From contig NC_092797.1 of the NCBI RefSeq assembly GCF_918797505.1, forward strand, positions 12,847,372 to 12,911,371: DNA of 64,000 nt. Direction: 5' to 3'. The DNA comes from Bemisia tabaci (lineage: Eukaryota > Arthropoda > Insecta > Hemiptera > Aleyrodidae). The number at the start of each line of letters is the position of its first letter. Within the stretch, counting starts at the first letter, position 1. A program made the position numbers and the translations under genes. The notes below the pieces were generated by a model. The model was not told where the DNA came from, did not search any database, and worked only from the letters and a program-made list of their open reading frames with translations. This document shows, piece by piece, positions 1-64,000 of the stretch.

Positions 1-237
1 CAGTATGGTGCCTAGGGTGTTAAAAAACCAGAGGTAGACCACTCGATAGGGTATAACTTTAGAGCGAAACTTGGTGGGTCTCCTCATCTGAATTTCACTA
101 GGAGCACGTCAAACATGTCGTTGAAGTCCAATTTTAACTGCTGACTGAATAACAAATCTGTGTTAAAAGTTTACATTAAAATCTGTAAATGTTAGCTTAC
201 CACTCACGTAACACCCAAAATCAACGTAAGACAATTT

Positions 238-492
238 GGACTGCGTTAGGCAGAAAGGAATCAAGCCACATCAGGTTTTGCCAAATTTAATTGGGCAATT
301 TAATTTTCTACATGAAAATGGTTGTGCGGATTTTTTTTTGCAAATTTCAATGAATTTTCCTTACGGTAAGAAGCAAGTTCCTTAAAATTTTCCAAGGAAT
401 CAACACAAATGTTCGTTTGTGAATGTTTAAATTACGCAATTAAATTTAGCAATAACTGATTAGGTTCGGTTCCTTTCTGCTAAGAGCGGTCC
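238..492. repeat. Foldback element, family K copy 1
   Basis: The two ends are imperfect inverted repeats: the left end begins GGACTGCGTTAGGCAGAAAG and the right end reads as GGACCGCTCTTAGCAGAAAG on the other strand. Both sides are flanked by ATTT (234-237 and 493-496), a perfect 4-bp target duplication. About 255 bp and no coding capacity. A second copy lies at 45740-46170. This is a miniature inverted-repeat element of a GGAC-ended group that also includes families C and D here. Confidence 0.75.
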
Positions 493-496
493 ATTT

Positions 497-2464
497 AGCC
501 ATCTAGAACAATCGGATCGTTCTACCAATAATTAACGTTGGATTCAACAGAAAATTACCGCCTACTCTGATTCGCGGTATTTGTATTTTATGAGGAAAAT
601 TCAGCTGACTAAAGAAAATTATTCGAGCAGAAAATAATTGCTTTAAAGATATTGCTCTTCGAAAAGCATAGATCCCGGAAGTTGACACAAACTTGCATTT
701 GATTTTTTCATTTTTTCCTGCTTTGAGAAAAAATTGTCAAGAAATAATTGTCTATTTTCTCAAATAGTGTCAGTAATTTTTTGTTTCCCCTATTATAATA
801 GATACAATGAAACTAATCCTTTTCCGATCACTATTTTCATCACACAAATCAGGCTCTAGAAAGCAGAGTGAGATCTCGGAATGAACCATGAAACCTTTGG
901 AAGTGCAGAAGTAATGACTAAAAAACGACACAATCTCATGAGTATGTTTTGCATTAGATTACCAACAAGTGAAACTCCTTATTTTTTTTACCAGGGATGT
1001 GATTAGAGGTATCAAAAGGGATCCTTCTTAATATGCATACGCTCCTTAGACGGCTCATCCAGCGTTGTAGCAGAGGTGCCCTAAAGAAGCACGTATTTTG
1101 TTTATATGTGCTCTTCGACAAAGGAACAAGTAACTTCAGAGCGCACAAAGAACAATGCTTTGCGTTTGACATTTTTCTGAACCACCTGGCTTACTTCGCG
1201 TAGCATGCTGCTTCTTTTGAGCATTTAAAGCTCTTAGAAACAAGGAAGAAGTGACGTTTTTTCCACTGGTGTCATCATTATTTCGCAGGGCTCATCCCTG
1301 CGAATAGATAATTTCATGGAACGAAGTAGACCCCTGAAAAACTTTACCATCTCCGCGCCAATCCCTGCAGCTGAGCGCGTTAACCGGATTAAAACGACTC
1401 TAAACGGAAAATGTTCAAGTACATCCCTCAGGTAGTGACGCTTCAGCCTCCGTCGCCATGTTGCCACGTCATCAATGTTTACGAATCATCAATAGGACGA
1501 GACAGCATCTTTCAGGCGTAGCTTTCGCCAATCTGCAGCTGCGGATCTCGAAATGAGGTACAAAGTGTACGAGAAATAATGTTAGGTTTATGATGAATCG
1601 TTCATCCTTGATGATGCTTAATGAAGTGAAATTAAATCGGCAAGAATAAATCTGACATCGATGTTTGCCGTTGGTGTCGTTTTAATTGCACAGACAAACG
1701 ATGCCTCGTGATGTTCTCATCTTTTCACCATCCATCGTTGTCTAAAAGTGTTGAAAGAAAATGAAGTCAAGAACCCTTCATGACCTTTCTAATTGTGCAG
1801 CATTGCGATTATATCAACTTAATACGATTTCGTTGTTACCTACCTACGTTGGGTCCAGTATCATGTTTTTGTTTTCAGTTTGTCGCTTTAATGTTGTTTA
1901 GATTCGTCAGATTATTCTCCATAATTTGCGAGAAAACGGAATAAAAGATCCAAAGAGGGTGCCCTAAGGTTGAAAGAAAGTCTAATGAGATCACGGAAAT
2001 AATTTATTAACTAAAGTTAATTCTACACTACCTGGTGCAAAGAAAACCTGAAGATTCCAAAAGTTGACACCTGTAAGGAGTATTTAAAAGTTTGGAAAAA
2101 TATGATGTTCTCCAGTGCTGTTTTCAGCTTCATAAATTACTCGTTTCAACAACTTACAACGCAATTTTTCGAACAGATTATGTATTCAGATTTTGACTTT
2201 ATGTTCTTATGAGTGTTCAAAAGCGTTTGACGTCGGAAATTAAAGAACAATGATCGAAAATTTTGACCATGAATGAACTTCTTCCCTCGATGGCATGAGG
2301 TGTAAACTCGCGATGCCTCGCTCATGTATACTTCTAATACTCGCTCAGATTTGGGAAAAAAGTTTAAACAAGGGACCCGAACACGTCCTTCCTATCTTCG
2401 GCTGCACTGCTCATAAAGCACTTGAAGCACCTATACAAATGAGAGGAAAGAAAATAAACAGATT
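497..2464. other. AT-rich sequence, no gene recognised
   Basis: Short minus-strand open frames (for example 1234-1467 and 954-1172) have no recognisable domain and are no longer than chance allows. No inverted repeat or RNA gene was recognised. A short stretch near 2280-2330 resembles the start of repeat family L (TAAACTCGCGATGCCTCGC). Confidence 0.5.
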
Positions 2465-2590
2465 ATGGAAATAGAGCAAGGAAAAGGACGCGCGTTGATG
2501 ACGGCGCAGAGATACGACTATTCGTGCTTGATGGATGTCCGTGTTGCGTCTTCAAAATTGAAGGCGCGATGGTGTGAGGCATGGACTCGC
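2465..2590 (+). repeat. Dispersed repeat family L, copy 1
   Basis: Closely matches 22873-23003, sharing GGCGCAGAGATAC, ACTATTCGT, TTGATGGATGTC and AAATTGAAGGCGCGATGG in the same order. Shorter related pieces, all centred on a GAAGGCGC core, occur at 12530-12710, 32630-32726 (opposite strand), 42183-42268 (opposite strand) and 52186-52245. Termini are undefined, so the class (SINE, Helitron-like or other) is open. Confidence 0.55.
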
Positions 2591-2784
2591 AGGTCTCCTT
2601 TCTACGCGGCAACAAGAGAGAAGAAAGAAATCTATCTCTCTATCTCTAATCTCTCTAAAACGGAAGAAATCTATGTTGCTCTGATTTGGGAGGAAAGTTA
2701 CAAAAAGAGGTCCGAATATACATCTCTCCTATGTTTGGCTGTGTTGGCAATCCTTTATCTTCCATCTCAAAGCTCGCATGTATT

Positions 2785-3020
2785 GCACTGGGGAAAAAAA
2801 CATATTGGATCTAGAGTCCAGACCCTTGAAAACATTGACAAGAAAAACGACTCTTGATTCAAGCAGATTTAAGCTTAAATCAAAAGGAAATCCGCTCAAA
2901 TTAAGAGGTATGGTTCTTGATTCAAGCGTAAATCTGATTGAATCAAGAGTATATTTTCTTGTCGATGTTTTGAAGAGTCTGGACTCTAGATCCAATGTGT
3001 TTTTTTTTTTTTTTCCAGTG
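2785..3020. repeat. Palindromic MITE, family A copy 1
   Basis: Starts CACTGG plus an A-run plus ATTGGATCTAGAGTCCAGAC and ends with the complement, GTCTGGACTCTAGATCCAAT plus a T-run plus CCAGTG. The arms are about 100 bp each, so the element is nearly one long hairpin. Open frames across it on both strands encode mirror-like peptides and are artefacts of the palindrome. The 3-bp flanks TTG/TTG may be a target duplication, but other copies do not confirm a fixed length. Confidence 0.85.
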
Positions 3021-3177
3021 TTGTCCTAATTTTCTGATTCCTTATTTCTTTCATCCACTCTCTGCCTTTATGACAAACCTAGCCTCTCTGTATCGATCTC
3101 TCTTCTCTACGGTGCTGAAAACTTAGTTTCATTATAAGGCAGTGTATTTTCACCAATTATCCAACTATATTAACATT

Positions 3178-3365
3178 CTGCCGTACTGAGGGAAAAAAAT
3201 CGTATGATGATCGAGAATTGCTTAATTTCTCCGGAAAAAACATGTATTATCGAGGAAAGTTTTCCTTACTTTTCCTCAAAATTTTCAGATATTTCAGATC
3301 AAATCGCGGGCACAATTATCCAAAAATTTGGACAAATTTTTTAACAATTTTCCCAGTAAATTTAG
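3178..3365 (+). repeat. Partial family E element
   Basis: Begins CTGCCGTACTGAGGGAAAAA followed by ATCGTATGATG, close to the family E left end. The matching right end is not found; the retrotransposon fragment at 3369 follows immediately. The retroelement may have landed in this element, or the element is simply decayed. Confidence 0.45.
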
Positions 3366-3368
3366 TTT

Positions 3369-3947
3369 TTGATTGAAGGAAATTGGCAACGTCTGGAGCA
3401 ACTTCTAATAGAGCAAAAACTTAGAATTGCAAGAGGGGAGAATAAATTAGATGTAGAACAAGATATAAGAAATAAATGGAGAGAAATCTGGATAAATGAG
3501 AAGGGTAACAAATGGATTAAAACCATATTGAAAAATCTCGATGACTGGATAGATCGCAGGCACGGCTATCCGGACTTCTATATTACCCAGTATATGTCAG
3601 GCCATGGGGCCTTTGGAACCTATTTAGAAAAAAGACACATAATAAATTCTCCCCTATGCAAATGTGGCGAGCTCGACACTCCCGATCACACGTTTTTTCT
3701 ATGTAAATTTAATATAGCCCCTAAGTTAGAATTAGAAAATAAGTTGAACTCTAAAATTAATGCAAATAATTTATTGGAATTAATGTTACAAAATAGAAAC
3801 AAGTTGGTTTTTGCAATCGCTAGCGATAGCAGTATTCGTCATGGGAACTTTAGCTTCTGGGATATGAAAATTTTAAGGTACAGTTCGTTTGCAGTATCTT
3901 CAGAATTGAAGGGGCTATGTAATTTTGTGTCAACATCTCTTTTTTAA
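3369..3947 (+). mobile_element. 5'-truncated non-LTR retrotransposon, C-terminal ORF2 remnant
   Basis: An open frame of 192 codons without an ATG start. The peptide contains YMSGHGAFGTYLEKR followed by SPLCKCGELDTPDHTFFLC. This is the GHG-x-F-x-x-YL motif plus a C-x-C-x7-H-x4-C zinc-knuckle-like motif that closes the ORF2 protein of several non-LTR clades (I, R1 and Loa-like). The endonuclease and reverse transcriptase domains are absent, as expected for a 5'-truncated copy. The frame is intact to its stop, so the insertion is probably not very old. The clade is uncertain. Confidence 0.7.
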
Positions 3948-4391
3948 CATTTTTAATTTTTTTTCTTTGCATACAAGAAAGCTGTTATTTACCAATTATT
4001 TATTTTCGTTGGATTATACATGGTTTTCGGAAGTTAACGCATTTAACTTTCAGTTTCGCTTTTTCGGCGTAAAGTATGATATTTTTACTCTACACATATG
4101 CCCGAATACGCATCATAAGTGACCTATGTGCCTCCTAAGTTGCCATTTTTTCATTCAAATAGATGTAACTGAAATGTTCGATGTGCACTATACTACTTTC
4201 ATGTCATTGCTTTATTTATTTTTTGAAAAAAGAAAATACCATCATTAATTTGGGCGAACAGAGAAAATATACATCAATATTTGGGTCAACATCTCCCTGA
4301 TTATATAACGGATGAATATATTAGTATTTCTGTATCAAAAAACTTAGCTTTTGTCTTCAGAGATACACTGATTCTAGTCCGAGTCAATTTG
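3948..4391 (+). other. Presumed 3' UTR of the non-LTR element
   Basis: AT-rich sequence directly downstream of the retrotransposon frame, with no further coding potential. It leads to an A-rich simple repeat at 4392-4458. Part of it (4166-4336) recurs in diverged form at 4458-4636. Confidence 0.45.
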
Positions 4392-4636
4392 TTTTATTGA
4401 AAAGACAAAAAAACAAAACAAAAAACAAAAAAAACAAAAAAAAACAAAAAAAAAAACAACTGAAATGTTGGACATACTATTTTCATGTCTTTCTATTTGT
4501 ATCAATAGGTACATCTTGCTGAACTTACGAACGTTGAATGCAAATAAACTTTATTGAAAAAAAGAAAATAACGTCATTAATTTGGGGAAACATGTGGCTG
4601 ATTATATGAAGGAGGTATATTCCAGTATTTTTGTTT
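4166..4636 (+). repeat. Diverged direct duplication in retroelement tail
   Basis: 4166-4336 and 4458-4636 share AACTGAAATGTT, TTTCATGTC, a TTGAAAAAA/AGAAAATA block, CGTCATTAATTTGGG or a near match, and CTGATTATAT followed by GTATTT. The A-rich tract lies between them. This could be two 3'-truncated copies of one family in tandem, or a tail duplication. No coding sequence. Confidence 0.55.
4392..4458 (+). repeat. A-rich (AAAAC)n-type simple repeat
   Basis: Irregular runs of A punctuated by single C (AAAACAAAAC and longer forms). Its position fits an expanded poly(A) tail of the upstream retroelement. Confidence 0.7.
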
Positions 4637-4755
4637 AACATATTAACTCACGAGAAAATGTTCGTACATTTATCATCTAGTATTAATTATTTTTTGATGA
4701 TTGGTCTAAAACATTCAATACAACCATTAAAAATTAACTCCCATCGCCGGGTATC

Positions 4756-4828
4756 GAACTCCCGATCACCTATTGCCCGCACCTTATCAAAAATATGGGG
4801 CGCCTCAGTCAACTAGGCTATCACGAGA
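4756..4828 (-). repeat. tRNA-derived SINE head or tRNA pseudogene
   Basis: On the minus strand the sequence has an A-box-like TAGCCTAGTTGACTGAGG and, about 45 bp on, a B-box-like GAGTTCGATACCC. These are the internal RNA polymerase III promoter pair in tRNA order and spacing. I could not fold a convincing acceptor stem or assign an anticodon, so a functional tRNA is unlikely. A SINE head or tRNA relic fits better. Confidence 0.5.
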
Positions 4829-4839
4829 TCCGCGGCTTC

Positions 4840-5075
4840 CGAGAAAAAATAGCATTTAAAAGACTCGGACGATGGGCGGGACTTATCACAAGAGTTGTCC
4901 TTGAGCGATTCGCGTCTTCGTAGCTTCTGAGAGAGAAATGAGCTAAGCGCCTTTCTCTGTGAGACATTGTTTGCCTATGCTATCATGTGTCTCAAGGTTC
5001 ATCTCAGTATGCATTTGCCATCGCGGCAGTAAGCTGAGGCAATATTTCTGTATTCATGGAATAAATCAATCAATC
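4840..5075 (+). repeat. Possible retroelement 3' end with TCAA repeat tail
   Basis: Ends ATTCATGGAATAAATCAATC followed by AATCGAG: an AATAAA motif running into a short tetranucleotide repeat, typical of the 3' ends of some LINEs and SINEs. The upstream part is not AT-biased like its surroundings. No second copy in the window, so family identity is unsupported. Confidence 0.3.
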
Positions 5076-5539
5076 GAGTTCCGATTTTGGCTCATATATC
5101 CGTAACGGGTCCTCCAGAGCAGTTTTCCACCTTGCACAATAGTTATAATTTCTTTATTTCTATTTGTAAAATTTGAGGTGGGATAATGGCGGCTTCTCAA
5201 GAGCAACGAGGTAGGCGATCTTTTGCACCAACGAACAGAAAACTGATGGCGAAAAATAACCAATCGGAACCTCCCAAAAAAAAGAATTTGCCCAAAATCG
5301 GAACTTCGTGGTTCTGCGCAGATTTACCAGTCAGACACGACATCTCAAGGTGGAAAAAAACTCGCTGAAAGCGAATTTTAGCAATCAACACAACTTGACG
5401 TAGAGACATGATTGGCTAAAAAATACAACGGTTTTTGATACATCGGAAAATCAACCAAAAATCGAAGACTGGGCGAAACGCTCAAGGTCGCAGAGGCATA
5501 GGGAATCCCATAGCGATAGCAACGGAACGATTGTAATAT

Positions 5540-5789
5540 CATGGGGAACTCCGTTCCCATGACAATTACTGGAAACTTGGTTACAAGTATATTAAGGATA
5601 TATTAGAATCTAAGGCTAAAATCTATAAGTCAGTTGATAATAACAGAAACAACTCAGCACCAAAAACCCCCGATGTAATGCCATCAGGCGGTGCCGGGGC
5701 TGCATTAGATTAGTTCTCCATTTCCTAGAATAAGATGTATATAATATGTATCTCTCACTAACATGTCAATGTATTCAAAAAAAAAAAAA
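5540..5789 (+). pseudogene. Possible retrocopied mRNA 3' end with poly(A)
   Basis: An open frame from about 5537 reads in plus frame to a TAG at 5711-5713. Its last residues include YWKLGYKYIKDILESK and TPDVMPSGGAGAALD. A short 3' UTR-like stretch of about 63 bp follows, then 13 A (5777-5789). Coding-like composition, a stop, a short UTR and an A-run together suggest a 5'-truncated processed copy of some mRNA. I do not recognise the parent protein. The frame is short (about 57 codons) and could be chance. Confidence 0.3.
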
Positions 5790-5793
5790 GTCT

Positions 5794-5830
5794 GGAGGCT
5801 TATAAGGCGTTTTTCGTTGCACGGCAGTAT
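5794..5830. repeat. Family E right terminus, solo
   Basis: GGCTTATAAGGCGTTTTTCG followed by TTGCACGGCAGT matches the family E right end (for example at 61590-61616). No matching left end is seen within 600 bp upstream. The adjacent A-run (5777-5789) may mark an insertion that split the element. Confidence 0.4.
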
Positions 5831-5902
5831 CACAACCTCTTTTTCTGCGTCGGATTGGAACGAGATCGGCCCGCAAGTATGACGCTCGTGTCTTACGGCG
5901 TG

Positions 5903-6147
5903 GCGCACAATGGATCGACTCAGTAGAAGAAGTCGGGCGAAATCCGATAACTTTAAACGCTTTCAACTCCGTTTTCACAAAACTTTGAAGCTCTATAAGT
6001 GATTTCATTGGTTTCCTCGTGAACATTTCTTCAAGAAACACCCCTCAAAGTTTAAAATAAGGCGAAATAAACATAAAAATTTGCAGTTTTAGCCACATAT
6101 ATCATGTCCGACCTCTCTAATAGACTTGATCCACTGTACGGCGCGGC
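5903..6147. repeat. Family H element copy 1
   Basis: About 245 bp with imperfect terminal inverted repeats: left GCGCACAATGGATCGACTC, right CTTGATCCACTGTACGGCGC. Internal landmarks shared with 16062-16306 and 50254-50496 are the ACAT/GAGGTCGGACATG block near one end and GCGAAATAAACATAAAAATT. Non-coding miniature element of undetermined superfamily. Confidence 0.65.
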
Positions 6148-7440
6148 GTGGCGCAGCGTCGTTCCGCCTGGAAACCGCGTCGGTGAACTTTCGCAAAGGA
6201 CGCGGAGCATCGCGACGCCGCTACGGGGTATCATTCCTTCAAATGAGGCAACTTTTTTCCTACAATAATGCTATTACCATGTTGCTGTTATTACTCCCCC
6301 GCCCCCTCGCCCCCCGCGCAAGGGGCCTCCTTTGATCCGTCAACTTTTGAAGTTCTCGCGTTTCTCTCCAATTTGCAGTTGCACTCGACCCGCGAGACCC
6401 CGACGCTAAAACAGCGCATTACGCCTTTTAAATCTGTTTATTTCTTCTGCTTTTCTTCTCCCCGGCTCGTAACTTACCTAACGAATCGGATTTTTCGAAA
6501 ACTTTTTTATGCTCGGTCCCGAGCCGAGTCATAATTGAGGGGAAAGTTGACGTGCTTTTTTTACGATGTCAATCCATAACGCAACTCCTTACTAACGAGA
6601 CCATATTTTGTTTCATTTTTATGGAACGCCTCGGCCCCTCTGCCAGCTCGGCTCCTTTTTTTCGCTCCAAACCACGGAGTAAGATATAGCTGAAATAGTG
6701 GTGTCATTTCACCTAAACCTTGTGATGGTGGTGGGATGGGGGGATAGCAGTGTTGACCCCGGGCTTTGACCTTCACCTTTTACCCAATAGCATGGCTTCG
6801 ATTGTCATGCGCGGTCTCCGGAGTATATATCGATCACCAAAGTGCGAAACCACGGATTTCGGTCGCGGTGGTTCAAAATATTCGCTTCTATTTGATTTTT
6901 TCGAGAGAAACAAGTCTAATGTATAGCTCAAAATTTTAACAGAATAAGCTGCTGATAGAGAAGGAAAATTAAGAACATTTTCATGAAATTCGTTGACTAG
7001 TCTTTTAAAGACGAAATAAAATATTGTAGGAAGTGTGCAACGTCGCAAAGGAAGGAGCGCGGTTTTGAACCTTGAGCATCGATATAGAACTCTAAAAGTT
7101 TTTTATCCGAACGACTGAATTTTCCTGCCGCACTATAACTAAAACTCAGTTGAGGTAATGACAATTCTTGGTAGCCTCACTGGTATTTTCAAGGATGACT
7201 TCAGTTGTTAGCACCAGGTTTCGGTCTCATCACCAGGTTTTTTGGTTCACAAAGCTGGGAAAGGTATTCTTTTTGAACCGAGCTTATTTTTTCCATGTCT
7301 ATCCTCGTGCGAAAAATTTCCCAATAAAATCGCCAAAATTCCCCCATATTTTTAAATTGCAACCAAGATTTGCACCATAGATTTCTCTCAGAGCTACAGT
7401 ACCTCGCCAATAACTCATTTTTTTCCCAATAATGTGACTC
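6148..7440. other. Mixed GC-rich and AT-rich sequence, no gene recognised
   Basis: 6140-6540 is CpG-rich with short overlapping frames on both strands. 6540-7440 is ordinary AT-rich DNA. No splice-supported exon or conserved domain was recognised. Confidence 0.4.
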
Positions 7441-8200
7441 ACCCCTTCCCTTCTTTCTGCTCCCTATATAGACCTTCCGCGAGACTCATTTTCCCGTCAT
7501 TTATCGGCTCCCCACGAACCACCCCCTCATCCTTCACCACTCACGATAAGTCGCTAGGCAAACCAACTCCACCGGCCGGTGTCGGTGATGAGGGGGGGGG
7601 GGGGGGCGTTGTAGAATAGGACCACGCCAACCAATATCTTGATGTCTCTTTACAGCCGTCTCGGGCTGTCGTGCCTCGCGCCTCTCTCCCCCCCCCCCCC
7701 CCCCCCCCCCCCGGGCCTCGGCCGCCGGAGCATCCAACCGGGAAAGGGATGCACTCCTCGAGCACGACACAGTGTTTGTTTACTCCTTTCTGTGTCGTCT
7801 ATCAATATTTGATATGCTCCCCCCGGCCCAGCCCCCCGCCGGCCCGCCATTCTTCTTCTTCACGGAACAATGGTCCGCCCCGGTGTTTTTATTGTCGGAG
7901 GAGATCCCCGGTTCCTCCGTCAACAAGCCCTGTGTACCCTCCCGCGGCGTTGCCGCGTCGTGCGCCGGGGGTCCCGGTCCGGGGGTTCCGGGTGAGAGGC
8001 CCGGCAGCGCGGCTGTGTACATTCCGGATAATTCCACAAAGAGTCGGGGCGAGTTCGCTTTGACCAACTTCCTGCAGATTTCTCGTCGCCGGGATACCGG
8101 GGGGGGGGGGGGGGGTCGAGGCGACGAGGCACCCCGTTAGCGCGATCGAGTTTGCCCCGGTCCAAGGGGTCGCGATCGGGTTCAACTTCGGGGACACATT
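7441..8200. other. GC-rich island with three long poly-G/C runs
   Basis: Strongly GC- and CpG-rich against an AT-rich background, holding G15 (7592-7606), C25 (7688-7712) and G18 (8099-8116). Many overlapping frames on both strands give proline- or glycine-rich low-complexity peptides, as expected when GC content removes stop codons. It could be a CpG-rich promoter or regulatory island; no TATA box, start site or coding exon can be pointed to. Confidence 0.5.
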
Positions 8201-8656
8201 CGAAATGGTTCTGTCTACTGTCTACTTGTTGAGGCCGCTGTGGAGGCTCGGTTTATCCGATTGTTTAAACGTCGAATCGACGGGTTCGATGTTCGTACTA
8301 TCGAATTCGGTCTCTGGCTCTTTAGGCGTTGTCGCAGCGCTTGGAGTACCCGTTTAGGGAGGGTTTTATCGTCTCTAATGTTTCATTCCAGGATAACTGT
8401 TCTGCTGAGTAGTTGAGTCTATTTTCCTGTCCATGGGACACTTGAGGCCTCTTGTAAATGAACACTTTAACGGCTTAACTATGAGAATTATAAGACTTTT
8501 TTTTAATAACAACTTTTGGAAACAGCTCTATACATAGTTGTATAGATAATTTTGGTCTTAAGTCAGGTGAAAATCAATTTTTTCAACGAAATTGGCCCAT
8601 TTTTTATTTCCTTGAATTTCGGTGAAATAGTGCAATGGAACAGGAGCATAGTCAAT
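8201..8656. other. No gene recognised
   Basis: Unique sequence grading from GC-rich to AT-rich. No repeat, RNA gene or supported frame was seen. Confidence 0.4.
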
Positions 8657-8820
8657 ACTGCCGTGCTTAGGAAAAACGCCTTAGGAGCTTTCAGATGTTG
8701 CCAAAATTTTTAAATATTTTTCTTTTTATTTTTAGAATATTTTGTTCGTTCTTTGATCTAAAGTGTCTGAAAATTTCATGGAAAAATATTCATAACTTTT
8801 TTCAAAAATACTCTTTCTGA
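8657..8820 (+). repeat. Partial family E element
   Basis: Begins ACTGCCGTGCTTAGGAAAAA followed by CGCC, then GATGTTGCCAAAATTT, matching the family E left end. The right end is not recognisable, so the boundary is approximate. Confidence 0.5.
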
Positions 8821-9320
8821 TGATTCCGACTCTTTCGTAAGATGTCCAAACGACATCTTACACTAACAGGTCATTGAGGACGAAACAGTTTAAAATGAGA
8901 ATCTGCTTGTTACCGCGATACTTCATGGGAATATTGCGTGAAGCGGCGCCAAATATAAACGCCTTCAATGAATTGAGTAGGCACACCGAGTCCATAGGAG
9001 GTCGAATAGTGGTATCACGCCCAACAGCACATTTCTTAACAGAACGTACAATCTTTCTCAAATTTTGATTAAAATTAAACATGCTAACTTTGAAAATAAC
9101 AGCTTTGATTTTGCTCTCACAAAAAATCTTTCAATCAGTGCGGATTATAAAAAAATTTCATTTTTGCTTTTCTGTATCCGCCAAATCACAAGTCCCTTGC
9201 AATGATCTATTTCCTAAGCTATCTCGTTGGCATTTACTTAAAGTCAGTATAAAATACCTTTAAATGGAGCTGGGTATGATGAATTTCCCTTTAACACTCC
9301 ATCGATCATGTTGTACCTCA

Positions 9321-9549
9321 ATGGGGAGAAAAAGGGTTCTCGGATCCGAAGCCAAGACTCTTAAAAAATTTGACTAGAACAAAATTTCTTGATTCAGTCG
9401 GATTTTTGCTCGACTCGATAGCCAAGCTTTTGATTTTAGCAGATTTCCTTTTGATTCAAGCAAAAATCCGATTAAATCAAGAGTTTTTTTTCTTGTCGAA
9501 GTATTCAAGATTTTGGAGTCTGGACCGAAGAGACTTTTTTAAAACCACA
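9321..9549. repeat. Diverged family A element
   Basis: Retains the family A order (GACTCTTAAAAAATTTGA, CTTGATTCAGTCGG, GCAGATTTCCTTTTGATTCA, TTAAATCAAGAG, TCTTGTCGA, GGAGTCTGGAC) but is more divergent than the other copies and lacks clean CACTGG/CCAGTG ends. Its right end abuts the family B element at 9550, so B may have inserted in or beside it. Confidence 0.55.
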
Positions 9550-9885
9550 CACGGAGAAAAAAACCTCGTGCATGGGACCCGAAGTTTAGGTCTTATGGAT
9601 CTCTGAAGTTTTCGGATTGAGCATCTGAACACTTTAGGTCTAGATGTCGAGTTTCGGATCACACATCTGAAACTCCAGTTCTTACATCTGAAGTACTTCA
9701 GGTGTGAGAACCGAAGTTTTTCGGATGTGAAAACCGAAGTACTTCAGATGTAAGAACTGAAGTTTCAGATGTGTGATCCAAACCTCAGCAGCTGGACCTA
9801 AAGTGTTCAGATGCTCAATCTGAGAACTTCAGAGATCCATATGACCTAAACTTCGGGTCCCACGCACGAGGTTTTTTTCTCCGTG
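9550..9885. repeat. Long palindromic MITE, family B copy 1
   Basis: Ends are CACGGAGAAAAAAACCTCGT and its complement; the whole 336 bp folds into a long hairpin. Inside, motifs such as GAAGT, ACTTCAG and CAGATGTGAGAACCGAAG recur on both arms. Flanked by CA on both sides; copy 2 (59234-59565) is flanked by TA on both sides, so a 2-bp target duplication is possible. Confidence 0.8.
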
Positions 9886-10329
9886 CACAACAAGCTTCCC
9901 AAAGGAGAGGAGCTGTTTAAGATACCGCCCACAGAGCCTCGCCGCGATGAGAAACTCCCCAAGTGTTACCGGCGCAACTGCTACACAGCACCAAGACACT
10001 ATATCACAGGTGAAAACGTCCGGACATTTTCAGGTTGCCGGTGTCGGGCGGGGAGTTTTTTGCGATCGCGGGGTCGGCTCAATCAGTACGCGGCCATGAT
10101 TTCTCGGGTGTTCGCCGGCGAAAAAAAAACACTAGCGATCGGAAAGTTGGAAGATAAATGATTTTCAAGTGTTTCGAGTTGCCCCGCGATCGGCCCCGGG
10201 AACCCATTTTTTCTCCGAGTCGCTCCCAAGTTCCCAGCATCCGACCGCACATTCTTGGCGTGACACGCTATTTAGTTAGAGTATCGAGCCAGCGCCATTG
10301 ATTTATTCCGCCACCCCCGGCGTCGGGGT

Positions 10330-10640
10330 TGCCGATGTCCGCCGGATATTTGGAATGGAAGGGGATGAATGAAGAGAGGACGATAAGGAAGAGCGGATGG
10401 GAGATGCGTTTTAATGAGAAAAATTGGTAAATGAGGAAAAAAAGGAAATAACGAATGAGGATAAGAAGAGGGAAATGATGAATAAGGAAAATGAGAAAGG
10501 AGTGAAGAAGAAAAAGTGAGACAGCAAAGATAAATGTGGAAAATGCGAATGTGAGAGATGAGAAGGAATGCACATGGAAATTTTATTTAGATTAAGAAAA
10601 ATGATGAAGTATGAAGAGGAGGAATGGAAATATACTTAAA
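10330..10640. repeat. Purine-rich low-complexity tract
   Basis: The plus strand is mostly A and G with scattered T (repeated GATGAG, GAGGA and AATGAG words) for about 300 bp. The minus-strand open frame across it is rich in Phe, Leu, Ile and Ser only because of this composition. A similar tract lies at 27960-28205. Confidence 0.6.
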
Positions 10641-12155
10641 AATTACCAAAAATAATATAAATTTCGAAGGAGCCTAATTTTTCATTTGCAATTTGCATTT
10701 TCCAACGAAAAATTCAGGAGAAGCAAAAGAGTTTGAACGGCACACTAATTGTTACCTATTTCGCTTTTATTTTTTGAGGTAGGCCAGAACACATCCTCAC
10801 TGCAGTTGAAGTTAACTTCTCCATAAAACTGAAAATATAACTACTTGAGAAAGTGTGTCCCATGCTCTTTTTACGAACGCTGCTTTGCATAAAATTGTGT
10901 TTTCCACTTTCCAGTTTTGAAAGCAGTCTTGTTCATCATGTTTAGTTTCTATGATAGGAAGTTTACTTACGTAGTACTCCTCAGATGCGTAGGAAAAAAA
11001 AGGATGTATTTATCCCAACGCCAATTTTGAACGCACCGTATAACAGAAAATATGCAAATTCTTTTGCTGAACATAATACATACAAGGTGAGTTGCGTCCG
11101 TCATAAATAGTAAAATAAAAGTTTGCCACACGATATGGCAACATCGCTCTGGAACCGAATCGAGACTTCGTTTCGGGTTCTGAACACCTTCCAGATTGAC
11201 TGCACGGCGGCGCTGACCCGTTGGGAATCAGGCGCGACCGAAGGGCAAATTTCTCGCCAAAACCATTTTGCGGGGCGGGGAGCGTGGAAAATCAGGTAGA
11301 CTTGGCAACCTCGTAGGGCTACCGTGATTTCCTTGAATGGTGCAGTCTCTGAATTCCTCTCAGGAATTCCGTCCCCGCATCACGGTGAGTTAAAAGTTGC
11401 GTATTTTAATTAGAACAATTCCGTGTTTGGAGAGCTTTTGTGCTTCGAATTAACACGGTCCCTCGCGCCTTTTAAAGAACCCTTGCCGTAAGGAGGTGGT
11501 AGAATTCGCATTTTTTCCCGACGGATAGTGGCAAGTTTCCACCTCTAAAAGATGCGAAAAGGGGACCTATAATGTGGTGTCATGCATAAAATATTTTTTA
11601 CGAACGTTGTCAGTATAATTTAACAGTACGGCTTTGGAAATAGGTAGATCCTTTTAAAGATGTACAACGGGATGTCGCCACAAGAAATGAGACATTTTTA
11701 GAATCGGTTCGGCGAGTTTTGCAAAAGGTAAAGTAAGTCTGTGCCTACCTTAAGTTTTGAACAAATCACGCAATTTTCCCACTTTTTTACTCCGTGTTTT
11801 CTTTAGAGATAAATCATTGCGATTTCTTGCTGTGGTTACTTACCTAAACAAGTCAGTCCGAGGGCCAGACGATATTAAATTTAGTGACAAAATCGTGACA
11901 CAAGTCTCGACCGCTTAAATCTGCAATGGCATGGAGAATGATTGTTTGCGATGTATTGGCACACGCTGCAGCGCGGCAGACCACTATATATTTTCTGTGT
12001 CAAAGCATGTAAGGCTATCAATTTAAGTGGTCAAAAATTTTGTCCCGAGTTGGTCACTAATTATCGGCTGGCTCTCGGACTAATGCCGTCAAATTTTACT
12101 GGAAGTTCCTTTCTCTAGAAAAATTGCCCATCTCATGAAGCTATGTTGAAGGTCT
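10641..12155. other. No gene recognised
   Basis: AT-rich unique sequence with one moderately GC-rich patch near 11140-11400. No repeat of the window's families and no splice-supported frame were seen. Confidence 0.4.
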
Positions 12156-12406
12156 CACTGGAAAAAAAAAAACAAAAAAACAAACACACAATGGATCTAG
12201 AGTCCAGATTTTTAAAAACATCGACAGGAAAAAATACTCTTGATTCAATCAGATTTAAGCTTAAATCAAGAACCAAACCTCTCAATTTGAGCGGATTTCC
12301 TTTTGATTTAAGCTTAAATCTGATTGAATCAAGAGTCCTTTTTCTTGTCAATGTTTTCAGGAGTCTGGACTCAATAATAGATACAATGTATTTTTTTTTT
12401 CTAGTG
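12156..12406. repeat. Palindromic MITE, family A copy
   Basis: CACTGG plus an A-run with interspersed C, then AATGGATCTAGAGTCCAGA; the right end is CAATGTA, T10, CTAGTG. Arms pair over most of the length. The left A-run is expanded and the right terminal hexamer has one change. Confidence 0.85.
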
Positions 12407-12529
12407 CTTCTTGAAGGTTTCCTAGCTTCAACGGTAATGAGATGGGGCCATCTTAGGGTAAGGAACAGGTCCAAGCACGCTTTCAAAGCTTGTCGTTTGT
12501 GAATTTGGTTGGTTAATAAATCGACCATT

Positions 12530-12710
12530 TCGACATCTGTGTGACCCTAGGCCGTGTTTTCCAAAATTGAAGGCGCGCTATTGACGGCTTACGGCCGACT
12601 ATGAAAACTGCACATCGCCGATATAGTTGATTAATTAACGATGCAACTATATCAACTCTCCAGTAACCCCAGGTTGCGTTTCTCGAATTGAAGGCGCACC
12701 ATAGGGGACA
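12530..12710 (+). repeat. Two family L cores in tandem
   Basis: GTGTGACCCTAGGCCGTGTT with AAATTGAAGGCGCGC (about 12538-12582) is followed by AGTAACCCCAGGTTGCGTTT with GAATTGAAGGCGCACCA (about 12662-12705). The two cores are separated by a small inverted repeat around GATATAGTTGATT/ACTATATCAACT. Related to 52186-52245. Confidence 0.45.
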
Positions 12711-14040
12711 TGGACAGCGGAGCAGCGGGGCTTATGGAAATGGGCGCGGGTCGATTAGGGCCGTTAACTAACTCTTGATGAGGAATCGATCATTGACGTG
12801 CAATTGAGCGGAGCGACGAAGGCGATTATTTCCAGAGCCGGCTGTATCCACTCCACTCGACCCGGAGATCCCTCCTAACTGGAGCAACCGGGAACCCCGG
12901 GAGTAATAACCGTTAAACACGGCGAGTCCCGCGAATAGGTACCCGCCACGCCACAGGCAACAAATTCAGGGATCAAGCGCCGGGCGAAAATTGAAACAGA
13001 TTTCACGCTGAATTCGCACGAGAGCATATTTCTTTCTCAACGATGTCATTAGGGCTCAACCTCGCTGGGACTCCACGTTCATTGAATGGCCCCGCATCGA
13101 CGTTGCCGGTCTTGGTGTCTCTGGATTTCTTTGATTGGCCCACCTTTCTCCGGACTCATCCGGAATTGTGGCACATGAAAATGTCTAAGAGGCTACGTTG
13201 TAAAAAGTAGACATCAGGTTGATAACTTCTTGAAAGTTTGAGGAAACCTGGAAAAGTCATCAAATTTTACTCAACCGTGAGGAGTCATGAAATTGTTAAA
13301 GACCTTGTTATGTCGGAATCTTTCAGTAGCCTCAAATAAACTCGCCCAACATGATTGACCCATATCACTGCGTATCTTACACTATAATATTAAATAACGA
13401 TAATAACGCATAAAGCATTATAGGAGTTGGATCGCGAAGCGGTTAGGGGGTGTAGCACTGTAACCCACTTAGTATTTTATTAAAAAACATGTTAATGCCT
13501 AATATGCTTCAAAAGTCAAGGAAAAATCAGAAAGCCGTAAAATGTATAGTTAATTGTTACCCTATTCGTGTCAAAATAAATCACCCCATGTTAATATCCC
13601 CGGGATTGTGGAGAGTATATAAAAAAAAATTTAAATGGGTAAGTTGTTGCTTAGTTTGCTTAGTTGTTTTTAAAACAAAATATAAATGAATTTTAACAAA
13701 ATGTGTTGCAGTGATGACGACGTGTGTGTGATTCTGTTTGAAGACGTCCAAACATCAAACCCCCTATTTCTATTCCTATTTCTTTTCGGATGAGATGCAC
13801 TGAAAAATCCAAATCGTTACTTGAATGTTACTTAAAGTTCATTAGATGGGGATCGAGTCGCATTGTAATCGAACCGAAGGAAAATGGGTGAATTTGTGTA
13901 TCTTCATAAGACTGAATGTCATAGATGAGCTCCAACCCTTATTCTCACATTCGGGGTCTGAAATGCCGAAAAAAGTGCGTTACGTAATTTATGAACGCTC
14001 CTAAGACGCGACAAGGCACGTTCAGACAGCTCACGTGACA
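12711..14040. other. No gene recognised
   Basis: 12711-13150 is moderately GC-rich with several TAAT and ATTA words; the rest is AT-rich. A tRNA-like phrase near 13429 (GGATCGCGAAGCGGTTAGGG) lacks a B box in register. No supported exon. Confidence 0.4.
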
Positions 14041-14620
14041 CTTGCACGACCCCTTAATTCAATCCACTCGCCCTCGACTCCAAGTGTCCAGGTCAATCAT
14101 TCCCATCCAGGTCGCCCCGACTCATAACATTCGGCGCGGAGTCCCGCTTCGGGTCTCGGGGGGGGGGGGGGGGGTGTCGATGCGGCCCCCTATAATTGAA
14201 CGTGACGACACGAATTACGCCGAGTTGACGCGTCACGTTCGGCCGATTATCCCCCGGGCGCCTCGCCGCGGCGTGGCCGATCCCCGGATCGATGCCCGGC
14301 GACGAAGTGGTCAACCGATCAGAGAGTCGTTACCGCGCTAGGTAAACAGCCCCGCACTTTACCGTGTTTTCCTTCCATTTACAGCGCTCGCGCTCGGTAA
14401 ACACATTTTTCGCCCCCCCCCCTCTCTCTCTCTCCCCCGCACTCGAATGAATTTGTTATTCCGACGCCCGCCACGCACCCTGCCCGAGCTATTCAAATAG
14501 TGTCACCCTCGTCGCGAGACGGGTGCCCAACAGACTGCCATCGCGGGTTCACCGACTTGCGGTCGAGGTGACGCGGAATGAGGCTCAACGGAGACCGCTG
14601 ATGATTAGGTGCACCGATTG
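14041..14620. other. GC-rich island with G17 run
   Basis: CpG-dense block containing G17 (14158-14174) and a CT-rich microsatellite near 14415-14440. Overlapping arginine-rich frames on both strands are compositional. Candidate CpG-rich regulatory island; function unknown. Confidence 0.45.
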
Positions 14621-14794
14621 CAATCAGAGTGACGTCAGAGTGACCTTGGCAGGGACAAAAGCTAATGTCACACGGTCAAGCCGTGCTATCGATATGTAAA
14701 GGTCAGGTGTTGAGATTGGCGTATTCGATGACTTGTACGAATGACCTTGATATTATATTGATAACACGGTTTGATTTTGTGACATTTGGTAAAG

Positions 14795-15345
14795 CGTGAC
14801 CCTTTACTGGTTTCTTGGAAATGGTGGGAGTTTTTATTTTCGGAACTTTGATATTCAACACTGTTGACCTACCTGCTAGGTGGATGTTTGACATTATTGA
14901 GTATTGCTTTCTGTAAAACAACGGAATTTTGATAAACTTGTTTGGGTCATTCTGTCACCCAAAGCTCTCAACCACCGAGTGGTAGGTCTACAGCTGAAAA
15001 AGGGTGATAATTGCTGCTGCATTTATGATTGTCCGTACGGAAATGTCAAATCCCCGCAAAAGTAAAAGTTTTCACCCAGATACAAAGAAAGACCCTCCAA
15101 TGGTATCTTGGCAATGATGGAAGCTTTTATTTTTGGGATTACAACATTGAACTGTTAACCTGGCTACTAATTGTAAGTGGATTTTTAACAACGTATTGAG
15201 TATTGCGTTCAGCAAACACAAGGAAGTTTTGTCAAAGTTTTTGGTTCATAGTATCACCCGAGGCTCATCATTCACCTGGTGGGTAGGTCAACATCAAAAA
15301 AAAATTGTGATGATAGTTGCTGCCTTCTAGAGTTGTCCAAAAGGA
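14795..15345. repeat. Diverged tandem duplication, about 299-bp period
   Basis: Two units, about 14795-15043 and 15090-15345, share in order GACCCTTTACTGGTTTCTTG, GGTGGGAG, a TTTATTTT block, GAGTATTGC (14899 and 15198), GTATCACCC or TGTCACCC, a GTGGTAGGTC or GTGGGTAGGTC block and TGATAATTGCTGC. Divergence is substantial, so the duplication is old. A minus-strand frame (15644-15327) reads into the second unit. Confidence 0.55.
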
Positions 15346-15644
15346 AGTGAATAATATCCGAAAATTAATGTTTCCACATGTCTCTGGCAGGATATAGTGG
15401 AGGGTCTCTCTATGTATCTGGGCCTTCGATCCAGTATGCTTAGTATTCTAGTTGATTCAGTCAGAAAACTCTTGAAAGTGATGAGACTACTTTTAGAAAT
15501 AATAGAAATACCGTTTGAAATAAGGTTTTCTGTTGACTCGAGGAGAATTCTGGTCGAGGAACTTTGCATTTGAAATTCTGTCGATCCAATAGAGACTTTT
15601 TCTTTACGTTCAATCAGGGAGTTCACGGTCTGTATGATATCCAT
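15327..15644 (-). CDS. Unrecognised minus-strand open frame, low support
   Basis: 105 codons with an ATG start (MDIIQTVNSLIERKEKVSIG). Composition is protein-like but rich in Ser, Ile and Leu. No domain, splice signal or paralogue supports it. It lies next to a diverged 299-bp tandem duplication, so it may be part of an old repeat. Treat as a candidate only. Confidence 0.15.
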   Translation of the reverse strand: MDIIQTVNSLIERKEKVSIGSTEFQMQSSSTRILLESTENLISNGISIISKSSLITFKSFLTESTRILSILDRRPRYIERPSTISCQRHVETLIFGYYSLPFGQL

Positions 15645-15910
15645 TCTGTCTGATTTTATGGATCATATCCTACAAATACGTATCTTGCAACCATTCCATT
15701 GAAAAAATTGTCGCAGCCAGTTTATAGATGCGAATGCAGTCCCGAAGTTATTAATTGAATTGTGTCGCATAGGTTACATGTATTCCCATCGATTTATCGA
15801 GGTCAACAGGTACGCAACCCTGTTTCACCGGGTAATGAACACGTTCCGATCAGGATGGCAGATAAGTGTTCCGAACCTGCTTCCTTGTCATCGGGAACAT
15901 CAACGCGGGA

Positions 15911-15940
15911 GTCAACAGTCAACAGTCAACAGTCAACAGC
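15911..15940 (+). repeat. Heptamer microsatellite (GTCAACA)n
   Basis: Four tandem copies of the 7-bp word GTCAACA, the last incomplete. Confidence 0.85.
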
Positions 15941-16061
15941 CTAGCGGTGAATAAACTAATTGGGGAAAGAGGAGAAATTGAAAACCCGCTTAAAAAGGCC
16001 GCGAAGTCAAACAAACGAACAAGAGGATAAAAAATTGAATACCGGGCTCGGCGCAAAGCAT

Positions 16062-16306
16062 CGGCGCACAGTGGTTCGAGTCAATTAGAGAGGTCGGACA
16101 TGAAATTTTTTACTAAAACTGCAAATTTTGATGTTCATTTCGTCACATTTTAAATTTTAAGAGATGGTTCAAAGAGGAATTTTCACGAGACAGCCAATGG
16201 TGCTAATTTTGGGATCTCAAAGTTTGTTATAAACGGAGTTATAACCGTTCAAAGTTTCAAAATTTTGTCCGACCGCTACTTCTAACTTGATCCTTTGTGC
16301 GGCGGC
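16062..16306. repeat. Family H element copy 2
   Basis: Left end CGGCGCACAGTGGTTCGAGT followed by CAATTAGAGAGGTCGGACAT; right end CTTGATCCTTTGTGCGGCGG. Same size and end structure as 5903-6147, but the internal sequence is in opposite orientation or strongly diverged. Confidence 0.6.
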
Positions 16307-16309
16307 GGT

Positions 16310-16765
16310 TTTTCCATCCATCTCGCTCCGACAGCCCAGCAACTTTGAATTAATGGAATGAGTAATTAATGAATGTGGTTTGTGAAAAAAAAATGACTGT
16401 GCGCGAGTGAGAAACAGAGGCTGAATGGGTGAACATATATAGGCGCGGGCTTAAAACTGCAATTTCCAAATTAATAAATGTACGGACTTTTATGAAAGGG
16501 ATTTTTTACGCGTTTCCGCGGGCCCGGGGCTGCCTCCGCACTTCACAAAATGGGTATTAATGCATTCAGTTGCATGCCTTCATGCAGTCGGCGGGGAACT
16601 CCAGACGTGCCACGCACCGCACATCCATCCGAACATCATTTTTTGCACTTAATTAACGGAGCAGCCACCAAGAATTATATCGCTCGTATTCGTGCTTTGC
16701 AGAGACGTAAAAAATGCGTCGGGGACATGGTCGTCATAAATATGGGATACACGCGTCGAAAAAAT
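16310..16765. promoter_or_regulatory. Possible regulatory block with homeodomain-type motifs
   Basis: A repeat-free block holding several ATTA cores: GAATTAATGG, GTAATTAATGAATG, GGTATTAATGC and CTTAATTAACGG. No supported exon. Homeodomain proteins bind such cores, but cores this short are common by chance in AT-rich DNA. Confidence 0.2.
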
Positions 16766-16967
16766 TAATGTTGACTGTCCGTCTGGACCAGAGAACTCCC
16801 CGTACTCTCACTTCCAGAAATGTTGTAGGTCACTAGACAGGGGTTTAAGTCGGTGTTCACATGTTTTCTCTGCAAAATCTTTCATAGGAAATGACTCACA
16901 CTTTTGGAAGTTCGACGAACACCCCCTGAAGGAGATATTATTCATAAATATCGTGTAGTAGTTTTAA

Positions 16968-17411
16968 GGTGATTCGATGGACGCCATATTTTGTGTCAGA
17001 ACGGCATGCGATTTATCGCATCAATTGGTTCCATTTTTTCAGCTACTCGTCGTTTTTCTCCAATTTTGAGATCGCAATTCTGTTGTCAGGAGACTAAAGC
17101 ACTCATTTACCAATTTTAACAAAGAAATTCAATGTAATAAAGGCATGGTTTTTTTTAGAGAGAAAACATCGCATTCGAGTGCAGTTTCGATATCAGTATC
17201 GAATGCGATGTTTTCTCTCTAAAAAAAACACCACGCCTTTATTACGTTGAATTTCTTTGTTAAAATTGGTAAGTGAGTGCTTTAGTCTCCTGACAACAGA
17301 ATTGCGATCTCAAAATTGGAGAAAAATGACGAGTAGCTGAAAAAATGGAACCAATTGATGCGATATATCGCATGCCGTTCTGACACAAAATATGGCGTCC
17401 ATAGAATCACC
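16968..17411. repeat. TTAA-flanked palindromic MITE, family F copy 1
   Basis: A near-perfect hairpin of 444 bp. Ends are GGTGATTCGATGGACGCCAT and its complement, and TTAA flanks both sides (16964-16967 and 17412-17415). TTAA target duplications are characteristic of the piggyBac and Kolobok superfamilies. The centre contains TCGATATCAGTATCGAATGC. Second copy at 41646-42024. Confidence 0.85.
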
Positions 17412-17415
17412 TTAA

Positions 17416-18530
17416 CACAAATCAAATTAATAAAACTTGGATTACATGAATGGTGTAATTATTACTTTAGCCATTTCGCCAATGACAACTATTTACACCT
17501 AAATCTTTTTTATAATTGATAACAACTATACTCTGAGGACGTGTTAAAATTTATAAAATGACCTAGTTTGAGCGCGCTCACTTGCATCAATTTTTCTTGT
17601 AACGAGACGCGTTTTGCGAACCAGTGAGGATGGAGAGGTAACGACTCCAAAACTCGTCTACGGTTACGATAAAATTGGTGCAAGTACGCTCAAAATTTTA
17701 AATTTTATTCTTGTTAATGAGTTGAATTTTAGACTTTCAATTGTGTGATTTGTTCTGTGCGTAGAAGTTTGAAGAGAAAATATAGCGCATAAAGTATTAA
17801 CGTATTCCCTCTTTAGGGGTTCATCGGGTGAAGCAAAACTCAAGTTCGGTTCGGTTTGGTTTGACTTTTTCCGGCGTTCTTGTTCAGAATTTCTTTTAAG
17901 ACATTCCGCTGTAGGTCTATATCAATATTTCAATTTTGAATTTTTGTTGGCCAGTGTCCCTCTTCCTACAAGCGGTCTCTTTTTTCATAAGCCGATTAAA
18001 TTTAGGAAATCTTCGGTCTTTCGGAATAACTCAGGGACTTTACTACTCGGGAAGCACTGATAGCATGCCTCTTTCTTTTTCAGCAGCAAAAGTTCGCAAC
18101 GTCTTAATAGTGCTTGCTTTTCTGAGTGTCTTGGAAATGTTATGGAAAGTGCAAACACAGTCAACTTTTTAAACTCTGCGTATCAAGTCCCTCTTTCTGT
18201 TTCAATCATCATTTTTCTTGAGCTTCCTGTGAAACACAATCCACGCTGAACGATCAACTGTTTTATTTAAAATAGAGCGAATGTAGTCACATGAATTTGG
18301 TTCCTTTGCTATAGTTTTAATTGGTTTCTACGAAGAGTGAGTTTTATCGTCAGTATTCCTTCAGTATCGATGCGAACTATAGGTCACTCTTTGATCAGTT
18401 TCACCAGTTATAGGCTGTACTGGGAACCAATGTAAACAAATACTATGACGATACAGCTAAGGTGTGATTACAATTGTTCCTAATGTCCGAAATCTACAAC
18501 AAGTCCCAAGCAAATTCTGATGCTTGAAAG
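17416..18530. other. No gene recognised
   Basis: AT-rich unique sequence. A short inverted pair around ATTGGTGCAAGT and the earlier CTTGCATCAATTTTT (17580-17690) may be a decayed foldback. The frame at 17936-18172 has no recognisable features. Confidence 0.4.
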
Positions 18531-18536
18531 TTAACT

Positions 18537-18731
18537 TCAACCCGAGAACAATTGTTTCTCTTTTGACACATTGAGTTTTCTTAAACCCTTTAAATCCCTC
18601 TCTGGTGGGCTCGCTTGGATAGGTCCCTCGATTTCTATGCGTGGCTTAAACTCCGGGTTGATTTCTGATAATACCGCATCCCTAAAAGCTTGAAAGTCAA
18701 GAGTCATGATTCTCAGCCCCAAAATTTGCTA
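18537..18731 (-). CDS. Candidate terminal exon, unrecognised, low support
   Basis: On the minus strand, TTCGTTTTAG could be a 3' splice site followed by a frame of about 64 codons ending at TGA. It includes MTLDFQAFRDAVLSEINPEF and PPERDLKGLRKLNV, and its composition is more protein-like than most chance frames here. The pyrimidine tract is weak and no neighbouring exon or poly(A) signal was found. It could equally be a chance frame. Confidence 0.22.
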
Positions 18732-19173
18732 AAACGAATTATTTAAACCAGGACCAAGAATCTCGACTACAACTGTGTTAAAAGTGTGGGTATATTCTTG
18801 AAAACCAGGGCGATTTTTCCGTCAATATTGAACGTGGAAACTTGACATTTGGACGGATACCACAATTCGTTGCTGATTTATAATCTGAAATAATTGAAAC
18901 ATGATTCAGTAACTAGCACTGACCGATTACATTGTGAACAGTATTCATTTTACTGACAAAACTGTTAATCTATTCATCCAAACTAAAATTATCCTCCGCG
19001 CACTAAATTGGAGGGTGAGACGCATAGCGGTCAGGGGTCCTTTATAACATAGTTACTTCGATTTAATTTAGTAATGAATATTATTTTCAAAGAGTAAATA
19101 ATAGTTGTTGTCATTAATATGATGAATACATAAATTATTATTGTTTTAACCGGTTTAATGATTATTACTTCAA

Positions 19174-19770
19174 CACTGGGAAAAAAAACAGATTGGATCG
19201 AGAGTCCAGACTCTTGAAAACATTGACAAGAAAAAGGACTCTTGATTCAATCAGATAAGCTTAATCAGACAGGCTTAAATGGACGTATTTCTATCAAACA
19301 GAACTATGTGCAGGTGAGAAATATGGGGTGTGCTCTAGAAAGCTGAATAAGGAACATTGTAAAAGAGGGGGGCGTGATTCCTTGTGGAGAATTGGAAAAG
19401 CGGAATTTTACATTCTATCAAACAGACCTATGTGCTAACTGAATGCGGGACTCATGAGCCGCGGGCATGGCAAGAGAGCGTTGTTGACAGGGCTCATGAG
19501 TTAAAGCGCCCCGACGATGATCTCCGCTGACGTCACTGGCGCTTTATTATTCTTATTCACTCTTACGGCCTGAGAACTAACGAGCACACCCCATACTTCT
19601 CACCTCCACATAGGTCTGTTTGGTAGAAATACGTCCAAATCAAAAGGAAATCCGCTCAAATTAAGAGGCTTGGTTCTTGATTTAAGCTTAAATCTGATTA
19701 AATATTTTTTCTTGTCGATGTTTTTAAGAGTCTGGATTCTAGATCCAATGTGTTTTTTTTTCCCCCAGTG
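19174..19770. repeat. Family A MITE interrupted by a nested element
   Basis: The left part (19174-19280) and right part (19637-19770) together make a family A copy with CACTGG and CCAGTG ends. The break falls in the word CTTAAATCAAAAGG, intact in other copies such as 43753-43976, and is filled by the D element at 19281-19636. Confidence 0.85.
19281..19636. repeat. Foldback element family D, nested in family A
   Basis: 356 bp with inverted ends GGACGTATTTCTATCAAACA and TGTTTGGTAGAAATACGTCC. AAAT is duplicated at 19277-19280 and 19637-19640; uninterrupted family A copies carry it once, so this is a verified insertion with a 4-bp target duplication. The interior includes CATGAGCCGCGGGCATGGCA and GCTCATGAGTTAAAGCGCC. 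No coding capacity. Confidence 0.9.
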
Positions 19771-19859
19771 AAGGATATCAATCCAAATGTCAATCCGGGA
19801 AGACTTAAAATACACCTATTTTCCACGAACTGGCAACGTGGCGGAGGGCAATCCGAGCT

Positions 19860-20130
19860 CATTATTTATTAACAACTGGCAATGAATTCATGTTTTATTT
19901 GCCGAACCGCGGAATCGATCCGGTTGACTCTCGATGAATGAGCCCCCTTGAGCCCTGAGCCTTTCGCGCTCGCTCCGGTTTCTTGAGAAATTCATTTTCT
20001 TTGCCACCCCGACCCCGCGGTGCGTACCCCGCCAGCCCCCCGACGCGCCCCCGGCGGATCCCCGAGGTCTTTCAAAACGAAACCGAGCTCAAACGGAACC
20101 GAAAGATTTTGTTTCAGCGCGCTTTTCCCC
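19860..20130. other. GC-rich block, no gene recognised
   Basis: Unique CpG-rich stretch, densest at 19960-20090. No supported exon or repeat. Confidence 0.35.
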
Positions 20131-20278
20131 GGAGGGTGAAAAAATGAAAACTCGCTGCGAAATTGCCGATCAGGTTATGGTGCTATGTTTGGACGACCTT
20201 CGGTTGAAGTTTGCTCACCGCGCAATGTTTTTTTATTTTCATTTGTGGTTAGTCTGGTTGTTTAAAAATCACGAGTTC

Positions 20279-20534
20279 GCTGGGGGAAAAAAAAAACACA
20301 TTCGATCCAGAGTCCAGATTCTTGATAAGACAAACAAGACAAACTTGATAAGACATCGACAAGAAAAAATACTCTTGATTCAATCAGATTTTTGCTTAAA
20401 TCAAAAGGAAATCCGCTCAAATTAAGAGGCTTGGTTCTTGATTTAAGCTTAAATCTGATTGAATCAAGAGTATTTTTTCTTGTCGATGTTTTTAAGAGTC
20501 TGGACTCTAAATCCATTGTGTTTTTTTTCCAGTG
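20279..20534. repeat. Palindromic MITE, family A copy
   Basis: The left end is slightly altered (CGCTGGGGG plus an A-run) and the right end is a T-run plus CCAGTG. The left arm carries an extra partial repeat, GACAAACAAGACAAACTTGA, before ACATCGACAAG, a small local duplication. Confidence 0.85.
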
Positions 20535-21265
20535 TAGATTTGGGAATCAAGATAATCTTTGAGAATCAAGTTAACGAGGGATTCATAGAAAATTGAGGCG
20601 TCGGGTGCAGAAACGGCATTCCTTGTTTACGGTGTTTAGGAATCTCCGTTGCTGATTTATATTTTAGAGAGGAAGCTATCAGGCGAATTCTCTAACAGTT
20701 TTAGTTTTTAGCATTGTAAAATCATAAAGGAAATTTCCTTGATAGTTTTTACGAATCCCATGCATTCGCTTTAATTATAGTGGATGCGAAACGTTAACGG
20801 AGATCCTGATACACCGAAACTAAGAAATGGTATTTCTGCACCCAGCGCTTCAATTTGAAGAGACGTTGTGGAGCAGTAGGTTGATGATGCAATTAATAGA
20901 CATAGCGATAGAAAATGTAGGCAGAGTGAAAGTCGAAGGGGTCCAAAAGTTACGCGCGGATCAAACTTTTTCGCTTACTTCAATTCCCACCTTGAGAGGC
21001 AATGCGCGAAAAAATCCCTAGGCGAAAACTTTTTGTAACCGTTACTTAACGTGAAACTCGGATGAAAGCATGGTGGAAGAAACCAAGGGTGTCACTGCCG
21101 TCGTGGATGAAGTCATAAATTTAAGTTTTCAAAGCATGATATCTCGGTTAATGGTCAGTGTAGAAATCTGCTGATTAAACAGGCTTAAATTTTTAGCTGA
21201 GCTACAAAAACGAAGCAGCGAAACGCGATTCTGTGACCAGCGCAACTGACCCATTTAAACTGAGG
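20535..21265. other. No gene recognised
   Basis: AT-rich unique sequence. The open frame at 20827-21021 has no recognisable domain. Confidence 0.35.
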
Positions 21266-21525
21266 CAGGGTTGCCACAGTCAGGGAATACCCGGAAATGT
21301 CAGGACATTTTAAAAAGTCAGGGAAAACCCAGAGATGTCAAGGAAAAATCGCCAAATCATCTGCATTTGCTTTCTTGAGTGCGTTTGACGTTTCGATCAA
21401 CACATTTTACCTGAATATTGTTTCTAACTATGTCTTTTTTAAAAATGTGGCAGTTGTTCAATTGTCAGGGAATTTTACCGAAATGTGTCAGGGAATTTAA
21501 TTTTGCGGATTCTGTGGCAACCCAG
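21266..21525. repeat. hAT-like miniature element
   Basis: Terminal inverted repeats CAGGGTTGCCACAGTCAGGG and the right-hand TGTGGCAACCCAG fit the CAG-starting ends of hAT transposons. The interior has repeated GTCAGGGAA words (21281, 21318, 21464, 21488) pointing both ways. No 8-bp duplication is evident, suggesting age or imprecise ends. Confidence 0.55.
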
Positions 21526-21624
21526 CTAATATAGTTATCTGTGCCAAAATTTGATATCAAGTGTTATAGCGCCTTCAAAGCCGAAGGGAATTTCGTTTCC
21601 CTGTTTAAAGTAAGTAGGTCAAAT

Positions 21625-21761
21625 GGACTGCATTTTGCAATGTGGACCTATAAATTCTGGCTCATTTGAAAAAACACTTATGTGCATAGGGAAACTAATG
21701 GTACATACGTTGTTTTTAAACCGAGCCGGAATTTATAGGTCCAAATTGCAAAATGCAGTCC
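21625..21761. repeat. Foldback element family C copy
   Basis: 137 bp with inverted ends GGACTGCATTTTGCAATGTG and CAAATTGCAAAATGCAGTCC. AAAT lies on both sides (21621-21624 and 21762-21765), a perfect 4-bp target duplication. The interior carries AAACACTTATGTGCATAGGG and ACGTTGTTTTTAAACCGAGC, shared with 31351-31485 and 47094-47230. Confidence 0.85.
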
Positions 21762-21765
21762 AAAT

Positions 21766-22440
21766 AGTGGAGAAAATCCTCTAACGGAAATTTTCCGCTG
21801 TTCCATATGAAATTTTTAGCTGAGGTAAGATGCATCGCTGTGATGAATTTCTCACCCTGTACAGCGGTCCATTCGACAACGCGGTACAGGCGGCGGGAAG
21901 CATGTGTTTTTCCGCCGTTTCTTTTGTTTTCGGTGCACACCTATTCACGGAGGTTGCATCGTGGGACAAGGCTCTCCGCCCCCGGGGGATCCCGCCCCCT
22001 CACAACCCATCGCAATGGGGGGGGGGGGGAGCCCAACTGAGTCATCAAAAAGGAGCGGAAGAGATGCAAGTCGGGTTTACCTAAGGTTTAGCTTTCATCT
22101 TTTATCTTAATTAAATCTGGGAGCAGACTTCGGTTCTTGTAAGTCTCGCGTCATAATCCCCAGCCGTGGCTCTCTGTAGCTCTGTCATCCGTCGCCCCGT
22201 TGCAGTCGCGTGGATTTTTCCCGCCACCACTCCCGCTCCCCCCTTCCGCCCCCTACCCCCTTTCTCCTGAACAGTTGCTTGTACGGGGCTCTCAATACGA
22301 CCCCGACTCATCCATGTTTCATTTTGAACGGTTGCACGTATGTTAGAAGTGATGATTAAGAAATAGAATACACATACAACTAAAGAAGTTGGTAGTTCTA
22401 GCTCTAGTTCAATTAAATCTTCATACCACACTGAAATCAA
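21766..22440. other. No gene recognised; contains G13 run
   Basis: 21860-22080 is GC-rich with G13 at 22017-22029. Overlapping frames in three phases are compositional. Nothing supported in the remainder. Confidence 0.35.
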
Positions 22441-22872
22441 TAAAGTGAAACAAAAACTTGCAGTCCATAAACATTCGGTTTTTAATTACAAATCGTCGAA
22501 CAGTACTTCTTACAATTTTGTGGACGAAATACATAGTCAGGATTTGCAACAATTTGAATTTTACGGTTCCAATAATGTTTTGTTTAACATGATGGTGAAA
22601 CCGCACCAAATGATTTGGTGCGGTTTGGTGATTTGGTCCAAATCACGTATATTGGTTTGCGACGTTGCAGAATTCCTGTTGTACTTCATTTCATAAATAG
22701 AGAACTACTCAAGGTTCACTCTTAACAACTTCTGTGATTTTTCCTCTCTGTGCAAGGCAAATTATGAGAAAACTTCAAGGTATGATGTTTTCTCTTTTAA
22801 AAAAATTAAACAGAAGCGGGAATTTTTGAATACCGCAAACGAGATACATGATTTCGAAGTTTCATCGTCGAA

Positions 22873-23003
22873 AGGCAAATAGAGGAAAGGAAACGACGCG
22901 ATGCGTGTTGATGAAGGCGCAGAGATACAACTATTCGTACTTGATGGATGTCTGTGTTGCATCTGCAAAATTGAAGGCGCGATGGCGCGAGGCGTGAACT
23001 AGC
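22873..23003 (+). repeat. Dispersed repeat family L, copy 2
   Basis: Collinear with 2465-2590 (CGTGTTGATGAAGGCGCAGA, TACTTGATGGATGTCTGTGT, AAAATTGAAGGCGCGATGG). Roughly nine of ten positions agree by eye across about 110 bp. Termini not determined. Confidence 0.6.
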
Positions 23004-23196
23004 AATGAATGCTACACCCTATGCTGCCAATGAGGTGTCCAATTGATGGATTCTGGGTGGTAAAAACCATGGTGTGTCTTAAGGTGATGGCTGACAGTAT
23101 ACTCCGTGTTTTTCAAAAGGCTGTACCTCCGCTAATGTTGGATGTGAAAACTAGGCGCTTGCACTAACTTTATTTTCTCGTGTAAATTGTGTATGT

Positions 23197-23424
23197 ACTG
23201 GAAAAAAAAAACACATTGGATCTGGAGTCCAGACTCTTAAAAACATCGACAAAAAAAAGTACTCTCAATTTAATCAGAATCTAGCTTAAATCAAGAACGA
23301 AGCCTCTTAATTTAAGCGGATTTCGTTTTGATTCAAGCAAAAATCCAATTGAATCAAGAGTATTTTTTCTTGTCAATGTTTTCAAGAGTCTCGACTCTAG
23401 ATACAATGTGTTTTTTTTTCCAGT
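23197..23424. repeat. Palindromic MITE, family A copy
   Basis: ACTGG plus A9 then CACATTGGATCTGGAGTCCA; the right end is AATGTG, T9, CCAGT. Flanks show no clear duplication. Confidence 0.85.
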
Positions 23425-23530
23425 CCGAACTATAAAACCAAACAAATACCAATATATACCTAGCGCAACCAAACCACAATGCGAAAAAACTAGGAATTAC
23501 AAAATAAGCAAGCGTCGGACCTAACAGATA

Positions 23531-23635
23531 GAGTCTGATAGACTAAAAAAAGTATACCAAAGCGAGAGTCTGATAGACTAAAAAAAGTATACCAAAGCGA
23601 GAGTCTGATAGACTAAAAAAAGTATACCAAAGCGA
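23531..23635 (+). repeat. Tandem repeat, 35 bp x 3
   Basis: Three consecutive 35-bp units starting GAGTCTGATAGACTAAAAAA and ending ACCAAAGCGA. The units look identical, so the expansion is recent. Each contains the palindrome AGTCTGATAGACT. Confidence 0.9.
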
Positions 23636-23639
23636 TTTT

Positions 23640-24104
23640 AAAGTCATGCAACAGCTGTATTGCGTCACGAAAACTTAAAACTGAGTCGAGGGAATCGCGC
23701 GATTTGAGGTGCGCGTTTTTTTTCCGAGCTCAGGAAAGCGAAACAGTATCCCCTTTCTCTAAAGCCCTTTGACTTGACGCCAGTTGACTTGTCTTACGCA
23801 AACTTGGAAAGTATTTACGAGGCTGCGAACCTGAAACTGGGAGCCGACCGGGCTACGCCGGGCCCGAAGAAAGAATGAAGTAATTTGCACGAGCGTGTTC
23901 GACACCCCGCCTCGCAGCGGAAATAGAATCCGAAGCAATTGATTTCCGGCCGGGAATCGAACTTAAGCACCGGGGCATCTATCACAACAAAAAGTGAGGG
24001 TGCACGGGAATGTGGAGCCAGGGGGTTGCCAAATTTCCAAAATGCGCTCTATATCAATGTAGGTTGTCTAAGTGTCTGGAAAACTGGGTACACAGTGAAG
24101 GAAT
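23640..24104. other. No gene recognised
   Basis: Moderately GC-rich. A minus-strand B-box-like GTTCGATTCCCGGCCGG occurs near 23950, but no A box lies at tRNA spacing, so an RNA gene is not called. Confidence 0.3.
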
Positions 24105-24357
24105 GCTGCCGTGCCAGAAAGAAACGCCGTTTAAGCCCTCAAACGTTGCCAAATTTCTTCCGATAAATTAAGGATTTTTGGGAAAATCGTGAATCTTTTC
24201 CCTCCAATTTTTTTAGAGGATTTCATTCACGATCATATCTAAATCCTCTGAAAATTTCAAGAGATAATATTCACAACTCTTCTGAAAAATTTACATTTTA
24301 TTAGAGGAAATTTGGCAACTCTCGAATGTTCATAGGACGTTTATCCTTAGCACGGTA
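24105..24357. repeat. Family E element, near full length
   Basis: Left end TGCTGCCGTGCCAGAAAGAA then ACGCCGTT and GTTGCCAAATTTC; right end GAGGAAATTTGGCAACTCTC then GACGTTTATCCTTAGCACGG. About 253 bp with inverted arms around a looser centre containing CTGAAAATTT words. No obvious target duplication. Confidence 0.7.
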
Positions 24358-26600
24358 GAATGGATCGGTTGTAACCTTCAGCTTGAACAAAAAGTAGATT
24401 GGTTCCTTATCGAAGATGGCTCAAAAACCGTGACGATCGCATCGATGAAGTCTGAAATACACTCCTAGCTTCACAATCTGCGTTAAAATTTTGTGTTTTT
24501 TGAGCTTGTCGCTTCCAAAATGATACTACGGCACGGATGAACATTTCATGAAAGGAGTAGTTCCATCCAACTCTTGTGTACTAGGATACTACACAATATT
24601 CAATACGGCCAACGGGATTTTTTCAACCGACGTGTTTACATTTACATTTTACTTGCGTTGATTAATCAGACCATGATGTATCTCACGATTTGCGAGGTAC
24701 GTTTGTGGTACTTCAGCATCAATATTGTTGCCTGATCGAGTCGGTGTTTTAAAAAAGGAGGAAATTCTTCGATGTCTGTCAACAAGGAGAGCAGGGAAGG
24801 GGTCTCATTACGTTTTCTGCAGGAAACTAAATCCTCGCGAAAAATGAGCTTTGAAAGTAAGATAGGATCTTGTGAAACGAGCCCATACGTTGTTTTTTCG
24901 TGTCTGCACCCTGGGTATTTAAGACCAGATTCGGAGAAGCATTTTTAAATTCTGTTAGTGCTTTTCTTACTGGCGCAAAACACAACTTTTAAGGATTAAA
25001 CAGAAAAAAAAGTTAGGAAGTGCACTCCGGGTCAAAAGAAAAGAGAGTCGAGGTAATTCTCTTTCTGTGACTTAGGACAAAAGTTGGTCAATGAACCGCT
25101 ATAAAAGAGAAAAGATAATCAACTCAATTTTTTTTTTATTTTCTTGGAGAGGGGTGTCTAGCTGTAAACTATAATAGTAAAATTTCTCTATTCATAAATC
25201 CTAACTTAAGAATAATTATTCAACTCGTAAAAAATAGTAATGAGCGGAAACAGTATGTTTTGCTGAATGGTATTAAAATTTTATTCTCATTATGAATTAC
25301 TCTGATATTCTTGCTCCAACCTAAATTTTCAAAGTGCTACATAGAGGATTAGTGTTCTCAGGGGATCTCTAACTGTAACTTTTGAAAAATTAACCGAAGA
25401 AACAAGACAGTGCGCCCATCCGGCTTCTTAGCCGTATGTGTGTTAGTGTGCCACTAAAAAAGGTAGTTGCCGTCTCTCTGTCAGGTTAGATACTACTTAA
25501 GTTTGTGTCTATAATGGATTGATATATTCAGGACATTTAAGTGGCAGGCGATGATTTACGGAATAACTGAAATTTTTGAAGTGTTGATTTTCCAAATTAA
25601 GTATAATATTCTCTTTCATCGAAGCAATTGACTTATGCGCATTTTTTCATCTTGTTTCAGGTAAGCTCCAGTCAATTCTTACATTTTTTGAACAGCTTTT
25701 GCAAGCACTATTCAGGTAAATAATTTTTCTTCTCCCTCTTTTTTCAATACATTTTTCATAACATTGAGATCCTTCGATTAAGCAACAAGAATATACATAT
25801 TGTGTATGAAGATACTGTGATCGCTATCGGGGATGAGGAGTTTTGTTTAAAGAAATGTCATAGCTGAGTCGAAAACTGGAAGTATAGACAAAATTTTTCA
25901 CCCAAACGTGTGTGCATTAAAGCGGAGCTATGATGGATTGAAGTTAGCATTTCAAAACACTGAATCATAAGTGCGAGCTATTTGAGATAGTAGTTAGGAT
26001 ATTTTTAAATACGCTTTCTTCAAATAATATATTCCTATCTACCGTGTTGTATATCGCAAAAAGTAAGTATATCACTGAATCGGTTTTCTTTAAAGAAGGC
26101 TTGTAATTAATGCAAAAAAATTTTTAAAACATTTCGGTCTTGGTTAAAAAGTATGTATTAATGGATTTAAAGTTGCATTTTTCTTACAATTTACAGCGGT
26201 ATCATAGCTCGTCATAAATACGCTCCTAAGTCGCTTGATTAAAAACCCTCACAGTTGGCCCATTCATTCAGAGAGGGTCGCATGAATTAATCTCTTGAGG
26301 ACCTAATCAAACGAGGTTAAGTGCGAATTTTCCGAGGCGGAGCGAAATTATTTCGTGAGAAACACAGAGCCGGATCGCGAAAACATACTTCTTTGCCCGG
26401 CAGTTTTTTTCTTCCTTTTTTAACCCCCCTCCCCCCTTCGGTGCGGAGGTTCAATCGGAGCGCGGTCTTTTTCAGTCGCGTCGTTAAGGGAGATTTGTAG
26501 GGCGCTCTGCAGAAGGGTTGCAAAAATTAAAGTTTCGAAAGGAGGTCATGCACCATCTCCGAAAAGCTCTTCAACTCACATCAATCGTGTGGGGCTGCGG
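24358..26600. other. No gene recognised; includes a recursive-splice-like site
   Basis: About 2.2 kb of AT-rich unique sequence without repeats of the window's families and with no supported frame. The one notable signal is at 25641-25666. The end (26400-26530) is GC-richer. Confidence 0.4.
25641..25666 (+). promoter_or_regulatory. Candidate recursive (zero-length exon) splice site
   Basis: ATTTTTTCATCTTGTTTCAG is directly followed by GTAAGC: a good 3' splice site fused to a good 5' splice site at 25660/25661. Such juxtaposed sites serve as ratchet points in long introns of insects. One match of this quality can occur by chance in 64 kb. Confidence 0.3.
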
Positions 26601-26608
26601 TCGGAATT

Positions 26609-26626
26609 AAAACCCCGCTCTTTCGG

Positions 26627-26667
<41 letters not shown>
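26609..26667 (+). repeat. Hairpin followed by T39 run
   Basis: AACCCCGCTCTTTCGGGGTT forms a short GC hairpin and runs directly into 39 T (26629-26667). It resembles an intrinsic terminator by shape, but nothing upstream is a transcription unit. On the minus strand it reads as an A39 run, which could be a retroposon tail. Confidence 0.5.
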
Positions 26668-26668
<1 letters not shown>

Positions 26669-26929
26669 TGCTGCACTCCTTCCGAATGCTCGGAGAAAGG
26701 GCGCGGGACATTTTCACAGGCCTGGCCTCCCTGTTCTGGACGTTGCCAAATTCTTCGCCAGATCCGGCTCCTACGCTAAAATCTTTCGAATTATTTCATT
26801 CATATTCACATATAAGATCCGCCTTTACAGCGCTCTGCGACACCTAGCCGCCTATTACAAGGCGTCCCCTTCGTCTTTTTCTAGGATGAACCCACACGGA
26901 AAAAAAAGATGAGGACGGATGGATGATAT

Positions 26930-27775
26930 GGACGTTTTAAATTGTACCCCTATAAAATAGGTTACTGCCACAATTAACTGGAAATTTCAATATCATCCGA
27001 CAAATTGGTGAAAAAACCACAATTTTAGGGGATAAACCCTACAACTTTTTTCCGTACAATTTAGCATCTTCTTTGACAGCATAGCTTATATACTTCGGTT
27101 ATATTTAACTTTGCCTCATTTTCGCTCAAGTTTTGTATTTTACTCGAAAACCACACAGGTTTTTTAAGAAAATTTTGGAAAAGTATTCACAGATTATCAA
27201 GAAAAATTAGGAAATTTGTAGGCAGCAATTGCCTCATCATTTTTGTGCGAGTAAAGTAAATATGAACGTAGTTTTTTCTGGATTCTTAAAAATGTTTTTG
27301 TTTAAGTAGATCTCAGAGCTTTTAATTTCCTACTCAACCTGCGCTGATCTATGCATTTCTTCAAACATGAAGTACAGGTCGCATCAATTCTAAGTTAATT
27401 ATCAAGCTTTATTTCCTAGCTAAAAGCTCTTGAACTTCTAAAACATGTTCTACGCAATCTTAAGACTTTTGATAAGGAAATAGCTCTTGGGGGTGCTCTA
27501 ATTCTTACCTTGCTAAAGGTCCCTGAAAGTTCTCCCGTTTATTTAATTTTTTCTCTTTTGATTCTCTCCTGAGTGTGCTTTTGTTTTTGCACTCCTTTTT
27601 TTAGAGAGTATTTTGGGATAGGTTAATAAAGTGTAATACAGAGAGTCCTTACTGGCGTGTCTTACTTTCTGCAAACGAGATAAGATCAAAGCAAATGACT
27701 TTACGTGTTTTTTTCTCACTCGAGTTCCGCGCTAATATAGGCAACGGGCGACGGTAAGCCGAGAGGACTAGATTA
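26930..27775. other. No gene recognised
   Basis: AT-rich unique sequence. No repeat family members or supported frames. Confidence 0.35.
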
Positions 27776-27920
27776 CTGCCGTATAACGGAAGAACACCCC
27801 ATGAGCAGTCAAATATTGCCAAATTTCTCGTAATAAAGTGCAAATTTCCTAGAAAACTTGCAGATTTGTTCCTTAAAGTTTTCAGGGAATTTTACTCACA
27901 ATTGAACGAAATTTTGAAAT
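27776..27920 (+). repeat. Partial family E element
   Basis: CTGCCGTATAACGGAAGAAC then TATTGCCAAATTTCTCG matches the family E left half. The interior TTTTCAGGGAATTTTACTCA is also family-like. The right half is missing; the next sequence is the purine-rich tract. Confidence 0.45.
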
Positions 27921-27959
27921 CAGAAACTACTGCTTCCGGTTCATCTCTTAAAGCACAAT

Positions 27960-28205
27960 CATATCTAGGAAAGAAGAAAGCGCGGACGGAGGATGAAGAA
28001 AAGGAACGGGAAGAGAAGATGATAAAGTACAAAAACAGGAAGAATTAGAGATGGGACGTGAGAAAGAGGAAAAGAATGAGACAAAATGGAGAAGATAAAA
28101 AATAGGATGAAAGAGAAGATAATTAGAAAAACTAAGAAAAGCGAGGATATGAAGAAGGAAAAGTTGAAGAAGGAAGCAAAAAGAAGAAAATGAAGAATAA
28201 AAGTA
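27960..28205. repeat. Purine-rich low-complexity tract
   Basis: Plus strand almost entirely A and G (GAAGAAAG, GGAAGAGAAG, GAGAAAGAGG words) over about 245 bp. Both strands' frames across it are low-complexity. Confidence 0.65.
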
Positions 28206-28539
28206 ATCGGAGCAGTACATACGTTTTTTCTATGACGAGGCTACAATGTTAGTTTCTTACTGCAAAATCTAGTTTATGTTTGTTCAAAGTTTCTAGGGTT
28301 TCTAGTTTAAAATGGGTAATTATTATTAGAGGAGGTGCGACCAAATAACTTAATCTGCTTAATTAAATGAGTTTGAATGGGAAAATTCCGCCTGATGCCG
28401 TCACAAAGCTATGCATTTTCTCAATTTTTAATTTATTTTTCTAAAATTTCCCCAAACAGGAAAAAATTATGAAAAATACCTTGGATTCAGCTCACTAGGC
28501 ACTGTCAGGCGAAGCAATAACATTTTTTTGTACAAATTC

Positions 28540-28632
28540 TCCAAACGAAAAAATTTTAAAAAATTAAATATTTAACTAAACGAGGTTTGGCAACACCCGA
28601 AGGTTGATACGGCGTTTTTCCGCAGCACGGGA
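28540..28632. repeat. Family E right-end fragment
   Basis: GAGGTTTGGCAACACCCGAA then TGATACGGCGTTTTTCCGCA and GCACGG matches the family E right terminus. The left part is not recognisable. Confidence 0.45.
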
Positions 28633-28944
28633 GATTAGAGGCGACAAAGGCAAGCTCCAGTTTCGCGAGTTGCTCCAGTTTGTCAACGGAGAAGTTCTTA
28701 AGGGCGGTGCAGGGTGCATGTGTTGCAGGTTGCGTGAATTTGAATGGCGACCCCGCTAAAAGCAATAAAAGGAAGCATGGCCATAAAGACGGGAACTGAG
28801 TCACGTGCTCCGTGGTCGTCGGAATCCTCACCCCCCTTCCCACCCCCCATTGCCTCCCAAATCTTTTCAGGAAGAGGGAACTTGAAAGGTGTACAGTGTA
28901 AAAGAGCAAGACAGGTGTGCCGGTTTTCGATGGAAATGATTGTT

Positions 28945-28989
28945 GATATAGAATATTGATATTGATATTGATATAGTTGATTGATTGAT
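28945..28989 (+). repeat. Simple repeat (ATTGAT)n-like
   Basis: GATATTGATATTGATATAG followed by TTGATTGATTGA; irregular hexamer and tetramer repeats. Confidence 0.7.
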
Positions 28990-29061
28990 CTTATGTCGAT
29001 CGTGCCTGAGAGAGAACTTTATGATCATTCCGATGAAGCCAATTTTTTTCTGATACTACAT

Positions 29062-29298
29062 ACTGGGAAAAAAACACATTGTATCTAGAGTCCAGACTCT
29101 TAAAAACATCGACAAGAAAATATACTCTTGATTCAATCAGATTTAAGCTTAAATCAATAACCAAGCCTCTCATCATGAGCGGATTTCCTTTTGATTTAAG
29201 CTTAAATCTTGTTGAATCATGAATTCTTTTTCTTGTCAATGTTTTCAAGAGTCTGAACTCTAGATCCAATGTGTTCCCCCCCCCCCCCCCCCCCAGTG
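29062..29298. repeat. Family A MITE with poly-C in place of poly-T
   Basis: A standard family A copy, except that the right-hand run before CCAGTG, which is T8 or longer in the other well-preserved copies, is C19 (29276-29294). The left A-run is normal (ACTGGGAAAAAAACACATTG). The two terminal runs therefore no longer pair. Confidence 0.85.
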
Positions 29299-29674
29299 TA
29301 TGTAATTTTTGTAGTATAATAGACAGAGTCTCTAGTAGGTATCCACGGTTTTTTTCGATGGCTGAAAATGATGGTTGCCACAATTCTATTACACACCAAA
29401 ATTTGTGGTAAAATAAATTATGTTTGTCAAAGTAACTTTTCGTTATTTTGCGTACCTTCCTGATAATGGACTCTAAAATTTTCAGGCTAATGCGCATGAC
29501 AGTTTTTAATGAAAAAATAAAATGTTATTTAGAAATTCGGGAACAGTGCAGACCTGGATCTGTTCTTTTGTGCGGAAAACGACGCTATGTAGTATGTATC
29601 GCATTCATGCACACGGCAACTAATATAGCACTTGCTTTGTTTTTAAAACGAGCCAGAAATAATAGACCCTTAAA

Positions 29675-29912
29675 CACTGAAAAAAACAACAAAAAAAACA
29701 TATTGGATCTAAAGTTCAGACTCTTGAAAACATTGACAAGAAAAAGGACTCTTGATTCAAGCATATTTAAGCTTTAATCAAAAGGAAATCCGCTCAAATT
29801 AAGAGGCTTGGTTCTTGATTTAAGCTTAAATCTGATTTAATCAAGAGTATTTTTTCTTGTCGATGTTTTTAAGAGTCTGGGCTCTGGATCCAATGTGTTT
29901 TTTTTTCCAGTG
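29675..29912. repeat. Palindromic MITE, family A copy
   Basis: CACTGA plus A-rich (with C) then TTGGATCTAAAGTTCAGACT; right end AATGTG, T-run, CCAGTG. AAA on both sides could be a 3-bp duplication. Immediately upstream (about 29530-29670) lies a decayed stretch resembling family C (TAATATAGCACTTGCTTTG, AAAACGAGCCAGAAATAATAG). Confidence 0.85.
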
Positions 29913-30453
29913 AAATGTATATTATATTTTTAAATATTTCAATGAAGATCTCAACTCAACTCAAAATGATATATTTCATTTCGAGGAAATTTGACGCCAT
30001 TTGATTGCCCGTGAGCGGTTCCTTAGCAGGGCTGAAAATGAAAAGTACAGTGAAAATACTAGCAGAAGCCACGAATGGAATGTTGGAATGGCGCGTCGCG
30101 GCGTCGCGTCGAAGTAACGGAAAGTTACAGTCCGATGGTATTTACAGGGCTTAGCATCGCCAGTGTAATCGTAGGAATGAGCGTCGGTGGAAGCCCGCGC
30201 AACGATTAAAGCCTTCATTCATTAAGACTTTATTCATAAGCGGTTCAGCATGGATGCCTGCCATGAAACCCTCGGCAAGAAATCCAGGGATATACAGTAG
30301 AGTTTCAACAAAATTATTGGGTTTTCGGCTACTCATAATGAAAACGAATACTGAACTTCTAGCCGATTTTCTCTTCAAAAATATGTGAAGTAAGGCCATG
30401 CTTAATAAGAAACAGTGTGTAGTGTGCAGTGCAATATGTTCAGAGTTTTAATT

Positions 30454-30708
30454 GGATTGCATTTTGCATAAAGGAACCAGAAGAATTGCGTGATGATGCT
30501 AAGATTGCGCATTTTCATCCTTTGCGATAAAATTACTGAAACCATGACAGAATATGAAATTTACGTTGTAATTTTGTCTCAAATTTACAGTTTTTAGCGA
30601 GTAAACTAGAATAGTATGGATGATCAGGTTTTTCTTCCAAGACAAAAGAAGTTGCTTAATCTTAACAACTTTGCAATGCTCCTGGTTCCTTTTTGCAAAA
30701 TGCAATCC
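30454..30708. repeat. Foldback element family C, long variant
   Basis: 255 bp with ends GGATTGCATTTTGCATAAAG and TTTTTGCAAAATGCAATCC. AATT duplicated on both sides (30450-30453 and 30709-30712). Interior unlike the 137-bp copies apart from the arms (GGAACCAGAAG/CTCCTGGTTCC). Confidence 0.8.
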
Positions 30709-30959
30709 AATTATTCCTGGAGTTTTGTTTCCGGTGGGTTTTTTTCAAGGAACTGGAGAGAATTAGGTAGTCAATCTTACAGTTTTAGAAAATTTGTCTT
30801 TAAATGCAAAGAAAAAAATCTCAGCCTAAAAGCTCAGTAATTCTATGGCGCAGACTTCTGTAAAAAATTTCTATCAGATGACATTCGCCAAAAAAAAACC
30901 TCTTTTGAGGTGAAATGTATCCATTTTTAACTAATAATTGCGGACGTCATTTTGCAATT

Positions 30960-31081
30960 GGACGTATCTCTACCAAACGGAACTATGAACATTTAGACTT
31001 GAGCCCTGAGACCCATAAGAGTATTTGCTTAACAGGGCTCACGTCATAATGCGCATAGATCCGTTTGATAGAAATACGTCC
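30960..31081. repeat. Foldback element family D, short copy
   Basis: 122 bp with ends GGACGTATCTCTACCAAACG and CCGTTTGATAGAAATACGTC plus C. AATT on both sides (30956-30959 and 31082-31085). The interior has GAGCCCTGAG and CAGGGCTCACG, as in the long copy at 19281. Confidence 0.85.
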
Positions 31082-31085
31082 AATT

Positions 31086-31192
31086 GGAAACTGCAATTAG
31101 TGGCTCATCCGTGAAAACACCTATCTCCATAGGGAAACTCATGGCACATATTAAGTCGGAAATTATAGTTCCTAATTGCATAATACATAGTC
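31086..31192. repeat. Foldback element family C, adjacent to D
   Basis: Starts GGAAACTGCAATTAGTGGCT directly after the 4-bp AATT that ends the D element, and finishes TTGCATAATACATAGTC before AAAT. Interior AAACACCTATCTCCATAGGG is family C. D and C therefore sit side by side sharing one tetranucleotide. Confidence 0.65.
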
Positions 31193-31350
31193 AAATCATA
31201 CTTCTGTTGAAACTTGGCAAGTTTTTTGATAGAGTTTTTTTTACATACAATCTTCATGACTGCTTTTTCTGTCCGAAAACCTCAGATCCGGATTATTCGC
31301 GATTTTTTTATGATCAACGCCAGCTCCGGGCTGGATCACCGCGAATGATT

Positions 31351-31485
31351 GGACTGCATTTTGCGATTTGGAACTATAAATTCTGGCTCTTCTGGAAAAA
31401 CACTTATGTGCATAGGGAAACTAATGTCACTTACGTTGTTTTTAAACCGAGCCAGAATTTATAGTTTCAAATTGCAAAATAGTCC
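31351..31485. repeat. Foldback element family C copy
   Basis: 135 bp with ends GGACTGCATTTTGCGATTTG and CAAATTGCAAAATAGTCC. Flanks GATT and AATT agree at three of four bases. Interior as in 21625-21761. Confidence 0.8.
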
Positions 31486-32417
31486 AATTGAGACCCTACT
31501 GTAATGAAGCGTTGTAGAGTTCACGTCAAATAAATTCACGGACTTAAAGGGTGCAATAGAGGATCCACCATTTTGTTTCTTGTATTTAATTTCAATGTGA
31601 AACTGCGACATCTAATCTTCTGTCGTATATGAAGATGCGTAAAATTCAGCGTGAACTCTATACATCCTCGAAAATCCCAGAGTAAAATCCGGACCGCAGT
31701 TCTCATCATCAGGCCTTTCTGAGCTAGCCTCGGCTAGTGGTTTATTCTCTGGTCACGACGTTGCTCCACTGACGTGAGAGCGTACTTCTATGTGCACATG
31801 AGCCGTGAAAATCATACAGTTTTACGGAGATCAGGGCTCACGCAGGATTTGAGATATGCTCTTACATCAGATGAGCGACGATGAGGCATCATCAGGTGAA
31901 TCTGAGCGTTGAATTTCGAAAGTAACTTGTATTTACACTGTAGACAAAATAGTGCGGGGTTTCTAAAATATATTGTCTCTGGGCTAGCTAGACTTCACGT
32001 CACACCAAGAACAAAGTGAGGTTCATTTAACATTCTGGATGTAAAAAAAGTGTGCGAGAACTTATAAACTGCTGAATTACCCGCTACACCTCCGTGCTGA
32101 GCCAGAGCGCCGTAAATCCATCAAGATTTTCCCTCATTGTTTGGAACTTAACACTCAATGAAAATAAAACTGTTTTACCCATGCACCTCAAATTGTCAGG
32201 TTAAGTTCTTGATAGTATTTGCGAAATAATTCTGTAAAAACAATGTCCCAAGTTACACAAGTCATTCTGCTACGATACATTGTTTCCAAGGAACGTAAAA
32301 TGGCGTTTACGGCGTTTTTGCAGTGCATGACAGTACAACGGTCACTTTAGCAATACCAAGATGTAAAACTAACTGCTGTGGCGGGTAATCCAACAGTTTA
32401 CAAGTTCTTACGTACTT
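31486..32417. other. No gene recognised
   Basis: AT-rich. 31770-31880 contains TGAGAGCGTACTTC, ATGAGCCGTG and GGGCTCACG, words also seen inside family D, perhaps a decayed relative. No supported frame. Confidence 0.35.
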
Positions 32418-33008
32418 TTGAGCGTTCACCCTCGTTAGTAGTGTACGCTCTTTCCCGTCATTTTGCATCGGGTATGATACTAATGTATATAATTTTTTTT
32501 TAAGATTCAGGTTTTGAGACAACATCTGAGCCCATCAGGAAAACAATTTTGAGGTTTATCAGAATCTAGTGCTTGGAAAATTCCGAGTTAATCATCCACT
32601 AAACACTGTATTACGAGAAACGATCAATACGCACTCCTATCCTACGCGCCTTCAATTTCTGTGATACTCCACGCGTTGCCGCAGAGTTAGTTTAGTTGCG
32701 TGACCCAACCAAACCCAACTTACCATCAATTCCAGAATACTAAGCCGTGTAAAAAGGAAAGGGGCAATGTCAGCGCAAAGTGAATTTAAGTTTACTTCAC
32801 TGTGAAAATGCTCAAAATTTTTTTCTTAATTCATGCCAATTTTTCGGACCAAAATACGGCTTTCGATCAAATACGAAGGACCGATTTGATGACGTTTTTT
32901 TATGCACCATGTACGATCAAACTGTGCCGTCATTCAGTTTTGAGCGTTCACCACGTTAGTAGTGTACGCTCTTTCCACTTGTTTTGCAGCGGGTATATTA
33001 CTAATGGA
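32418..33008 (+). repeat. Pair of 68-bp direct repeats, 520 bp apart
   Basis: TTTTGAGCGTTCACC, GTTAGTAGTGTACGCTCTTT and CGGGTAT recur in order at 32418-32486 and 32938-33008. GAGCGT at the start and ACGCTC inside each copy make a small hairpin. The sequence between them includes a reverse-orientation L fragment. Confidence 0.6.
32630..32726 (-). repeat. Dispersed repeat family L, reverse fragment
   Basis: Contains GCGCCTTCAATTTC and CCGCAGAGTTAGTTTAGTTG followed by CCCAACCAAACCCAACTT. The same block recurs at 42183-42268 (CCGCAAAGTTAGTTTAGTTG, CCCAACCAAACCTAACTT). Confidence 0.5.
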
Positions 33009-33537
33009 TCCATTGGTAAAAGTCCGCACTGCTCCATGGGAATCGGCGTCATTTTCCGTGGCGGGAAGCAATACCTAGTTTCTCAATTTTATTCATGTAC
33101 CATTTCTACTTTTTCTCTCCTATTTTGTCCACTCTATGCAATGCCTGTAGGCTTGTCTTTGAGAAATTAATATCTTTACGTTTTAAAACTCTGCAACGTA
33201 CTTTTATTTATGACTCTTTCAAGGATTGTTCAAATTAGTCGTGGGTGATCTAAAAAAATCGTTGGGTTCAAAATACCCCTTCACTAATGACCCCTTATAT
33301 TTTACCCTATGAAGAAAAGGCATTTCTTATATAGATGTATGTTTCCTAGGTTACGCTCCACGTTTAGTTCAACAGCGTTTTGCAGCGCTCTCTTCCGTCC
33401 GCGCAAAACCACTTTTACATATTGACGAGGTGCTACGGTAAACGCTCTCCAACGTCTTAACGTTGGAACCGCCGTGTTGTTTTTACATCCAGAATGTTAA
33501 ATCAACTTTACTTTTTTCTCGGTGCACGTTGTACGTA

Positions 33538-33845
33538 GAGTCCCTTTATACTGAGAGTCAAGACAATGCGAATCCATTTCTGATTGGTTAACCGGATTTT
33601 AGGCCTTCACAGTGTCACAAACGGGAATAAAGATTACACTTTCACCAATTGCAAAGATTATAATCTGGAATGGACCGAGGAATTTCGGGTTGGACAAGGA
33701 ACAAACGGAATGAGAGAAGGAACGGAGAAAGGAATTTGAGAATGAGCCGATCAAAGATTACGAGAAACGTTCAATTTGTGTAATCTTTATTCCCGTTTGT
33801 GACTCCATGAGGGGTGTTGTCTTGACTCTCAGTATAAAGGGACTC
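33538..33845. repeat. TA-flanked foldback element
   Basis: 308 bp with inverted ends GAGTCCCTTTATACTGAGAG and its complement, TA on both sides (33536-33537 and 33846-33847), and a second inverted block inside (CACAAACGGGAATAAAGATT at 33616 and its complement at 33778). TA duplications and this shape fit a Tc1/mariner-type MITE. Confidence 0.75.
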
Positions 33846-33849
33846 TAGT

Positions 33850-34200
33850 CGCACGTTACGTTACGCGACATTGGTTCTCGGATTTCGACGTGACTCGGCC
33901 GTTGCGGGTCGGCAACAACGGCGAGAGGCGGAGACGAAACGGGAGAACGTCAGAACGTAGAACGTGTCCGCGGCAGGAGCGACGACAACGACGTCGGATG
34001 CGAGAGGCGAGACCGGCTGCGCGTCATTTTTGCCACTCGTGAATGCAGCTCATCAGTTTTCGTAAATCGAATCATAGAGCGCGATTGTCGTCCCGATTGC
34101 GACGGACAAACAAACTAGACGAGCATCGCGCGCTCCCATTGATTCTCATTTCTCGCCCGGGCTGGGATTTCTCCGGGCGGCCGGCCCCTCCCTCCACCCC
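33850..34200. other. GC-rich, CpG-dense block
   Basis: CGACG and GCGAGAGGCG words throughout; no open frame longer than expected. Could be a promoter or 5' UTR of an unseen gene (an initiator-like CATCAGTTTTCG occurs at about 34048), but no exon can be shown. Confidence 0.25.
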
Positions 34201-35045
34201 GCCGACTCATCACTAACTTGTTCCGTGAAGAATGGTGCTGAAATTAGGTCGATTGACTTGTTGGTTACGCCGCTGGCGTGAAGGAAAAAATGAAATACTA
34301 GTCTGAGGGGTTTTTAAAAGTCTTATCCGGATGGAGCTATTTTGAAATGTCGGGGTAGACGACTTTATCAACTGGTAGAAGTGTTTTGATTTGCACGACA
34401 AAATGTAATGTTTCATAAGGTTAGATGAGCTAAGTTTGTGATTTTTTTAAGAATCTTCCTGTATAATGGAAAATTGGAATTTAGTAGATTTTAAAATGAC
34501 AAAATGTATCTCTTTTGATGTCATGGGTTGGCATTTCTCATTTATACACATATGTATATTATACATCCTCTAGCCAGAGGCAGTACACTTAAGAGAATCA
34601 GCACTGCTATCTTCTTCATTGTGTAAAGCTAATTCCGCCTAAAAATGTTGTTATAACTTTTTTCTCACAAACAACATTGATAACAAGTGATCCACAACAT
34701 TGAGCAACATGTGATAACCATATTTTTCTCACTTTGAAAGGTACAGCCAAGTACAGTTAATACATCGCCGTATCACCTAAATAAGTGTGGTGTGTGAGAA
34801 CAATGTCAAAACTTTTAAGTCCCGATACCACTATTCGAGCTCTTAGGTGCGCGTTTTGCCTACCTTCTCAGTTGAAGGCGAATCATGTTCGCGCCGCAAA
34901 GCCGCACTAGGGACCCGAATAGATGTGATCTTTGTTTGCCTCGCACAGAACTGATACTTGGTACTTAAGTGTCTTTCAAATCAGTTCATTTTCTTGAGAT
35001 TTTTAGAGACCAAAAGAGGTTACAACAAGCGTGATAATTTGACAA
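34201..35045. other. No gene recognised, left flank of satellite
   Basis: AT-rich unique sequence ending at the first satellite unit. The minus-strand frame at 34213-34416 is unremarkable. Confidence 0.4.
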
Positions 35046-38000
35046 TACCAGTATCTCAAAATATTCAATGAAAAAGCATAAATTATACAATTAACTTTCG
35101 CGCCTGAAGTTTACCCAGTCTCCTGAACAGGTAGACAGGTAATTTTACAGACGAGGCAAGACTAGATGTTGCATATTGCAAAATGTACCAGTATCTCAAA
35201 ATATTCAATGAAAAAGCATAAATTATACAATTAACTTTCGCGCCTGAAGTTTACCCAGTCTCCTGAACAGGTAGACATGTAATTTTACGGACGAGGCAAG
35301 ACTAGATGTTGCATATTGCAAAATGTACCAGTATCTCAAAATATTCAATGAAAAAGCATAAATTATACAATTAACTTTCGCGCCTGAAGTTTACCCAGTC
35401 TCCTGAACAGGTAGACATGTAATTTTACGGACGAGGCAAGACTAGATGTTGCATATTGCAAAATGTACCAGTATCTCAAAATATTCAATGAAAAAGCATA
35501 AATTATACAATTAACTTTCGCGCCTGAAGTTTACCCAGTCTCCTGAACAGGTAGACATGTAATTTTACGGACGAGGCAAGACTAGATGTTGCATATTGCA
35601 AAATGTACCAGTATCTCAAAATATTCAATGAAAAAGCATAAATTATACAATTAACTTTCGCGCCTGAAGTTTACCCAGTCTCCTGAACAGGTAGACAGGT
35701 AATTTTACAGACGAGGCAAGACTAGATGTTGCATATTGCAAAATGTACCAGTATCTCAAAATATTCAATGAAAAAGCATAAATTATACAATTAACTTTCG
35801 CGCCTGAAGTTTACCCAGTCTCCTGAACAGGTAGACATGTAATTTTACGGACGAGGCAAGACTAGATGTTGCATATTGCAAAATGTACCAGTATCTCAAA
35901 ATATTCAATGAAAAAGCATAAATTATACAATTAACTTTCGCGCCTGAAGTTTACCCAGTCTCCTGAACAGGTAGACATGTAATTTTACGGACGAGGCAAG
36001 ACTAGATGTTGCATATTGCAAAATGTACCAGTATCTCAAAATATTCAATGAAAAAGCATAAATTATACAATTAACTTTCGCGCCTGAAGTTTACCCAGTC
36101 TCCTGAACAGGTAGACATGTAATTTTACGGACGAGGCAAGACTAGATGTTGCATATTGCAAAATGTACCAGTATCTCAAAATATTCAATGAAAAAGCATA
36201 AATTATACAATTAACTTTCGCGCCTGAAGTTTACCCAGTCTCCTGAACAGGTAGACAGGTAATTTTACAGACGAGGCAAGACTAGATGTTGCATATTGCA
36301 AAATGTACCAGTATCTCAAAATATTCAATGAAAAAGCATAAATTATACAATTAACTTTCGCGCCTGAAGTTTACCCAGTCTCCTGAACAGGTAGACATGT
36401 AATTTTACGGACGAGGCAAGACTAGATGTTGCATATTGCAAAATGTACCAGTATCTCAAAATATTCAATGAAAAAGCATAAATTATACAATTAACTTTCG
36501 CGCCTGAAGTTTACCCAGTCTCCTGAACAGGTAGACATGTAATTTTACGGACGAGGCAAGACTAGATGTTGCATATTGCAAAATGTACCAGTATCTCAAA
36601 ATATTCAATGAAAAAGCATAAATTATACAATTAACTTTCGCGCCTGAAGTTTACCCAGTCTCCTGAACAGGTAGACAGGTAATTTTACAGACGAGGCAAG
36701 ACTAGATGTTGCATATTGCAAAATGTACCAGTATCTCAAAATATTCAATGAAAAAGCATAAATTATACAATTAACTTTCGCGCCTGAAGTTTACCCAGTC
36801 TCCTGAACAGGTAGACATGTAATTTTACGGACGAGGCAAGACTAGATGTTGCATATTGCAAAATGTACCAGTATCTCAAAATATTCAATGAAAAAGCATA
36901 AATTATACAATTAACTTTCGCGCCTGAAGTTTACCCAGTCTCCTGAACAGGTAGACAGGTAATTTTACAGACGAGGCAAGACTAGATGTTGCATATTGCA
37001 AAATGTACCAGTATCTCAAAATATTCAATGAAAAAGCATAAATTATACAATTAACTTTCGCGCCTGAAGTTTACCCAGTCTCCTGAACAGGTAGACATGT
37101 AATTTTACGGACGAGGCAAGACTAGATGTTGCATATTGCAAAATGTACCAGTATCTCAAAATATTCAATGAAAAAGCATAAATTATACAATTAACTTTCG
37201 CGCCTGAAGTTTACCCAGTCTCCTGAACAGGTAGACATGTAATTTTACGGACGAGGCAAGACTAGATGTTGCATATTGCAAAATGTACCAGTATCTCAAA
37301 ATATTCAATGAAAAAGCATAAATTATACAATTAACTTTCGCGCCTGAAGTTTACCCAGTCTCCTGAACAGGTAGACATGTAATTTTACGGACGAGGCAAG
37401 ACTAGATGTTGCATATTGCAAAATGTACCAGTATCTCAAAATATTCAATGAAAAAGCATAAATTATACAATTAACTTTCGCGCCTGAAGTTTACCCAGTC
37501 TCCTGAACAGGTAGACAGGTAATTTTACAGACGAGGCAAGACTAGATGTTGCATATTGCAAAATGTACCAGTATCTCAAAATATTCAATGAAAAAGCATA
37601 AATTATACAATTAACTTTCGCGCCTGAAGTTTACCCAGTCTCCTGAACAGGTAGACATGTAATTTTACGGACGAGGCAAGACTAGATGTTGCATATTGCA
37701 AAATGTACCAGTATCTCAAAATATTCAATGAAAAAGCATAAATTATACAATTAACTTTCGCGCCTGAAGTTTACCCAGTCTCCTGAACAGGTAGACATGT
37801 AATTTTACGGACGAGGCAAGACTAGATGTTGCATATTGCAAAATGTACCAGTATCTCAAAATATTCAATGAAAAAGCATAAATTATACAATTAACTTTCG
37901 CGCCTGAAGTTTACCCAGTCTCCTGAACAGGTAGACAGGTAATTTTACAGACGAGGCAAGACTAGATGTTGCATATTGCAAAATGTACCAGTATCTCAAA

Positions 38001-40365
38001 ATATTCAATGAAAAAGCATAAATTATACAATTAACTTTCGCGCCTGAAGTTTACCCAGTCTCCTGAACAGGTAGACATGTAATTTTACGGACGAGGCAAG
38101 ACTAGATGTTGCATATTGCAAAATGTACCAGTATCTCAAAATATTCAATGAAAAAGCATAAATTATACAATTAACTTTCGCGCCTGAAGTTTACCCAGTC
38201 TCCTGAACAGGTAGACATGTAATTTTACGGACGAGGCAAGACTAGATGTTGCATATTGCAAAATGTACCAGTATCTCAAAATATTCAATGAAAAAGCATA
38301 AATTATACAATTAACTTTCGCGCCTGAAGTTTACCCAGTCTCCTGAACAGGTAGACATGTAATTTTACGGACGAGGCAAGACTAGATGTTGCATATTGCA
38401 AAATGTACCAGTATCTCAAAATATTCAATGAAAAAGCATAAATTATACAATTAACTTTCGCGCCTGAAGTTTACCCAGTCTCCTGAACAGGTAGACAGGT
38501 AATTTTACAGACGAGGCAAGACTAGATGTTGCATATTGCAAAATGTACCAGTATCTCAAAATATTCAATGAAAAAGCATAAATTATACAATTAACTTTCG
38601 CGCCTGAAGTTTACCCAGTCTCCTGAACAGGTAGACATGTAATTTTACGGACGAGGCAAGACTAGATGTTGCATATTGCAAAATGTACCAGTATCTCAAA
38701 ATATTCAATGAAAAAGCATAAATTATACAATTAACTTTCGCGCCTGAAGTTTACCCAGTCTCCTGAACAGGTAGACATGTAATTTTACGGACGAGGCAAG
38801 ACTAGATGTTGCATATTGCAAAATGTACCAGTATCTCAAAATATTCAATGAAAAAGCATAAATTATACAATTAACTTTCGCGCCTGAAGTTTACCCAGTC
38901 TCCTGAACAGGTAGACAGGTAATTTTACAGACGAGGCAAGACTAGATGTTGCATATTGCAAAATGTACCAGTATCTCAAAATATTCAATGAAAAAGCATA
39001 AATTATACAATTAACTTTCGCGCCTGAAGTTTACCCAGTCTCCTGAACAGGTAGACATGTAATTTTACGGACGAGGCAAGACTAGATGTTGCATATTGCA
39101 AAATGTACCAGTATCTCAAAATATTCAATGAAAAAGCATAAATTATACAATTAACTTTCGCGCCTGAAGTTTACCCAGTCTCCTGAACAGGTAGACAGGT
39201 AATTTTACAGACGAGGCAAGACTAGATGTTGCATATTGCAAAATGTACCAGTATCTCAAAATATTCAATGAAAAAGCATAAATTATACAATTAACTTTCG
39301 CGCCTGAAGTTTACCCAGTCTCCTGAACAGGTAGACATGTAATTTTACGGACGAGGCAAGACTAGATGTTGCATATTGCAAAATGTACCAGTATCTCAAA
39401 ATATTCAATGAAAAAGCATAAATTATACAATTAACTTTCGCGCCTGAAGTTTACCCAGTCTCCTGAACAGGTAGACATGTAATTTTACGGACGAGGCAAG
39501 ACTAGATGTTGCATATTGCAAAATGTACCAGTATCTCAAAATATTCAATGAAAAAGCATAAATTATACAATTAACTTTCGCGCCTGAAGTTTACCCAGTC
39601 TCCTGAACAGGTAGACATGTAATTTTACGGACGAGGCAAGACTAGATGTTGCATATTGCAAAATGTACCAGTATCTCAAAATATTCAATGAAAAAGCATA
39701 AATTATACAATTAACTTTCGCGCCTGAAGTTTACCCAGTCTCCTGAACAGGTAGACAGGTAATTTTACAGACGAGGCAAGACTAGATGTTGCATATTGCA
39801 AAATGTACCAGTATCTCAAAATATTCAATGAAAAAGCATAAATTATACAATTAACTTTCGCGCCTGAAGTTTACCCAGTCTCCTGAACAGGTAGACATGT
39901 AATTTTACGGACGAGGCAAGACTAGATGTTGCATATTGCAAAATGTACCAGTATCTCAAAATATTCAATGAAAAAGCATAAATTATACAATTAACTTTCG
40001 CGCCTGAAGTTTACCCAGTCTCCTGAACAGGTAGACATGTAATTTTACGGACGAGGCAAGACTAGATGTTGCATATTGCAAAATGTACCAGTATCTCAAA
40101 ATATTCAATGAAAAAGCATAAATTATACAATTAACTTTCGCGCCTGAAGTTTACCCAGTCTCCTGAACAGGTAGACAGGTAATTTTACAGACGAGGCAAG
40201 ACTAGATGTTGCATATTGCAAAATGTACCAGTATCTCAAAATATTCAATGAAAAAGCATAAATTATACAATTAACTTTCGCGCCTGAAGTTTACCCAGTC
40301 TCCTGAACAGGTAGACATGTAATTTTACGGACGAGGCAAGACTAGATGTTGCATATTGCAAAATG
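35046..40365 (+). repeat. Satellite array, 140 bp x 38 with 16-unit higher-order repeat
   Basis: Exactly 38 consecutive 140-bp units, each starting TACCAGTATCTCAAAATATT and ending TTGCATATTGCAAAATG. By eye the units are identical except at two linked sites. Type a has GTAGACAGG with TTTTACAG; type b has GTAGACATG with TTTTACGG. Type a occupies units 1, 5, 9, 12, 14, 18, 21, 25, 28, 30, 34 and 37. From about unit 3 onward the order repeats every 16 units (2,240 bp). No coding frame spans the array. The unit is close to nucleosome length and each contains a TTGCATATTGCAA near-palindrome. Confidence 0.97.
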
Positions 40366-41424
40366 TAGTCGAAATCCAAGCCGAGACGAGGCCCGGCGGG
40401 TGGCGGTGACACTGGCTCGGGGCAAAGGGAAAGAGAAAGAAACTCGTGAATAAAGAAAGGGCGGAATCTGGGATTCCGGAGGTGTCTGTTGCATGGTGGT
40501 AGCACTGAGCGATAAGGTGTGAATGCATCGCCGCGGCCCAGGATCCCAAGGCTCGGCCGGCATACAAAGCATCCGTCCCGGGAACCTATTTTCCTCGTCA
40601 TGCTCCCAACGCTGTTGCATTACCGTTAGCCCGGAAATTGAAGCATGCGAGATCGAGAGTTCAAAAATTTACTTTTGTCTGAGATTGAAGTAATGTTAAT
40701 ACTGAAAGTACTTTTCAAGCCATAGCCTTTTAAAGTAAAAGTCTGCCGAAAATAACCGTTTACCACGAATAATCACTACAATTTGAGAATCGGGAAGGAA
40801 TCTTAGTAGGGAAGGTTTGCCCCAAATCGGGGAGCTGAATTCTTTGATTTCCTCCTTCTTTGATTCTAAATCTTAGGGTCAGTTGGGCCAAAATTCAAGT
40901 TCGATATTTGTCATACCTACCTACTCTTTTGAAGCGGGGTGCCGCAAAACTTCGGCATTTGAATTGATTGTTTCAGTGTATAAATTCGATTTGGTCATCG
41001 TAAATTTTCATGGATCTTGAAAAGCTGAATCAAAAGGTTTTGTACCTATACAATATATTTCAAAAAAATTAATTCGGCTGTTTTCGAACCAGAAGAATTC
41101 AATCCCGAAAACACTGTCCGCTGACACATTTTATTCTTAGCAATCTCACTCAAGAATCATGTGTCATTCTAGCCCTATAGCAGAAATGTCTACCATGGTA
41201 TCTGTGAATTTAGCATTTTTTGGCATATACGGCAACATCAAATGCAGAATCGCAACGAGACAGTTTTTCACTGGCGTCCTTTGATCTGCTATTCCTCCCA
41301 CAGGAATCTGGTCAATCCTTTGACCCTCTTTCTCACGTCTAGGGGTGTTATATGTCTGGAGCCGCTTTCAACTTCAAGTCGGTCGTAATTTTCACACTTA
41401 CGGCGAGCGCAGGGGTCCGAATCG
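40366..41424. other. No gene recognised, right flank of satellite
   Basis: 40370-40640 is moderately GC-rich with overlapping minus-strand frames in three phases, some starting inside the satellite; no domain is recognisable. The remainder is AT-rich unique sequence. Confidence 0.4.
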
Positions 41425-41641
41425 CTACAGCTTCCGATCGCTGCTGAATTGAACGTCACTTAGCAAAAGAGACTTATCTATATCGAGCGTTTGTTGAAAA
41501 CATCCAACCCTTTTGGCGGTGGATTCACCCCCAATTGAAAGTTTGTCGTTTGGAGGTTGAATTCCGGTCCAATCTGCTTTAGTCTTGGCCTTTACTAAAT
41601 GCCTCAACTTGGCGATTTTGTAAGTAGACTGGTTCTTACGC
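41425..41641 (-). CDS. Candidate exon remnant next to a TTAA MITE, low support
   Basis: Minus-strand frame of about 70 codons ending at a stop near 41425, containing STYKIAKLRHLVKAKTKADW and STAKRVGCFQQTLDIDKSLL. Composition is protein-like. The frame runs into the family F element at 41646. With the element and one TTAA removed, the upstream side would read GTTACTTTTAAG before the frame, which resembles a 3' splice site. No domain recognised. Confidence 0.2.
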
Positions 41642-41645
41642 TTAA

Positions 41646-42024
41646 GATGATTCGATGGACGCCATATCGCATCGATTGGTTCCATTTTTCAGCTACTCGT
41701 CATTTTATTCCAATTTTGAGATGGCAATTCTGTTGTCAGGAGATTAAATCACTCTTTTACCAATTTTAACAAAGAAATTCAACGTAATAAAGGCGTGGTT
41801 TTTTTAAAGAGAAAATATCGCATTCGAGTGCAGTATCGAAATCAGTATCGAATGTTGTCGTTAAATGTATGTTTTCTCTCTAAAAAAACCCAGCCTAGTG
41901 TCCTGACAACAGAATTGCGATCTCAAAATTGGAGAAAAATGACGAGTAGCTGAAAAAATGGAACCAATTGATGCGATACATCGCATGCCGTTCTGACACA
42001 AAATATGGCGTACATCGAATCACC
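41646..42024. repeat. TTAA-flanked palindromic MITE, family F copy 2
   Basis: 379 bp with the same arms as 16968-17411; TTAA on both sides (41642-41645 and 42025-42028). The left arm has lost about 25 bp after GACGCCATAT and the right arm lacks the segment between AAAAACC and CTGACAACAG, so this copy is a deletion derivative. Confidence 0.85.
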
Positions 42025-42182
42025 TTAAAAGTAACATGATGTATACATAAACAAAGAAATGTTAACTATATACATTCGATGATACAACATCTTTCAACCA
42101 GCAGCAACACCTACCATTTGCTCTGGCTGGTTTTGGACGAACGTGGTGAGAAACAAATGAAAATTAGTCTAAGAGACTCAAG

Positions 42183-42268
42183 TCTAGCGCGCCTTCAACA
42201 AGACGCAATACGCTACGCATCACCGCAAAGTTAGTTTAGTTGCTTAACCCAACCAAACCTAACTTGAC
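42183..42268 (-). repeat. Dispersed repeat family L, reverse fragment
   Basis: GCGCGCCTTCAACAAGACGC then CCGCAAAGTTAGTTTAGTTG and AACCCAACCAAACC, collinear with 32630-32726. Confidence 0.5.
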
Positions 42269-42810
42269 GTAGCTTTCTGTTGTACTCAGGATGTATTCAG
42301 CGGTAATCTAATGAAATTCAACTTTCAAAGACTCGTTTCTCATGAAATTAGTCGACACGTTACGCAACAGTCGACGAGGAAGTTATTGGAACCGTAAAGT
42401 ACAGAAAAATAGTTTTCAAAGTCACCCCAGAATATCCATGAACACGGACATTTCATCGAATGCCACGCAGTTACTCCTATGAATAACCACTGCGTTGGTG
42501 AGTGCCATGTTGGCATCAGCATGGTATCACATGGTGACTACGAGTAACAGCAGCATGATACTATGTTAGTCACTTTGATGAAGTTGATACCACCTTGGAA
42601 AAGTACAAGTACAAATTATATCAAAGGACATGGTTTGTATACCAAACTTTCATTTAAATTGACCAAAACCGGAAGTTGTTCTGAAACATCTGGGGATGGA
42701 GAAAGTGTCCTACTGAACGAGTGTCTGTTTCTCATGATGTCATTCAGAGGTTCCAACTTGCAAGTGGCTATAGCTCATTGAACTGTCATTACTTCGCAAA
42801 GACTACATAT

Positions 42811-43056
42811 AGTCGTAATGTAAATGGGAGAGCTGGCGCCATGTTCTGCTCGACGAGTTCCGAACCCGGTGTGCGGGGTCACTTTTCCAATACATATTCG
42901 ATCCAAAATGGCGGTGTGGAATATGGCCGGGTCCCCGTGTATCGCAAACAATCGATTATGTATCGAAAAAGTGACCCGGCGCCGCACAGGAATCGTGGAA
43001 TTCGGGACCTGGAAATTGCTTAAAGTGGCGCCAGCTCTCCCACTTACATTACGACT
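42811..43056. repeat. Foldback element, single copy in window
   Basis: Inverted ends AGTCGTAATGTAAATGGGAG with AGCTGGCGCCA and their complement at 43025-43056. A second inner inverted pair (GGTCACTTTTCCAATACAT and ATGTATCGAAAAAGTGACC) makes it a two-tier hairpin. Open frames on both strands are palindrome artefacts. Target duplication not resolved. Confidence 0.75.
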
Positions 43057-43752
43057 CTGTGCACTCCATGTTAATTCGATCCAGATTCGATCCTGATGGC
43101 TCGCGTGTGTTTTGCAACTTTTCAACACAGTGATTTGGTCCTTATGATATGAAGAAAAAACTGAGCGATAAATTTAATAACCGCAGGCTACTTCGTTTTC
43201 TACTTCCTATATATTAAATCAAAAGGACTTTTTTTGGGTTTTTTTTTTGTAAAAAAAAGTAATAAAAAAAATGCGCAGCGACAGCTCTTACACCTGAAGA
43301 GTGACGAGATCTAGTCCCCAGATTTTCGGTTTACGAATAGGGGGAAAAAAGGAACAAGTCTTTGGGGAGACTCAAGACCAAAGTACTCAGCGGAAGTGGT
43401 GAAGTATAACATGAGCTTAAGGATCCCTGTACGAGGCGGCTCCAATTTGGAGATGCAGCTCCGGTGTGCAGCATAAATCCACGTCGAAGCTAAAACTGGA
43501 ATTTGCGTTAGTAGCGGAACGAGACCTCAGAATCCTTCAACGTCCATTTACATCCGCATCTTTTCGGTCCAGATTAATCTCCACGCTCTCCCGCCACCCG
43601 CCGTCCGGCAAGGCTCTATCACATCCATGTTGCCAATTCTCGAAAATTGGAATTTATTGGAATTAGTTTTCCAGAGTAACTTATTGAAAAAGCCAAACGT
43701 ATTTTATGTTAGGTATCCGTACAAATTCTCATATCTTCAACGAGGCATCATT

Positions 43753-43976
43753 CACTGGAAAAAAAACACATTGGATCTAGAGTCCAGACTCTTGAAAACA
43801 TTGACAAGAAAAGGACTCTTGATTCAATCAGATTTAAGCTTAAATCAAAAGGAAATTCGCTCAAATTAAGAGCTTAAATGATGATTTAAGCTTAAATCTG
43901 ATGAATCAAGAGTATTTTTTCTTGTCGATGTTTTTAAGAGTCTGGACTCTAGATCCAATGTGTTTTTTTTCCAGTG
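43753..43976. repeat. Palindromic MITE, family A copy
   Basis: CACTGG plus A8 then CACATTGGATCTAGAGTCCA, ending CCAGTG. The intact CTTAAATCAAAAGG word here is the empty-site reference for the D insertion at 19281. Confidence 0.88.
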
Positions 43977-44098
43977 CTTGTTACGATGCTCGATTTTCTT
44001 CAGTGTAAACCATTTACTTATCAAAGGTTCCCTTCCCTAGCACCGCATTATTTTGGTCTGATGAGCCGTCTTAGCGACCAAAAAACAACTTTGAAATC

Positions 44099-44245
44099 TT
44101 GGCCCAAAACAAATATGACCGTCTGCTGTTGATAAAAAATGAGCGAACCGTCACCTCACTTGAACCGAATACATTTTCATTTTTGAAGAATTTGACGCCA
44201 CTGTATTTTTATCAACAGCAGACGGTCATATTTGTTTTCGGCCAA
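44099..44245. repeat. Foldback element, single copy in window
   Basis: Inverted arms TTGGCCCAAAACAAATATGA with CCGTCTGCTGTTGATAAAAA and their complement at about 44208-44245. The loop is about 70 bp. No clear target duplication. Confidence 0.75.
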
Positions 44246-44492
44246 ACTACGAAATTGTCGGAATTCAAATCTCGCGCCGCAGATCTGGTGGCGGGAACAA
44301 AGAGCTACCCTTCTGGAAAAGAGGTCGGCAAGAGCATACCTACGGATCACTCACTTCGGGATGTTCAGTTTTTGACCGCATAAGTGATTATATTGCTTAT
44401 TTTTGCCTTTTCTTTTCGTCGGCAAATGCATAAATAATCAATGAGGAACACAGGAAAACACAACGATTTTGGAATTTTGAAAATAGTACATT

Positions 44493-44914
44493 CTTTAAAA
44501 TTTCAGAGTGAAATTCGATGCTGGAGTCTACATAGCGCCCGAAAACTGCGAGATGTATGAACGCGGAGCGGAATCTGTTCTCTTTCAGTGGCGTGGCGTG
44601 AAATGCGATGTATCGATTGTTATGTCATTTAAACTTATGGTAAAGAATCGATTATTAAGGTGTTCGCTGCGAACACCCTGTCTATCGATCCTTTTCCATA
44701 GGTTTAAATGCATAAAAATCGATGTATCGCAATTCACGCCACGCCACTGTTCTCTTCACAGAGTGACCTCCACCATTACGAAACGGAACCTACCCTTTTC
44801 GTAAAGTGCCGTAGGCTAATATGGTTCTAATTGCATTTCGCATTCATATCTTTTGGGGTTTCTAGACGCTATATGGACTCCGGCACGGAATCACACTCCT
44901 CGATTTTTAACACC
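44493..44914. repeat. Foldback element family M, copy 1, interrupted
   Basis: Left arm AGAGTGAAATTCGATGCTGG with GAGTCTACATAGCGCCCGAA and right arm, on the other strand, GAGTGTGATTCCGTGCCGGA with GTCCATATAGCG. The element is split by the hAT-like MITE at 44586-44749. Copy 2 is at 56044-56551, where the corresponding point is unoccupied. End positions are approximate. Confidence 0.6.
44586..44749. repeat. hAT-like MITE nested in family M
   Basis: 164 bp with ends CAGTGGCGTGGCGTGAAATG and ATTCACGCCACGCCACTG. Flanking octamers TTCTCTTT and TTCTCTTC agree at 7 of 8 bases. The centre has the palindrome GTGTTCGCTGCGAACAC. The CAGTGG-type ends with an 8-bp duplication are diagnostic of the hAT superfamily. 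Relatives at 51152-51308 and 60738-60911. Confidence 0.85.
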
Positions 44915-44989
44915 GTACAGACCCTAAGAAAAAAGGCAAATTCACCCCCCCTCCCCCCATTTTAGCAGGCACCCCCGGAAAATTGTGAA

Positions 44990-45400
44990 ACACCGCACGA
45001 GATAATCGCGTTTTTCCAATCCACCCGTCAATTTGAACCCCTCAACTTTGATCCGAGCATGGCAGCACCGCCGCGAAACCTCCCCGCCCCCCGTCCACCC
45101 CCCTCGCCGGTCGAGACGGTTTCAATTTGAGAATTTATCCGGACCAAGATTAATGGCGGAGATGACGCGACTAACCGCCCGGAAAACAAATCGCCGGAAT
45201 TACGATTGCAAATTAGAGACAGGGCGGCCAAGGTTTACCGCCCCTCCCACTGCCCCCCCCCCCCCCCCCCCCCGCTTGCCGGCCAGGGATCAGACGGAAT
45301 TGAGCCTTCATTAAAAATCGGCCACACCTTAGCTTCCGGCCGCAGTTCCAGTTTGCGGAGTCCCCGCGAGGCCGGCAAAGAGCACGTAACTTGAGTCGAA
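44990..45400. other. GC-rich island with C21 run
   Basis: CpG-rich block with C21 at 45253-45273. Overlapping frames on both strands are proline/glycine-rich by composition. No supported exon. Confidence 0.4.
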
Positions 45401-45739
45401 ATCCAATGTGTGGTTAAGCGGTTTTTCCCGAACATGACCTCGTCCTCCCTTTTCGACCTCGTCCTGGACCCGTAACGTTGGATCTAACGTTGTAAACCTA
45501 AACCACGGAGCTTTATGGTGGGGTTGTAAGGGTTAGTAAAAACCGAGGAAAGTCAGGGAGAGACCACTGGACAGGGAAAAAATCCGGTGGACTGATTATT
45601 GAAATTGATGGACAAAGCGATAAAAAGAGAGGATGAAGAAAAAATTGGAGTGATCCCATTGGTGGAAATTGCTAGTAGAAGGGACAAAGGATGTTAGTAA
45701 TACACTAACTAATGGCAACCCACGATATACCTTCTGGTC

Positions 45740-46170
45740 GGACCGCGTCTAGCAGGAAGGAATGAAGCCACATCAGGTGCCAAATGTAACTGAGCAATTT
45801 AATTTGTCATAGGAGAACGTGTGTGCGGATTCCTTTAAACATGTTACGGAATTTGCTTCTTACTACGCAGAAAATTCACTGTAATAAGTACACAAATTCA
45901 CACAACCCAGTGCTGCCAGCGCAAAATGCGTGCTGGCGCCTACAAGACTGCATGGATACTTCACGCATTGCGTGTACGCTACGGGGGATACTTCACGCAA
46001 TGCTCATACGCACGGTAATGTACGCGCAATGCGTGAAGTATCCATGCAGTCTTGTAGGCGCCTGTGCTCGTTTTGCGCTGGCAGCACTGGCACAACCATG
46101 TAAAAAATTAAATTTCCCAACTATTTGGCAGTAACTGATGTATCTTGGTTCGTTTGTGCTTAACACGGCC
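45740..46170. repeat. Foldback family K copy 2, interrupted by hAT MITE
   Basis: The left end GGACCGCGTCTAGCAGGAAG then AAGCCACATCAGGTGCCAAA is collinear with 254-330; the right end CAGTAACTGATGTATCTTGG is collinear with 455-480. The middle is occupied by the palindrome at 45908-46089, absent from copy 1. Confidence 0.7.
45908..46089. repeat. hAT-like MITE, near-perfect palindrome, nested in K
   Basis: 182 bp with ends CAGTGCTGCCAGCGCAAAAT and its near-complement. Octamers ACACAACC and GCACAACC flank it (7 of 8 identical). The arms are almost identical for about 65 bp (GGCGCCTACAAGACTGCATG). The opposing frame at 45823-46134 is an artefact. Confidence 0.85.
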
Positions 46171-47093
46171 CAGTTTATCCTTGATTTACCTCTTTAGCCT
46201 GAAACCGCCACCGGCTTCAACCAATAGGATTGCTCCATTTTCAGTTTCTACTCTCAGTCTCTTTCTTTGTCTATCAACTTCAAGAATCGGTAAGCACACA
46301 TCTTGGTCGGAATTTTAGGTAAAGCACGGACCAGCGTCTATCAGTTTCCCAAATTCGAATTTAAGTTTTAAAAGCCATCTGACTTTTATGCTAAAGTCCT
46401 AAGGGTCAATGAAGATTTTTTTTAGATGCGAATTGAATTTGTCTTGTGCGATTAGAGAATTGAAAGATTTTTCCAATATATTGAAAGCCTAAAAAGTCTA
46501 TTAATTATGATGGTATTTCTATTGGAGAAGCCAAGAAACTTCGTAGAAACCTTAACTATTGAACTTGCAACTTTACTCAGTGATATTGAGATTATTAGGT
46601 TCTCGAATCAGAGCAGAAAATCGCCGGAGGTCTCGTAAATTTGTCGGAGATAAGAAGCCAGATTGTTATTGGAACGTGTTCATGCCAAAAGGAACTATGT
46701 CTCATGCAAACCCTATGCATATAGTTCCTTTTAGCATAAATACGTCCGTTTGAATGTTGAGAGGCTAACAATGCCCTCCGGAGTATCCGTGTAGTTCAGT
46801 TTCACTTTGATTCATGTTAAGTAATTTTAACTATTGACTGCCTCTGATCAATTATTAATTGCAAAGCCTCCAGGAATCAGGGATTGATTCTACAAACTAA
46901 TCATTTTGAAAATTGCGCGAAGGAGCTGTTGCCACTTGTTTTGTTTAAAATGAACTTCCTAAACTAATGTAGGCGCTTTAAGCTAATACTGTAATAGATT
47001 GAGAGTTATTTCGTCCTAGAGATTCCACCCTATGCGTATACGTGCAGACGAATTCTCCATGCAGGAATTCAAGGCTTTAATATGAGTATACTT
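46171..47093. other. No gene recognised; small D-like hairpin at 46671-46747
   Basis: AT-rich. The hairpin starts GGAACGTGTTCATGCCAAAA and ends TTTTAGCATAAATACGTCC with AGGAACTATG/CATATAGTTCC arms, resembling a minimal family D element without a clear 4-bp duplication. Confidence 0.4.
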
Positions 47094-47230
47094 GGACTGC
47101 ATTTTGCAATTTGGAACTATAACTTCTAACCCGGTTTAAAAACAACGTATGTGCCATTAGTTTCCCTATGCACATAAGTGTTTTTTCAGATGATTCAGAA
47201 TTCATAGTTCCAAATTGCAAAATGCAGTCC
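47094..47230. repeat. Foldback element family C copy
   Basis: 137 bp with ends GGACTGCATTTTGCAATTTG and AAATTGCAAAATGCAGTCC; interior inverted relative to 31351-31485. Flanks ACTT and ATTT agree at three of four bases. Confidence 0.8.
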
Positions 47231-47307
47231 ATTTGTCATTCTTCGTGGCGACCTCAAGTGAACAAGTTGTCTTTTTTTGATGATCCCTGGATTTTATTAT
47301 GATATTC

Positions 47308-47559
47308 TGCCGTGCTAGGGAAAAACGTCGTATGAACCTTCAGGCGCTGTCAAATTTCCCTCGATTTAATACAAATTTTAGGGGAATTCTAGGGGTACTT
47401 TTCATCCAATTCTTCAGAGAATTTTATTTGCAATCGCATCTAACTTTTCTGAAAACTTTTCGAGAAAATATTCATAACTCTCTTTAAAAATTAACATTTT
47501 ATGGGAGGATTTTTTGCAACTCTCGTATGTCTATACGACGTTTTTCCTTAGCACTGCCG
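47308..47559. repeat. Family E element, near full length
   Basis: Left end CTGCCGTGCTAGGGAAAAAC then GTCGTATGAACCTTCAGG; right end CTCGTATGTCTATACGACGT then TTTTCCTTAGCACTGCC. About 252 bp, matching 24105-24357 in length and in an inner TTCATCCAATTCTTCAGAGA block. Confidence 0.75.
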
Positions 47560-50253
47560 TGTTCTGGACATTATTTGAAAAATTCATTTATTCCGTTAAT
47601 TGTGTATGTATTGGTAATTTGTATCGAAAGAAAGGTCTATGTCACCTCTATTAGCTTTTTACACTCGTGACTACTGAACCTATTATCTGGCTTTTAGACC
47701 CTTAGCACGTTTCTCGGTGCAATATACTATTGTAGTGTAGGGCATGAGACGGGCGAAGACTGGTTTGAATTGAAAATTCAGCACGGTAATGAAGAAAAAA
47801 GAATGAATGAAAAGATTGAAGGTTGACGTTTGGAGGCATCCGGGTAAAAAATCTTGGGCCAATCAACTCTAAGTTCAGTTTCCCTCTCAAGAAATGCCTC
47901 CACCCCTCTCTTTTCTGACTGCGGCTGAAAGTAAAGTTTTCAACTTTTAATGGTCAAGTTTGCTTGTGGAAGTTCAATGCAAAGAGTCCCTCCACCCTCC
48001 GAATTTCGCGGTGGACTTTTTAGCGATCACCGCCCGGAACTTCAACCCTGCACAAAAAAAAAACGGAAGTAATTCCGACTGTGTGTCTAACATTCTGCCA
48101 GATTGATCCTTTTTACACACTTCGGCTGTCCTATTTATTTTGGTTTAAAGTCCGGCAACAGCTGCAAAAACATCATCCACTTTTCTCTCGCCCTTTGTTT
48201 TCTGTTTCGCTCTTCGTTTTTTTTTCTTGTTGCTGTTTGTTTGCATTCTTTTCTTTTCTAATTTTGTTTCAGTTCCTCCCTTATCTCTCCTTTTCTCTAA
48301 TCCGGAGATCTTTGTTTCCGTTCCACCTTCAGCAGACAATGCTTTCCGTTTTTAGTTTCAGCATTCTATTTGCACCTGATTGGTTCCCTTACTTTTCAAA
48401 GTTTCTCTGGTCTGGAGGGTTTGCGAAATTCACTCATATAGAGGGTGACCTAATTTTCAACGCTAGAAAATAAGGAAGCACATTCGATTTAGTAAAATGT
48501 GATTTCATTCGGTTTTAACTTTATTTTAATTAGTAGCCCTCTACTCAAAACTACAGCACTGAATATTATAGACAAAAATTGTCTTATTTTTGGAGGGCGT
48601 TTTCTCCAAAGTTGCGGTAGATTTCATCAAATCGAAAAGCTAAGTAAACTATTTAAAAACCACTAATCGATAAATTTTTTATATTGTAACGTTTTTTCAT
48701 GCGCTCCACTGGTTGTGAGGCTAGTGCCTCTAATGATAAAAAAATTTATTTTAAAACAGCATTTTTGGTTTTTGGACGTTTTCTACCCTAAGGGGCGCAG
48801 AAATTGAGAGTACGGTGATCAGAACAAGGGCTATTGCACAAAATTCTAAATCGAAAATTATTCTGTGGCTAGAATAAGAGGTATCGTAATCAGCTTTCCA
48901 GGAATAGACACGGGTACCTTTGTAAGAAAAAATCAAGAAAAGAACCGTTGATCCTAGTCCGTATGAAATACACTTTCTTATTTATTTTTATGCGTATAAG
49001 TTGGATCACCCTATATATAACTCTATTTACGATTCATGGGGGCACGTTTGCTCATGGAATAGAGACCTGATTATTTTACATCTCTTCTCTGAACATTATT
49101 TACCAGTGCGTAAATCTTTGAAGAAGAGCGGGAGAACCCAGGAGTTTATCAATCTGCGGAATTTTAAATGAGAGCACTTTCCTGGGACTTTATGTGAATT
49201 TGGTCTTTCTCGCTGCCATTTTTATCATCATGTTCCAATCCTAAATTTTTATCGAAGAGCCTGTATAAACTTACATTCCAACAGCGGCAGCCGTATCCCA
49301 GGTCAGGGTGTTTGTTGATGAAAAGATACCAAAAAACCCGAAATATAGCTTTATTCCAGATGAACCCGAAATTACCTTAACTTACGGTCGTTTCTTGAAA
49401 GTTTGCTGAAAGTCTTAAATTTGTCTTCATTATTTCTTTGACTCGATCGTAGGGTTTTTTTTTGAAAATCATAGTCTGGAAATTCAGGCTCAAAGGTTCA
49501 TTGAAAATACTTTCTTGCAAAACTGGGGGGCCCTCTTTTGACAAGACACAGATTGAACACAGTCTGAAAAATGTTGGAAAATTACTAGGTAGTGCAGATG
49601 TCTGAGTAAACTGGGAAAGAGAACGAAGTAAAACAAAAGTCAGCGAAAAATGCATTTAAGCACGTGGAAATTTTTACGCCTTGCTGCTCGTAGTTTCAGT
49701 TTTTCTTTCAGATGGGTCGAAAAATATTTAAATATAAATTTTTCGTCCCGCGCTGTTTCAAACGTCAGGCTTTCATGAAGTTTGTCAGGAAAAACTTTTA
49801 AAACGGGAATTTCAACACTGAATTTGCGACGCCACACTGTTCAAAGTTGACCTTTTGTCGTTTTCTGGACGAAAGAACCCATTTCAATTTCAAGGTTGCA
49901 AAGTACGCAAACAATTCATTTTTATACAAAATGCTCCCGAGTAGTTTTTGTCCAAATTATTTCTGATTTTTGCAGACGATTGGAAGAAAAATCAGTGAAA
50001 TTTTCAGTCAGAAATTCCCAAGATTCTCTTGGTAAAACTGCAATTTACGTGTAGGAATTAGGCAACATCGAAACGTATCGTTAGGTTATTTCAAAGGAGA
50101 AAGGACGCTTTAATTTAGGTCTATCTGTTCTCGTTTAGTGTTCCAGAATTCTCCCAGATTCTTCGAAATTGGGTCCCCTTCTTCGAACAAATTATTCCCA
50201 TCTTGAGATCCGGCTGAAATGACGCGCGGTTCTTGCACGCCCTGTGCTGCCAC
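47560..50253. other. No gene recognised
   Basis: Mostly AT-rich unique sequence. A pyrimidine-rich patch at 48170-48310 explains the open frame at 48081-48473 (Phe, Ser, Leu-rich). Other frames are short with no recognisable domains. No family members of the window's repeats were found. Confidence 0.4.
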
Positions 50254-50496
50254 GTCGCACAGTGGACCGAGTCAATCGGAGAAGACGGACATAATCTAGA
50301 AACTTTGAAAGCTTATATTTTCGAAAATACTAGACAAAAAAGTTTTAGAGTGATTCCATACTTTTTTCGTGAAATTGCCTTTCAGCAACACCCCTTGTAA
50401 TTGAATTTGTGACGAAATAAACATGAAAATTTGACATTTTAGCCAAAAATCCCATGTCCGACCTCTTAAATTAGCCCATTCCATTGTGCGTCGCGG
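50254..50496. repeat. Family H element copy 3
   Basis: Left end GTCGCACAGTGGACCGAGTC, right end CCATTGTGCGTCGCGG. The interior GACGAAATAAACATGAAAAT then CCATGTCCGACCTCTTAAAT is collinear with 5903-6147. Confidence 0.65.
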
Positions 50497-51000
50497 TAGC
50501 CTATCGCACTTTTCCGCGAGAGATCCAATCTCCCGTAGCCTCACAGGAAAGCAGGTGTGTTTGCAATCCGGAAGTTAAACTGACCCATATTACAATCGAC
50601 TCCAAGCGGCGGTCTTCGGCCGGCGAGGCACCGCAAATCAGAGTAACGAGAGGCAAAGTTGCCGAACAAACAGTCGCACCAAGTTGCCGCTTCATCGCCG
50701 ACATCCGACCCCCAGTAACACCCCTAAATCGGCGACCCTAAGCGATTACATGCCGATTTGCACCGGAGCCTGCCACTATTCCGAGCTGTCGATCATTGAA
50801 CCGGCCGTCCCTCGATCCACTCAAGCGACCGAGGAACGTGAGCCTTGGAGTACGGTGGAGAGAGCGGTCGTCAGGGCTCAAGAGTTTTTGGGGGTGGTGT
50901 CGATTGGGAGGCGGAATCGGGCCGCGGGTTCGGGGCAAAAGTTGGACTCCCGAATTGGGGGATTGTAGGAATTGGGTCTGGGCGCGCTTGAATTAACAGT
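50497..51000. other. GC-rich block, no gene recognised
   Basis: Several overlapping frames of 66-94 codons on both strands; none carries a recognisable domain or splice junction. Candidate regulatory or CpG-rich block. Confidence 0.3.
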
Positions 51001-51151
51001 CGTATAACGAGTTGTTGTGGAGGGCCGGCCCTTCTCAGAAGAGTCACGTAGGTTGCCGATTCTGCTGTTGGTAGCTAGCTAGAGTCGAATTCGTTGTCGT
51101 CTCTTAAAACAACTACCTTTCTTATGGGGCCTTAAATGAGGGGTTTGGAGG

Positions 51152-51308
51152 CAGTGCTGAGGCGTGAATAATCAACATTTCCCTATTTGAGGCCATGGTA
51201 AATAATCGATTATTAAGGTGGTCGTTGCGAGCACCCTATTTATCGATCCTTTTCCATAGGTATAAATAGCAGAGCAATCGATGTATCGCAAAGCCCTGAA
51301 CGCCATTG
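51152..51308. repeat. hAT MITE with perfect 8-bp target duplication
   Basis: 157 bp with ends CAGTGCTGAGGCGTGAATAA and AAAGCCCTGAACGCCATTG. TTTGGAGG is duplicated exactly at 51144-51151 and 51309-51316. The interior matches 44586-44749 (AATCGATTATTAAGGTG, ATCGATCCTTTTCCATAGGT, CGATGTATCGCAA). This fixes the family as hAT. Confidence 0.93.
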
Positions 51309-51349
51309 TTTGGAGGGCAAGGTACAAGGCGCATTAGTGAAGTTTTTGA

Positions 51350-51376
51350 AGAAAAGAAAAGAAAAGAAAAGAAAAA
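51350..51376 (+). repeat. Microsatellite (GAAAA)n
   Basis: Five GAAAA units. Confidence 0.85.
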
Positions 51377-54300
51377 TGAGAGATTGACGATTCCAACTAA
51401 AAATATATTCTGTGATAAGTTCATTGCTAAAGTCCAATTTTTAAGAATCAAAAATTGAGTCGAAACCTTCTTTCTGCCACGAGGCTCCGTGTAATTTTAA
51501 AAGTTGAATTACCTACTCCTTGATGCTGCATGAATTCGTCTTGCCCTGCAAGCCCATAGTCCTTCATATGATTGTACAGTGTGATGAAGGGATTTAAGCG
51601 AGATTTAAGGGGAAAAATTGTCAACGGTAACATTGATGTTACTGACTGTCGAAGTGTCGATGAATGAAGCTACTATGTTCTGGTGAAGCGAATTTTCGTC
51701 TCATTAAGCGATTTTACGACTAACTATTAGGTTATGTATGCCTTTTAGTTGGAATTGTCTCCTAAATTTTGTAGCTAAAATTGTTGTGTTTGTATATTCG
51801 CCTTGATGATGGTTCTGTGCAACTGAAAGGTCTCGGAATTTATTTTAATCCACAGTGGAGTAATACCTATAATAATTCTGTATTATCAACGCGTATTGAC
51901 TCTCATCATAATATTTTTAATATATAACGCTGTTCAGCCCAGCATGTTTCAATAAGGCCATTTTCGGCTCTGAAACTAATTGAATTCTTCAAAATTTGCC
52001 CCTCTGAAAGAACAGGATTCAACTTAGGTTTTGATCAGATTCATTATGCAACCGATACCTCCATTTATTCGTTTCTCCGAACCTGTCACAGAATTCGGCA
52101 CCTAAATATACGCGAATGCTTCCTTGCAGGAACAGCTTGTCAGGTAATATTAACAAATTAATGAGTGATGCGACTATTTTAACGTCCGTGTAACCCCAGG
52201 AAGCATGCGTGGGAATCGAAGGCGCATAAAGGTACCCGCTCAGAAGCGAGACTAATGTATGCGCCCAGACTAATGGATATGCATGCTCGTTCATTTCTAC
52301 TCTCAATGGGCCATTATGTAGACAAGGTAGGGCTCGTGCATCAGAGTATATATTTCCCCATCAAAATTTCACGTTAAACAGGCTGAGCACGTCGGCGATG
52401 GAAAAAAGAGGAAAATAACCCGGCATTAACTGTTTTCAAGGTTTGCTAATTCAAAATGATGTTCTCGCTGTTGAATCTCTTTGCTACGTATGTTTACTAA
52501 ATTATTTTAGTATGCTTTAAAATCTACAATAGTCAAATTTTCTAATTTTATTTTTTGACTTCAATTTTTTTGATCCTCACTTTAACAGTTTGTTGATATG
52601 CGATGCTGTATATGATAATCGTGAAAAAAAAATTTTGTTTTACAAGGAAAAACTATGTCTATGTACGAAAGTAAGTCGTGCGATGACTTCTGTCAAATAA
52701 AAATTAGCTTATGACTTTGCTCGGTCGTTCTGAATTCGAAAAGCATCGGTATGAGTATCACTGAAAAAAAAGTATGGCAATTTCTATCAGAAATATGATA
52801 AATTTAATTATTAGAAAAAAAAACCCATTAAAAATTGTGGTCTGAATGTATGTAATGAGGTGGTAAAACAATGCTTGTTTCACACTATTTTGCAGCTATA
52901 AAGCAAGGCCAAAAATTTCAATTAGAGCCAGAATTCTAGCATTTGTCTACTTCATTCTTAACACAAGGGTACTATAGGGTAAAGTTCACTATACACATTA
53001 GAGTTAGAGTCTTTGCGACCATAGAGTTCGTTATTGATTACCATACCCATATCACTGTTGCTTACATTATACTCTTTATTCAGTTTAATTTAATTAATCT
53101 TATCAAATTTCAATTGTGGGTATGATAATTTCAAAATTTTCTTGCTGTGAACCAAACTCTCCTTTCACTCTGTAAATTTTTGTAGGTGGTGTTTTTTAAA
53201 TCTAGCCAGAGCCTGTCTCATTTTCGATGTTGGAGGATGTCTGCGAAAACTTTCTGCATATTAATCCTTTCCAGATTCACGCGCGCGCGGGCTGACCCAC
53301 CGAGAAAAGAGCAGCCCAACGTAAGAGTTCGCATGCTGATAAGACATGTTCCCGTTTTCCGCGCCATCACGAAGAGAATAAAAATTCTGCACAAGACTCG
53401 AGTCCCCCAGTTGTCGTCGCGGAAGGAAGGAAATCAAATTCCGGGCATTCTCTCCTTATTTGTCTCGCGCACAAGTTATAGGTCGAGGCTTTTATTTGTT
53501 AAAGTTCTAAATTTTATGCAACCGCCGACTATTTCGCATAAATCGCTGGTCCCGCATAAATATGTGCCAGGGCTTGCCATCTGTGCCGCCTTCCCCTTCG
53601 TCCCCCTTCGAGTCCCGTGTGAGGTCATAAACGCTGCACTTTTTATTGTAAGCAGCCTCGTTGTCGCACAATCGGCAGTCGTCTCTCTATTTTTATTTAT
53701 TAATTTTTTTCCGTGCGTACATAATATATTTATAGAAGTTCGGTAATCCCATAAAGGAAATGGGAAATATGTTATGGGTTTTGAATTTTCTCCACCTATT
53801 TATTAAGCAGAAAAAAAAGTTTTGTTGGTATTTTTTCGGGTCTGTAGTGCTAGTCGATTTTCAAATGTAGGCCAGTGTGCGCCGTAAAGAGGGAAGAGAA
53901 TCAAATTTCCTTTTCCAGCCTGCATTTGATCGTAACAATATATATGAAACCATCCGCCACATTGGGAGAAAAATAGGAAATTAAGGAGTTTAGTATCAGG
54001 AAGCGAGATAAAAAAAAGTGACGTTCTCACTCAAAATCAGATATTTGAAATCCCTGATGATGTTTATGCAGTTTTGTTGCCGAATGTCGTCTTAGTTCTT
54101 TTTATTTTTATCTTTTAAAAAAAACAACTTTTAGGAATCTCTCTGTCGCATAGTGCCCCAGGTATGTCTGTTTTGAAAATTCCCCACTGATAGATACACT
54201 TCTTCCGTATACCTAAACGTGATTGGTTCAAATTGACGTGCAGACTTTGGCGTTTAATCTGAAGAGTCACAATGTATTCCTGTTCCTATTACTGAACGTA

Positions 54301-55170
54301 GGCGTGCAAAGATTGTTCCAAGCTCTCAACAGGACAATCTTGAGACCGAAACTGCAATCCAGGAACATATCTGAAGTCCGGGACACAGATTATTTTGCTG
54401 CAAACATCATTATTTCCATCCCTCATCAAGAAAAATAAGTTCGGTTTTATGAACCTTTGTGATGTATAAGATTTGCCATATTAATCGATTCTCTGAACGT
54501 AAATCTCTTTGCGTCTGCTTAGATATCTCGGTGTGATCCCAACTTAGTATTCTAATGCATCTGCCTCAGCTGAACACTGTACCCTTCAGTATTATACTTA
54601 AACTTATCCGAGTTCATTTTCCAATTAATTTTTGGTTTTTCTCTGGTTTTGATTACCCTGCAGAATAAGGTACACATCACCATTTTACCATCTTGTTACT
54701 TACTGTATTGGGGTCACACTTTAAGTTATTTTTATCTTTACCATTCCATGAATGTTTCTGCTCTTTTGACTCTTAAAACCAAAATCGCTCTCCAGTTTGA
54801 CTCATCCCACTGAGTTTTTCCCGCAGTTCGATTTTAATGAGAAGTTCGGTTGTACGAACCGAGAACTACGGTTTCGCAAACCGAATTACAAAATTTATTC
54901 CTCAGCTTAAAGGAGGTTTAAATCCGGCAACTGCACATGACGTCGCATTATTTGACACGCAGACGTTCATGTGACGTCAGTGACCGGAAACAGAGGTAGA
55001 CTTATTACTGGCACGCGTATATGCTGGACTTCCGGTCGAGCTACGGGAAAACGGTTTTCCTCGGGAAAGGAAAAGAACGGGAGCGACTAACGCCCATAGA
55101 AAAACGGTGGAATGAGGATTTCAGGCGGGCAGAGATTTAGAGGATAAGAGACAACGGAGGGAAATTAAAA
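51377..55170. other. No gene recognised; L fragment and a possible regulatory block
   Basis: 52186-52245 is a family L fragment (GTGTAACCCCAGGAAGCATG, GAATCGAAGGCGCATAAAG). 53280-53740 is less AT-rich and holds an open frame of 186 codons (53186-53746) with no recognisable domain and a very basic, irregular composition; I do not call it a gene. That block has several ATAAA/TTTAT words in CpG-containing context (GCATAAATCGC, GCATAAATATGTG, TCATAAACGC). 54830-54890 has a small inverted repeat around AAGTTCGGTTGTACGAACCG. Confidence 0.35.
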
Positions 55171-55617
55171 TTAAGTCCGGTCAAGTTGCGGCTTCTTTTC
55201 CACTTTTTTTACGGTCGCTAAGTCTCCGAACGCGGCTTTTCCGCGGAAAAGTGGATAGTGGAGCGGTGGTTTTATTCCGTGTTCTTCTTTTTGCCACGCC
55301 TCCGACTTTTCTCCAAGTTTTTTGGAACTTATTTTCCCGAGGTTGTGACGCCTTGGAAAGTCTAGGAATATATTTGAATTTGTTTGTTTTTTGAATTGTC
55401 TAGTCCACGAATGTCTTCGAGTTTCGAGAAATTGCCAAATTTTTTTGAAAATCCACCAATATCGTTTCATGCTTTTCCTATGAATGAGCCTAACAAATTT
55501 CGAATAGCAACGCCATGCTGGTTTTTTAGGTGCTGAAATCATGAGCATAAAACACAAATACAACAAAATATAATAAAAGTAGCCATAAAAAATGTTTTCC
55601 CATTCGTGTGCATTCAC
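55171..55617 (-). CDS. Unrecognised 148-codon frame, low support
   Basis: ATG-initiated, with a hydrophobic N-terminal stretch (FYGYFYYILLYLCFMLMI) that could be a membrane segment and a Lys/Arg/Trp-rich remainder. No domain, paralogue or splice evidence. Length is only modestly above chance for this composition. Confidence 0.15.
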   Translation of the reverse strand: MNAHEWENIFYGYFYYILLYLCFMLMISAPKKPAWRCYSKFVRLIHRKSMKRYWWIFKKIWQFLETRRHSWTRQFKKQTNSNIFLDFPRRHNLGKISSKKLGEKSEAWQKEEHGIKPPLHYPLFRGKAAFGDLATVKKVEKKPQLDRT

Positions 55618-55650
55618 GTTTATTTCTGTACCTCATAATGTGACAAAAAA

Positions 55651-55674
55651 TGATTTTGTATGTTTCAGGTGAGT
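55651..55674 (+). promoter_or_regulatory. Second candidate recursive splice site
   Basis: TGATTTTGTATGTTTCAG is followed directly by GTGAGT, joining 3' and 5' splice consensus at 55668/55669. The pyrimidine tract is weaker than at 25660. It lies about 4 kb upstream of the terminal exons on the same strand. Confidence 0.22.
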
Positions 55675-56043
55675 GGAGTTTTCTATACAAGTAAATACAT
55701 ACCTCATTTTATGCAAAGAAGAATACTGCAGGTAACACTTGCGCTTTTCTTTATATTAAGTGTATTACACACTAGTATGTGTGGTGGCACTCTATTTTGA
55801 TCAAAATTTGCCCGTTGAATTGAATTGTCAAAAAAATTGACACACGTCGAAAGAGAAGCTCTAAAGTAGTGGACGTTTTTCCAAGTTTTGCCATAGATTG
55901 CCTCCAAAGGAGAGAGGGCCGCTTTCCTTTTCCATCGATGAGAACACTTGACACAACAGCCATCACTTTAGAGCTTCACTTTGAACACAATTATTTTGAT
56001 CGAAGGAGAAAGTTGCATTCGGTGACCAACAGCACTGTGAACA

Positions 56044-56551
56044 ATCTGTGAAAAACGGAGTGAAATTCTGTGCCACACAGCCTTAGTCTATATAGCACCC
56101 GAAAACCTCAAGTGATGTGAATGCTGAGCTAAAGCTATTCTCCTTACGGGGTGACTTACACCATTACGACACGGGATCTACTCTTTATGGAACGGCGTAC
56201 ACTTTCATGCTGTTAACTTTACTTCGCATCCATAATACTCGAGGTTTTTGGACGTTTTACAGCATAGGCGGATCCAGACACCTCGAAAGAGAGGAAGGCG
56301 TAAGGGGGTCCGGGGGCCACCCCCAGAAAATGTTTGAATCTTGAAGCATCTAATATGCAGTTTAAGTCAATTTCCTCCTGAGTAATCACCAAATATATAT
56401 AAGTGTCTTTCCTTCTTCTTTCCTTGGCATTTCCCTTCTTTCTTCCTCCTTTTTTCGGGCGAAAGGGCGGGGATGTACGCCCCCGATGCCATCTACGCCC
56501 CCTTCCCCCTAGATCCACCACCGAATTTCACTCCTTGATTTTTAACAGTGA
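56044..56551. repeat. Foldback element family M, copy 2, interrupted
   Basis: Left CGGAGTGAAATTCTGTGCCA then TAGTCTATATAGCACCCGAA; right GAATTTCACTCCTTGATTTT. Collinear with 44493-44914. At about 56130-56150 it reads GCTATTCTCCTTACGGGGTG, the unoccupied version of the site where copy 1 carries a hAT MITE. It has its own insertion at 56263-56520. Confidence 0.6.
56263..56520. repeat. Probable hAT-like MITE nested in family M
   Basis: Ends CATAGGCGGATCCAGACACC and CCCCCTAGATCCACCA resemble hAT ends of the AGGCGGATC type. The segment is absent from the other M copy at the equivalent place (44870-44890). The interior includes GGGGGTCCGGGGGCCACCCC. Target duplication not resolved, so exact ends are uncertain. 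Confidence 0.5.
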
Positions 56552-56561
56552 TTCATCAAAT

Positions 56562-56782
56562 GGACGTGTTTTTATCAAACGGAACTAAGCGCCAATTGGA
56601 GTTCCTTTTGAGGAATTTAGAATATCGGATAGCGCGTTCTGTCAAACGGACCTAAGCGCCATGGAAAAGCATTGCGAGTAAAGGACGGAATAAGCCGGAC
56701 ACCCGATTCCGCCGCCAATCCAAGCCCCCCCTCTGCCTTCCTCTCCCTATGGCGCTTAGGTCCGTTTGATAGAAATACGTCC
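56562..56782. repeat. Foldback element family D copy
   Basis: 221 bp with ends GGACGTGTTTTTATCAAACG and CCGTTTGATAGAAATACGTC plus C; AAAT on both sides (56558-56561 and 56783-56786). An inner inverted tier, AAACGGACCTAAGCGCCAT and ATGGCGCTTAGGTCCGTTT, begins at about 56644. Confidence 0.88.
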
Positions 56783-56786
56783 AAAT

Positions 56787-56914
56787 GGTCGTCATTACAA
56801 TAAGGAACTACAATTTCTGACCCAACCATAAAAGCATCTATCTGAAACTAATTCGTCATGCTTTATTTCTAAAATGAGACAAAGCTTGTAGTTCCTTAAT
56901 GCAAAATGAAGCTC
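56787..56914. repeat. Family C-like element adjacent to D
   Basis: Starts GGTCGTCATTACAATAAGGA directly after the AAAT of the D element and ends TTAATGCAAAATGAAGCTC. GGAACTACAATTTCTGAC and TTGTAGTTCC form the arms. Diverged family C; same D-then-C arrangement as at 30960-31192. Confidence 0.5.
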
Positions 56915-57289
56915 AGAAGGTCTGCTTTGATCGGAACTTGATCCGTGTATCGAGGCCTTGAGGCCTGAAGCAACAAAACGATATAGACAGACACGGAATG
57001 TGTGTCGGTGGCGGTCTGGCGGTGTGGGGCGTGTCGGGGTGTAGTTCTCGATTAGTTTTCATATTTACCCTCGAGTGGGCGCCGCCCCGCAACGCCGTGA
57101 CGCGTGCCTCTCACAAATTGGAAGAATTCAATATTTACCTTCCTTTGACGGATGTCGCTTCCACGCACCAGCACCGACACGTTAGCCGAGCGGAAAGCCT
57201 CCACTCTCATGTCTGAAGGGACGCGACACGACGACACGTCACCCTGGCCCAAGGGGACGAACGCGGAGTTATAAGGTGGAGGTCTTGAC

Positions 57290-57850
57290 TCCCGCCAAAA
57301 GGAAGAACGCCGTATGTACATCGTGATGTTGCCAAATTTCCTCCCTTGAAACAGTCATTTTTGAAGTTGTGGATATTTTCCTGTAGGTGGAGTTTCGAAT
57401 CAAATTTGCTGAAAAATTGGGGGGAAAGTACCCATAAGTAGCAAAATGGAGAAATGGTGCAGGGTCCACACCATTTCACAGGGAAAACAAAGCCAAGAAG
57501 TTTCAAAAATTATAATTAGTGTCAACGAATTTGTTTTAACTCTAATGAATACCAGCTTAAAACTGAGCTGAACACTCTCCCCCTCAGTTTTGTGCTGGTC
57601 TCATTAGAGTTAAAACAATTTTTTTTACTCTAATTATAATTTTTGGAACTTCTCGGCTTTGTTTTCTCCCCGAAATGGTGTGGTGGGCCCAGCACCATTT
57701 CTCCACCTTGTTACATACTGTTCAGGCCACTTCTTAGTGTTTTTTACTCATTAGTATCCATAAGTTTCCCTAAAAGCTCTTGTTTTATCAAAGGAAATTT
57801 GACAACGCCTGTAAGCTCATACGGTGTTATTCCCTTGCAGGGGAGTTGAG
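57290..57850. repeat. Long family E element with inner palindrome
   Basis: Left end AAAAGGAAGAACGCCGTATG then GATGTTGCCAAATTTCC; right end GGAAATTTGACAACGCCTGT then CTCATACGGTGTTATTCCCT. Middle arms match too (GGAGAAATGGTGCAGGGTCC with GTGGGCCCAGCACCATTTCT; 57503-57652 is a further inverted pair around ATTATAATT). About 560 bp, twice the usual family length, so either an expanded member or a nested insertion. Confidence 0.6.
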
Positions 57851-58282
57851 GTCTAGTCTGGGGTGGGTCTATTAAATCCACGAGGGTCTTTCTGAAATCC
57901 CGCGGAGTAATTTTGCGGTTTTTTGGTACCTTATAACCCCCTCTTGTTAGTTTTCTTCAACCCATCGACGAAACGTTTTCATTCGGATAGTTTAATGCAA
58001 AGTGGAAAATCTCCTTTGAGGAAGCCTTTCTTTGCTAAGTCCCTCTCTGCCTTGGAAGGCTATCTCTGAGAGGAATAGAAAAGAAAAGAATATCGTACCA
58101 ACAGACACTGGGTTTCGTCTATTTAAATGCATGAAAAACGATCAATAGTTGTCGAGAGTTGCTGCTTCATGCAGAATCTATTCTTTAGAACAAATCTAAG
58201 GAGGGGGAAAAAATTGCTACCATTTTGCGAGTGTCCAAAGAATAACGTGATAGTTGTCATTTTTATCGAGGTACAATTGTAA

Positions 58283-58444
58283 ACAGATGTGGTAGCTTAC
58301 CCTCGATCACCACTTGCCACCAAGTAGTAGGCTTACTTAAAATTACGATTTTTTTTACGAATGGCCATCAAGGAAATTTCGTATTTTTAAGTAAGCCCAC
58401 CACTAAGTGGCGAATGGTGATCGAGAGTAGTCTACCACATCTGT
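58283..58444. repeat. Foldback element, single copy in window
   Basis: Inverted arms ACAGATGTGGTAGCTTACCC and GAGTAGTCTACCACATCTGT with inner CTCGATCACCACTTGCCAC/GTGGCGAATGGTGATCGAG and GGCTTACTTAAAA/TTTTTAAGTAAGCC. 162 bp. No clear target duplication. Confidence 0.75.
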
Positions 58445-58544
58445 TGTCCAAAGAATGTTGCGACAAACTAGACCACTTTTAGTAAATAATCCTTAAAACT
58501 ATTATGTAATTAAATATTTGTGATTTTTTTGAATATAAATTAAT

Positions 58545-58615
58545 ATTTTTCGGGGGGTGGGGGAAATTTGACAATGTTCAAGTGCTCATACGTGGTTTTT
58601 CCCGAGCGCAACAGT
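58545..58615. repeat. Family E right-end fragment
   Basis: GGGGGAAATTTGACAATGTT then TGCTCATACGTGGTTTTTCC and GCGCAACAGT. Only the right end is recognisable. Confidence 0.45.
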
Positions 58616-59120
58616 ATTGCTGACGCCGGTGACAAGGAGCGGGCGAAAGCTGAGCGATTCATCATTGGGATCTTGGCGGTATAATTAACGGCTAACGGCC
58701 TCTGGCGGGACTCCAAGTAAATATTCGCGATAAATCGTCCGGGCGGGAGCGAGTGCGCTTGGGCGGCGGTATCAGTAGATTCGCGGGGGCGATATATCCC
58801 GAACAAATGAATGGTCCCGGCCCGCTAAAAGCTCCTAATGACTGTAATTATCATGGCACTTGGGCGGTTTTTTCCGGGGAAATTAGTGTCCAAGCCGGAG
58901 CCGCCGAAAACTAATGCCCGAATTTACGAGGCGGCATCGGACGCGCCGTGTTTTTATCGGGCGCTCCGGTCGGCCATTAGTCGCGCGTAATCCGCCGCCG
59001 GTGCCATCACTCCGCTATCGTCTTTCATTTCTGCGGAATATGCACTCTCCACAGTCCGCGGCCCCGCAAGGCCCCTGATTTATGGGCAGCGTTATTGCGT
59101 GCGCGTCTGCTGGGTTGCAT
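58616..59120. promoter_or_regulatory. Candidate regulatory block upstream of terminal exons
   Basis: A repeat-free, CpG-rich block with clustered homeodomain-type cores: TATAATTAACGG, CTCCTAATGACTGTAATTAT, AAATTAGTG, AAACTAATGC and GGCCATTAGTCG, plus GATTTATGGGC and GTTTTTATCGGG. No coding frame. The arrangement resembles an arthropod cis-regulatory module, but the call is by eye. Confidence 0.25.
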
Positions 59121-59233
59121 ACCTCCTCTCCGCCAGGCGCTGGGGGGACTTGCATGTAGTGCGCGAGGGGTGTGGGGCAGGTCAGTGAGCATCATTTGTG
59201 TCTAGCTTGTTTGAAAAGGATCTTCTCTGTATA

Positions 59234-59565
59234 CACGGAGAAAAAAACTTCGTGTGTGTGAGACCCGAAATTTAGGTCCTGTGGATCTCTGAAGTTTTCG
59301 GATTGAGCATCTGAACACTTAAGGTCTAGCTGCCGAAGTTCAGGTCTGACATCTGAAACTTCAGTTCTTACATCTGCAGTATTTCAGATGTGAGAACCGA
59401 AGTTTTTCGGATGTGAAAACCGAAGTACTTCAGATGTAAGAACTGAAGTTTCAGATGTCAGACCTGAACTTCGGCAGCTTAAGTGTTCAGATGCTCAATC
59501 CGAAAACTTCAGCGATCCATATGACCTAAACTTCGGGTCCCACGCACGAAGTTTTTTTCTCCGTG
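59234..59565. repeat. Long palindromic MITE, family B copy 2
   Basis: 332 bp with the same ends as 9550-9885 (CACGGAGAAAAAAACTTCGT), and TA on both sides. The two copies are highly similar over their full length. It lies directly upstream of the terminal-exon pair and therefore probably within an intron of that gene. Confidence 0.82.
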
Positions 59566-59620
59566 TACATACTGGAGGATTCAAGGCTCATCCGCGTGAC
59601 TGTGGACTGTTGCGTTTCAG

Positions 59621-60217
59621 AGATCGCCAGACCAACGATCTTTGAAGGTAATCCATGCATTCGGAACACATCATACTTCACATCAGATTTTGAGATTTTC
59701 AAAAAGTTTTACGCAGACTTGGCTGAAAAATTAGATTACGTAGTGCCAGTTTTAGGATCCTACATTGTACGTAAAGATAAGCCCGAGGAAAATTTCCGGA
59801 TGATTTGCCCATGGTATTTTATTGCCCAATTCGTTTTTTCGTATGAAAGGTAGCAAGTAAGCCGATTTTGAGAGCCGATCAATTTCTCAGCAACTGAGCG
59901 ATGCAGTTTGCTGTTCAACGCATGGGTGACTAACATACGATAATATTGCTCAGTTGTTCCCGACTCAAAAATAGTTTTCGCTTTAAGTGAGAGCAGCATT
60001 TTTACTTCAATCTAGGTTTCTTCGGCGTGAATTTGAAGAAAACTTCAAAAGAGGAGTGTTTCCCAACAGAAAAGCGCTGCATCCTGCTTTTAAATTCGTC
60101 GTTATAACGAATTCCTTGAATGGCACACCTAAAATTCTGAGTAATGATTATCAACTCGTTAAGGCCCTCGTGAAGCTACAAGATTCACAAAGACGCGTTT
60201 TGAACATCTGGGAATAA
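59621..60217 (+). CDS. Last two exons of an unrecognised gene
   Basis: Exon a (59621-59849) follows GGACTGTTGCGTTTCAG and ends GAAAG before GTAGCA. Intron 59850-60015 (166 bp) ends TTTTTACTTCAATCTAG. Exon b (60016-60217) ends in TAA. The codon split AG/G rejoins exactly, so the frame continues across the junction and removes the in-frame TAG of the intron. The product, about 143 residues of a C-terminus, is rich in charged and aromatic residues. It includes FEGNPCIRNTSYFTSDFEIF, CPWYFIAQFVFSYERFLRRE and RKALHPAFKFVVITNS. I do not recognise the family. Upstream exons are not identified; the frame has no usable ATG, so this is partial. The ORF stays open about 50 bp upstream of the chosen acceptor, so that boundary is less certain. 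No transmembrane segment or signal peptide is visible. Confidence 0.55.
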
Positions 60218-60447
60218 TTGATTCGAAGAATGAAGGATCAATGAGAAAGCACTTGCCCACCCCTCACAACGCTGTTTAGCAATATTGTCATTAGCGAAGA
60301 CACTCAACCACCCACTTACGTAATTGCTTTCCAGCCTTTTACTCAATTTTTGATGAAACAATGGACCATTAGACCAGGCATCGAATGAAGCACCGCAATA
60401 TATGTTTTTTATTTCTTCAAAATAATATGTGGAAATACGATGAATGC

Positions 60448-60453
60448 ATTAAA
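60448..60453 (+). terminator. Candidate poly(A) signal ATTAAA
   Basis: ATTAAA lies about 230 bp after the TAA at 60217. AATAAA is absent between. ATTAAA is the commonest variant signal, but a hexamer alone is weak evidence. Confidence 0.25.
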
Positions 60454-60737
60454 AATCCCAAATCCAAAGTATCAGTGAGAAAATAAGGGTTTTTGTTTAC
60501 ATTAATTCAATTTTCTGCTCACGAGAAAACCAGCGTCAATTTGAGTCAAATTGAGCACTCAACCTCTTTCGGTCTATTTTACAATGTGATGGAAAAATTG
60601 TCTTGTGCACCCTTTTTTTGGCGAGATTGAAGGTACCGTGTATCAGAGGAAGGAGAAAGTGTGTTCAAGGCCAGGGCCTAGTTATTTTCCTAGCTTATCG
60701 TATAGGTTGAATTCAATGCCTAATTTGGCTTACGTTA

Positions 60738-60911
60738 TAATGGCGAGGCGTGAATGAGTTTTCGATCGAGTTTATCGATATTTCCCCCATTTGAAGCTGT
60801 GGGAAAGAATTGACTATAAGGTGTTCGTTGCGAACACCCAGTTAATCGATTCTTTTCCATAGGTTTGAATGGTAGATCAGTCGATTTATCGCAAAGCACA
60901 TCATGCTACTG
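60738..60911. repeat. hAT-like MITE, diverged copy
   Basis: TAATGGCGAGGCGTGAATGA at the left and GCACATCATGCTACTG at the right, with the central palindrome GTGTTCGTTGCGAACAC and ATCGATTCTTTTCCATAGGT, match 44586-44749 and 51152-51308. The target duplication is no longer readable. Confidence 0.7.
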
Positions 60912-61401
60912 CACGTGGAATATGGTTTTTTCGTGAGTGGAAAATTTGATTTCACGGTTCATGATGCAGATAAGAAACATTTATTTTTCATATATGTGAG
61001 TTCTTTTTGGAAGTTTCTTATAAAATTTGAATTTTTGACTTTTTAACGAGATTGATGTGATGCGGTGCTAAATTTCTTAGTCCAGCTAGTGGCTTATTAA
61101 ATGGATGACATTTTGCAATAATAAACTACTATTTCCGACTCAGGTACAAAATTATTATTGCCATAATAAAACAAACAGGCCACAAATGTTGTCACGGAAA
61201 AAAGCCAGAAATATCAGTTTTCAATCGTAGAATGTAATAAAATTAAAGAATAGTGTTGTCATAAGTTTGGAAAAGTATTTCATGGAGTATGGAGGCAAGG
61301 AAAGAGTAATCATGCAAAAATATACAAAAGAAATCGACGGTTTTACTCCATGAGAATTCAAACTGTCAGGTATTTCTGATCGTCTCATAAATGTCTCTCT
61401 T

Positions 61402-61616
61402 CTGCCCTACTAAGGAAAACCGCCGTATGAACATTCGAAGGATGCCAAATTTCTCTTTAAAAATGTATTTTTAAAGAATATCATGCATATTTGCCCTTGA
61501 AACTGTTGGATATCATAGATTGAATAGCGAAAATATTTATGATGTTCCTAACAAATTCGTAACTTATCAAAGAAAAGTTGACAATGCCTGTAGGCGTTTT
61601 TCATTACCACGGCAGT
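61402..61616. repeat. Family E element
   Basis: Left end CTGCCCTACTAAGGAAAACC then GCCGTATGAACATTCGAAGG; right end AAGTTGACAATGCCTGTAGG then CGTTTTTCATTACCACGGCA. About 215 bp. Confidence 0.7.
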
Positions 61617-61779
61617 CAACATTCCCGTCGATAAGTTATCCAACGCCTTCGAAAAGGCTGACGCAACCGCCGTGTCTTTTATCGTAAAATCCGTAAATTC
61701 CGTAAAATCTGGCAGCCGTGTGTGCTCTTGGGAGGGCGAACGTGACCAAAACCGACTCGGCCGCTTGTAAATAATTGTG

Positions 61780-62230
61780 AAACGATGGAAGCAGTGACGG
61801 GGCCCGATGCGTTTCCAATTGAATTCGCCCGCCGGTGTTTCCGCGGTCGCCGCCCGGGGGCGCGGGGAGGGGCGCCCGGCCTCGGACGGAGGGGCGGGGG
61901 GGGGCGGAAAAAACAGCGCCCCCGACCGACCGCGTGTCCACCGTGCTCCCCGGCGCGCGAAATTTCCGCGGTGGGCCGGCGACATGGGGAGGGGGGGGCG
62001 GGAAATCGGCGCCCCGAAAATGAATTCGTCAAAACCGCACTCGGGATGACACGGGCGGGAGGGGCGCTTTTTGACGGGCGACCGGGCCGGGCGTTTTGCG
62101 GACAGGATTCGAGAGCCGAGTCCCGGAAGCGTGTTCCGAGGACGTCCGCTAAATTGGAATCGGACACTCTTGACCCCGGATTCGGAGACCCCGTGCGCGT
62201 GCGGTGTAATTAAAGACTGGTTCGGGAGCT
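61780..62230. other. GC-rich island with opposing open frames
   Basis: Very GC-rich with G-runs. Frames of 230 codons on minus (61548-62240) and 142 on plus (61785-62213) overlap; both are Arg/Pro/Gly-rich with no domain, as expected when stop codons are depleted. The minus frame also crosses a family E element. I do not call either as a gene. Candidate CpG-rich regulatory island. Confidence 0.4.
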
Positions 62231-62520
62231 TTTGAGGCACATTTGGAGTATGTTATTCCGCAATTTTTGGCTCATTCATGAAATCACCGATCTGCGCGGG
62301 GAAAAGTAGAGGGTTAAGCCCCCTGGCCGCCACGCGGCCCAACATACAGAAAGTGCTTCGCGCCCTTCAAGAACCGCTTTGCGGTTTCCTGCGAGGTAAT
62401 CTAAACAGAGCGGGTTCATCTAGGGACTGTTTCCACCAATAGCCACAACATGATAGACATTGGCCCGGTAGATCTGTAGAACGAACTGCGACAAAAAATG
62501 GAAAATTACATTATCTAAAT

Positions 62521-62679
62521 GAACTGCATTTTCCAATAAACAACTGCTCTCCCTAGCTCATTTAAGAATCTACTAATAACCCCATAAAAGAACCTATCTG
62601 CGTAAAGGAACTAATATCACGTATAGTGTCTCTTAAATGAGCCTGGAATTGTAGTATACCTAATTGCAAAATTTAATCC
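62521..62679. repeat. Foldback element family C, diverged copy
   Basis: Starts GAACTGCATTTTCCAATAAA and ends TAATTGCAAAATTTAATCC; interior CTAGCTCATTTAAGAATC and TTAAATGAGCCTGGAATTGT pair. Flanks AAAT and AAAC agree at three of four bases. Confidence 0.6.
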
Positions 62680-63440
62680 AAACCGTAGAATTCGCAATTA
62701 GCTTTAGAATTAGCGAGCATCACATCGTGGTGTGGACTGCAGCTTGTAGTATACGTCAGATCGTCAGATATTTGTTCACGAATGACCAGAAGACATTTTT
62801 ATATATCTTAAAATAGTAAATCGCGAGTTAATATCGCAAAAACATTTGCACCTTGGGACATACCTTTTAAGTTAGGTTTCCCAGTCAAATTTTGCGCACA
62901 AAAACTTAAAGTTCCACAATGTAATTTGATGCTCAGAAATTTTAAAGCTGTGTTCTAAAATCGAGACGTTACCTCTATTGACTGATCGATTATTGACTAG
63001 AATCCACCTTAAAAAAGGTCAGTATGTTTTGGCAATCTGCATTTTGTCTTAATATCATCGTTAATTCCAAACTGCGGCCGTTAGCAGAAAACGTTTTTCA
63101 CGTTGTTGGGTTGGAAGGCTCCCTTATACTTCCCTCTATAAAACAGCAAACCATATGAGTATACCTAAGAAAAGGAGCTGTTTTCGGAACGACGCTACTG
63201 AATTCGTCCCTAAGTGCGTTACGTGGTATTCAAGCGCTCCCTAAAAGCTCCGTCCAAAATCTGACAATACGGTTCGTCGCCGGTCGTCTCGCCTCGAAGG
63301 GTGTGAGACGCCCCTTCGGCGGAGAAGGGGGGGGGGTTGGTTTGAGGGTGCATTTACCCAAGGACGGCGGAAACTTATAAACTTGGTCGTCCCAATTAAA
63401 CTGTTATGATGTTGGGTTTGGCGTTTCCATGTTTCTCCGG
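62680..63440. other. No gene recognised
   Basis: AT-rich unique sequence. Near 63326-63340 a G-rich run sits in a local GC-rich patch. Confidence 0.35.
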
Positions 63441-63665
63441 TCGGGCTCATTTAATTTCATTTAATTAAGAGCTTTCGAGGCCCGGGCGCCGCGCCGCTTT
63501 CCGCCGTCCTTCGAGTGGTTGAGTATAGACAATTAACTTCCGTCCGACGCCCGTCAGGAGTGGATCGTCGACGCCGCCCGCCCGCCAGCCAGATTTTGGC
63601 CCTTTTACGAGCCTCCTCCCGAGTGGACCCATGGAGCTCCTGTAAAGTCTTGAGATCCGCGGTTT
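63441..63665. other. GC-rich block, no gene recognised
   Basis: CpG-rich, with short frames only. No repeat membership. Confidence 0.3.
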
Positions 63666-63704
63666 TTCAAAGTGGAGGCAAAATTGACGCGTTTATGATT
63701 CGTG

Positions 63705-63940
63705 CATTGGTAAAAAAAAAAAAACACACACATTGGATCTGGAGTCTAGACTCTCAACAACATCGACAAGAAAAAATGCTCTTGATTCAATCGGATTTTT
63801 GCTGAAATCAAGAACCAAGCCTCTTAATTTGAGCGGATTTCCTTTTGATTTAAGCAAAAAACTGAATGAATCAAGAGTATTTTTTCTTTTCGATGTTTTA
63901 AGAGTCTGGACTCTAGATCCAATGTGTTTTTCTTCCAGTG
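63705..63940. repeat. Palindromic MITE, family A copy
   Basis: CATTGG plus an A-run then CACATTGGATCTGGAGTCTA; right end GACTCTAGATCCAATGTG, a short mixed T-run and CCAGTG. Arms pair throughout. Confidence 0.85.
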
Positions 63941-64000
63941 TGGCGTCTAGGAAAGTCGTTAGGTATATCTTAATTCGTAGTACAATTTTCAAGTCCCTGA

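Follow-up and report, generated by a model that had tools for sequence, protein, structure and literature searches.

What kind of repeat is the 140-bp tandem array found in the genome of the whitefly Bemisia tabaci, and by which steps did it reach its present length? An earlier note, made from the letters of the DNA, had read it as a satellite with a 16-unit higher-order repeat that was amplified very recently. We analysed the array within a window, by which we mean the whole stretch of 64,000 nucleotides under study (bases 12,847,372-12,911,371 of the 57.2-Mb contig NC_092797.1, part of assembly GCF_918797505.1, which has 151 contigs and 610 Mb in total). We consider it likely that the array is a recent low-copy satellite or large minisatellite, solitary and non-coding, which grew by the duplication of blocks of units.

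TRF reported a single array at 35046-40367 with a period of 140, 38.0 copies, 99% matches and 0% indels, where a 39th unit begins with the last two bases of the span (TA, to 40367). Cutting the array at 140 bp yielded 38 units without indels, which confirmed the exact period, and the only deviations from the consensus were T>G at unit position 93 and G>A at unit position 104. The two substitutions are fully linked, as both or neither occur in each of the 38 units with no intermediates, and they define type b (the consensus; 26 of 38 units, mutually identical) and type a (93 G, 104 A; the remaining 12 of 38, units 1, 5, 9, 12, 14, 18, 21, 25, 28, 30, 34 and 37). Both the linked pair as the sole variation and the list of type-a units had been given exactly in the earlier note. 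There are no private substitutions in the 5,320 bp of the array. The unit is 64% A+T; among the printed peaks of its A/T dinucleotides the highest was at 17.5 bp, and a 10.0-bp period was not at the top. Sub-repeats within the 140-bp monomer were considered and rejected, the best internal lag matching 46 of 140 positions. Coordinates of the array, its blocks and its flanks are listed in Table 1.

Table 1. Position of the array, its units and blocks, and the adjoining flanks within the window
Feature	Coordinates	Strand	Basis
Left flank adjoining the array	34892..35045		154 bp; no other assembly match among the 40 of 179 candidates scored
Tandem array (38 units, each exactly 140 bp)	35046..40365	+	TRF and cutting at 140 bp; three assembly pattern searches place units only here
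Unit 1, type a (93 G, 104 A)	35046..35185	+	Unit cutting
Unit 2, type b (consensus)	35186..35325	+	Unit cutting
9-unit block, units 5-13, copied as units 14-22 (36866-38125)	35606..36865	+	Lag-9 exact match; units 5-13 = 14-22
16-unit block, one placement, units 7-22	35886..38125	+	Lag-16 exact match; units 7-22 = 23-38
16-unit block, second copy, units 23-38	38126..40365	+	Lag-16 exact match; units 7-22 = 23-38
Right flank	40366..41600		1,235 bp; besides the self-match, one stretch of about 230 bp elsewhere on the contig matches at 71% (2 of 2 candidates scored)

The order of the two types, abbbabbbabbababbbabbabbbabbababbbabbab, provides information on how the array grew. At a lag of 16 units, 20 of 22 unit pairs agree, and the letters agree without exception for 2,838 bp (2,240 + 598 bp; 35290-38127 = 37530-40367), up to the right edge of the array. 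Lags 9 and 7 each gave an exact match over 1,528 bp. The array consists of a 16-unit block present twice and six other units, with no third copy of the block, whose start may slide within about 35290-35888. A lag run of at least 20 units at some lag was obtained in 7 of 20,000 shuffles of the labels. This null is generous because the type-a units sit just 2-4 units apart, which is itself improbable (frequency 0.000355 in 200,000 label shuffles), and when the a-to-a gaps were kept and their order was shuffled, a run as long as the observed one appeared in 613 of 20,000 shuffles. As the lag-16 run is strong against label shuffles and modest against gap-keeping shuffles, the particular 16-unit duplication step is moderately supported, while multi-unit block duplication in the array is well supported. 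The earlier term of a 16-unit higher-order repeat, in the sense of a reiterated multi-monomer block whose copies are more alike than the monomers inside it, says more than the map calls for: the lag-16 identity is there, but a single 16-unit block duplication, the last of nested duplications of 4, 9 and 16 units, suffices to produce it.

To reconstruct the growth of the array we ran a beam search in which exact tandem duplications were undone one after another, and the map was reduced to "ab" in seven steps (16, 9, 4, 3, 1, 1 and 2 units), a count that is an upper bound on the fewest steps. Label shuffles needed 10.6 duplications on average, with 1 of 150 needing as few as seven, and 43 of 150 gap-keeping shuffles needed seven or fewer. 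Since gap-keeping shuffles reach both the observed lag run and this number of steps at the frequencies given, the 16-unit event and the seven-step history are plausible rather than proven. We also simulated growth from "ab", retaining the runs with 9-15 type-a units, trimmed to 38 units, and discarding the others. Duplication of single units left a mean of 1.0 a/b boundary versus the 23 observed, and none of the 1,500 retained runs in each of two settings reached 23. Single-unit duplication alone cannot produce the interspersed order, and the earlier proposal, that multi-unit blocks were amplified in addition to the duplication of monomers, is supported. When blocks of up to 16 units were allowed, a lag run of at least 20 (lag at least 8) appeared in 9-10% of 1,500 retained runs per setting, and with blocks of up to 4 units in about 0.1%.

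These results suggest a history that would start from one 140-bp single-copy stretch, duplicated once, with two substitutions then telling the copies apart. The two-type seed would have been enlarged through unequal exchange, either between sister chromatids or between homologues, or through an equivalent process such as synthesis-dependent strand annealing, in blocks of increasing size (2 to 4, 5, 6, 9, 13, 22 and 38 units, the final steps copying 4, 9 and 16 units). Because units pair in phase even when they are misaligned, such exchange would leave the 140-bp register intact. What we infer is the mechanism of exchange, the order of the events and their direction, and the absence of a particular function of the array. 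Block copying is an ordinary way for tandem repeats to arise, and unequal exchange or conversion in multi-unit blocks is among the processes named for minisatellite maps (in the part of PMC2897807 cited here) and likewise for satellites (in the corresponding part of PMC8122249). The 9-unit and 16-unit copies can both be placed at what was then the right end, and one-ended growth would fit, as would other placements. A bolder reading, which we regard as doubtful, is that of a newborn satellite at the one site where it arose, its nested duplications still legible and its growth possibly preferring the right end.

Given the lack of private substitutions, the divergence since the last spread of the array is at most 5.6e-4 per site (95% bound). 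At a mutation rate of about 3e-9 per site per generation, this would place the last spread under about 190,000 generations ago, a value that is an upper bound only, and continuing exchange can also erase mutations and thereby reset it. The result agrees with the claim of a very recent amplification in that it bounds the age, without dating the event more closely.

We searched the 610-Mb assembly for the unit with three patterns, a check that the earlier note had proposed, allowing up to 3 mismatches over 37, 35 and 34 bases. The searches reported 38, 38 and 38 places, all within the array, with no places on the reverse strand and none in a reversed control in any of the three. A similarity search of the assembly with two units gave 17 matches in one candidate region, all at the array. 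Within the reach of these searches, which would miss more diverged relatives of the unit, the array appears to be solitary and not a member of a dispersed family, and the abundant family implied by the word satellite was not borne out. Elsewhere in the window, 12-base words shared with the unit (three words in all) occur at two places, which we took as chance. Two units were without a match in phage records, and one 31-base unit pattern was without an exact match in viral contigs. TRF (period at least 20) detected no other array of more than 4.7 copies in the rest of the window or in 100 kb outside it (10 x 10 kb, two of them adjoining the window); arrays of this kind are therefore not common, and a sample of this size permits no further conclusion.

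The flanks were searched as well. The 1,146 bp to the left of the array matched themselves and short dispersed repeats (40 of 179 candidates scored), the latter at 34388-34561, 34697-34754 and 34820-34891, ending 154 bp before the array. In the assembly we found neither a second full copy of either flank nor a second haplotype copy of the locus (left, 40 of 179 candidates scored; right, 2 of 2). This bears on the possibility that the assembly is in error, a shorter or longer real array having been wrongly resolved by an assembler that passed the 16-unit block twice. A duplicated graph path would also be expected to give a perfect lag-16 copy and just two copies of the block. We nevertheless consider such an artefact unlikely: no displaced or haplotig copy turned up within the scope of these searches, the window is without any N, the contig is 57.2 Mb long, and ordinary long reads can span 5.3 kb. 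Block growth does not depend on the 16-unit copy alone, since nested duplications of 9 and of 4 units fit inside the array as well.

Could the array instead be a functional locus, transcribed into a small or long non-coding RNA and kept homogeneous by selection? A homogeneous single-locus array in an animal genome would agree with this, and there is a precedent in a mosquito satellite that yields the piRNA tapiR1; a single-locus satellite of that kind would be marked by small RNAs derived from its unit and by conservation among species. We find the idea very improbable, as recent duplication alone accounts for the homogeneity and neither an RNA family nor an unusual fold was found. Rfam gave no match at gathering scores over the window and none up to E = 1 over 34600-41600, and ARAGORN (bacterial code) reported no tRNA. 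Neither strand of the unit folded better than the mean of its shuffles (z 0.41 and 0.74), 130 of 200 and 150 of 200 shuffles folding at least as well. Through nine copies of the type-b unit no open frame extended beyond 55 codons, and none of the 23 open reading frames of at least 120 aa in the window lies inside the array (eight of the 23 were given to Pfam, and none of these matched). Judged from open frames and Rfam, then, the array is apparently non-coding. The near-palindrome noted earlier, TTGCA-TAT-TGCAA, is present in the unit as one hairpin with 5-bp arms; it was rejected as a functional motif, because such hairpins are at least as numerous in 285 of 500 shuffled monomers and its occurrence does not exceed chance.

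That the array is carried inside a mobile element, such as a Helitron or a miniature transposon with an internal tandem repeat, is largely excluded: the neighbourhood is dense in palindromic elements, and short arrays inside Helitrons are described in the cited parts of PMC10218199 and PMC12692304, but no monomer match was found elsewhere in the assembly, the adjoining 154 bp to the left had no other match among the 40 of 179 candidates that were scored, the right-hand 1,235 bp had a single partial match (71%), the ends of the array are by eye not terminal inverted repeats, and the flanks, being without repeated borders, therefore give no sign of an element that carries it.

The rest of the window contains several repeats of other kinds. 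A palindromic element of ~220 bp, resembling a miniature transposon, is present in eight copies at or near full length (2786-3009, 12177-12400, 20289-20534, 23197-23424, 29062-29275, 29691-29912, 43753-43976 and 63712-63940), seven of which were listed as matching their own reverse complement, and in partial copies at 9342-9539, 19174-19264 and 19637-19770. Two fold-back (self-complementary) elements of ~340 bp, 88% alike (9549-9889 and 59232-59569), each overlap a degenerate 23-bp tandem repeat. There is a 460-bp near-perfect palindrome at 16959-17418, 94% identical to its own reverse complement, and a shorter relative of it at 41664-42033, about 1.3 kb to the right of the array. A 35-bp unit is repeated three times at 100% identity at 23530-23635. 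An open frame of 193 aa at 3366-3947 (+), which by eye resembles the tail of a LINE reverse transcriptase, had one protein match (an unnamed 124-aa protein, 57% identity over 38% of the query) and no Pfam match. At the level of the assembly, a search for COX1 gave 94 matches (96 of 186 candidates scored), one of them near-full on C151 (15,322 bp), apparently the mitochondrial genome; the other 93 are shorter pieces on other contigs, many with internal stops, as would be expected if they were mitochondrial DNA copied into the nucleus. The mitochondrial COX1 read well with the invertebrate mitochondrial code, and among the 120 hits listed of 7,734 none was more than 73% identical to the 200 residues of COX1 taken from C151.

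With growth by block duplication of a solitary, probably non-coding array as our preferred reading, we asked to which class of repeats it belongs. Minisatellites (VNTRs) vary in length and map from one individual to another, and their units are usually roughly 10-100 bp long; the present unit of 140 bp lies above this length. Classical satellite DNA is abundant, with long arrays that usually occur at several loci, and with 38 places in one array, 5.3 kb of 610 Mb, the present repeat falls outside this class. The array is a satellite in the low-copy sense of an extended definition, which takes in any tandem repeat that does not code, whatever its form or location (PMC12692304), its non-coding nature being judged from open frames and Rfam only. 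Low-copy-number satellites of Tribolium castaneum are described in PMC10218199 as A+T-rich, with preferred units of 140-180 bp, mostly on one or few chromosomes and mainly in euchromatin, and the length and composition of the present unit are alike. Some of those families form dimeric higher-order repeats. The Tribolium castaneum families were defined by clustering of reads, whereas here we deal with a single 5.3-kb array, and the most homogeneous of them shows 1.3% divergence versus zero within each type here (same part of PMC10218199). Short satellite arrays have been proposed as seeds of future satellites in a review (PMC12692304, in the part cited), and the present array is like them in being short and in having probably arisen from a tandem duplication and grown at one locus by non-reciprocal exchange; short arrays are there said to be often more heterogeneous, whereas this one is almost uniform.

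A readable map of repeat types at one locus is also known from human minisatellites with variant repeats, for example MSY1 (PMC2599865; for maps in general PMC2897807). According to these papers, such maps are altered when one unit or several are duplicated in tandem, which slippage, unequal exchange or conversion can bring about. In the copying of a several-monomer block as one unit, the array resembles the higher-order repeats of alpha satellite (PMC8122249), where divergence among the monomers of one block is typically greater and amplification and homogenisation act on the block, whereas here 2 of 140 sites distinguish the types and there are two copies of the block. The array works like low-copy satellites, seed arrays and a minisatellite with variant repeats. 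Our literature search found no paper on Bemisia tabaci satellite DNA with 140 bp, no whitefly satellitome paper as judged by title, no Bemisia genome paper on tandem repeats at chromosome level by title among the matches listed, and none naming Bemisia among the matches listed on short euchromatic satellite arrays.

The array is ordinary in kind and no general view is changed by it. It is a clear small case of a unit map that records block duplication, at a single locus and, as far as the assembly searches reached, without a family elsewhere. If the map is confirmed by reads, the step sizes and the direction of early array growth would be directly measurable by comparing individuals, and if the reading as a newborn satellite is true, the array would be a natural recorder of how satellites start.
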